Made by a program: the position numbers and the translations under genes. Positions 1 to 39,580 of a DNA stretch of 39,580 bases are shown piece by piece (the stretch's first letter is position 1; each line of letters starts with the position of its first letter). The stretch is from Myxococcota bacterium (GTDB taxonomy: Bacteria > Myxococcota_C > UBA6777). The stretch spans positions 1 through 39,580 of the forward strand of contig JAKLKB010000128.1 in NCBI GenBank assembly GCA_023150835.1. The letters run 5' to 3'. Below the pieces are notes generated by a model. The model did not search any database. It worked only from the letters and a program-made list of their open reading frames with translations, and was not told the origin of the DNA.

Positions 1-163
1 CGCCCACAAATCCCAACAACCTCCGCTCCTCGTTCTCTTCGCCTTCGCCCACAAATCCCAACAACCTCCGCTCCTCGTTCTCTTCGCCTTCGCCCACAAA
101 TCCCAACAACCTCCGCTCCTCGTTCTCTTCGCCTTCGCCCACAAATCCCAACAACCTCCGCTC
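1..163. repeat. 45-bp tandem repeat, 3.6 copies
   Basis: Units start at 1, 46, 91 and 136. The first three are identical, and the fourth stops matching at about 163. The array runs off the left edge, so its real length is unknown. The near-perfect identity suggests recent slippage or unequal crossing-over. It lies upstream of the zinc-ribbon gene and within the possible divergent minus-strand gene. Confidence 0.9.
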
Positions 164-193
164 GTCTTCAAACGCATTGCACACCAAGGTCAT
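1..193 (-). CDS. Possible divergent gene start with 15-aa repeats (partial)
   Basis: Reading the minus strand from an ATG at 193, the frame is open to the window edge (64 codons). It begins MTLVCNAFEDE and then repeats a 15-residue unit, EGEENEERRLLGFVG, about three and a half times. The 45-bp DNA unit is a multiple of three, as expected if a reading frame is kept. The gene would be divergent from the zinc-ribbon gene at 286, with about 90 bp between starts. Against it: the ribosome site is weak (GCAGAG touches the ATG), and the plus strand is also open through the same repeat. The product is not recognised. This is an inference from frame and composition only. Confidence 0.3.
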   Translation of the reverse strand, partial: MTLVCNAFEDERRLLGFVGEGEENEERRLLGFVGEGEENEERRLLGFVGEGEENEERRLLGFVG

Positions 194-285
194 CTCTGCT
201 AAGATCGCTGCACTCTTCGGCCCAGCACACACCCACAAATCCCCGCTGGCCCGCCATGAACGCATCAGGCAAAAAGGATCTCCCG

Positions 286-3072
286 ATGGATGTTTCTTGC
301 GAAAACTGCGGAGCGCATTACGAACTCGATACCTCCCGCTTCAAAGGTTCCTCCCTGCGTGTACAATGCTCCTCTTGTGGACACGTCTTTCGGGTCCAAA
401 AAAACCTCTCCGAGATCTCCTCTCCTGCTCTCCCCACCCTCCCCGACCCCTCCAAAAAATGGGTCATCCGCTACAAAGACGGCGCACTCTCCATCGTTCC
501 CGACAAAGCCACCCTCCAACGCTGGATCGTTGAACGCCGCGTCAGCCCCGATGACCACGTCTCTCAAGACGAGATCCACTGGCGCACCTTCGCCGAAATC
601 GAAGAATTCCAACCCTTCTTCCTTGTTGTCGCCCAAAGCACCGCCTCACACCTCGGCGTCCATCAAACGGGCGTCTTTGCCGCTCCCATCCTCACACCCG
701 GACCGCTCGCCCTCACCCCCTCTGGCAGCATCCAAAACTTCGCGACTCTCGGCCTTACGCCCGCTATCCCCTCTCCCACTCAAACCACCGCTCCTTCCCC
801 CTCTCACTTCGCTCCTTCCCCTATCCTCTCCGCTCCCACCCAAACCACCTCCCCTTCCGCTGTGATCTCCGCTCCCACCCAAACCACCGCTCCTTCTTCT
901 CCCCTTTCTCTCGGACCTGCCGGCTCCTTCGATTCTTCTCCCAAAGCCACCCTCGAATTCGGACTCGCTCAAGCCCTCCAAGGACTCAAATCCTCCAACC
1001 CCGCACTCCTCGCCGCCGCCGAAGCCGCACTCGCCTCCTCCGAATCAACCATCGCTTCCACCGAAGCCGTCTCTGACTCCGATATCGACAAAACATCTCA
1101 CACCCAAGAACGCACCGAGATCTCCCTCGAAGCCGCAACAGAAACCCACACCGATCTCTCAAACGACCTTGACTCCGTCTCCTTACGCACCGCCCACCTC
1201 GACGACCACGACGACCACCTCGCTCCTCCCCAAGACTTCTATCTCGCACCTCTCCCCAACAACTCCGCCTCTTCCAAACATCTCGATACCTCCACAGCAT
1301 CCGCCTCTTCCAAACATCTCGATACCTCCACAACATCCGCCTCTTCCAAACATCTCGATACCTCCACAGCATCCGCCTCTTCCAAACATCTCGATACCTC
1401 CACAACATCTGCCTCTTCCAAACATCTCGATACCTCCACAGCATCCGCCTCTCCCGCAAAATCCACCTCTTCCACAACACCCCTCGCATCGGCTTCTTCC
1501 GCGAAATCGGCGACCTCCAAACCTCCGACAGGTGAGTGGTTCATGGGCTCGTCAGACGCCCTCGATCTTGCCGCAGAACCCGCCTTCCAAGACGGCTCTC
1601 CGCTCACCCGAGATCCCGATGCCCCAAGCCGCGACTTTTCCGTCGACGAGGACCACACCGTCGGCGAAGAAGATCTCGCCTTCCAACCTAAAAAACTCGG
1701 ATGGTTCGGACGTTTCGCTATCTTCCTTCTCCTCCTCTCTTCCCTCGGCGCTGGCCTTTATCTCCTCCAACCCCCTTGGAGCGAGCCGCTCTGGATTCGC
1801 CTCCGACTTCTCGAAGCCCGCGCTGCCTCCAAAAACCTTCTTCAAGAAGTCCACATCCAACAATACGCCCTCCACGAAGCCGCTTGGCAACGCGCCACCG
1901 AACAACTCAAACAGATCGAAACCATCGAAGGCGACCGCTCTTTCCTTGGCCTCGCCCTCGCCCGCGCCCAACAACAACTCACCCGCATCGAAGCCCTCCA
2001 CCTCTCTCTCCTCCTCAACCAACAACAACAAGAACGCACCCGACAACAGATCAAAACCGTCCGACAAACTCTTGCCACCCTCCCCCCTCAAACACCTCAA
2101 CGCGCTGCCTTCGAGCAAAAACTCCAAAACTTCCAAAACTCCGCTTCCCAAGATCTCGACCGCCTCCAACAGCAAGAAAAACTCCTCCAACAACAAATGT
2201 CCCCTCTCGTCCAAGCCGCACAACAACAACTCCTCCTCGCCGAATCCACCGACCGCTTCGATATCCGCACCCTCCTCACCAAAGCACACTTCAGCGCAAT
2301 CTCCCCTAACAGCGGACCCACCACACGCAAAGCCCTCGAACAACTTGAAAAACGCTCCCTCTCCCCCGAACTACAATCCTCTCTTCTCCTAATCCGAGGC
2401 GCGCTTTCCCTGCGCGAAAACCAAACCGAACAAGCCTCCGAAGACCTCGACCCCGTCTGCCAAAAACACCCCAACTGGGTCTGGCCCATCCTCGCTCGCG
2501 CCGCTGTCTGGGCCATCCAACGCAAAACCAGCCAATCCATCCAAGAATTCAAACGCGCCATCGACCTCGCCAAACAACAACCCCTCGCCCAACAATGGCT
2601 CGCTTTCCTCCAATCCCCCCAACCCGATCTCACCCCACCCAAAGCTCCCCCCTCCAAAACATCTTCCCCTCCTTCCTCTTTCAACCCCCCCTCCAACACC
2701 GCCAACGACGACCTCGACAATCGACCCCTCCCCGCCCTCATCCGCGAAGCCGAACGCCTTCGACAACGCGAAAAATGCAACGCTGCCCTCCGTTTTTATT
2801 ACGCTGCCCTCAAGAAAAAACGTACTGGAACCATCTTCGCCGGCCTTGGCTGGTGTACGCTGGAGGCCAACCGACTCCCCAAAGCCCAATCCTACTTCCA
2901 AACCGCGCTCAAATTAGACGCCAACAACTCCCTTGCTCTCTTTGGCTTGGGACTGACTTTTCGACGACGCGGAAAAAAAGCCCTTGCAAAACAGACCTTT
3001 GAGACATATCTCCAACGATTCCCTGACTCCACCGACGCCAGAGAAGTCAAACTCATCCTCCAAGGTCTTTAA
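286..3072 (+). CDS. Zinc-ribbon (MJ0042-type) single-pass membrane protein with TPR C-terminus
   Basis: Predicted 928 aa from ATG 286, preceded by AAGGA at 274-278. The upstream ATG at 256 is rejected because the zinc ribbon normally begins within a few residues of the start. Residues 1-35 hold the ribbon, with C5/C8 and C28/C31. Residues 59-117 form a tryptophan-anchored block resembling the GYF_2-like domain that follows this ribbon in myxobacterial proteins. Then comes a long Ser/Thr/Pro-rich region with SAPTQTT motifs and a 12-aa repeat array (328-387), one transmembrane helix at about 477-494, a Gln-rich coiled coil, and TPR-like helices from about 813 to the end. The topology implies a cytoplasmic ribbon and a periplasmic TPR region. 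It is probably co-transcribed with the next two genes. Its role is unknown, though TPR scaffolds usually bind partner proteins. Confidence 0.9.
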   Translation: MDVSCENCGAHYELDTSRFKGSSLRVQCSSCGHVFRVQKNLSEISSPALPTLPDPSKKWVIRYKDGALSIVPDKATLQRWIVERRVSPDDHVSQDEIHWRTFAEIEEFQPFFLVVAQSTASHLGVHQTGVFAAPILTPGPLALTPSGSIQNFATLGLTPAIPSPTQTTAPSPSHFAPSPILSAPTQTTSPSAVISAPTQTTAPSSPLSLGPAGSFDSSPKATLEFGLAQALQGLKSSNPALLAAAEAALASSESTIASTEAVSDSDIDKTSHTQERTEISLEAATETHTDLSNDLDSVSLRTAHLDDHDDHLAPPQDFYLAPLPNNSASSKHLDTSTASASSKHLDTSTTSASSKHLDTSTASASSKHLDTSTTSASSKHLDTSTASASPAKSTSSTTPLASASSAKSATSKPPTGEWFMGSSDALDLAAEPAFQDGSPLTRDPDAPSRDFSVDEDHTVGEEDLAFQPKKLGWFGRFAIFLLLLSSLGAGLYLLQPPWSEPLWIRLRLLEARAASKNLLQEVHIQQYALHEAAWQRATEQLKQIETIEGDRSFLGLALARAQQQLTRIEALHLSLLLNQQQQERTRQQIKTVRQTLATLPPQTPQRAAFEQKLQNFQNSASQDLDRLQQQEKLLQQQMSPLVQAAQQQLLLAESTDRFDIRTLLTKAHFSAISPNSGPTTRKALEQLEKRSLSPELQSSLLLIRGALSLRENQTEQASEDLDPVCQKHPNWVWPILARAAVWAIQRKTSQSIQEFKRAIDLAKQQPLAQQWLAFLQSPQPDLTPPKAPPSKTSSPPSSFNPPSNTANDDLDNRPLPALIREAERLRQREKCNAALRFYYAALKKKRTGTIFAGLGWCTLEANRLPKAQSYFQTALKLDANNSLALFGLGLTFRRRGKKALAKQTFETYLQRFPDSTDAREVKLILQGL
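1267..1446 (+). repeat. 36-bp in-frame tandem repeat (5 copies)
   Basis: Five consecutive 36-bp units encode ASSKHLDTSTAS or ASSKHLDTSTTS. The two versions alternate strictly (A, T, A, T, A), so a 72-bp two-unit block was probably the thing duplicated. A degenerate Ala/Ser/Lys/Thr tail follows to about 1520. The array lies in the linker before the membrane helix, so copy number would change only linker length. Confidence 0.95.
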
Positions 3073-3089
3073 CCCTGCTCGGAGTTTCC

Positions 3090-4208
3090 ATGCCATCGCT
3101 TTTCTTGCGCGACTTTTTCTTTGACAAGCCTTCTGTCTCTGTTGAGCGCACCCTCTCCTGCGCTCGTGTCCAACCCCGCTCCTTCCGCGATTCGGAACCC
3201 TCATCGGGCTTTCAGCCCCGCTCCTTCGGTGCTTCGATGCGTCCATTTGGCTTCCAACCCCGCTCCTTCGGTGCTTTTCTCGGCAGTCTCCTTTCCTATT
3301 CCGCTTTTTTCTTCTTCGCCTCACCCTCTCCGACCAACGCCCTCTCCAAACGCGAAAAAGCCCAACGCTACCGCACCATCACTCGCCAGATCCAAAAAGG
3401 CTACAACGACGCCATCAAGCTCCGTTATCGCGAACCTTGCGTTGCTTACAACGCGATCCCCGCCTACATCGCGTGGCTTCAAAAGCTCGAAACCGCTACC
3501 GCTGACCAACCTCTTTTGCGCTACCAGATCCGCAGTATACAACGCAACATCCGAAGCAAACGCAATGCCTCCAATCGATGGATGCGCAGCATCCGCTCTC
3601 GTTGCCAACGCTATTGGAACGATGAATGGAAACGACAACCCCCCGCACCTCTCAGCAAAACCTGCAAAAAACGCTTTGACCAAGACGCCCAAGGTCAAGA
3701 AGTCTGGATCGGTGTTCGGCCTTGGGCTTATGTTTATGTCGATGATCTCCTCTGCGGCACTGCACCTTTGCGCGTCAAACTGCCCAACGGAACCTACACC
3801 ATCCGTCTTGACTTTCCACCCGGACGCGACTCGGCCCAATTCCCCATCCAGATCACCCAAACCGAAAAACTGCCCATCCTACTTTCTCGCACGATGGCCA
3901 ACAACCCCAACCCACCCAACAACCCCAAAAAACAGCCCGATCTCCTTTCCTCCCAACAGATCAAAACTGTCCTCCAACGCCACAAGGCCGACCTCAAAAG
4001 CTGCCAACTTTACCAACCCGACGCCCAGCAGATCACTCTGTCTTGGCGCATTACTCCCCAAGGCAAAACCGAAGACGTTCAATGGGTCAGCCCTCCCGAT
4101 GCCCCAAAACGTTTCCAAGACTGCGTCATGCGCGCCGCCACCCGCTGGCGATTCCCTAAAGCCCGCGCCAACGCCGATATCAAAGACTACCCCATCCCCC
4201 TCCAATAG
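3090..4208 (+). CDS. PEGA-like / AgmX-PglI C-terminal domain protein
   Basis: Predicted 372 aa. ATG 3090 follows CGGAG with a 5-nt gap, 17 nt after the upstream stop. A PEGA-like segment lies near residues 205-250 (VYVDDLLCGTAPLRVKLPNG), as in surface or periplasmic carbohydrate-binding proteins. Residues about 290-370 match the AgmX/PglI C-terminal pattern: I..VL..H...LKSC, then SWRITPQGKTEDVQWV, then DCVMRAATRWRFP. This domain in Myxococcus is linked to gliding and envelope proteins. The N-terminus is odd: about 60 residues with three QPRSF motifs precede the hydrophobic signal-like stretch at about 62-80. Met50 (nt 3237) would put the signal peptide at the usual place, but it lacks a ribosome site. 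Probably an exported envelope protein in an operon with its neighbours. Confidence 0.8.
   Translation: MPSLFLRDFFFDKPSVSVERTLSCARVQPRSFRDSEPSSGFQPRSFGASMRPFGFQPRSFGAFLGSLLSYSAFFFFASPSPTNALSKREKAQRYRTITRQIQKGYNDAIKLRYREPCVAYNAIPAYIAWLQKLETATADQPLLRYQIRSIQRNIRSKRNASNRWMRSIRSRCQRYWNDEWKRQPPAPLSKTCKKRFDQDAQGQEVWIGVRPWAYVYVDDLLCGTAPLRVKLPNGTYTIRLDFPPGRDSAQFPIQITQTEKLPILLSRTMANNPNPPNNPKKQPDLLSSQQIKTVLQRHKADLKSCQLYQPDAQQITLSWRITPQGKTEDVQWVSPPDAPKRFQDCVMRAATRWRFPKARANADIKDYPIPLQ
3170..3276 (+). repeat. Short CCCCGCTCCTTC repeat, 3 copies
   Basis: Near-identical blocks of about 23 bp recur at about 3170, 3213 and 3253 (AACCCCGCTCCTTCGGTGCTT and variants). They encode the QPRSF motifs of the protein above. 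They appear to have been inserted or expanded ahead of the signal-peptide-like stretch. Confidence 0.75.
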
Positions 4209-4220
4209 CCTGTATCAACC

Positions 4221-4973
4221 ATGTCTCAACAAAAAACGCACGCTCCCCTGCACTTACACGCCCCCACCCTTCCCCGTTGGCTTTCTGTCTACGACGCCCT
4301 GCCTCTTCATCTCGCCTTTAGCACTTTGTTGGTGGGCCTGTGGCTCACTCGCTTTTTGCTCACAGGTCATAAAAGTTTTGGACTTTTCTTATGGAATCTT
4401 TTTCTTGCATGGATTCCTTTTTTCTTTAGCCTCGGGATGGCTCGGGTGGCCCGCCCTAAACCGCGAATTTCTCTCGCCTTATTCCTGCTCGGCTCACTCT
4501 GGCTGTTGTTTTTCCCCAACGCGCCCTACCTGATCACCGACATGATCCATCTCCGACCGCGCAACTTCCCCTTTTGGTTCGATACCGTCTTGCTTTTCGG
4601 CTTTGCTCTACACGGTCTGCTACTTGGGATGTTTTCGCTCCACCGCGTCCACACGCTTATCCACAACGCGACTTCCCATCGCATCGGATGGATCGCCGTC
4701 TCACTTTTTCTCGGCCTCACTTCCTTTGGGATGTATCTCGGGCGTGTCGAGCGCTGGAATAGCTGGGATCTCCTCACCCGACCCCTTCCCACCCTGCGCG
4801 CCGTCACCGAAAAACTCTTCTTCCCTCTCCATCACCCAACCGCTTGGGCCTTCACTTCTACCACCTTTCTCTTACTTTTTCTTTCCTACCTTTTCTTGCT
4901 TCCCATCCATACTGCATCGCATCCATCGCCCCCTCCACAAACGCCCACCACACCACCCCCTCCCCAAACATAG
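4221..4973 (+). CDS. DUF1361 family integral membrane protein
   Basis: Predicted 250 aa and strongly hydrophobic, with about six or seven membrane helices. Two family signatures are clear: FPNAPYLITDMIHL near residue 98, and GMYLGRVERWNSWD near residue 170 followed by RPL. These define DUF1361, whose biochemical role is not established. The start is 12 nt after the AgmX-like gene's stop, so it is probably the third gene of that operon. The last 20 or so residues are Pro/Thr-rich and come from a short repeat that straddles the stop, so the original C-terminus may have been altered by repeat insertion. Confidence 0.88.
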   Translation: MSQQKTHAPLHLHAPTLPRWLSVYDALPLHLAFSTLLVGLWLTRFLLTGHKSFGLFLWNLFLAWIPFFFSLGMARVARPKPRISLALFLLGSLWLLFFPNAPYLITDMIHLRPRNFPFWFDTVLLFGFALHGLLLGMFSLHRVHTLIHNATSHRIGWIAVSLFLGLTSFGMYLGRVERWNSWDLLTRPLPTLRAVTEKLFFPLHHPTAWAFTSTTFLLLFLSYLFLLPIHTASHPSPPPQTPTTPPPPQT

Positions 4974-5053
4974 ACCGCTGGTCGGTATCCTTACCGCAAA
5001 GATCGACACCACCCCCTCCCCAAACATAGAAACCTCCCCAAACATAGACCGCT
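4955..5053 (+). repeat. Three copies of a CCCTCCCCAAACATAGA repeat
   Basis: Copies of about 17-23 bp occur near 4957, 5012 and 5033. The first supplies the DUF1361 stop codon (within ACATAG). The rest of the gap to 5196 is C-rich sequence without a convincing gene. Confidence 0.75.
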
Positions 5054-5196
5054 CCCACCACAATCCCCATATCCTCGCCCCCACGATCCGCCCCCCCCAA
5101 TCCTCACAGATCTCGGAGATCGCTCCTTACGGCCTTGACATCCCACGCCGCTCTCTTTACCAAAGGGGCATCTTTATTCTCGGCATCGGAGTGACG

Positions 5197-5363
5197 CACA
5201 AAAAAACCCGTGTTCGCGACACTTCAAGCGGAGCCGTCGTTGGTTTGAAAAACGCTGTTCACCCCGTATATGCGGGGTCAAGGGGCGACAGTCCCTTGTG
5301 GGGTTTGGGGCAACGCCCCACAAAAACAAGACCTAGGCACCCCACAAAAACAAGCCCAATAAA
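5197..5363 (+). repeat. Dispersed intergenic repeat A, copy 1 (longest)
   Basis: Starts with an A-run followed by CCGTGTTCGCGACACTTCAAG, then GTTGGTTTGAAAAACG, then a CCCCG/CGGGG hairpin (5262-5278 area), GGTCAAGGGGC, a GGGGC-AAC-GCCCC hairpin (5307-5319), and CCCACAAAAACAAGCCCAAT. The same order of blocks recurs at 19907-20050 and 23046-23200, and the first block also at 7281-7338 and 12246-12300. All copies lie upstream of plus-strand genes; this one is about 250 nt before the peroxiredoxin start. It could be a mobile intergenic element or a leader/attenuator. Confidence 0.75.
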
Positions 5364-5443
5364 CGCTCTAACCCTGTCAACGACCCGCCCCAAAGAAAGA
5401 TGCCTCCCTTCTGCTCACCACCCAAACAATAAAGGAGTTTCCG

Positions 5444-6094
5444 ATGAGTGACACCGCACCATCCCAACCCATCGCCCTCAACGGCTCGGCCCCTGACTTT
5501 CAAACCGTCACCACCCACGGTCCGATCACTTTTTCCGAATGGGCTCGTGGTAGCTGGGTGATCCTGTTCTCGCATCCTGCGGACTTTACACCTGTTTGCA
5601 CCACAGAGTTTATCGAGTTTGCCCGACGCTCCAATGAATTTGCGTCCCGAAACGTCAAGCTGATCGGATGCTCTATCGACAGCGTCTATGCGCACATCGG
5701 TTGGGTCCGTAATATCGAGGCCAACTTTGGTGTCCAGATCCAATTCCCCGTCATCGCCGACCTCGACCAAAAAGTCGCCCGGCTCTACAACATGATCCAC
5801 GAGCCTTCTTCCAATACCGCCGCTGTTCGGTGTGTCTTTTTCATCGACCCCAAGTTCAAGATCCGAGCGATGATCTATTATCCGCTGAACTTTGGCCGCA
5901 ACTTCGACGAGATCGTCCGTGTGATCGACGGACTCCAAACCGCCGATCAACACGGTATCGCCTGTCCCGCCAACTGGAAGCCCGGTGACAAGGTGATCAT
6001 CCCTCCCCCCGCCACCCAACAAGCCGCCGAAGAACGCCTCAAAACCCAAGGCATCGACATCACCGACTGGTACTTCTCCAAAAAATCCCTTTAG
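5444..6094 (+). CDS. 1-Cys peroxiredoxin (Prx6-type)
   Basis: Predicted 216 aa, the usual length for the family. The ribosome site AAAGGAG is at 5431-5437, 6 nt before the ATG. The peroxidatic cysteine is C52 in PADFTPVCTTEF, with the conserved Thr49 and Arg129. The C-terminal dimer arm carries ANWKPGDKVIIPPP, typical of Prx6-like and archaeal thiol peroxidases. C174, just before that motif, could act as a resolving cysteine, as in some archaeal members. The enzyme reduces hydrogen peroxide and organic peroxides in the cytoplasm. It is followed after 2 nt by the DUF1152 gene, so the two are probably co-transcribed. No OxyR-type site was identified. Confidence 0.95.
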   Translation: MSDTAPSQPIALNGSAPDFQTVTTHGPITFSEWARGSWVILFSHPADFTPVCTTEFIEFARRSNEFASRNVKLIGCSIDSVYAHIGWVRNIEANFGVQIQFPVIADLDQKVARLYNMIHEPSSNTAAVRCVFFIDPKFKIRAMIYYPLNFGRNFDEIVRVIDGLQTADQHGIACPANWKPGDKVIIPPPATQQAAEERLKTQGIDITDWYFSKKSL

Positions 6095-6096
6095 CC

Positions 6097-7077
6097 ATGT
6101 CTTCATCGTCTCAAACACTCGGCATATCAGCGCTTTTTCGTCATCCATTCGCAGAGCGGCTAGAATCGGCCCAAAGCATCCTGATCGCGGGAGCGGGCGG
6201 AGGGTTCGATATCTTTGCGGGGCTGCCGCTGTTTTTTGCGCTGCTACGGGAAGGAAGGCGCGTGCATCTGGCCAATCTGTCGTTCACCTATCTTGGGGCG
6301 ACAACGGCGACGGCGGTGGCTCCGTCTGTTTGGCGTGTGGATCACCAAAGCTCGGGCGAACCGCGCTACTTTCCAGAGATGTATCTTGCGACGTGGTTAC
6401 AACAGAACGGATTTCCCGACGCGATCTATTGCTTTGAAAAAGTCGGCGTACAGCCCTTGCGAGCGGCGTATCGGTGGTTGGTGAAACAGCTAGAGTTGGA
6501 TGCGGTGATCTTGATCGACGGTGGGACGGATATCTTGATGCGCGGCGATGAAGCGGGGCTTGGGACGCCCGCTGAAGACATGACGAGCCTTGCTGCGGTG
6601 CGTGGCCTCGATCTATCGGCCAAGATCGTAAGCTGCTTGGGCTTTGGGATCGATGCCTTTCACGGCGTCTGTCATGCCCATGTCTTGGAGAATATCGCAG
6701 CCCTCGACACCCAAGGCGGTTATCTCGGAGCGCACTCGCTCCATCTCTCCATGCCCGAAGTGGCGCGATTTCGAGAGGCCGTCGAATACACACACGCCCT
6801 AATGCCCGAACGGCAGAGCATCGTCAACGGCAGTATCCTCTCGGCCCTCGAAGGCCGCTTCGGAGACGCCCATCGCACCGAACGAACACGCAATAGCCAA
6901 CTCTTCATCAACCCGCTCATGACCTTGTATTGGCACTTTGACCTCGATACACTCGCCGCCCACAACCTCTATCTCCCGATGCTCGAACCCACCCGCGATA
7001 TCTTCCAAGTCCACGCCCTGATCGAAGCCTTCCACCGAAACACGAACACCCGCCCTCCTCGCTCCATCCCCTGCTAA
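6097..7077 (+). CDS. DUF1152 domain protein
   Basis: Predicted 326 aa. It begins 2 nt after the peroxiredoxin stop, so translation is probably coupled. The N-terminal third has a glycine-rich nucleotide-binding-like loop (ILIAGAGGGFDIFAGLPL), followed later by ILIDGGTDILMRGDE, both characteristic of DUF1152 proteins. These belong to a family of unknown function with a Rossmann-like core and no signal peptide, so it is expected to be cytoplasmic. Codon choice changes inside the gene: the first 600 or so bases favour G-ending codons, while the last 400 favour C-ending ones. Pairing with a peroxiredoxin suggests a link to oxidative stress, but that is inference. Confidence 0.85.
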   Translation: MSSSSQTLGISALFRHPFAERLESAQSILIAGAGGGFDIFAGLPLFFALLREGRRVHLANLSFTYLGATTATAVAPSVWRVDHQSSGEPRYFPEMYLATWLQQNGFPDAIYCFEKVGVQPLRAAYRWLVKQLELDAVILIDGGTDILMRGDEAGLGTPAEDMTSLAAVRGLDLSAKIVSCLGFGIDAFHGVCHAHVLENIAALDTQGGYLGAHSLHLSMPEVARFREAVEYTHALMPERQSIVNGSILSALEGRFGDAHRTERTRNSQLFINPLMTLYWHFDLDTLAAHNLYLPMLEPTRDIFQVHALIEAFHRNTNTRPPRSIPC

Positions 7078-7280
7078 ACAGCGCAGAATCTCCAAGCGAT
7101 CGCCCTTTCTCAAAAGGGGAGCCGTGAACTGAACAAGCCGCTTGATTTCAAAAAACACCCCTCAAAGGAGCATGGACAAAGATAACTTGTTGTGGCAAGG
7201 GTGGTCTTGCGACGCCTTCTGTGGAGGGCTGCGATGCAGAGTCGACCACGCGCATCGTTGGGAAACTCGGACGGCAACCA

Positions 7281-7338
7281 TGTTGGAAAAGCCGTATTCG
7301 CGAAGGCGCACGCGGCAGCGCTGTTGATTTGAAAAACC
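7281..7338 (+). repeat. Dispersed intergenic repeat A, copy 2 (5' block only)
   Basis: Matches the first block of the family: TTGGAAAAGCCGTATTCGCG, then GTTGATTTGAAAAACC. It ends directly at the ribosome site of the lipoprotein gene at 7354, so the hairpin half is absent. The remaining gap after the DUF1152 stop (7078-7280) shows no gene. Confidence 0.6.
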
Positions 7339-7353
7339 AAGGGAGGTGGTGTG

Positions 7354-8022
7354 ATGCGGTGGGCTTGGATGATGGGTTTGTTTGTGTTTTTGGGGTTGGG
7401 GGCATGTCAAGCACCCAGCACAGGAAATCCCGATGGCGGGGAGTCTGTCGCAGAGGGAAAATCTGATAGCGGGGAACCCGCAGCAGAGGGCAATACGGAG
7501 AGCAGAGAGTCCGTCCTAGAAGGGGATGTGGAAGGCAAAGAACTCGTCACGGAAAATCAGCCAGAGACCGTCACAGAAAATCCACCAGAGACCGTTGTTG
7601 CAGGGGATTGCAGTACAGAGCAAAGCTGCACCAAACCCAAAGAGTGCATCAGCCCGGGTCCACGACGCAAGGTTTGCGGCATCCCGCCGATGAACGAGTG
7701 CGAACAAGATGCAGATTGCCAAAAGAGCGATCCCAAGGCGATCTGCAAAGAAGGCGCTGGAAATTGCGGTGGCAAGGCGTGTGTCGCAGGTTGCAAAGCC
7801 GATAGCGAATGTCTTGTGGGCGAGTCCTGCAAAAGCGACGGACATTGTAAGCCAAAAGAATGTATCGACAACATGACCTGCCCGAAGAATTTTGTCTGTA
7901 ACAACAACAAGACCTGTGAAAGGCAAAGTTGCCAAAAAAGCACCGAGTGCTTGGGCTTTTGCGTCAATGCTTTTTGCTATGATCAGAAAGGGACGTGTGA
8001 AGAGATCATACCTGTTCCTTAA
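7354..8022 (+). CDS. Cys-rich lipoprotein
   Basis: Predicted 222 aa. ATG 7354 sits 7 nt after GGGAGG (7341-7346) and is preferred over the GTG at 7351. The N-terminus is a type II signal peptide ending in the lipobox LGAC, so it should be lipidated. Residues about 20-85 are an acidic linker of loose repeats (ESVAEG, EPAAEG, ESVLEG, ETVTEN). The C-terminal part holds about 20 cysteines in C-x-x-x-x-C spacings such as CEQDADCQKSD and CKADSECLVGESC. Such Cys-rich lipoproteins are common in Myxococcota; partners and function are unknown. Repeat B follows the stop. Confidence 0.85.
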   Translation: MRWAWMMGLFVFLGLGACQAPSTGNPDGGESVAEGKSDSGEPAAEGNTESRESVLEGDVEGKELVTENQPETVTENPPETVVAGDCSTEQSCTKPKECISPGPRRKVCGIPPMNECEQDADCQKSDPKAICKEGAGNCGGKACVAGCKADSECLVGESCKSDGHCKPKECIDNMTCPKNFVCNNNKTCERQSCQKSTECLGFCVNAFCYDQKGTCEEIIPVP

Positions 8023-8027
8023 GTGGT

Positions 8028-8145
8028 TACGAAATCCGCCCGTTGTGTGATCGTAAAGATGTAGAAGCAGCAAGGTGTAGCTGCCCAACCACAGGGCGTC
8101 TACGCACGCCCCTTCGTGTACACATCTCCCAAATATCGTATGATG
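8028..8145 (+). repeat. Dispersed repeat B, copy 1
   Basis: Begins 6 nt after the lipoprotein stop with TACGAAATCCGCCCGTTGTG, continues TGATCGTAAAGATGT, has a GCAGC...GCTGC stem and a GGGCG...CGCCC stem, and ends near TATCGTATGATGCC. The same sequence recurs in reverse orientation at 15357-15602 and as a fragment at 28231-28263. The two stems could act as a transcription terminator, but no clean U-tract follows directly. Confidence 0.75.
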
Positions 8146-8180
8146 CCTTTTTGTTTTGAACGCATCTGTCTTAAATAATT

Positions 8181-9155
8181 CTACGAACCATAAGAAAAGA
8201 GCTTAGGAAAACGTCGTTTGAAGTATCGTAGCGCGTGCTGTCGAGCGATGCCTTTGAGTTGAAAGGCGATCTCAGAGCGCCTGTGGTGAACTCCTGCACG
8301 CAAAAAGACATTGTCCGCAGAGGTTTGCGTGCCCACAAAGAGATCCACACGACGAGGACCGATCCGACGAAACGCTCCACCCGTATCTTGTACGATAAAA
8401 AGGCCGCTATGCTCCGAACCATCGGGCAAACGCAATCCTCGCAAACGCGGTAGATACAAGACGTCACCGACAGCATAAGCGGAAAGATCCGCTGCGATGG
8501 TGTGATACGGCAAAAGACAATGCTGCTGAACACCCACACCAAAGCGACACCGACGGACGAGCCGAAAACGCCCACGCGCATCCCAGTTCACCAGCAGCCT
8601 TTGCCCTCGACGTGGCCGCAACAAGCCCGTCCCTTCCATCTTGAGCACCCGATAAAAGCGAGAGCAAACCACTGCAAGCGTCCGTCCCTTGAGGTCTCGG
8701 ACGCGAGAGCGTTCGTGTCCTTGATAGCGGTATCTTCCATAACGACCGCGACAAGAGACTTTGGTTTCGTCTGCGATGTAATACGTTGTCGGCAAAAGCC
8801 CCAAAATCGCCCGCATCTGCGACGGAATCGCCCAAGCAGGTGTAGAAGGGTTGGTTTGTAATGCAGACTTTTGACGAGAAAATGTCGGCTGTTTCGCCGA
8901 GACGGGCAAAGGAAGAACGCCCCGATGTTTCTGGTTCGGTTGTGGTGAAACAGACGTTGGAGTGATCCGTTTGCATCCTAAAAAGAAAAAAGCAACCGAA
9001 AAAAATATCCAATTATATCTCTTAAAAAAGAGAGCGCTTTTCGGTCTTTTTCTATTATGAAGTCCTTGAGCAGAAAGGATGGCTGTGCGGTGGGTGGTTG
9101 GATGTACGCTACACACTTCGATCTCGGCCCTCTTGGTTGAGCAAAAATTCCCCAT
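8181..9155 (-). CDS. 3D-domain (MltA-like) lipoprotein
   Basis: Predicted 324 aa from ATG 9155. The C-terminal half carries the 3D fold with its three aspartates: AADLSAYAVGD, FIVQDTGGAF and RRVDLFVGT. The domain occurs in lytic transglycosylase MltA and Rpf-like peptidoglycan hydrolases, so a wall-cleaving role in the periplasm is likely. A hydrophobic stretch ending in the lipobox FFLGC (Cys61) implies a lipid anchor, but it starts about 40 residues late. No ATG, GTG or TTG lies close upstream of the signal region, so the start is uncertain; GTG 9116 is an alternative. The listed start overlaps the 3' end of the GIY-YIG-like gene by 47 nt, which suggests translational coupling. Confidence 0.75.
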   Translation of the reverse strand: MGNFCSTKRAEIEVCSVHPTTHRTAILSAQGLHNRKRPKSALFFKRYNWIFFSVAFFFLGCKRITPTSVSPQPNQKHRGVLPLPVSAKQPTFSRQKSALQTNPSTPAWAIPSQMRAILGLLPTTYYIADETKVSCRGRYGRYRYQGHERSRVRDLKGRTLAVVCSRFYRVLKMEGTGLLRPRRGQRLLVNWDARGRFRLVRRCRFGVGVQQHCLLPYHTIAADLSAYAVGDVLYLPRLRGLRLPDGSEHSGLFIVQDTGGAFRRIGPRRVDLFVGTQTSADNVFLRAGVHHRRSEIAFQLKGIARQHALRYFKRRFPKLFSYGS

Positions 9156-9819
9156 ACTCTCGGCTCGCTAAGCCAATCAGCAGGTACTCTTCAAAAGCCA
9201 ACGTTGTGGGGGAAACTTCGTTCCAAACGCTTTTCTGCTCCTCTCCCCAAAGCATCGCGAAAAAATACACAGGGCGACGAAGGCAGACGACGTCCTTTTC
9301 AACTGAACAAAACAAACGATCACGCCATCGTTTGTATTTGGGGGTGACTTTGGAGTGTTCGTGACCCGACAAGGTGGCTGCGCTGAGATCCCCGAGATGA
9401 TAAGCATAACTGTACCCCCATCGACCGAATTTTCCGTCTCCTTTATCAAGATCCTTGATATTCACCGAAAGATTTTCTCCCATCTTTCCATAAGTCTCTG
9501 CTTTTCCGATATAAAGAGGAATGATCTCGCCATCAAGACACCAGTGCATCATGTAGAGGATGCCGTCGTTGCGAACTTGTCCAGCGTCATACTGCCGAAT
9601 CAGCTCTCTTCCCAGCCCTCGCATCAACGACTCCATCTCCTCGGAACGCTTGAGCACCATGCGCCCATCCGCACCGTACGGCAAAAGTTCGATCGAACCG
9701 TCCTTGCGGGTACAAAACAGGGGAACCTGCTTTTCAACGACGCAGAGAGATCGAAAATGCTCTTGAAGTGTACGCAAAGCAAATGTCCTTTCATACGAAA
9801 CATCAAGACAACATCTCAC
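9109..9819 (-). CDS. GIY-YIG-like conserved hypothetical protein
   Basis: Predicted 236 aa. The core IPLYIGKAETYGKMG resembles the GIY-YIG nuclease entry strand. It is followed by NLSVNIKDL, GRWGYSYAYHLGDLSA and, near the C-terminus, LAFEEYLLIGLASREYGEFL then LLNQEGRDR. That order is seen in a family of conserved hypothetical GIY-YIG-like proteins; nuclease activity is not shown. The only nearby start is GTG 9819, which overlaps the stop of the truncated transposase (GTGA). The frame closes at a stop just upstream (9859-9861), so the N-terminus may have been rewritten when the insertion sequence joined it. It may be complete or missing its original first residues. Confidence 0.65.
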   Translation of the reverse strand: MRCCLDVSYERTFALRTLQEHFRSLCVVEKQVPLFCTRKDGSIELLPYGADGRMVLKRSEEMESLMRGLGRELIRQYDAGQVRNDGILYMMHWCLDGEIIPLYIGKAETYGKMGENLSVNIKDLDKGDGKFGRWGYSYAYHLGDLSAATLSGHEHSKVTPKYKRWRDRLFCSVEKDVVCLRRPVYFFAMLWGEEQKSVWNEVSPTTLAFEEYLLIGLASREYGEFLLNQEGRDRSV

Positions 9820-10853
9820 AAGAGCGACGCCTTGGCCAAAATCCCTACCTTTTCTCTTCTATTGACTCGAACGACCCCCCAAAATCCCTGTTTTTTCCCA
9901 TAGCTCCGCCGTCTGCGTTCCTTCGCAGCTTTTTTCTGCTCTCCCCACCTTCTGTTTTGGTTGAACTTCGTGCCGTTTTCGTCCGCCCCCAGAGTGGCGG
10001 CGCTAGGCTTCAGCGGGATCACCGGCAAGATGTCCAACTTGTCCAAAAAGCGATAAAAATCAGAGTGATCGTAGCCCATATCGCAGATCAGATGTTTGAT
10101 ATGGGCCAATGGAAGGAGTGGACGAAGCAGTCGGATGAAGTCGACCACATCCACCACGTCCATTTGCTCGTCGTTTTTGTGTGCGCCGTCCACAGAGGCA
10201 TACAACAACAGGTCGGTCTGTCCGGCGTTTGTAGTCAAAGCATGAAGACGATGGCCGAAAGAATAGACTTTGCGATGGCTATCCCAACCCCACGTGGCCT
10301 CGGGATCAGCGTAAAAGCGAGGGCATCCACAACGGCGACGTTCGGGGTCGGAGGGGCAAGAACAAGCGCGTGAACCGCGCCAACTGGCATGGGAGCGAAC
10401 GGAGGAACCGTCGACAGAAACGGTGAGTTTGGACAAGTCGAGAAGGCCACGTTGTTGGCTCGGGAGGATGGCGCATTTGAGCAGAAGTTGGTTGAATCGC
10501 TCGACCCATCCGTGCGAAGAAGGCGCGGGTAAAGCGGCCAGAGCGCGGTCGACGTAGCCCTTGAGGACGTTCTCGTCGGTTTCGGGAGGAGGGGCTTTGC
10601 GGTCGGCTTTTTCATCGGAGAGATGGCGAAGCCAGCGGCCTTTGTCACCACCCGTCATGGTGTCGGAAAGCGGTGCAGGGCAGTGAGAACAGGGCTTTTG
10701 GTAGGGGCCGTCGAGCAAACGAGCGGTGAAGTCGTAAAAAGAAGCATGAGAGCGAGGCAGGCGCTCAAAAAAGCCAGAAAAGTAGCGGTATTCGGGGCGA
10801 AGGCGAAGAAGACGGAACCATTTGTGGAAAGAAGTGATGTTGAAAAAGGCCAT
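9816..10853 (-). pseudogene. Truncated IS transposase (DDE type)
   Basis: About 345 aa from ATG 10853; longer upstream starts are unlikely because MAFFNITSFHKWF looks like the native N-terminus. DDE motifs are visible: TVSVDGSSVRSHASW (first Asp), DPEATWGWDSHRKVYSFGH, and HLICDMGYDHSDFYRFLDK (second Asp). This is the pattern of IS4-related and IS1182-like transposases. The usual zinc-binding C-terminal part is missing: the frame ends in basic residues at 9816, where the GIY-YIG gene begins. No terminal inverted repeats were found. The right edge lies against a PQQ-like gene remnant near 10890, which was probably interrupted by the element. Likely inactive. Confidence 0.7.
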
Positions 10854-10889
10854 GAGAACAAGGGAAGAGTGATGGTGGAAGACGGAGGG

Positions 10890-11111
10890 AGGGACCGCCG
10901 AGAACTGGTCGTGGTGGATCTGTTTGATGGGAGCGAGCTTTGGCGTCTTGACAGGATGCCCTACATGATCGACAGTCAACCGTACCAAGGTCAGGCTTTT
11001 TCTTGGCATTGTACGCCTGCTGTCGCCCAAGGCGTTGTCTATGCGCAGATCTGCAATCCGTTGTTTGCGTTGGGTTCGAGGGCTGCCGTGATGCGATCTT
11101 GTGGTCTGTAG
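10890..11111 (+). pseudogene. 3' remnant of a PQQ-like beta-propeller gene
   Basis: In the plus frame that ends with TAG at 11109-11111, the residues LVVVDLFDGSELWRLDR, then CTPAVAQGVVYAQICNPLFALG, read like one blade of a PQQ-like propeller (value, D-x-x-x-G-x-x-x-W, then PAVA-x-GVVY and ALG). No start lies nearby, and the upstream sequence is the transposase gene on the other strand. I read it as the tail of a gene cut by the insertion. The match is short, so confidence is moderate. Confidence 0.4.
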
Positions 11112-11146
11112 AAGCCCCACGCTTTCCTCAACCTCTGGAGTTTGTT

Positions 11147-12241
11147 ATGGCAAAACAATTACGAAATCCGTATGCCTCGATCCTTCGGTGGACGAACGGG
11201 GTGGCTTTGGTTTGTTTGGTGATCTTCGTTGGGTTGATCAGGTCACCAGGTCCGAGGGACAGCGCTCGGTTGAGCTTGTTGATCGCTGGCATTTTTCTTG
11301 TTGCTTCATCGCTGTGTGCGTTGTGGTATGCAAGTTTGAGCCGCCGAACAAACGAAAGATTGCGCGGGTTGGCGAAAAATCCCACGGCTCACTGGACCAT
11401 TCAAGGGAGCGACTGGGCCAAGCACAACAAGGAACTGTACCAAAAACAGCACCGACAGGGCCGGCTTTTTTTGGTGGGGGGAGCATTGCTTTCGTGGGTT
11501 GGGTACGCATTGGCGACCGACACATCCCTAGGAGAAACAGACAGCCAAGAGCGGTTCTATCTGTTCGTTGTGGTCTCTGTCTGTGCGGGCGTGGGTTGGG
11601 TGCTTTGGTACGTGTTGCTCGAACGTTGGTGGAAAGGCTGTAGCGAGAAAGGGGTCGAAGTGTACCTCGCTCCCGGAATCTTATGGCACTCGCCTTCGAC
11701 GATGTACGTTTGGAGGATGGCTGGATCGCTCATCAAATTACAGTACGTCGAACTGATCGATGGAGATCCGCTCTGGCTACGTTTTACGTTTGTTTTGGGC
11801 TTAGGTCGAAACCAAAGGCTCAAACAGATCGACTTGCTGGTGCCACCCGAAAAGCTGGAAGACGTTCGGGCGTTCGTCGCAGATGAGACGCAGTCTCTAT
11901 CATTGACGCAGGCTCTATTTTCTCTATCGAACTTTGTTGACGGCCGCAGAGAAGAGCAAGAGGCAGAAGTCGCAGCGATGTCCGAAGAGGAGCGAGCGGC
12001 CTTTTTGCAAGAGCAAGCAGCCGCATTGCGGGAGGAACAAGCGGCAGCAGAAGCAGCGGCAGAAGCAGAAGCAGAGGCTGTGCTCGCGATGTCTGAAGAG
12101 GAACGTGAAGCTTTCTTCAAGGCGGCAGCAGAAGCAGCGGCAGAAGCAGAAGCAGAGGCTGTGCTCGCGATGTCAGAGGTACTCGAAGAAGGCTTCGAGA
12201 CCGCAGCAGAAGCCGACGCCAATGCAAATCCGAAGATTTAG
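11147..12241 (+). CDS. Four-helix membrane protein with Ala/Glu-rich tail (paralog 1)
   Basis: Predicted 364 aa. ATG 11147 follows GGAG at 11137-11140; the second gene has the same start context (GGAGTTT, then M-x-KQL-x-NPYA). Hydrophobic helices lie at about 14-31, 43-63, 106-122 and 137-157. Two motifs are shared with the next gene: NPTAHWTIQGSDWAK between helices 2 and 3, and VEVYLAPGILWHSPSTMY after helix 4, which starts a beta-rich, possibly PH-like domain to about residue 245. The tail is Ala/Glu-rich with a perfect 27-residue duplication ending VLAMSE. The family is not recognised. It is 35 nt downstream of the PQQ remnant. Confidence 0.8.
   Translation: MAKQLRNPYASILRWTNGVALVCLVIFVGLIRSPGPRDSARLSLLIAGIFLVASSLCALWYASLSRRTNERLRGLAKNPTAHWTIQGSDWAKHNKELYQKQHRQGRLFLVGGALLSWVGYALATDTSLGETDSQERFYLFVVVSVCAGVGWVLWYVLLERWWKGCSEKGVEVYLAPGILWHSPSTMYVWRMAGSLIKLQYVELIDGDPLWLRFTFVLGLGRNQRLKQIDLLVPPEKLEDVRAFVADETQSLSLTQALFSLSNFVDGRREEQEAEVAAMSEEERAAFLQEQAAALREEQAAAEAAAEAEAEAVLAMSEEEREAFFKAAAEAAAEAEAEAVLAMSEVLEEGFETAAEADANANPKI
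12041..12173 (+). repeat. Direct duplication with 81-bp period
   Basis: About 52 bp starting GCGGCAGCAGAAGCAGCGGC at 12041 recur identically at 12122, and the intervening sequence makes an 81-bp (27-codon) unit. It keeps the frame and lengthens the Ala/Glu tail of the protein; the paralog downstream lacks it. Confidence 0.9.
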
Positions 12242-12245
12242 TCAA

Positions 12246-12323
12246 CTGTTGCCAAAAAAAGCCGTGTTCGGGTCCGTTCCACCGACACAGCCGTTTAATC
12301 GATCTCTAACAAAATCGAGATCG
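12246..12323 (+). repeat. Dispersed intergenic repeat A, copy 3, with adjacent hairpin
   Basis: TGTTGCCAAAAAAAGCCGTGTTCG just after the paralog 1 stop matches the start of the family (compare TGTTGACAAAAAAGACCGTG at 23045). The second half does not match. A CGATCTC/GAGATCG stem with a 9-nt loop follows at 12300-12323. It could end transcription of gene 1 or act in the leader of gene 2 at 12404. Confidence 0.5.
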
Positions 12324-12403
12324 CTGCCCCAAACACAGGCGACGACGAAAGGGGCTTTTCTTTGCTCACGGACAGTCGCGCCATAACCTCATGGAGTTTT
12401 TGG

Positions 12404-13357
12404 ATGACGAAGCAATTACAAAATCCGTATGCCACAGCATTCGCATGGGCGAAGAGGATCGCGTTAGGTTCCTTGGTGGGGCTGCTGGCGGCTTTTGTTC
12501 TGTGGCGGATCGACCCAGAAAAAGGAATAACGTCTGCTATCGGAGTCTCGTCTTTTTTTCTCTCGATGATCTCGGGGGTTGCTCTTCTGATCTCGTTGAT
12601 CTGCGTCCCTCTTTACGCGAGCTTGGCTCGTCGCTGCGGTGAACAATTGAGAGAATTAGTGGTAAATCCCACGGCTCATTGGACTTTTCAAGGAAGCGAG
12701 TGGGCGAAGTGCAACCAAAACCAGCTACGTAAAAAGCGTTTCCATCTCACGGTTTTTTGGATCCTCGGCGTGCTTTGTTTGGCTGGAGCGTGGGCGTATT
12801 TTCTAAGCGTTTCAAACAGCCCCAGTGAGCGCAGCCTACCGCTTTACGTTGCTCTTGCGCTGTTGGTGTGTGTTGTACTGATTGGAAGCGTTTGGCATCT
12901 GTCGATCCAGCGCTGGTGGACGTTTAATAGCGAGAGAGAGGGCGAAGTTTATCTCGCTCCCGGAATCTTATGGTATTCGCCTTCGACGATGTACGCTTGG
13001 GGGTTGGCGGGGTCGTTTGTCAAACTACACAACATCGAACTGGTCCACGAGGAACCGATTCGGCTACATTGCACGTTTGTTTTGGGCGCAGGGCAAAACC
13101 AACAATTGAAAGAGGTCGACTTGCCGGTGCCTCCAGAAAAGCTGGAAGAAGTTCAGGCGCTCTTTGCGCAGGAGGCGCTGTTTGGGCCGAGCTTTGCGAG
13201 GCGGCTGCTCGCGTTGGATGAGAAAAGCCGAGAGGAGGTTCTTCGCGGGATGGCGACGTTGCAAGCCGTCGCAGAGATGCCCGAAGAACAGCGCGAGGCG
13301 CTGTTCAAGGCCGTCGCAGAAGCCGACGCCAACGCTGCTCCAGAACCCGAAAAGTGA
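12404..13357 (+). CDS. Four-helix membrane protein (paralog 2)
   Basis: Predicted 317 aa. ATG 12404 follows GGAG at 12393-12396. It resembles the preceding gene along its whole length: MTKQLQNPYA start, NPTAHWTFQGSEWAK, EVYLAPGILWYSPSTMY, a PEKLEEVQ block and an EADANA ending. It has four predicted helices and a soluble beta-rich C-terminal part, without the Ala/Glu expansion. The pair clearly arose by tandem duplication. The function is unknown. The DNA is G-rich on the coding strand, unlike the C-rich coding strand of the operon at 286-4973. It converges with the asparagine synthase gene 30 nt downstream. Confidence 0.82.
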   Translation: MTKQLQNPYATAFAWAKRIALGSLVGLLAAFVLWRIDPEKGITSAIGVSSFFLSMISGVALLISLICVPLYASLARRCGEQLRELVVNPTAHWTFQGSEWAKCNQNQLRKKRFHLTVFWILGVLCLAGAWAYFLSVSNSPSERSLPLYVALALLVCVVLIGSVWHLSIQRWWTFNSEREGEVYLAPGILWYSPSTMYAWGLAGSFVKLHNIELVHEEPIRLHCTFVLGAGQNQQLKEVDLPVPPEKLEEVQALFAQEALFGPSFARRLLALDEKSREEVLRGMATLQAVAEMPEEQREALFKAVAEADANAAPEPEK

Positions 13358-13387
13358 CAAGAGCGAAGTACAAGGGGCATCACGGGG

Positions 13388-15310
13388 TCAAGACAACCAA
13401 GCCGTTTTGCGATCCACAAAGATCCGCATCCATAGCTCGAACACCATCAACGAAAAGAGCAAATACGATCCGTCAAGACGACCTTGTCGGTCTTGTTCGA
13501 TCAGCCTGTGAACGGCGATCGGGTCGAAGGTTCCGCGTTGTTGGAGGCTTTGGAGAGACAGAACATCTTCGACCACGTCGCGCAGTTCGACTTTAAGCCA
13601 GCGGCGCATCGGGACACCAAAGCCTGTTTTGGGGCGGTAGATCACATCATGAGGGAGATAAGGCTCCATCGCACGTTTCAAGATCCACTTGCTTTGGGTG
13701 GGTGTTTGTTTGAGGTGGATCGGGAGGCTGGTCGCAAATCGGATCAGATCGGGATCGAGAAAAGGAACACGCACTTCGACACCTGTGGCCATGCTCATCT
13801 TGTCGGTGTAATTGAGGTTATGGTCTGGTAAGAAGTGCTTGCCTTCGAGATAAAGCATCTGGTTGATCGGGGGGGTGTCGGGAGGCAGTTTGGCGAGCGT
13901 GTCCATCAGCGGTGCAGAAAAAGGCAGTGCAGCGAGTTGTTTTCGGAGGGCGGGGGTGTAAAGCCCGAGGATGTGTTCGGGTGGAAGACAGTGAAAGGCC
14001 GCAGCGATGCGCTCGCGAGGAGGTTGATCGGCATATTGAAAGGCTTTTTGGACGCGGCGTCCGAGGGTGGAAAGTGTGGAGAGATGCCCTGTGTGTTGGC
14101 GCAGCAGCGTGCGCAAGGGGCGCGGGAGCCAAGCCCACGCGGGTTCATAAAAGAGGGCTTGGTGCCTGCGATACCCCGTAAAGAGATCGTCTCCCCCTGT
14201 ACCCGAGAGCAACACTTTGATCCCGTGTTGGCGGGCCATCTGGCAGAGAGCATAGACATGCAGCGGAGCAAAATCAGCTTGCGGCTCGTCAAGGTGATAG
14301 ATCATTTTTTCGAGGTGTTGGGTCATCTCGGGGCCGACATACAGGGTATGCAGATCGATATCGAACGTCTTGGCGACCCGTTGGGCATAAGGCAGATCGT
14401 CCACACGCCCTTCGCCTTGGGGGTTGGCCTCCCCTTGAAAGCCGATACTGAAGCACTTTCTTTGCGGTTCGTATGCCACCCGCTGCGCCAAAGCCACAAG
14501 GCTGCTCGAATCCAGACCACCCGAAAGGAACGCACCGACGGGAACATCCGAGACCAGTTGCCGTTCGACCGCGAGCGTCAAGTGACTTTGGAGCGCTTGG
14601 ATGGCGTCTTCTTCGGAGATCGGTCGGATCGGTTGATCGTAGGGCAGATCGTAATAGGCGGATGTTTCGAGACGATGGCTTGCATCGAGCCACATCAAAT
14701 GGCCGGGCGGTAGCTTTTTGACCGATTGGAGGATGGTATCGGGATGAGGACTCCATTGGTAAGTCAAGTGCGCATGAAGGCTCGGCAAGTGTAGGCTGCG
14801 ATCCACTTCTGGATGACACAACAAAGACTTGAGCTCGCTTGCAAACAAGACGCCTTGCTTGGTCTTCGCGTAATAGAGCGGCTTGACCCCCACCCCATCG
14901 CGTGCCAACAGCATCTTTCTTTTGGTGCGATCCCAGATCGCAAAGGCGTAGATCCCGTTGAGTTGGGCCAACATCTTTTCACCGTCACGACAATACAGTT
15001 GAAGCAACACTTCTGTATCGGAATGACCGCGAAAAGCATACCCGTCCTGCTCTAGCGAGCGCCGAAGCTGGCGAAAGTTGTAGATCTCGCCGTTGAAGAC
15101 GATCACCACACGCTTGTCGTCTGTAAACATCGGCTGGTGGCCGAGTTCAGACAGATCGATGATCGACAACCGCTGATGCCCCAGCCCCACTTGTTCTTCT
15201 GCTTGGTAGTAAAGCCCCGTATCATCGGGGCCGCGATGTTGAATCCGTTCGTTCATTCGCCGAAGCAGCTCTTCTGAAAAATCCCCAAAAAACCCGACAA
15301 ATCCGCACAT
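13388..15310 (-). CDS. asnB: Asparagine synthase (glutamine-hydrolysing)
   Basis: Predicted 640 aa from ATG 15310. This start places Cys2 (MCGFVGFFGD) as the N-terminal nucleophile of the glutaminase domain. The frame is open for another 92 codons upstream, but those are encoded by repeat B and are not part of the enzyme. The Ntn domain has RGPDDTG, NGEIYNF and the R/D motif ARDGVGVKPLYY. The synthetase domain has the PP-loop FLSGGLDSSSLVAL near residue 265 and SGTGGDDLFTGY. It converts aspartate, glutamine and ATP to asparagine in the cytoplasm. Enzymes of this subgroup (about 640 aa) are often linked with polysaccharide gene sets; here only a GT4 gene is within 7 kb. Confidence 0.95.
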   Translation of the reverse strand: MCGFVGFFGDFSEELLRRMNERIQHRGPDDTGLYYQAEEQVGLGHQRLSIIDLSELGHQPMFTDDKRVVIVFNGEIYNFRQLRRSLEQDGYAFRGHSDTEVLLQLYCRDGEKMLAQLNGIYAFAIWDRTKRKMLLARDGVGVKPLYYAKTKQGVLFASELKSLLCHPEVDRSLHLPSLHAHLTYQWSPHPDTILQSVKKLPPGHLMWLDASHRLETSAYYDLPYDQPIRPISEEDAIQALQSHLTLAVERQLVSDVPVGAFLSGGLDSSSLVALAQRVAYEPQRKCFSIGFQGEANPQGEGRVDDLPYAQRVAKTFDIDLHTLYVGPEMTQHLEKMIYHLDEPQADFAPLHVYALCQMARQHGIKVLLSGTGGDDLFTGYRRHQALFYEPAWAWLPRPLRTLLRQHTGHLSTLSTLGRRVQKAFQYADQPPRERIAAAFHCLPPEHILGLYTPALRKQLAALPFSAPLMDTLAKLPPDTPPINQMLYLEGKHFLPDHNLNYTDKMSMATGVEVRVPFLDPDLIRFATSLPIHLKQTPTQSKWILKRAMEPYLPHDVIYRPKTGFGVPMRRWLKVELRDVVEDVLSLQSLQQRGTFDPIAVHRLIEQDRQGRLDGSYLLFSLMVFELWMRIFVDRKTAWLS

Positions 15311-15356
15311 CACTCTGCCTTCTGTTTGGACGAACCCGTTTGCCTCGTATGCCGCG

Positions 15357-15602
15357 AACACTGTACGATATCCGAAAGATGTGTACACGAAGGGTAGGTG
15401 CGATCCGCTGTAACTGCCCTGTCCTTGGGCAGCCATAGGGTGCTGCCCCCAACGTTTTATACGATATCCGAGTGGTGTGTGATCGAAGGAGAGCGCGTAG
15501 ACGCCCTGTTCTCGGGCAGCCACAGGGTGCTGCCCCAACATCTTTACGATCACGCAATGGACGGATTTCGTATTACGATTACGCAATGGGCGGATTTCGT
15601 AT
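15357..15602 (-). repeat. Dispersed repeat B, tandem 2.5 copies
   Basis: Read on the minus strand: a 29-nt start fragment (15602-15573), a full copy (15572 to about 15453), and a copy lacking its first 35 nt (to 15357). The full copy has TACGAAATCCGTCC, TGATCGTAAAGATGT, GGGGCAGCACCC, ACAGGGCGTCTACGC and GATATCGTATAAA in the same order as copy 1. The tandem copies lie between the NHL gene's stop and the asnB start, in the same orientation as both genes. The rest of this gap (15603-15734) shows no gene. Confidence 0.85.
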
Positions 15603-15734
15603 CGCTCTCGTTGCAGGCCGCGATCACGGACGAGAGCCGATCACCTACGCCGAGCCACCAAGGGCAACATATACAGGACTTCTTGCGGGTCGTCACACAA
15701 TTTTGTCGGCGAGAACGAAACGGCGAGAGGAGGG

Positions 15735-18700
15735 CTAACGAAAGATGCGGCGGATGTTGTGGTTTTCGCGGTCGCCGATGTACAAAAGGCCGGACGCATC
15801 GATGGCGATGCCAAAAGGGTCGTTGAATTGGGCTTGGCTCAACGGTCCGTCTTGGAAGCCGGCATCGCCCGTTCCTGCGAGGGTTGTCACTTTGCCTGTG
15901 GGATCGATCTGGCGGATACGCTGGTTGTTTTGATCGACGACAAACAAGTTTCCTTGCGCATCAAGGACAACAGAAGCGGGTCGATCGAACTCTGCTTGCA
16001 AGGCTGCACCGTCGCTGTACCCGCTGTTTCCTGTGCCTGCGACAGTCGATACGATGCCTTGGGCGTCGATGCGGCGGATACGGTGGTTTCCGCGATCTGC
16101 GATGTACAAGTTACCCACGCTGTCGAAGGCGAGGCCGTAAGGTTCGTTGAATCGGGCGGTTGTGGTGGGTCCGTCTTGGTATCCTTGGCTGCCTGTTCCT
16201 GCAAAGGTCGTCACGTTTCCTTGTGGGTCGATACGGCGGATGACGTGGTTTTCGCTGTCGGCGACGTAGAGGTGATCTTGCTTGTCTACGGTCAGACCGT
16301 AAGGGGTGTTGAACTTGGCGATTCCACCCAATCCATCGGCAAGTCCTGCAAGGGCTTGTCCTGCGAAGGTGGTGACAACGCCTTGGGCGTCGATACGGCG
16401 GATGCGGTGGTTGTCGCGGTCAGAGACAAAGATCACGCCTTGACTGTTGAGGACAAGGCTGTGGGGGCTATCGAATTGAGCGGTTTTTGAAGGGCCGTCC
16501 AAGAAGCCCGCGATGCCTGTTCCTGCGACAGTCGAGATATCGCCGTTGGGTGTAAGCTTTCGGATGGCGTGGTTGTCTTCGTCGGCGATCAACAGGTGGC
16601 CCTGCCGATCAAAAGCAAGCCCTGACGGCGCATTCAGCAAAGCCTCGCTGCGCGAGCCGTCGGCAAAGCCTTCGGTTTTTCCACCTGCCGAAGTGCGCAT
16701 CTGCTGTTGCGTATCGAGCGTTCGCAGTAGGCGATTGGCGGTATCGGCGATCCACAAGTCGCCCTTTGCATCGACGAGGATCGCGGTGGGGGCGTTGAGT
16801 GTGGCGGTGGGCGCAGGGCCATCTTGCGCTCCTGCAAGGCCCGTCCCTGCGAGCGTGGTTACGTTGCCTTGGGGGTCGATGCGGCGGATGCGATGAGCGC
16901 CTTCGGTGATGTAGAAGTTGTTGTTGGCGTCGAGGGTAATGCCGGTGGGTCGGTCGAATTGGGCTTGTGCAGCGGGGCCATCTTTGTGTCCGCGTGTACC
17001 GTCTCCTGCGAAGGTGCTGACTTGGCCTGTGGGGGTGATCTTGCGGATCTGTTGGTTGTTGTAGTCTGCGACGTAGACGTTGCCGTTTTTGTCGAGCGCA
17101 AGGTCTTGCGGTGTATCAAAGCGGGCTTGGGAGCCTGCGCCGTTGACAAGGCCACGTCGCGAACCTGCGAGCGTGGTCACGTTGCCTTGGGGGTCGATCT
17201 TGCGGATGCGGTGGTTGTCGCGATCTGCAACGAAGAGAACGCCGTTGGCATCGAGGCGTAGGCCGTAGGGTTCATCAAATTGGGCTTGTTTGGCCGGACC
17301 ATCCGCAAAACCTGCGCGGCCTGTTCCTGCGACGTCGACGACACGGCCTTGTGTATCGATCTTGCGGATCAGGTCGTTGCCACGTTCTGCAAAGTACACT
17401 TCGCCGTTTGGAGCGACCGCAACCCCCGAAGGTTCGTCGAGTTCGGCTTTTGAGGACGGGCCGTTGGTATAACCCGCTTTGCTATTTCCTGCGATGGTCG
17501 TGACGTTCCCCAATAGATCGAGCTTTCGGATGCGATGATTCCCGCGATCCGCGATGTACAAGTTGCCGTTTTTGTCGAGCGATAGCGCGATCGGTCCCGC
17601 AAATCGGGCATAACGCGCCTCTCCATCCCGCCAAGGCGCTTGCCCCGCAAAGGTTTCGACCACAGGGCGTTCGGCGCATTGGCCGTTTACGCAGACTTGA
17701 TCGCGGATACAGGCTTGTTGGCATTGGCTGCAATGGGCTTCGTCGCTGAGTAGATCGACGCACTTTTCGTTGCAACGGCGCTGTCCGAGCGGGCAATTGG
17801 AGGGGACACACACGCTATCTTGGCAGTACGTTGTCGGAGAACAGGCTTTGTCACAAGCTCCGCAATGTTTGTCGCTGCTTTTGAGATCGACGCAAAACTC
17901 CCCACAGCGCTGGGTTTCAGCGGGGCATTTGTCTGTGCAAAGCCCTTCGGCGCAGCGTTGGTTGCGGGGACAAACCAGATCGCATTGGCCGCAGTGGCGA
18001 AGATCCGTTTGGGAGTCCACACACGCCCCGCTGCATCGCAATCTTCCCGAACCACACACGCACTTTCCACCCTCGCAGCGCTCGTCGGGCGCACAGGCTT
18101 TTCCGCATCCTCCGCAATGTAGCGCGTCGGTTTGAAAGTTCACACATCCCCCCAGACACACTTCGGGCGTGGCTGACGGACAACTTGCGACGCAACCCGC
18201 GCTGGAGCAAAGCTGCCCGCTTTCACAGGATTTTTGGCATCCTCCGCAGGATTGTTGATTCGAGCGCAGATCGACGCAAGCTCCGCTACATTCGGTCAAA
18301 CCTTGCGCACATTGGCAACGCCCCTGAGCGCAGGTTTGCCCCGCTGCACAGGCTTTTCCGCATCCTCCACAATGTTGCGCATTGTTTTGTTCATCGACAC
18401 ACCCGCCCAAACACACCGTAGGCGTGGCCTCTGGACAGGCCGCAACACACGCACCTTTGGCGCAAAGCTGCCCTTGCCCACAAGCGCTTCCACACGACCC
18501 ACAATGCTGACCATGAGCTTGCAAATCGACGCAAGCACCGCTACAAGCCGTCAATCGGGGCGCACAAGCGAGTTCGCACCGTCCCTGTTGACAGCGTTTG
18601 CCCTCTCCACAAACCACCCCGCAAGCTCCGCAGTGTTGCGCATCTGCTTGGGGATCGACACAGCTTTCCGCGCATTTGAGCTTTGGAGCGGCGCAAGAGA

Positions 18701-19091
18701 TCGGGGCCTTGCAGACGCCTTGATTGCACAATTCGCCCGACTTGCAAGCGTTTCCACACGCTCCGCAATGTTCGCCGCTTTGGGCGGTGTTGACACATCC
18801 AGAACCACAACGCTTTTCGCCTGTCCGACAAACGCAAGCCCCTTCTTGGCAGATCTCCCCGATGGCTTTGCAGTCGCCGTTTTGTTTGCAGGGGCCTGTT
18901 TCGGCTGGACAGGCCGCAAAGAACAGCCACATCCAGAACCACCCACACATCCGCCATCGAGGATGCCAGAACCACCCGCCCTTCCGTCCTTGGCAAGGCG
19001 ACGGGGCGGGCCCCCCTTCTCGGTGGTGGTTTGATGGTGTCGGCTGGGGTGGCAGAAACGAAAAAGGCATGGTGGGTGGGGTCGCTTTCAT
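15735..19091 (-). CDS. Giant lipoprotein: nine Stig1-like Cys repeats plus twelve NHL repeats
   Basis: Predicted 1118 aa from ATG 19091. A hydrophobic stretch ending FFAAC (about residue 60) looks like a lipobox, but it begins late. Met48 (nt 18950) would give a short signal without positive charges, so the start is uncertain. Residues about 70-500 contain nine Cys repeats of the form CVDxxxDxxHCGxCGxxC with following CxxGxC, the Stig1-like pattern frequent in myxobacterial surface proteins. The rest has twelve NHL units (for example LYIADRGNHRIRRID), each followed by V-T-T-x-AGTG...G-DGP. Twelve units fit two six-bladed propellers. It is probably surface-exposed and used for binding. The upstream edge touches an iscB-type element end, which may have altered the 5' region. 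Confidence 0.88.
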   Translation of the reverse strand: MKATPPTMPFSFLPPQPTPSNHHREGGPAPSPCQGRKGGWFWHPRWRMCGWFWMWLFFAACPAETGPCKQNGDCKAIGEICQEGACVCRTGEKRCGSGCVNTAQSGEHCGACGNACKSGELCNQGVCKAPISCAAPKLKCAESCVDPQADAQHCGACGVVCGEGKRCQQGRCELACAPRLTACSGACVDLQAHGQHCGSCGSACGQGQLCAKGACVAACPEATPTVCLGGCVDEQNNAQHCGGCGKACAAGQTCAQGRCQCAQGLTECSGACVDLRSNQQSCGGCQKSCESGQLCSSAGCVASCPSATPEVCLGGCVNFQTDALHCGGCGKACAPDERCEGGKCVCGSGRLRCSGACVDSQTDLRHCGQCDLVCPRNQRCAEGLCTDKCPAETQRCGEFCVDLKSSDKHCGACDKACSPTTYCQDSVCVPSNCPLGQRRCNEKCVDLLSDEAHCSQCQQACIRDQVCVNGQCAERPVVETFAGQAPWRDGEARYARFAGPIALSLDKNGNLYIADRGNHRIRKLDLLGNVTTIAGNSKAGYTNGPSSKAELDEPSGVAVAPNGEVYFAERGNDLIRKIDTQGRVVDVAGTGRAGFADGPAKQAQFDEPYGLRLDANGVLFVADRDNHRIRKIDPQGNVTTLAGSRRGLVNGAGSQARFDTPQDLALDKNGNVYVADYNNQQIRKITPTGQVSTFAGDGTRGHKDGPAAQAQFDRPTGITLDANNNFYITEGAHRIRRIDPQGNVTTLAGTGLAGAQDGPAPTATLNAPTAILVDAKGDLWIADTANRLLRTLDTQQQMRTSAGGKTEGFADGSRSEALLNAPSGLAFDRQGHLLIADEDNHAIRKLTPNGDISTVAGTGIAGFLDGPSKTAQFDSPHSLVLNSQGVIFVSDRDNHRIRRIDAQGVVTTFAGQALAGLADGLGGIAKFNTPYGLTVDKQDHLYVADSENHVIRRIDPQGNVTTFAGTGSQGYQDGPTTTARFNEPYGLAFDSVGNLYIADRGNHRIRRIDAQGIVSTVAGTGNSGYSDGAALQAEFDRPASVVLDAQGNLFVVDQNNQRIRQIDPTGKVTTLAGTGDAGFQDGPLSQAQFNDPFGIAIDASGLLYIGDRENHNIRRIFR

Positions 19092-19534
19092 CGACTCTTC
19101 GGCGTGGAAACCCCCTTATGGGCGAGGGGGGAGGAAACGCCGTCCTTTCTTCGTGTGTAAGCGTATCCATCGGTGTGTTGAAGGATACGACAATGTTTGT
19201 AAGAAATGCCTTGTGTGGTACCACTTCGGGTTTTGGTGTTGAAGCTGCCTGAACTTCGGACGGCCACTCTTCCCACATAACACCCTGCTTTCTTTCCCTT
19301 GACGACGACAGCTTTCACCATGCCTCCTGTTTGAAAGCCATGCACCTTCTTTTCTCTTGCTTTCGGGCTTGATCGAGGGAAGACGACCCTTGGGAGTCTC
19401 GCGCTTCGCAACCCATACTGATCCATTCTGCACTTCTGCCGACTTCCCCGTCCCATCGCCTTGATCTCCAGCACTTCTTGCTCTGCCTCCACGCGCACAT
19501 TTTCTCCCGACACGCCCACACACACCGCAGTTAC
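19088..19534 (-). pseudogene. iscB: C-terminal remnant of iscB (RNA-guided nuclease ancestor of Cas9)
   Basis: About 145 codons resemble the end of IscB proteins: TAVCVG (the position of the RuvC-III D-A-x-C-V-G motif, with Thr in place of the catalytic Asp), then LEIKAMGRGSRQKCRMDQYG, HGFQTGGMVKAVV, GCYVGRVAVRSSGSFN and TQGISYKHCRILQHTDGYAY. The arginine-rich N-terminus, RuvC-I/II and HNH parts are all missing. The frame meets the hairpin-rich RNA-like region directly upstream, so an internal deletion of roughly 1 kb is likely. It cannot be an active nuclease. Recognition rests on motif order I know from the family and was not checked by search. Confidence 0.65.
19100..19142. mobile_element. 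End hairpin of the iscB element (IS200/IS605-like)
   Basis: Imperfect palindrome with outer arms CGGCGT (19100-19105) and ACGCCG (19137-19142) and inner arms CCCCCT (19111-19116) and AGGGGG (19125-19130) around an 8-nt loop. Hairpins of this kind at the 3' end of iscB/tnpB elements are bound by the Y1 transposase. No tnpA is present here, so mobility would need one supplied in trans. The hairpin sits 9 nt from the start of the NHL gene. Confidence 0.55.
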
Positions 19535-19535
19535 C

Positions 19536-19700
19536 TTTCCCCATATTGACGGGGTGTTCTCGAAACGTGCGTTTCGGTAAAGTTCTTAAGGCCCGGTTGG
19601 ACGAGAGGTTTTGAAGACACGAAGCAGCCTTACCCAAGGACTGTCCGCGTGTCGCGCAGAGGCATCGGACTGGAGAAGCATCCGACTGTGCCTCTCTATT
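19536..19700 (-). ncRNA. Candidate omega RNA (HEARO-like) of the iscB remnant
   Basis: Immediately upstream of the iscB remnant, on the same strand, four hairpins follow each other: GAGGCA/TGCCTC with an inner TCGGA/TCCGA (19659-19694), CAG-t-CCTT/AAGG-CTG (19625-19643), CGAAAC/GTTTCG (19561-19576) and CCCC/GGGG (19540-19555). In IscB loci the guide-bearing omega RNA lies just 5' of the gene, so position and structure agree. I did not fold it or compare it to the HEARO covariance model, so the identity is inferred. The guide, if any, would come from sequence just above 19700. Confidence 0.4.
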
Positions 19701-19906
19701 CTCTCCCAACGTTTCCTCCACCAAAGTTTCCCTCGGCTTCTCGAGGTGTTGGTCGACGTGTAGAGATCCAGAGCATCAAACCACCCGCAAGCATCCCGTA
19801 CAAGGCCCACCCTGTCAAGCGCAACATAAGCTGCCGAAAAAAAATCTTTCTTCTTTGTGAGCTTTCGCGTACCTTCGGGAGGTTCTATCCAATCGAAGCG
19901 GTACTG
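19701..19906. other. Gap without recognised gene
   Basis: Between the omega-RNA-like region and repeat A copy 4. A minus-strand frame of about 114 codons crosses it, but it also runs through the hairpins and has no family features. If the RNA call is right, its 5' guide would derive from the start of this stretch. Confidence 0.5.
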
Positions 19907-20050
19907 TGGGCAAAGAAAAGCCGTGTTCACAAAGGTTCAAACAACACGGCTGCTTGTTTGAAAAATGTCTGTGTACCCCACCAACACGGGGTCAAGGGGC
20001 CTTCGGTCTATGGTGGGGCATCGGGCAAAGTCCCACAAAACAGGCCCAAT
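19907..20050 (+). repeat. Dispersed intergenic repeat A, copy 4
   Basis: Has AAAGCCGTGTTC, GTTCAAAC, TTTGAAAAA, then ACCCCACC...CACGGGGTCAAGGGGC and CCCACAAAACAGGCCCAAT, the same block order as copy 1. Within it GCCGTGTT (19920-19927) and AACACGGC (19943-19950) form an 8-bp stem. It is about 45 nt upstream of the transporter's start, in the same orientation. Confidence 0.7.
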
Positions 20051-20095
20051 CATTCACCCCTATCCTAATAGGAATTCATCTGGGAGGTTCGAGCG

Positions 20096-21517
20096 ATGAG
20101 GCGAGCATGGTTGTTGTGCGTATGGGTGGTGTTTGGGATGTGGAGCGCATGGAGTGCGTATGCCGAACCTCCGCAGCTTTTGAACATCAGACCCTCTGCC
20201 GAGAGAGTCACCAAAAAGCGTGTCGCCAAAGATCTCGTTGGGATCGAACTTTACAAACGGCTGCTTCGAGAAACCCGCAGCCCCAAACCTTCGCCCTTGT
20301 TTCAAGCCCTCCGTCAAGAAGCCGTCACCACTCCGAAACCCTCGGGGGAAAAGCGCACCTTTGTCGGAAACCTCCGCATCCTCCACTCTGGAAAAACCGA
20401 GCTGATCTTGGCCCGTGAACAAGACGGAAAGCTCCATGTTTTGGCCCTCCCCAAAGATAAAGCTGCCCTCAAAAAAGGCGCTGCTTCGCCTTACGCAGCG
20501 ATCCACGAACTCGCACAACACAAACTGCAAGTGACAGGGGCGCTGTCTTTCGTGGACCTCGAAGGGACGCGCTTTTCGGTCTTGCAACTCACCGCCCCCC
20601 CCCAGCGCCAAATGCTGGATCGCTTGTTTTTCTTGCTGATTATCGCCTTGCTGTTTTTTACGATGGTCGGGATGGGATTGACCCTGACTGGGGAGGACTT
20701 TGCACGCATCGCCCAAAAACCACGCGGCATGATTGTGGGTCCGATCTGCCAATTCGGTCTGTTGCCGTTGTGTGCCTTTGTGGTCGGGCATCTCTTTGGA
20801 TTTGCGACGGCGTATCCTTTTATTTTCGTGGGGATGTTGTTGGTGACCGCAAGTCCGGGCGGTGTGACATCCAACTTGATGACTTACTTCGCGAAAGGTG
20901 ACGTCGCTCTTTCCATCTCTTTGACGGCCTTGTCTACGGTGCTTTCATTGGTCTTGACTCCGCTTTTGATGGCGCTGTACGCCGCAGGCATCCCCGAGAT
21001 CAAACTTCCCGTAGGGACGGTGATCGTGCAGATCTTTGTGTTGGTGATCCTCCCTCTTGGCATCGGGATGTTGGTGCGAGCCAAAGCTGAGTCCTTTGCG
21101 TTGCGCAGCGAAAAGTTTTTCTCTGTCTTGGGGATGTTCTCTCTGCTGTTTTTGGTGGTGGTCGGCGTCCTCAGCAACCTCGATAAGTTCGCTGACACCG
21201 AACGATACGGCCTGCGTTTTTATTTGAGCGTTTCGCTGTTGCCCTTGCTTGGGATGTTGTTTGGTGGGCTGCTCGCGAAGATACTCGGCGTGGGCAATTC
21301 TCAAGTCCGTGCGATATCCTTGGAAACAGGGCTACAAAACAGTTCGCTGGCGATGACGCTGGCGATCTTGTTGCAGGATCGGATGGGAGATTTTTATAGC
21401 TCGATGTTCTTCACTTCGGGGATCTTTGGGCTTTCGATGTATGTGAGCGGTGCGTTGGCGATCGCCTTGTTCCCGACGTTTCTCCCCCTTGATGAGGCCC
21501 CACAAGCAAAAGCTTGA
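20096..21517 (+). CDS. Bile acid:sodium symporter (BASS) family transporter with N-terminal periplasmic domain
   Basis: Predicted 473 aa; GGGAGG precedes ATG 20096 by 8 nt. Residues 1-23 are a signal peptide ending SAYA. Residues about 24-175 form a soluble domain not usual for this family, containing FVGNLRILHSGKTELI and LQVTGALSFVDLEG, which look like an OB-type beta fold. From about 180 on there are nine or ten membrane helices with BASS signatures: TASPGGVTSNLMTYFAKGD, ALSISLTALSTVLSL and SLETGLQNSSLAMTLA. BASS proteins move organic anions with sodium; many bacterial substrates are unknown. The extra domain may capture substrate or sense it. A near-palindrome (TCCTAATAGGA) lies just upstream. 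Monocistronic by context. Confidence 0.88.
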   Translation: MRRAWLLCVWVVFGMWSAWSAYAEPPQLLNIRPSAERVTKKRVAKDLVGIELYKRLLRETRSPKPSPLFQALRQEAVTTPKPSGEKRTFVGNLRILHSGKTELILAREQDGKLHVLALPKDKAALKKGAASPYAAIHELAQHKLQVTGALSFVDLEGTRFSVLQLTAPPQRQMLDRLFFLLIIALLFFTMVGMGLTLTGEDFARIAQKPRGMIVGPICQFGLLPLCAFVVGHLFGFATAYPFIFVGMLLVTASPGGVTSNLMTYFAKGDVALSISLTALSTVLSLVLTPLLMALYAAGIPEIKLPVGTVIVQIFVLVILPLGIGMLVRAKAESFALRSEKFFSVLGMFSLLFLVVVGVLSNLDKFADTERYGLRFYLSVSLLPLLGMLFGGLLAKILGVGNSQVRAISLETGLQNSSLAMTLAILLQDRMGDFYSSMFFTSGIFGLSMYVSGALAIALFPTFLPLDEAPQAKA

Positions 21518-21566
21518 GCGACAATGAGGCGCGCAGCCCCGCTTCTTTTCGATATAAAGGCGGGTG

Positions 21567-22727
21567 TTAGGCCGTTTGGAAGATCGCTTGTTCGATACCT
21601 TTGGCGGCTTGTGCAACAGAGTATTGTTCGATCCACGTTTGGCAACAGGCCCCCATCTCTTTGGCTTGTTCGGGTGCGTCCACAAGGCGAAGCATCGCCT
21701 TTGCGAGATCTTGTTCGTTGCCTGTTTGGAACAAATAGCCCGTCTTCCCTGGCAACAAAAGATCAAGGTGGCAGCCGATCATATCACTGAGAACCAACGG
21801 CAAACCGAACAGCATCGCTTCGTTGGCGACTAACCCCCAAGCCTCGTACACAGAGGGCAAGACGAAAGCGTCCGATGCCATAAAATACCGACCCAACTCA
21901 GATTGATTCACAAAGCCCTGAAACATCAGCCGCTCCCCGAGGATCTTGCGACCTTCCGCCAAAACCTCTTCACGTTGTTCTCCATCCCCAAGAAGCAACA
22001 AGGCGACTTTTTTGTGCTTAGGAAGATGTGCAAATGCGCGGACAAGACACATCACCCCTTTTCGAGGAATTAATTTTCCAGAAAATAAAAAAACAAAAGT
22101 GTCGTCTTGGATACCGATTTCTTTTCGGCAGACCGATCGGTCAAGAACTTGACGTTGTTGGGAAAATAATTCGTCATCCACGCAATACGGCGAGAAAAAA
22201 ATACGGCTCGGTGCAACGCCATGTTTCAAGAGATGGAGTTCAGCTTGTTTGCCGATGCAACCGAACGCATCGACGCGGCGGTAGACGTTGCGCAAGACTT
22301 GGGTTCGGATCATCGTCTTCAATAACGGCGTTCGTTGCTTGAGATCCGTAAACTCCCCGCGCATCAAGATCTTCATACCCAAGGCTGGGGCGTATCGCAA
22401 CAACTGCCATTCAAAAGGCATGGTGTAGCCGCTGCACAACACCCAATCAAATTTCTCGGCGGTCAGGTATTCTCGAAGGCGCGGAATAAAAAAGCTCATC
22501 GGACGCTGGATATCACAGTCCTTGCGCAAAAATTCGTAAGGGTATCCCTCCAACAACGGCAGATCCCACTTGACCGCACGCCCAAATCCGGGATCGATGC
22601 CCCCCCGTACGCTGTGATCGCTCAAAAAATGAACCTTGATATCCAGATTCGAAACCTTGGCGAGCTTTTTCCAAATCGGGGCTTGGTATTGGATGGGATG
22701 CGTCACAAATACGCCAAGTCGCTTCAT
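21567..22727 (-). CDS. GT4-like glycosyltransferase
   Basis: Predicted 386 aa from ATG 22727 (MKRLGVFVTHPIQYQAPIWK, the usual beginning of this subgroup). ATG 22739 and TTG 22754 are in frame, but the first would touch the GGGAG site. The C-terminal Rossmann domain shows FVFLFSGKLIPRKGV, ALLLLGDGEQREEV, MFQGFVNQSEL and the nucleotide-sugar motif LPSVYEAWGLVANEAMLFGL. It should transfer a sugar from a nucleotide donor to a glycan or small-molecule acceptor at the cytoplasmic face. It converges with the BASS gene, with 49 nt between stops. No other glycan genes adjoin it, so its pathway is unclear. Confidence 0.88.
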   Translation of the reverse strand: MKRLGVFVTHPIQYQAPIWKKLAKVSNLDIKVHFLSDHSVRGGIDPGFGRAVKWDLPLLEGYPYEFLRKDCDIQRPMSFFIPRLREYLTAEKFDWVLCSGYTMPFEWQLLRYAPALGMKILMRGEFTDLKQRTPLLKTMIRTQVLRNVYRRVDAFGCIGKQAELHLLKHGVAPSRIFFSPYCVDDELFSQQRQVLDRSVCRKEIGIQDDTFVFLFSGKLIPRKGVMCLVRAFAHLPKHKKVALLLLGDGEQREEVLAEGRKILGERLMFQGFVNQSELGRYFMASDAFVLPSVYEAWGLVANEAMLFGLPLVLSDMIGCHLDLLLPGKTGYLFQTGNEQDLAKAMLRLVDAPEQAKEMGACCQTWIEQYSVAQAAKGIEQAIFQTA

Positions 22728-23045
22728 TTCGTTGAACATCTCCCTTCGTGTCAAGCGGCGTGGGTGGCCCGTTGCAAGGGTCTCGCTGCTCTCGCCGCGT
22801 GTCTTGGCCTTGCGCTGTCTGCCGTATCGCGCTGTCTGGCCACAATTCGTGCGGAGTGTAGCCCTTCATCAGCAAAAAACAAGGGGGCCGAGGGCGAGGG
22901 ATCTGCCCGTTCGAGCGGCGTCCACAACGCTCTGCCTGCATCAGCAAAAATTCGCTCCGTTTTCTCTACACAAACACCCTATCTTTCCATCCGTCACGTC
23001 CCGCCAAACCGTAAAACCGTTTTGTTTCTAGGACGAAGATTATTT
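22728..23045. other. Gap without recognised gene
   Basis: C-rich, divergent intergenic stretch between the GT4 gene and repeat A copy 5. CATCAGCAAAAA occurs twice, near 22868 and 22939. Plus-strand frames cross it, but they show no family features and run into the GT4 gene antisense. Nothing else was seen. Confidence 0.5.
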
Positions 23046-23200
23046 GTTGACAAAAAAGACCGTGTTCGCGATGCTTCAAGCGGTGCGGTAGTTGGTTTCA
23101 AAAACATCCATTCGCCCCGTCCATAAGGGATCATCGGTGGTGGAACACTAAGTCCCAGACGACCTGTTCACCCCGTCCGTACGGGGTCATCGGGCGAAAG
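23046..23200 (+). repeat. Dispersed intergenic repeat A, copy 5
   Basis: Begins TTGACAAAAAAGACCGTGTTCG, with CTTCAAGCGG and GTTGGTTTCAAAAAC, then two related hairpin blocks, TTCGCCCCGTCCATAAGGG at 23111 and TTCACCCCGTCCGTACGGGG at 23167, 56 bp apart. AAGTCCCAG lies between them, as AGTCCC does in copy 1. It ends about 13 nt before the phosphoesterase start. The TTGACA at its head could be a -35 box. Confidence 0.65.
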
Positions 23201-23212
23201 TAGATCGACAAA

Positions 23213-23911
23213 ATGAGCTACAAAAAGATCGGGGTATTAGGAGATATCCATACTTCGCATGAGCGCTTAGAAACGGCGCTGAACTACCTACATCAAGAGG
23301 TGGTGTGTGATTTAATCTTGTGTGTGGGAGACATCGTGGATGGGCCTGACGATGCGGAGGAATGCTGCGATTTGTTGCGCGAAGATCCCCTTGTATGGGC
23401 GGTGTCAGGGAACCATGATCGTTGGTGCTTGCAGGGACACCGACGAGAACTGAGTACCGCGACGCAAAAAGACGATCTATCCGAAGAAAACATCGATTAT
23501 CTTGTAGGACTGCCCGCACATCGGCTGCTGCCTATCCCACAAGGGCAACTCCTGATTTTTCATGGGGACGCGCTGGATCGGCCTGCATGGCAAGAACTCT
23601 ACGGAGGGAGTGCGGAGACGGAAGGTCGCTCAACGATCGATCTTTCGCTTGCCACCGCGTCTTCAGAACAGATCCGCAGCTTGTTGAAGCGATGGGCTGG
23701 GACTTCGGTGCGTTGGTTCATCCTTGGGCACAAACATCGGCGATTGCTGCGCTGTATCGAAGGCCATTTCTTCCTCAACCCGGGAGCCTTCCGTCACGGT
23801 CGCAGTTTTGACGTGGGGTTTTGTGTACTCGATCTACAAGCCCCAAGCGTGACATTCTACGATATGCCTCAGATCTCGACCATCCGACAAGCCCGCCACA
23901 TCGCGCTATAA
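23213..23911 (+). CDS. Calcineurin-like metallophosphoesterase
   Basis: Predicted 232 aa. Metal-binding motifs appear in order: GDIHTSHER (about residue 10), CVGDIVDGPDD, SGNHDRWCL, FHGDALDRP and ILGHKHRRLLR, ending with LNPGAFRHGR. The compact length and motif spacing fit the YfcE/MJ0936-like phosphodiesterase group, which uses two divalent metals and acts in the cytoplasm. The natural substrate cannot be read from the sequence. There is no strong ribosome site. It converges with the hypothetical gene at 23955. Repeat A copy 5 fills its leader. Confidence 0.9.
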   Translation: MSYKKIGVLGDIHTSHERLETALNYLHQEVVCDLILCVGDIVDGPDDAEECCDLLREDPLVWAVSGNHDRWCLQGHRRELSTATQKDDLSEENIDYLVGLPAHRLLPIPQGQLLIFHGDALDRPAWQELYGGSAETEGRSTIDLSLATASSEQIRSLLKRWAGTSVRWFILGHKHRRLLRCIEGHFFLNPGAFRHGRSFDVGFCVLDLQAPSVTFYDMPQISTIRQARHIAL

Positions 23912-23954
23912 ACGCAACGGTACAGTCGCCTCAAAAAGAACGGGCTGAAGAGCA

Positions 23955-24434
23955 TCAAGGCTCGGCCTCCCATGCGTCGTCCCAGACAAGCGCCCAGACA
24001 GCGGGCTGCAAGAAGACCGTTCGGCTGGCATTCAAGTGCGGGCGATGCCAACGCACACGGATACGTCCGTCGGCCAGTTGATCGAACCAGTGGTGTGTTT
24101 GGGGGTGTTGGAGATCGCTGCGCAAGCGTTCGACGATCTTGGCCGTCCGACGGAGGCTTTGGTGGTGCGGATCATCGAATAGTGAAAAATGCTTATTGCG
24201 GCTGCATGGGGAAAACAACAGGCTTTTGAGAAATTCGAGATCTTCTTCGGACACGCTGACCTCCTTTATGGTGCTTGTGCGCCGTCGCGATCGGGTCGGT
24301 TCGGATGGTTGTTGCGACACCCACTCGATAGCCCGCTCCGATCGGCGGCATAGAAACCTTCGCGATCGACTCCGTTTGGGTAGATGGTGCGACGGTGGGG
24401 AGGTTGGCGTGAGAGGGAAAGGGCTGTGTGCCAT
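23955..24434 (-). CDS. Hypothetical protein
   Basis: Predicted 159 aa from ATG 24434. The last two thirds look like real coding sequence: IKEVSVSEEDLEFLKSLLF, SLFDDPHHQSLRRTAKIVE, then FDQLADGRIRVRWHRPHLN and PAVWALVWDDAWEAEP. The first 50 residues are Pro/Ser/Arg-rich and may be untranslated, with the true start further in. An overlapping frame from GTG 24516 has a signal-like N-terminus (LAPVNSFFLAIWSLH), so a frameshift between the two could have split an exported protein. No family was recognised. Confidence 0.45.
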   Translation of the reverse strand: MAHSPFPLTPTSPPSHHLPKRSRSRRFLCRRSERAIEWVSQQPSEPTRSRRRTSTIKEVSVSEEDLEFLKSLLFSPCSRNKHFSLFDDPHHQSLRRTAKIVERLRSDLQHPQTHHWFDQLADGRIRVRWHRPHLNASRTVFLQPAVWALVWDDAWEAEP

Positions 24435-24561
24435 CGCTGTATTGTATGTGTAAGCTCCAGATCGCTAGAAAAAAAGAGTTGACAGGTGCAAGCGTGCTGG
24501 CTATCGTCAGACGCACAAACGAATAAAGCCTATTCTACTCACCAAATCGGCGGAAAAAACG

Positions 24562-25236
24562 ATGCTCAATCTCTACTTGATCAGCTTGATCGCAGGCGGC
24601 GCATTGATTCTGGTCTCTGTGTTGTTTGGTGGCGACTCGGACTCTGATGTCGAAGCACACGGAGACTTGGATGTGCAAGGCGATCTGGACGTACACGCAG
24701 ATGTGGACGTGCATGGCGAGGTGGGACATGGCGAGGTGAGTATCGCAACGGAAAGTGGCGTGGCTTCGGAGCTTTGGCTACCTTTCTTTTCGCTGCGGTT
24801 TTGGATCTTTTTTGCGGCGTTTTTTGGGATGACAGGGACGCTGCTGTCTTTGTTGACAACGACCAACCCGCTGCTGGCGGGGTTGTTGTCGGGTGGAGTG
24901 GGATTTGTGTCAGGCTCTGCGATGGCGTGGGCGATCCACTTCATCCAAAAGCGCGATGTGTCAAGCGGGATCGCAGCTTCGGAATATCTGGGCCAATCGT
25001 GCGAAGTGCTGTTGCCGCTCGAAGCGGGTGAGTTGGGCAAGATCCGCGTGACCATACACGGCACACAGATCGAGCTGACAGCCCAAACCGAAGAAGAACG
25101 ACCGTTGGAACGCGGTGAAAAAGCCTTTGTGATCGGCTACGCGGACGGTGTAGCCCGAATTGTCCGCCATTTCAAAGAACTTGACGAGGCCACCCGCCCC
25201 GCTCTTCCATCGCACCCTCCCACCCAACGAAAATAA
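24562..25236 (+). CDS. NfeD-like membrane protein
   Basis: Predicted 224 aa. An N-terminal helix (LYLISLIAGGALILVSVLF) is followed by a hydrophilic loop of near-repeats (DLDVQGDLDVHADVDVHGEV, residues about 33-60), two or three helices (about 78-130), and an OB-like beta domain (GQSCEVLLPLEAGELGKIRV and GEKAFVIGYADGVARIVRH). This is the short NfeD layout (YuaF/YqiJ-like) that pairs with flotillins. It should sit in the inner membrane and help organise flotillin assemblies. Two flotillin genes follow downstream on the same strand. The Asp/His/Val loop repeat is unusual. Confidence 0.8.
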   Translation: MLNLYLISLIAGGALILVSVLFGGDSDSDVEAHGDLDVQGDLDVHADVDVHGEVGHGEVSIATESGVASELWLPFFSLRFWIFFAAFFGMTGTLLSLLTTTNPLLAGLLSGGVGFVSGSAMAWAIHFIQKRDVSSGIAASEYLGQSCEVLLPLEAGELGKIRVTIHGTQIELTAQTEEERPLERGEKAFVIGYADGVARIVRHFKELDEATRPALPSHPPTQRK

Positions 25237-25242
25237 AACGAC

Positions 25243-25294
25243 GATGCGGATCGGACGATGCGGATCGGACGATGCGGATCGGACAATGCGGATG
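25243..25294 (+). repeat. 14-bp tandem repeat, 3.7 copies
   Basis: GATGCGGATCGGAC is repeated from 25243, 25257 and 25271, with a partial variant at 25285. It lies 7 nt after the NfeD-like stop in the 283-nt gap before the first flotillin. The rest of the gap has no gene. Confidence 0.9.
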
Positions 25295-25519
25295 CTTTCT
25301 TGTGGACGTATCGTTGCTTTCTTTTGTGATCTTGGCTGTGTTGTTTCGGTACTGTTGTTTTGATCTGACGTGGCGGCAGCTTTCCATCGAAAGGCTCGCC
25401 CACGCAGCGCATCCCGTCCACAGGCAGCGATAGGCGCGGTCTGTGGCACAAAGCATTCAGTCCAAAGAGATCTCCTGCGTTTTGTACGCGGGTGGTTTCG
25501 CCATCTTGGAGGTTTGTTG

Positions 25520-26836
25520 ATGAACCCTTCGCTGTTCTCTTTCGCCACAACCATCGATCCCACGCTTGTGTTGAGCGTTTCGGGTGGGATCGTTGCGTTC
25601 ATCCTTGTGCTGATCGTCATCGCAAAGATGTTTTTGATCGTCTGCCCTCCCAACCGTGTGATGGTCGTGAGCGGTCGCTCGGACAAGACCTCGGGCGGAA
25701 AGAAAGGTTATCGCAAAGCGATCGGTGGGCTTGTCTTTCGCATCCCCATCCTCGAACAAGTCGCACAGATGGACCTAACCACCATCCCGATCCACATCTC
25801 TGTACGCAACGCCTACTCCAAAGGCGGGATCGCCCTTCACGTCGAAGCTGTCGCCAACATCAAGATCAACTCGGATACCGTGATGATCAACAACGCGATC
25901 GAACGGTTTTTGGGCCAAGATCCCGGAGAACTCCGTCGTGCCGCCCAAGACACCCTCGAAGGAAACCTCCGCGAAGTCCTTGCGCGACTCACTCCCGAAG
26001 AAGTCAACGAAGATCGGCTTAGCTTTGCCAACGAACTGTCTAGCCTCGCCGAAGAAGATCTGAACAAACTCGGACTTCATCTCGATACCCTCAAGATCCA
26101 ACACGTCTCGGATAGCAACAATTATCTCGACTCCATCGGTCGCCAAGGGATCGCCTTGATCTTGCGCGATGCCGAGATCGCCGAATCCAACGCCCGCCGC
26201 GAAGCCGAAAATGTCGCGGCTGAAAAACGCGCCCAAGCCCAAGTCGTCAAAGAAAACACCGAAGCTGAGATCGCCAAGCGCCGAAACGAGCTCCGCCAAT
26301 TCAAAGCGGACCTCGAAGCCAAGGCCAAGGCCGAAGAAGAAAAAACCATCGCCGCAGCCAAAGAAGCCCGCGCCAAAGCCGAACAAGAACTCCAACAGAT
26401 CCGAGCGCAACTCGAGTCCTTGCGCTTGCAAGCCGACAAGGTCATCCCCGCAGAAGCCACCCGCCAAGCTCGGGAGATGCAAGCGAAAGCGGCTGCCGCT
26501 CCGATCGAAGAAAACGGAAAGGCCCTTGCTTCGGCCCTAAACAAGATCTCCGACGCATGGGTCCAAGCAGGCCCCCAAGCCCGCGATATCTTCTTGATCC
26601 AACAGCTTGAAAAGCTCCTTGAGATCGTCGTTTCCACCGTCAACAATATGCAGATCGGCCACGTTCACCTCATCGATAACGGCGATGGCAAGGCCATTCC
26701 CAACTATGTCCAGTCCTTCCCGTCCACCGTCACCGCGATCATGCGCTCGCTTTATGACTCGATCGGTGTGGATGTTCCTTCGATCTTGCGCGGTGAACAA
26801 CAACGCCTCACCCAACATGACGAAAAATCCGCTTAA
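25520..26836 (+). CDS. Flotillin-like SPFH protein 1
   Basis: Predicted 438 aa. ATG 25520 follows TTGGAGG (25506-25512); the longer in-frame start at 25370 has no support. One membrane helix (about 14-41) is followed directly by VCPPNRVMVVSGR, a hallmark of flotillins. The SPFH/Band 7 domain has NAYSKGGIALHVEAVANIKI and ALRRAAQDTLEGNLRE-type motifs, with TPEEVNEDRLSF. A long Ala/Glu/Lys coiled coil covers about 215-325. Flotillins assemble into large rings or cages that mark membrane microdomains. It is 58 nt before a second flotillin gene, and the two share the NAYSKGGI, TLEGNLR, TPEEVNED and YLDSIGR motifs. Confidence 0.9.
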   Translation: MNPSLFSFATTIDPTLVLSVSGGIVAFILVLIVIAKMFLIVCPPNRVMVVSGRSDKTSGGKKGYRKAIGGLVFRIPILEQVAQMDLTTIPIHISVRNAYSKGGIALHVEAVANIKINSDTVMINNAIERFLGQDPGELRRAAQDTLEGNLREVLARLTPEEVNEDRLSFANELSSLAEEDLNKLGLHLDTLKIQHVSDSNNYLDSIGRQGIALILRDAEIAESNARREAENVAAEKRAQAQVVKENTEAEIAKRRNELRQFKADLEAKAKAEEEKTIAAAKEARAKAEQELQQIRAQLESLRLQADKVIPAEATRQAREMQAKAAAAPIEENGKALASALNKISDAWVQAGPQARDIFLIQQLEKLLEIVVSTVNNMQIGHVHLIDNGDGKAIPNYVQSFPSTVTAIMRSLYDSIGVDVPSILRGEQQRLTQHDEKSA

Positions 26837-26894
26837 CCCCAAACGATGTTAACCTTTGCTTCCAAAAGACGAGGCATAATCCTAGAGGTGATCG

Positions 26895-28193
26895 ATGAGT
26901 CCTATCGCTGTGCTGATCTTGGTGTTGGCCGTTTCTGCGGCCTGCACCGTCTTGGTGATCAAGAATCTTTTGCACGTCTGCCCCCCCAACAAAGTGCTGA
27001 TCTTTTCAGGCTCCCAAACCGCCATCGAAACCACCGACAACAAGGGCCAAAGAAGCCGAAAGGTTGTGGGATACCGTTTGGTTTACGGGGGTCGGGCTTT
27101 GCGCCGCCCGCTGATCGAACGCGTCGATGATCTTGAACTCACCAACATGGTGATCCCGCTCTCGATCAAAAACGCTTACTCCAAAGGCGGAATCCCCCTT
27201 CAGATCGAAGCCGTTGCAAACGTCAAGGTGTCTTCGACAGAGCCGATTATCCACAACGCGGTCGAGCGTCTGCTCGGAAAGTCGCGCACCCAGATCATGC
27301 AGATCGCCAAAGAAACGCTCGAAGGAAACTTGCGCGGCGTGATGGCGACCATGACCCCCGAAGAAGTCAACGAAGACAAGATCAGCTTTCAAAAGAAGCT
27401 GCTCGCCGAAGCCGCCAAAGACCTCCGTGACCTCGGGCTGAACCTCGACACCCTCAACATCCAAAACATCTCCGATGAGCGCGGTTATCTGGACTCCATC
27501 GGGCGCAAACAATCCGCCGAGATCCAAAAACGCGCCATGATCGCAGAAGCCGAAAGCAAGGCCGCTTCCGAGATCCGCTCCGCCGAAAACCAACGCGATG
27601 TCGAGATGGCCCGCATCCAAGCCTCCACCGATATGGCCCGTGCCGAAGCCAACCGCCGTATCATCGACGCCGAAACCCGCCGTCTCGCCGTGATCGCCGA
27701 ACAACAATCCGAAGTCATCTCCGCCATCGCCAAAGCAACCGCCGAGTTGGCCGTCCAAAACGCACGCATCGAACAAGTCCGACGACAGCTTGAAGCCGAC
27801 GTGATCGAGCCCGCCAAAGCCTCTCTCAAGGCCGCCGTCGAAGACGCCATCGGTAAAGCCGCCAAGATCATCGAAGATGGCGCAGCCACCGCTGGCGCAC
27901 TTCAAGCCGTCACTCAAACATGGAGCAAAGCAGGCAAAAATGCTCGCGATATCTTCTTGCTCCAAAAAGTCGATGTCTTGATGCAGCGCGTCCTCGAAAC
28001 CGTTCATGACGTGCGCATCGACCAAGTGACTGTCCTACCCGCCTCCACAGGCGGCAGCACAAACCAAGAAACCCCTCTCGCCACCCGCCTCGTCTCCGCC
28101 TCCGAGCAAATCAAAGCCGCCCTCGGCATCGATATCGCCAAACTTCTCCAACCCAACAGCAAAAAAGACGACGCCGCTCCCTACGGTAGTTGA
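26895..28193 (+). CDS. Flotillin-like SPFH protein 2
   Basis: Predicted 432 aa. AGAGGTG lies 4 nt before ATG 26895. A membrane helix (about 4-23) is followed by VCPPNKVLIFSGS, then an SPFH core with NAYSKGGIPLQIEAVANVKV, KETLEGNLRGVMATMTPEE and NLDTLNIQNISD, and a coiled coil rich in AEA and RR (about 205-320). It is a clear paralog of flotillin 1. Two different flotillins could form mixed assemblies with the NfeD-like protein, as eukaryotic flotillin-1 and -2 do. Repeat B fragment and a palindrome lie downstream, possibly with the end of transcription. Confidence 0.9.
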   Translation: MSPIAVLILVLAVSAACTVLVIKNLLHVCPPNKVLIFSGSQTAIETTDNKGQRSRKVVGYRLVYGGRALRRPLIERVDDLELTNMVIPLSIKNAYSKGGIPLQIEAVANVKVSSTEPIIHNAVERLLGKSRTQIMQIAKETLEGNLRGVMATMTPEEVNEDKISFQKKLLAEAAKDLRDLGLNLDTLNIQNISDERGYLDSIGRKQSAEIQKRAMIAEAESKAASEIRSAENQRDVEMARIQASTDMARAEANRRIIDAETRRLAVIAEQQSEVISAIAKATAELAVQNARIEQVRRQLEADVIEPAKASLKAAVEDAIGKAAKIIEDGAATAGALQAVTQTWSKAGKNARDIFLLQKVDVLMQRVLETVHDVRIDQVTVLPASTGGSTNQETPLATRLVSASEQIKAALGIDIAKLLQPNSKKDDAAPYGS

Positions 28194-28230
28194 TCCCCTC
28201 CTTCAACCGTAGCCCCCTCCCCCCATCTCC

Positions 28231-28283
28231 TACGAGATCCGCCGAATGTGTGATCGCATGATGCAGGGCGGTTCGCGAACCGC
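28231..28283 (+). repeat. Repeat B fragment and 16-bp perfect palindrome
   Basis: TACGAGATCCGCCGAATGTG at 28231 matches the start of repeat B. It is cut off near 28263 and followed by GCGGTTCGCGAACCGC (28268-28283), a perfect palindrome absent from the other copies. It lies 38 nt after the flotillin 2 stop, the same relation to a stop codon as copy 1. A terminator or protein-binding role is possible. Confidence 0.6.
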
Positions 28284-28346
28284 ACCTACAACGGGTTGAT
28301 TCTTCACGCTTTCCCTTTTCTACTGCGTCACTCCTGTTCTGTTTTG

Positions 28347-28511
28347 CTTGGGTTTGTTGCTAAGCAAGCTATCGACCGCGCTGGGATCGGCAAGCGTCGA
28401 TGTATCGCCAAGGCTGCTGAGTTCGTTGGCGGCGATCTTGCGCAAGATCCGACGCATGATCTTTCCTGAGCGCGTCTTGGGCAGCGCTTCGGCTGGATAG
28501 ATCACATTGGG
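28347..28511 (-). pseudogene. acs: Duplicated 3' end of acs (fragment)
   Basis: 165 bp nearly identical (about 93 percent by hand count, 11 differences) to the end of the complete acs gene at 33788-33952, in the same orientation. It encodes [20 protein letters not shown] through LLSNKPK. Similarity stops at the last sense codon: this copy reads on for eight codons (QNRTGVTQ) to TAG at 28320. The upstream coding part is missing. With the intact gene it forms direct repeats around the three-gene cassette. The central 90 or so bp are identical. Confidence 0.92.
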
Positions 28512-28795
28512 TATTTATAGAATTTTTCTTCATATTTTATTCATTAAAAAGCAATCATTCTATGAAAAAACGACCATTCTTTTATCGCCAAACAAGCAAG
28601 ATTTTTATTCTTTTCTATTGACAACACTTCCTCTTTTTTGTAGACCCCAAACAGACGGAAAAGTATTGCGTTCTTCTCGAACAACACCATCGCGCAGCCA
28701 AAGCAATACTTCCTCTTCAACCGTTCGCTCAAACACCTCATCATCGCTCGAACATCTTCTTGACGCACTTCGCCTTCAACGCACGAGGTTATTCG
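28506..28795 (+). promoter_or_regulatory. AT-rich leader with candidate promoter and inverted repeat
   Basis: About 130 bp after the acs fragment are much richer in A and T than the surroundings. TTGACA (28618-28623), a 17-nt spacer and TAGACC (28641-28646) form a plausible but weak sigma-70-type promoter. Downstream, AAGTATTGC (28661-28669) and GCAATACTT (28703-28711) form a 9-bp inverted repeat, which may be an operator or leader hairpin before the start at 28796. Confidence 0.35.
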
Positions 28796-31700
28796 ATGAA
28801 CCTGCGCCCCCTGCTTTCCTCCTTTGTCCAAGAAACAAAAAGAAAAAGAACACCCAACATCTTGTTTTTATTGTTTTTTTTCACACTCAGCACACCCGTA
28901 ACGTGGGCATTAGACTACGCAAACAATCCCGTGTCCGCAACATATGCTCAAACGTGGGATTACACTCCTACACTCACCGGCCTTTACACATTCGAAACGG
29001 AGATCCAAAACCCAACAGGAGACACTGTACTTTATGTGAAAGGTGGCAACGTATCCGTTTTCAACGACGACTGCCACATGGACATCAACAACGTCTGCCC
29101 GTCTGTCGGACAAAACAGCATTCGTCGTTCCAAGCTTAAAGTCCAACTCGCTGCAGGCACAACCTACAAGATCATCGTCGTTGCGTTCGTTACATTCGGT
29201 GAGATCGCGTCGCGAGTGCGTTTCCACGGTACAGCTCATTTGAAAGCCACCAACCATAGCATCTGGGTAGAAACCATCTTTGGAGGGCACTTTGCTTACA
29301 CCTATCTCATGACAAACATGCCTTTCGGTGGCGATATGATCAACGTTCAAGACAACGAGCCAAACCTCCATCTCTACGCGAGCACAAGTGGTCGCCCCAA
29401 GGCCATTCAAACGTGGCAACCTATTCTCTTGATGGGCGTCAAATGTGATCGTTCCATGAACGGCTTGAGCACGGGCTACACTGGGGTAGGTTGGCATTCT
29501 GCGTTGTCCACAGTCGGTAGTTGTGGGATCTACGTAGCGAGTCCGCACGTATTTTCGTTGATCTACGGCTACGACCTTCCCGAAACAGTACTCAACGTGA
29601 TGCTCAACGATGCGTTCCATCCCGATTCCGATCACGATCAAGACTACCTCGGAATTCGGCTCGAACAGAGCCTAGGCACATGTGATCGAGACAGCCAAGT
29701 CCTTGTCGCCCGCCCTCAAAATCCCCCCGACATCCGTTGCGGGGACACCGTCACGAACCCCAACAACCAACAAGTGCGGCGCATCTACAATTTTCAAGAC
29801 TCCGACTGCGATGGCATCCCAGATCTACACGAAGTTTACGGGATCTCTGCCTACTTCGGTGGCTCTGTGCAATTGCTTGATCTTTCGGCTTTGGGTGCCT
29901 CGCCCTCCAGAAAAGATCTATTTTTGGAGATAGACGAATCCAACGGTGGTGTCCCCTTAAACGGTTGGCCTGCGGTGATCCGCTCTTTGCACCAATCCCT
30001 CAAAGACGCTCCATCGGGTGACGTCGTCAATGCACGCCCAGATATCTCGGGGATCCGCGTACACGCAGATATCGGTATCGCTCCCGAAAATACGGAGGAC
30101 GACAACCTGCAGATCTACAACGATTGGGGCGGACACCAATTCTTTTCCGCTCCCAATCCACTCCCCGTTGGGCATCCGTCAGTCGGCCAAGAACCACACA
30201 AGATCACCGAGCAGATCGGTCGTGCGATGATGGCAGAACTCCGTCAAGGTGTGTTTCGTTACATCCACGCGGTCCGCGATCCAACAATTCTAGGCTGCGA
30301 AGCCACCGCTCCTGTCGGTCGTTGGCACATCAACTTGCGCTATGGAAGCAACGAAACAGACGCAGCGGTTTGCCAGCGCAAGCTGCTCAAAGCCATCGGG
30401 CACAGCATGGGACTCACAGAGTTCGGGCACCTCCGTTGGGGTTCCGCACCCGGCAACCCCCATTATCGAAGCGTCATGAACCCCGTCGCCCGACAAGTGA
30501 ACCAGTTTTCCACGGTTCCCCCCAACCATCAAGTCACCGGCAACGCGCCCAATTTTACGCCGCTCAGTCCAAGAGACGCAACAAAACACGATCCGTTGGG
30601 AAGCGACATCGATCACAGTTTCCTTGCAAATGAACCGTTTCAACTTCCTTATTCGTTCACCCCCACTCCTCTACCCGGAAATACACATAAAAATACGGTT
30701 GAATGGGGATTTGAATCTGCTTTTTTCAGATTGACACACCCCGTGACTTTGTCGCAGATTCGGACGGATTTCGCACTTGTGAACAAACAAGATCTACAGG
30801 TGGTCTCTGGCGAATCAACAACACCCACGTTGCTGTTGGTCGAAAAGAAATCACCCCTAGAGACGATTATCGGGCGGCCTGATTCGCGAATGTACCTCTT
30901 CTATACCCACCAAGAATCAGGACAAAACAAAGTCTTTTATCGATTCGCAAAAACAGGAGTGAACATCGTTGTCGATCTGAGCGCTCCAAGCCCAAGACCC
31001 AACCAAATCTCCTGCCCCGGTGGAGACAAGATCCTGCGCATGGGTAATAACCTTGTCGAAGAACCCGCGAATGAGTGTACGGTGTGGTCGCCTCCTATCC
31101 CGATCATCGGCACGGAGGGGGCAAAGAGTGTTACGGCTGTTTTTCTCCGAGAGATCGGAAACGACTTGATCGAACAATTTCTCATCGCTTACATCGACGC
31201 AAACAACCGCTTGATGTTCAGGCGCTCAACCTTTGTCAACTTCGACAACACCGCACAGAACGGACTCCCTCCCGGTCACGTCGCGTGGGACGAAACACCC
31301 GGTGGATGGAAATCCGTTGACAACAACGTTATCGGCGAACCGCACTTGCTCTTGACCGGCCTTGCGCAATCCCCGCCCAGCGGAGGCTACGAAGCAGTCA
31401 ATTTCCAAAACTACCATCTATCCGAAAGTGTAGAATTGTTTTACCGAAGAACCGACAAAATCTTTCGACAGCTTTCTTTGGTGAGAAATACTCCTGCGGA
31501 CTGGACTTGGACCGCCAGCGGCGGGTTCATCGTCACCGACCAAGCAACAGGCAGCCCCCTGACCGGCGAGATCGACGCCACACCGCTGTGGTGGTGGGGA
31601 GCCACCACAAACCAAACGGAATTGTGTGCAGCCTTCCCAGACACCAACCACAACGGAAAAGGCTACAAGGTTCACTTTTACTGCAAAGACGGAAACGCAT

Positions 31701-32269
31701 GGATTGATCGCACGCTCCATGCGTTTGGAGGCGAATCCCCAGATATACGAACCAACAGAAAAGTGGGCCTCACCACGCGCACAGCGCGGTTCGGCGGACT
31801 CAACGAGGCGGGATCCCCCATTTTTTTTGGTAGTAATTCTAACAATGTTGTAGGCAGCCATCTGTGGCTTGTCGTGCAAAACAATACTGATGCACCGCTC
31901 CTTTATTTATCGGGAGCGACGTTTAACAGGCCTTCCAACACAAACGCCCCCCTCTTCAAAAACACCTCTTTTCCTTACGGCTACATAGGGACTATGTTGG
32001 CTGGCCAAAGTGGCGTGTTTTTGCTCGATCATCCTCAACTGATCACAATGCGTGCAGCGACGATCCTCCCCAGCGAAACAGGGCCGATGCTCACGTTCCT
32101 ACCTTTCGCTGACGGAACGTACGACGCTGTCTTCACCACCGACAGCGACTTCAAGGTGATGGCGCGTGGTCTTTGCTTAGGAACAAAGAGCGGAGATCGC
32201 GATCCCCTTGTCGCGGGAAACCCCGAAGCAGCGTGCGGAACCATCGCGCAAAGCGTGTGGGGGTACTGA
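28796..32269 (+). CDS. Secreted degenerate zinc-metalloprotease-like protein
   Basis: Predicted 1157 aa; GAGG precedes ATG 28796 by 7 nt. A long signal peptide ends near PVTWA. An N-terminal beta-rich domain is followed by a Ca-binding-like segment DSDCDGIPDLHEVYG (about residue 335) and DLFLEIDESNGG, as in a group of myxobacterial secreted metalloproteases. The expected HExxHxxGLxH motif is replaced by KAIGHSMGLTE (His536 keeps one ligand; His and Glu before it are Lys and Ala), while the downstream SVMN turn (559-562) is kept. So it is probably catalytically dead. The C-terminal half has repeated Trp-rich, propeller-like strands. Likely a secreted binding or structural protein. First gene of a coupled three-gene unit. 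Confidence 0.8.
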   Translation: MNLRPLLSSFVQETKRKRTPNILFLLFFFTLSTPVTWALDYANNPVSATYAQTWDYTPTLTGLYTFETEIQNPTGDTVLYVKGGNVSVFNDDCHMDINNVCPSVGQNSIRRSKLKVQLAAGTTYKIIVVAFVTFGEIASRVRFHGTAHLKATNHSIWVETIFGGHFAYTYLMTNMPFGGDMINVQDNEPNLHLYASTSGRPKAIQTWQPILLMGVKCDRSMNGLSTGYTGVGWHSALSTVGSCGIYVASPHVFSLIYGYDLPETVLNVMLNDAFHPDSDHDQDYLGIRLEQSLGTCDRDSQVLVARPQNPPDIRCGDTVTNPNNQQVRRIYNFQDSDCDGIPDLHEVYGISAYFGGSVQLLDLSALGASPSRKDLFLEIDESNGGVPLNGWPAVIRSLHQSLKDAPSGDVVNARPDISGIRVHADIGIAPENTEDDNLQIYNDWGGHQFFSAPNPLPVGHPSVGQEPHKITEQIGRAMMAELRQGVFRYIHAVRDPTILGCEATAPVGRWHINLRYGSNETDAAVCQRKLLKAIGHSMGLTEFGHLRWGSAPGNPHYRSVMNPVARQVNQFSTVPPNHQVTGNAPNFTPLSPRDATKHDPLGSDIDHSFLANEPFQLPYSFTPTPLPGNTHKNTVEWGFESAFFRLTHPVTLSQIRTDFALVNKQDLQVVSGESTTPTLLLVEKKSPLETIIGRPDSRMYLFYTHQESGQNKVFYRFAKTGVNIVVDLSAPSPRPNQISCPGGDKILRMGNNLVEEPANECTVWSPPIPIIGTEGAKSVTAVFLREIGNDLIEQFLIAYIDANNRLMFRRSTFVNFDNTAQNGLPPGHVAWDETPGGWKSVDNNVIGEPHLLLTGLAQSPPSGGYEAVNFQNYHLSESVELFYRRTDKIFRQLSLVRNTPADWTWTASGGFIVTDQATGSPLTGEIDATPLWWWGATTNQTELCAAFPDTNHNGKGYKVHFYCKDGNAWIDRTLHAFGGESPDIRTNRKVGLTTRTARFGGLNEAGSPIFFGSNSNNVVGSHLWLVVQNNTDAPLLYLSGATFNRPSNTNAPLFKNTSFPYGYIGTMLAGQSGVFLLDHPQLITMRAATILPSETGPMLTFLPFADGTYDAVFTTDSDFKVMARGLCLGTKSGDRDPLVAGNPEAACGTIAQSVWGY

Positions 32270-32271
32270 TC

Positions 32272-33330
32272 GTGAGGCGTTCCTCTTCACAAAAAAACAA
32301 TCCGCGCTCCCATCTTCGGGGCCTCATCTCGCTGTTCTTGATGTTGCTTCTTTTGGCAAATTGCGAATGTTCACGAGCACTTCCTTGGCCTTGGGCTTAC
32401 AACGACGACATCATCCCCGGCACGGACGATGCTGGAACTTGCAAGAGAGCAACACATCTGGACTCTTTGCCCTACGAGTTCGGTCCAGACATCGGACCGA
32501 CTACGTTTTCGGACATCGATGCGAAAGGCTGCTACAACGAATGTGATAGTGAGTTCAGTCGAATTTTCTGCCACGATGGCGGTCTTTACGAAGTAAGCGG
32601 GCTAGTCTCGCCTTGCGGCTACCCCTGCCTTCTCGGACCTCTGGCAATAAGCAATGTCTGCCGAAAAGGATGCCGCAAAGACTGCCACGACAAGATCTAC
32701 AGCTATGACCGGCTCAAACAAAAAGAAGCTAGTTATTTGAAAATCGTACAAAGCGCTTGCGAAGAACACCGCCAGAAATATCCGTATGAACGATGTTCCA
32801 CAGACGAAGAATGCTCTCCCGGCCTTTCCAAAGTAGACGATACCACCCACAACGTGACAAACTACTACCTTCGTTGCGATCCCGCACAAAAACGTTGCGT
32901 AGAGCGCCCTCCTACCGAAGTCCACGACTTCAACCAAGTCTGCGGTCAAGAACTCGACGGGATGTACAAACCCTTTGTCGATGCGGCTTTTGCTACCTAT
33001 GTAGCTGTGCGAGCCAAACATTGCTCCAAAGGGTACTGTTACGTTTGGGCCAACGACCTCAAAGGAAAGACACCTTGCTTGTACCAAGGCTGTACGACCC
33101 CTTGCGTCAATCACGAAGACTGCCCACAAAACGCTCGTTGCGTCGAGATCAACTCCGTCCCCGATGATCTCGAAAAACTACGCACCACCACTGCCGTCTC
33201 AAAAAGCAAGGCATTCGTCTGTATGCCCGGTTATTACTTGCCTTACAAGCTCAAATTCGGCTACGACCTCTTGACATACGCAGAGAAATTCTCCGTCCCC
33301 TGCGTCCCTCCGAAAGGAAGCACTCGATGA
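32272..33330 (+). CDS. Cys-rich lipoprotein of the cassette
   Basis: Predicted 352 aa from GTG 32272, only 2 nt after the preceding stop, so translation is coupled; longer starts would lie inside the previous gene. The signal peptide ends in lipobox LLLANC. The mature part has about 30 cysteines, including CYNECDSEF, VCRKGCRKDCHDK, CSTDEECSPG and TPCVNHEDCPQNARC. No known domain was recognised, although the CxxDxDC-like pairs occur in myxobacterial Cys-rich lipoproteins. It probably sits at the outer or inner membrane with the protease-like protein. Its last 4 nt overlap the next gene (ATGA). Confidence 0.82.
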   Translation: MRRSSSQKNNPRSHLRGLISLFLMLLLLANCECSRALPWPWAYNDDIIPGTDDAGTCKRATHLDSLPYEFGPDIGPTTFSDIDAKGCYNECDSEFSRIFCHDGGLYEVSGLVSPCGYPCLLGPLAISNVCRKGCRKDCHDKIYSYDRLKQKEASYLKIVQSACEEHRQKYPYERCSTDEECSPGLSKVDDTTHNVTNYYLRCDPAQKRCVERPPTEVHDFNQVCGQELDGMYKPFVDAAFATYVAVRAKHCSKGYCYVWANDLKGKTPCLYQGCTTPCVNHEDCPQNARCVEINSVPDDLEKLRTTTAVSKSKAFVCMPGYYLPYKLKFGYDLLTYAEKFSVPCVPPKGSTR

Positions 33331-33776
33331 AACAGTCTCTTCTTCTTGCATCCTTCGTTTTGTTGTCCACAACGGCTTGCGACACATCCAACAAGACAGG
33401 GTCGCCTCTCGCAACGCAACAGCAACACCTCACCAAGACACCACCCGCATCCCAACGGAAAATCGGCGTGTTTCCGCTGGCCAACTCCCCCCAAGCCAAA
33501 GCATGGTTTGAACGCAAAAGTGCCGAAGAACGCAACAAGTTATTGCTCGCTCACCCCCAACGTGGACAGGCCAACCAGCCCAGCCCCCTCACACAAACCC
33601 ACCCCACCCAAACCCCGTACCTCCAACGCAAACAGCGCATCGATCAACGCTATCTCTTGAAGATCCAAGAACTTCGCCAAATCTACGCAAACGATCCTGC
33701 CGACTACACCAAACAAGCGATGGAGTGGAAAGAACGCATCCTCAAGGAAGAAATGGCCAAGCCTGTCAACCCCTAA
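33327..33776 (+). CDS. Small lipoprotein of the cassette
   Basis: Predicted 149 aa, starting at the ATG of an ATGA overlap with the previous gene. Type II signal peptide with lipobox STTAC. The mature protein is hydrophilic: a Thr/Gln/Pro-rich linker, then a helical C-terminal part (YLQRKQRIDQRYLLKIQELR and later KQAMEWKERILKEEM). No cysteine beyond the lipidation site and no recognised domain. It ends only 8 nt before the acs stop region, at the right boundary of the cassette. Co-expression with the two genes before it is strongly implied. Confidence 0.8.
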   Translation: MKQSLLLASFVLLSTTACDTSNKTGSPLATQQQHLTKTPPASQRKIGVFPLANSPQAKAWFERKSAEERNKLLLAHPQRGQANQPSPLTQTHPTQTPYLQRKQRIDQRYLLKIQELRQIYANDPADYTKQAMEWKERILKEEMAKPVNP

Positions 33777-33784
33777 AACAGCGC

Positions 33785-35743
33785 TCACTTGGGTTTGTTG
33801 CTGAGCAAGCTATCGACCACGCTCGGATCGGCAAGCGTCGATGTATCGCCAAGGCTGCTGAGTTCGTTGGCGGCGATCTTGCGCAAGATCCGACGCATGA
33901 TCTTTCCTGAGCGGGTTTTGGGCAACGCTTCGGCGGGGTGGATCACGTCGGGAGTGGCGAGCGCGCCGATCACGTTGCGGACGTGGTTTTTTACGTCTTT
34001 GATCAGCGCCTCATCCACCGCAACGCCCGGCAATGGCGTGATGTACGCATAGATGCCTTGCCCTTTGATATCGTGCGGATACCCGACCACAGCGCTTTCG
34101 ACGATCTTGTCGTGGCTGTTGATCGCGTCTTCGATCTCGGCGGTGCCGATGCGATGGCCCGAAACGTTGATCACATCATCCACACGCCCAGTAATCCGAT
34201 AGTATCCATCTTCATCTCGGATACACCCGTCTCCCGTAAAGTACATACCCGAAAACATCGAGAAATACGTCTGTTTGAAGCGTTCGTGATCGCCGTACAC
34301 CGTACGCATGATCCCCGGCCAAGGCTCCAACATCGTCAAGATCCCTTCGCAAGGGCCATCGAGGATCTGGCCTTTTTCGTCCACGATCGCGGGCTTTACA
34401 CCAAAAAATGGCAACGTCGCTTTGGTCGGTTTCGTCGCAATCGCCCCCGGCAAGGGCGAGATCATAATCCCCCCTGTTTCTGTCTGCCACCATGTATCGA
34501 CGATCGGGCATCGTTCATGCCCGACCACTTCGTGATACCACAGCCACGCTTCGTGGTTGATCGGCTCGCCGACCGTCCCCAACAAGCGCAAGCTGCTCAG
34601 ATCATGCTTTTGCACAAAGCTGTTTCCAAATCGCTCCAGCGCCCGAATCGCCGTCGGTGCGGTGTAAAAGATCGAGACTTTGTATTTGTCCACCACTTCC
34701 CAAAAGCGCCCAGCATCGGGGTAAGTCGGGATGCCTTCAAACATCAACGTCGTTGCGGCGTTGCACATCGGCCCGTAAATAATATAGCTGTGGCCCGTCA
34801 CCCATCCGATATCCGCCGTACACCAATAGATATCCTCGGGCTTGTAATCAAAGACATATTTGAAAGTTGTCGCGGCATAGACCATATAGCCGCCTGTCGT
34901 GTGCAACACGCCTTTGGGCTTGCCCGTAGAGCCCGATGTATACAGAATAAACAGCGGATCTTCGGCATCCACCCACACAGGCTCGCAGACCTCTTCGGCA
35001 CTCGCCATCAGCTCATGCCACCAACGATCGCGCCCTTCGACCATATCGACCTTGACTTGGCCCTTGGTACGGTCTGCAACGATACAAAGACGCACCGAAT
35101 GGCCCTTCTTTTGGCAGATCCCAAGCGCGTCATCCGTGGTTTGTTTCAACGGGATCGGCTTGTTTCCGCGTATGCTTCCATCGGCGGTAATCACCACATC
35201 GCTGGCCGCGTCAAGGATGCGATCCGAGAGCGAATCAGCGGAGAATCCGCCAAAGACGATGGTATGAACCGCGCCGATCCGCGCACAAGCAAGCATCGCA
35301 AACGCAAGTTCGGGGATCATCGGCATATAGATCGCGACCCGATCGCCCTTTTTGACACCTTGGGCCTTGAGGACGTTGGCAAAACGGGAGACCTCGCGCA
35401 GCACTTCGTTGTAAGTGAAGCGCTTGTCTTCGCCGGGTTCGTTGCCTTCCCACAAGATCGCGATCTTGTCGCCATATCCGCGTGCGATCTGTGCATCGAG
35501 CGCGTTATAACAAAGGTTGGTCTTCCCACCCACAAACCATTGGATATCGATCTTGTCCGTAAAGTCGTACGAACGCACCTTCGTCCAAGGCGCTTGCCAA
35601 TGGAATCCTTGGGCGATCTCTGCCCAAAAACCGTCGGGATCTTGGATCGAGCGGTCGTACATCGTGCGGTAGGCTTCGAGGGACTTGACATGGGCTTGTT
35701 TGCTGAATGCTTCTGAGGGCGGATAGAGCTTGTCTTCGAGCAT
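33785..35743 (-). CDS. acs: Acetyl-CoA synthetase
   Basis: Predicted 652 aa, the normal length. ATG 35743 is preceded by AAGGAGG with a 7-nt gap. Motifs: [57 protein letters not shown] and the acetylation-site motif [15 protein letters not shown], whose lysine is modified in homologues to switch the enzyme off. It activates acetate to acetyl-CoA through acetyl-AMP in the cytoplasm. Its 3' 165 bp are duplicated at 28347-28511. The stop lies 8 nt from the cassette's last stop (convergent). Divergent from the NtrC-type regulator, which might control it. Confidence 0.97.
33788..33952 (-). repeat. Right direct repeat (acs 3' end)
   Basis: Functional copy of the 165-bp repeat whose partner is at 28347-28511. 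Both repeats have the same orientation, with 5.3 kb between them. The match begins at the codon before the acs stop and ends inside the motif preceding [11 protein letters not shown], about 54 codons in. No integrase or transposase lies between the repeats. Confidence 0.92.
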
Positions 35744-35781
35744 CGGTGGGCCTCCTTGGTTCGTTGGAAAAGGGCGTAAAC

Positions 35782-35809
35782 AGGTTAGCCAACCACCCGC
35801 CACTGTCAA
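35782..35809 (-). promoter_or_regulatory. Candidate acs promoter
   Basis: On the minus strand, TTGACA (35809-35804), a 16-nt spacer and TAACCT (35787-35782) lie about 40 nt upstream of the acs start. The -35 box is perfect and the -10 box weak (3 of 6). No sigma-54-type GG/GC pair was found in this interval. Confidence 0.35.
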
Positions 35810-35946
35810 TGCTTCGAGAAACCAAAGGCGAAGATGCGACCCGCTGCGCGGCGAGATCGCGTGGGGCTTGTCAGGAGCATGGGGGCGGTGTTATACCAAA
35901 CGGGATCATGCCTTGGATTCGCGGCATTTGCCAAAGCCCTTTTTGG

Positions 35947-37392
35947 ATGGAGATGGGTCGATTGACCACCAACGCACACCCCCCCCAACCCCAAGACAAC
36001 GCCCGCCGTCACGAGATCCTCGTCGTCGATGACGAACGTGGGATGCGTCGCGTCTTATGCGCGATGTTGGAAAAAAAAGGCTACTTTGTCCACACCGCTG
36101 CGGATGGAATTGAAGCCGTCTCGCTTTTGGCGGAGCGCCCTATCGCCGTCCTGATCACCGATATCAAGATGCCCAACATGGACGGGATGGCTCTTTTGGA
36201 TCACGTCCTTGCGCACCATCCACACATCCCCACCATCGTCATTACAGCACACGGGACCGTCGATAACGCCGTGGTTGCCCTCAAAAAAGGGGCGTTTGAT
36301 TACATCACCAAACCCTTCGATATTACTGAGATGCAGGTGATCGTTGAAAAAGCCCTACACACCCGCGAACTCAACGATCGCAACTATCATCCTGACCCCG
36401 AAGAGATCGGTCGATACGACATCATCGGTCGCTCCAAACAGATGATGGCCGTCTATGACGTGATCTCCAAAGTTGCAGACACCCCCTCCACCGTCTTGAT
36501 CACGGGCGAAAGCGGAACAGGAAAAGAACTGATCGCCCGCGCATTGCACCAACACAGCAGCCGCCGCAACAAGCCTTTTATCGCCATCAACTGCGCTGCG
36601 ATCCCGCAAAACCTGATGGAATCAGAGCTTTTCGGTCACGAAAAAGGAGCTTTCACAGGGGCGATATCTTCGCGTGCAGGGCGTTTTGAGTTGGCCCACG
36701 AAGGAACCCTTTTTCTCGATGAGATCGGCGAGATCCCCGTCGAGATGCAAGTCAAGATGCTACGCGCCCTCCAAGAAGGCAGTTTCGAACGCGTCGGTGG
36801 CATCCAAACCATCAAAGTCGAAGTCCGTGTCGTCGCTGCCACCAATCAAAACCTCCAAGAAAAGATCAAACAAGGGACCTTCCGCGAAGACTTGTTCTAT
36901 CGATTGAACGTCGTTCCGATCCATCTGCCGCCTCTGCGCGAACGCCGTTCCGATATCCCCCTGTTGGTTCAACACTTTATCGACAAATTCAATCTTCGCC
37001 TGCGAAAGTCCATCGAAGGGATCACCCCCGAAGCGCTGAATTCTTTGCAAGAATACCAGTGGCCGGGTAATATCCGTGAGCTTGAGAACGTGATCGAACG
37101 CTGCCTGTTGTTCGCTTCGGGCGCGCAGATCACGCTCCAAGAACTCCCCCCCGAACTCTTGCAAAGCGGTGCGCAGGGCGGCGTCTATATCCCACCCGCC
37201 ATCGCTTGCGATATGAGTATGTCTCTGCCAGAGCTTTGGAAGATCCAAAAAGAACGACTGGAACGGGAGATGTTGCGGCGTGCGCTCGATCAAACACAAG
37301 GCAACGTCACCAAAGCCGCCGATCTGCTCGGCATCAGCCGCAAAAGTATGCAAAAAAAGATGAAAGATCTAGGTCTTCGTGAACATGCTTGA
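35947..37392 (+). CDS. NtrC-type sigma-54-dependent response regulator
   Basis: About 481 aa from ATG 35947; ATG 35953, TTG 35962 and ATG 35908 are also possible, and none has a clear ribosome site. The receiver domain has the acidic pair D28-D29 and phospho-acceptor D72 ([10 protein letters not shown]), with KPFD at the end. The AAA+ domain has Walker [13 protein letters not shown], the sigma-54-contacting GAFTGA loop, Walker [11 protein letters not shown] and the [20 protein letters not shown] block. A Fis-type helix-turn-helix ([20 protein letters not shown]) ends the protein. It activates sigma-54 promoters when phosphorylated. No histidine kinase is adjacent. It is divergent from acs and followed by an outer-membrane-like gene 39 nt away, either of which may be a target. 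Confidence 0.93.
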
Positions 37393-37431
37393 ACGATGTT
37401 TTTTTTGGCGATATCGTCTTGGAGGCGCGTG

Positions 37432-38784
37432 ATGAGTCGATGGTCTATGCTCCTTGCTCGGAGCTTGTTGTGTCTCACGATCTTGTTGGTCGGCCCTGCC
37501 ATAGCATCTGCGGCGTTTATCACAGACGTCACGGACTCCTTCGATCCCGAAAATCGACGGCCTTTCGGCTTTCGCTTGTTCGTCTCTTATGAGTTTCAAT
37601 CCACCTCCGCAGAGATCGCCCGCGAATACTGCCGCGTCTCTAGCGATCCCGCCTACAACCGCTCCTGCCGCACTCCGCCGCGCCCGGGCCGCTCGCCCTA
37701 CGACGACCGCTTCTTTGACTACGCCCCCGAATTCGATCTCTCACGATTCCAACACAAGATGGATATCCGCGCTGCCATCGGCCTTTACAAAGATCTCGAA
37801 CTCTTTGTCAACGTTCCCCTAATCTTCTCCGAACAGTTTAACATCCGCACCAACAGCGCCGATCAGCGTTTTGCCAACGCCACCCTCGTCAAAGAAAATA
37901 TCATCCCCTCAAGCTCCCTCAACAACGAAGAAGCCACCGCCCGCCACGGTTTTGGACTCGGCGACCTCTCTCTCGGCCTACGTTGGGGCGTCTTCAACGA
38001 TGCTCGCGATCGCGGCAAAGCAAGCTGGGTCTTGGGCATCGAATGGACCCTTCCCACCGGCGAAGTCTGGGCCCCGGGCGATCCGCGAGCCTTTACACCA
38101 AGCGGTGGTGCTGGCGTTGGGCGCGGCGCACACGTCCTCCACTTCAATGTCTCGCTCAGCAAACGCATCTCGATCTTCGATCCCTACGTGCAGATCTGGT
38201 ACAAACTCTACCTGATCGAACAGAATGTCAAAGAAGGCTTACAACGCTTTGCGACAGGTGCCGATGCAAAAACCCCCCGCGTGATCGAAGAAGCCCTTGC
38301 ACCCGGGCATCACGGGGGCCTGCTCTTTGGCACCGAGATCGTCATCTGGGAAAACCTCGCCCGCGAACAAAAACTTGCGCTCGATCTGCGCTTTTCTTTT
38401 ACAGGCCGCTTTGAAGGCCGCGACTATACGATGTTTACCGACTTCCTCTCGGCTTATCAGCCCCGCGTCGGCGAAACCTTTACTCGTCAAAGTCTGATCA
38501 CCGACCACGAACAATCCTTTACTTACGGCGGGATGGCGGCTTTCCTCTTCCGCCTCGCACGCTACGGCCTGATCCGTGTCGAAGGGCGCGTCGATTATAC
38601 CCCGCCCTTCTTTGTCACCTACGCCAAACGCGGCGTCGACAAAGACGGCAACGGCTACGTCAACCCCGGCACCGACGAAGAATACCCCTACCACGTCCGC
38701 GATCTCGATGGCATCGGACGCCGCATCCAACAGCGAAACACCCTCACTTGGGCCATCATGATCACCGCTGGCCTCACCATCTAA
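37432..38784 (+). CDS. Putative outer-membrane beta-barrel protein
   Basis: Predicted 450 aa. GGAGG precedes ATG 37432 by 6 nt. A signal peptide ends near AIASA. The mature protein has many alternating, aromatic-flanked strands, for example FGFRLFVSYEF, LGLRWGVF, SWVLGIEWTLPTGEVW, VQIWYKLYLIE and LALDLRFSFTGRF. That is the pattern of barrel proteins, but no family name is secure. One acidic turn, DKDGNGYVNPGTDEE, is EF-hand-like and may bind calcium. It is 39 nt after the regulator gene, so co-transcription is likely. Coding-strand C-richness matches the early operon. Confidence 0.7.
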   Translation: MSRWSMLLARSLLCLTILLVGPAIASAAFITDVTDSFDPENRRPFGFRLFVSYEFQSTSAEIAREYCRVSSDPAYNRSCRTPPRPGRSPYDDRFFDYAPEFDLSRFQHKMDIRAAIGLYKDLELFVNVPLIFSEQFNIRTNSADQRFANATLVKENIIPSSSLNNEEATARHGFGLGDLSLGLRWGVFNDARDRGKASWVLGIEWTLPTGEVWAPGDPRAFTPSGGAGVGRGAHVLHFNVSLSKRISIFDPYVQIWYKLYLIEQNVKEGLQRFATGADAKTPRVIEEALAPGHHGGLLFGTEIVIWENLAREQKLALDLRFSFTGRFEGRDYTMFTDFLSAYQPRVGETFTRQSLITDHEQSFTYGGMAAFLFRLARYGLIRVEGRVDYTPPFFVTYAKRGVDKDGNGYVNPGTDEEYPYHVRDLDGIGRRIQQRNTLTWAIMITAGLTI

Positions 38785-38804
38785 TTACAGGTTAGCCCGT
38801 AAAG

Positions 38805-38825
38805 CCCAAGTGCTTCAGCCTTGGG
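38805..38825. terminator. Candidate bidirectional terminator
   Basis: CCCAAG (38805-38810) and CTTGGG (38820-38825) form a 6-bp stem with a 9-nt loop between two convergent genes. No long T-run follows on either side, so it may be only a weak stop. Confidence 0.3.
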
Positions 38826-38829
38826 TGGT

Positions 38830-39453
38830 TCACAAGAGACGTCGACGCCACACCAGCGCAAACAGCGCAAGCAGCGCATACAGCGAGATCTCGGAGGGAG
38901 GGGGGGCGAGTTGGCAGCCGCAACCAGCAGGTCGGCAAGCGTGGATGGATTGCTCTTTGTCCTGTTGGCAAGTCAAACCGTCCTTGCAGCGGCGCGCAAA
39001 AGAACAGGCTTGTTTTTCCTCGATGGTTCCGGGTGAAAGGCAGACGCAGCGCTCCGATTCTTTCGAGCAGGACTCTTCAAACCGCGTATGATCGCGGCAT
39101 CGCTGCGGTACGGTGCAATCGCTGTCTTGTTTGCAGAGTCCTTGCGGCTCCTCCAAAAAGGGCTTTAGCCACGCTTGATAAGCATCGACCCGCAGATACG
39201 CGGTCATGCCATCACAAGCAGGCTGGTTGGGTCCTGCCAAGGAACCCGTCACGTGCGAAGCCACCCCAAGGATCGAAATCTGCTCGCCCTCTTGGAACAA
39301 CGCAGGGCCACCAGAATCGCCGCTACATGGGCTTTTGTTGGCTTCAAACACGCGAAAAAAAGACGGGATCACCGCAGATATCGGCAGACTGACCGAGTGT
39401 TTTCGTTTGGCCTCGATCGTCTGAGGGCGCGTTTGGAGCAGCCCCATTGGCAT
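38830..39453 (-). CDS. 5'-truncated trypsin-like protein with MYXO-CTERM-like tail
   Basis: Predicted 207 aa from ATG 39453. CSGDSGGPALF holds the catalytic Ser motif of S1 proteases, but the His and Asp catalytic regions that should lie about 100-150 residues earlier are absent. The open frame extends only to a stop near 39499 upstream. A signal-like Leu stretch (NLLLLLNLMPMGLL) precedes it without a good start codon. After the protease part come Cys clusters (CKQDSDCTVPQRC and CKDGLTCQQD) and a tail AGCGCQLAPPPSEISLYALL then a hydrophobic run and RRR, the MYXO-CTERM sorting pattern. It is probably an inactivated or rearranged gene; an intact frame is kept from GDSGGP to the end. Confidence 0.65.
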   Translation of the reverse strand: MPMGLLQTRPQTIEAKRKHSVSLPISAVIPSFFRVFEANKSPCSGDSGGPALFQEGEQISILGVASHVTGSLAGPNQPACDGMTAYLRVDAYQAWLKPFLEEPQGLCKQDSDCTVPQRCRDHTRFEESCSKESERCVCLSPGTIEEKQACSFARRCKDGLTCQQDKEQSIHACRPAGCGCQLAPPPSEISLYALLALFALVWRRRLL

Positions 39454-39522
39454 CAGGTTAAGAAGTAAAAGCAGATTCTTGTGGCATAATGGCGCACCTC
39501 AAAACGCGAAAGGGGAATAGAG

Positions 39523-39580
39523 ATGTTCACACAAAGCGCCGAAGCACAAGAGTTCACCGCCTCATTTGAGAAGATGTTCA
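39523..39580 (+). CDS. Start of an unidentified gene (partial)
   Basis: AAAGGGGAA lies 7-9 nt before ATG 39523. The frame is open to the window edge and reads MFTQSAEAQEFTASFEKMF. Too little remains to name it; a phasin-type start is one idea, not supported further. It is divergent from the truncated protease gene. TGGCATAAT (39482-39490) could be an extended -10 box. Confidence 0.5.
   Translation, partial: MFTQSAEAQEFTASFEKMF

Follow-up and report, generated by a model that had tools for sequence, protein, structure and literature searches.

Organization of the acs locus

The window, a 39,580-nt stretch of contig JAKLKB010000128.1 of a Myxococcota bacterium, carries a 674-codon acs gene whose start, set at the boundary of the open reading frame, is mechanical; the true start lies probably further in. 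This gene and an NtrC-like regulator form the right flank of a 5,276-bp segment with three plus-strand genes, while an NfeD-like gene and two SPFH genes form its left flank. The segment is bordered on both sides by a copy of the acs 3' end (Table 1).

The three cargo genes have no match in Pfam, NCBIfam, PHROGs or PADLOC, gene 3 giving sub-threshold noise only, and an Rfam search over positions 24000-36000 returned nothing. Relatives of cargo gene 1 are found among four related genomes in G002 only, at a distant 24-27% identity, and none is seen in viral contigs. Cargo gene 2 has no relative in the same four genomes, and both genes are absent from the congener G001; the comparison of cargo gene 3 covered a few G002 loci. 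The latter gene ends 8 bp from the acs stop. Profile searches detect no integrase among the genes of the segment, as the initial annotation had read from the sequence.

Table 1. Features at the acs 3' end and in the adjoining segment (positions in the window)
Feature	Position	Strand	Basis
Right 70 bp of dispersed MITE, between SPFH gene and orphan acs end	28266..28335	+	Genome repeats
Orphan (displaced) acs 3' end, 55 codons, CAA in place of stop	28347..28511	-	Repeat comparison; mosaic versus G001
89-bp block identical between copies; proposed crossover zone	28384..28472 (partner 33825-33913)	-	Repeat comparison
AT-rich end of inserted segment, 38% GC (flank 56%)	28512..28795		GC content
Cargo gene 1, 1157 aa, ATG 28796; mechanical ORF from TTG 28760	28796..32269	+	ORF; secreted-like N-terminus by eye
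Cargo gene 2, lipoprotein-like by eye, Cys-rich, GTG 32272 start proposed	32272..33330	+	ORF
Cargo gene 3, 149 aa, lipoprotein-like by eye	33327..33776	+	ORF
Intact acs, acetate--CoA ligase (acetyl-CoA synthetase)	33785..35809	-	TIGR02188, PRK00174; 97% to G001
acs 3' end within intact gene; re-supplied end in the proposed model	33788..33952	-	Repeat comparison; TIGR02188, PRK00174

The two acs 3' ends

The initial annotation had described 165 bp of the acs 3' end occurring in the same orientation on both sides of a 5.3-kb segment, with 11 differing positions. A direct-repeat search returns exactly this pair as the longest of the region (165 nt, 93%), and a gap-free comparison gives 154/165 identical positions and 11 mismatches at a start-to-start distance of 5441. 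The repeat has only two sites in the whole 7.56-Mb genome and is therefore far beyond chance. The right copy makes up the final 55 sense codons of a gene whose TIGR02188 and PRK00174 matches bear out its description as intact acs. The left copy reaches the last sense codon, where the stop is replaced by CAA and the frame continues for 8 codons to a TAG; with the 38%-GC DNA that adjoins it, this agrees with the earlier account of an orphan with a new stop followed by AT-rich DNA.

Mismatches are unevenly distributed along the repeat, with 3 in the 37 nt beside the stop, none in the next 89 and 8 in the far 39. The identical block contains a conserved 11-residue acs codon stretch (including KIM) and a 16-bp palindrome, GATCTTGCGCAAGATC, at 28434-28449. 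In the far 39 nt the orphan differs from the acs of G001 at 7 positions and the intact copy at 1, while in the remaining 126 nt the two copies differ mutually at 3 positions and from G001 at 19 (orphan) and 20 (intact). Given these 5'-arm differences and the near-identity of the copies elsewhere, the orphan is a mosaic whose 5' arm looks foreign and whose remainder is close to the intact copy, the polarity being read against one congener, G001. The pattern fits the one expected if an incoming acs end had recombined once with the chromosomal acs, inside the identical block.

The codon changes between the two copies are 6 synonymous and 3 non-synonymous. Such mainly synonymous changes disfavour long neutral decay of the orphan, which is likely not a neutrally decayed duplicate, and fit ends that diverged as parts of a working acs. 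The decayed integration considered in the initial annotation accommodates the lack of an integrase.

Comparison of the full acs genes of the window genome (G000) and G001 reveals a breakpoint: divergence is 6.1% up to 85 nt before the end and 23.5% after, the break lying just past the conserved 11-residue codon stretch. A breakpoint of this strength was matched in 0/500 codon permutations, and the tail/body divergence ratio of 3.5 compares with a maximum of 2.3 among 406 other gene pairs, which are not independent. This jump, exceeding that of all other pairs, suggests that the acs end was probably replaced in one of the two congeners.

Recurrence of the layout in other genomes

The search for the same junction with other cargo, proposed with the initial annotation, was successful in four further genomes. 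Testing 81 acs loci yielded two of them, L060 and L089, both metagenome-assembled; like the window, they are draft or metagenome assemblies. In L060 (Deltaproteobacteria RIFCSPHIGHO2_01_FULL_43_49) one DUF4325 gene lies between acs and an orphan end that is 74% identical and has its own stop. The cargo of L089 (Methylocystis sp.) is a single frame with domains of a chromate transporter and of a superoxide dismutase, and its orphan end is 89% identical. Among 149 genomes sampled from the L089 family, G063 has a contig bearing two stacked orphan acs ends on either side of a DUF559 gene; its intact acs lies on a second contig, which may be adjacent to the first. Synonymous and non-synonymous codon changes number 20:5 in L060, 14:2 in L089 and 5:1 in G063. 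A class-wide sample of 385 genomes, 290 of them with a match, added G301, where a 44%-GC module holds a single gene of 164 aa and the likeness of orphan and intact ends extends 39 bp past the stop; in the same sample G239 and G442 have assembly-limited signs of this layout.

Several other repeat matches were discarded. Those of L081, L094, L123, L066 and L112 are intergenic or just outside the coding end, in G561 the second match seems to be the first locus again on a contig that overlaps, and the second matches of G052, G081, G094, G192, G529 and G548 are full-length paralogues. On the G063 contig C149 (locus L220), near the right end, the DUF559 gene is flanked by REP-like palindromes CTCTCCCCGCATGCGGGGAGAGG and followed by HigBA-like genes (by eye). 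Tails of acs occur also on plasmids, two of which were inspected. Contig C1 of G219 has two full-length acs frames in the same orientation, 59 kb apart at 1048676 and 1107702; conceivably, a complete acs is carried there by a larger element.

Site clustering and gene specificity

Five of the six resolved orphan ends start upstream of the same acs codons and no more than 50 nt from them, their homology beginning at -49, -48, -30, -15 and -1 nt relative to AARATCATGCG (codons KIM); counted from the acs end, these positions are 127-178 nt away. The sixth starts at +24, beside a repeat. Such clustering would be unexpected if starts could fall at any position of a 2-kb gene.

A control scan, treating all genes alike, covered 1,526 genes, each 200 codons or longer and followed by 3 kb of sequence, drawn from 80 acs-centred loci and 1.2 Mb of three other genomes. 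Orphan 3' ends were found in acs only, at L060 and L089, both of which were known before the scan. By our arithmetic an acs-only result has a chance of about 0.003, the set containing no more than 80 acs genes.

Search for an integrase

No integrase is present in any of the modules, whether the window segment or those of L060, L089, G063 and G301, and neither an acs-targeting integrase nor an integrase-bearing parent at acs was found among about 80 loci. Two of the 125 proteins encoded just after acs match Phage_integrase. Tyrosine-recombinase-like genes number 8 in the window genome; none is on the contig of the window, and XerC/D may be among them.

In two tubeworm endosymbionts, singled out by a motif scan, a tyrosine recombinase that is integron-integrase-like by motif lies about 1 kb after acs (L115, 12939-14345; L118, 9033-10439, with a broken frame in the latter). 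It was rejected as acs-targeting, an intact gene lying between and no acs end being duplicated. The viral contigs L176-L179 were likewise set aside as acs integrations, having a tRNA-Ser-like sequence between acs and the prophage, and the acs-containing records of Pseudomonas phage Y6 and Acinetobacter phage MD-2021a look like host DNA. The viral-class contig L174 (IMGVR_UViG_3300027870_000022) has acs followed by a DUF2971 gene, an HTH_17 gene and phage-like genes; neither integrase nor tRNA was seen on this contig, from which the other border is absent.

Origin of the segment

We favour, with a probability of about 0.6, the hypothesis that a small element without an integrase of its own integrated at the acs 3' end and re-supplied that end. 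The incoming element would carry its own acs 3' end, and an exchange in or next to a 16-residue acs codon stretch would join this end to the chromosomal acs. The gene would stay whole, now ending in the right copy, and the resident 3' end would be displaced beyond the cargo as the left, orphan copy. Support comes from the repeat with its mosaic pattern and mainly synonymous divergence, from the instances at the same codons with other cargo, one of them stacked, from the control scan, from the divergence breakpoint between congeners and from the absence of cargo genes 1 and 2 in G001. The recombinase would be site-specific and act in trans, as for cis-mobilizable elements (CIMEs) that retain att sites after losing their integrase and transfer genes; we think this most likely because of the clustered orphan starts and because genes other than acs are not hit. 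The initial annotation had also considered a mini-element that borrows the integrase of another element, and this option fits the lack of an integrase in the segment. Since the same layout is found with other cargo at the same spot in several unrelated bacteria, the acs 3' end seems to serve small mobile blocks of DNA as a docking site.

Several observations count against this model. No instance has an integrase in or beside it and no autonomous parent was found; the orphan starts vary over about 50 nt, with one at +24; close relatives provide no empty site, G001 breaking in the interval; the assembly is a draft; and the orphan has no stop, although a displaced native end should have one, an absence that a single TAA-to-CAA change would explain. 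The earlier reading as an integration is thus upheld in outline by the recurrence, the control scan and the breakpoint, while neither a recombinase nor an empty site was found. A more far-reaching proposal, which we consider quite unlikely, is that the acs 3' end is a shared docking site of integrase-less cassettes that move between unrelated bacteria and stack by means of an undescribed recombination system, either a dedicated trans-acting recombinase or a recombinase-free route exploiting the highly conserved acs codons.

The main rival is homologous recombination with an illegitimate second end. Foreign DNA bearing a relative's acs 3' end and its neighbours would enter the cell, for instance by transformation, and be incorporated by homologous or homology-facilitated illegitimate recombination with no site-specific enzyme, recombining in acs on one side and joining illegitimately in the tail of the recipient acs on the other. 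We regard this course of events as somewhat unlikely. It agrees with the lack of an integrase in every instance, with a synonymous divergence that fits a donor acs, with orphan start points that are not identical and with the end of cargo gene 3 at 8 bp from the acs stop, as if natively beside an acs. It predicts neither the clustering of these starts within about 50 nt in unrelated bacteria nor hits on acs alone. Moreover, the 5' arm of a wholly native orphan should resemble the congener, and it is the intact copy that does so instead (1 versus 7 differences).

An assembly artefact, in which two strains or two acs alleles were fused into one chimeric contig, appears very improbable. It would suit a draft genome in 239 contigs and the fact that in G001, G002, G239 and G442 contigs stop at the acs end or close to it; against this, the layout recurs at the same codons in other assemblies, the orphan lies deep inside its contig in L060 (321 kb) and G301 (186 kb), and the SPFH genes that come after the orphan are also convergent with acs in G003. 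Least credible to us is an old partial tandem duplication of acs that lost most of one copy and gained unrelated genes in between. The copies do share orientation and stand a few kb apart, but the same short 3' piece would have to persist at the same codons in unrelated genomes, the segment contains no longer acs remnant anywhere, and both the internal mosaic pattern and the mainly synonymous changes speak against it. In the four relatives we saw neither of the arrangements that the initial annotation had named as evidence against integration, namely a pair of acs ends lacking the cassette and a partially tandem-duplicated acs.

Relation to known integrative elements

In Streptococcus salivarius, the genes fda, rpmG and rpsI harbour CIMEs of 1.2-13 kb at their 3' ends (PMC7563491). 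The acs segment resembles them in having cargo and no recombination or transfer genes, in its position at the 3' end of a conserved protein gene and in that such elements are sometimes arranged in tandem (PMC7563491). It differs by its target and by the lack of a visible ICE or IME parent at acs. With att-like flanking repeats around its cargo, and no genes for recombination and transfer, it would work like a CIME. We do not file it as one because descent from an ICE or IME, and movement, belong to that definition and lie beyond the sequence layout considered here.

Islands that split and restore their target gene have been mapped by Islander and TIGER, and gene-restoring integration as a kind is well known (PMC4383910; PMC12884075). 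As in those islands, the regenerated target and the displaced fragment mark both end points: acs is restored on one side and its displaced end lies on the other, in the same orientation. Islander and TIGER islands are found through an integrase gene; the acs segment has none, and such modules would escape an integrase-anchored search. Integron gene cassettes are comparable as small, promoter-poor cargo modules able to stack in series, but the repeated unit at acs is a coding gene end, and the modules have neither an integron integrase nor an attI array. Prophage e14 and phage 21 integrate near the 3' end of a metabolic gene, icd of Escherichia coli, and supply a variant, mostly synonymous end. 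Unlike these phages, which encode their integrase, the acs segment is neither a phage nor integrase-bearing.

The target, its recurrence in several lineages and the lack of an integrase-bearing parent are new as far as searched; a search of the open-licence PMC literature turned up no paper in which acs is named as an attachment site. These data point to an integration hot spot, shared by several bacterial lineages, at the acs 3' end; the elements there would escape integrase-anchored searches, and the divergence break between congeners suggests that acs tails may pass between species. Because the layout recurs, the recombinase responsible can be sought directly and the cargo genes can be catalogued.

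Flanks and neighbouring repeats

Both flanks of the window match G001 on two contigs, each ending within the interval between acs and the SPFH genes; no empty site was recovered from this split interval of the only congener examined. In G003, of another genus, a single contig carries acs and the SPFH pair, likewise convergent and separated by about 9.6 kb that holds unrelated genes; the interval is therefore variable. On contig C126 of G001 (locus L053), 36%-GC DNA with NorC/NorB-like genes (by eye) comes right after the SPFH gene at 14800-16639, representing either another insertion in this interval or a chimeric contig.

The MITE fragment, 11 bp from the orphan copy, is probably a neighbour and not part of the element. 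The full MITE is about 116 bp long, with ends TAGGACTTACGCAGTT ... AACTGCGTAACTCCTA and a palindromic centre GGGCGGTTCGCGAACCGCCC, and exists in at least 40 copies in the window genome and in similar numbers in G001. The left half of the copy in the window is replaced by what appears to be another repeat family. Elsewhere in the window, an internal repeat (15744-15926 / 16068-16250, 75% identical) forms part of the 3' portion of a minus-strand frame of 1118 codons.
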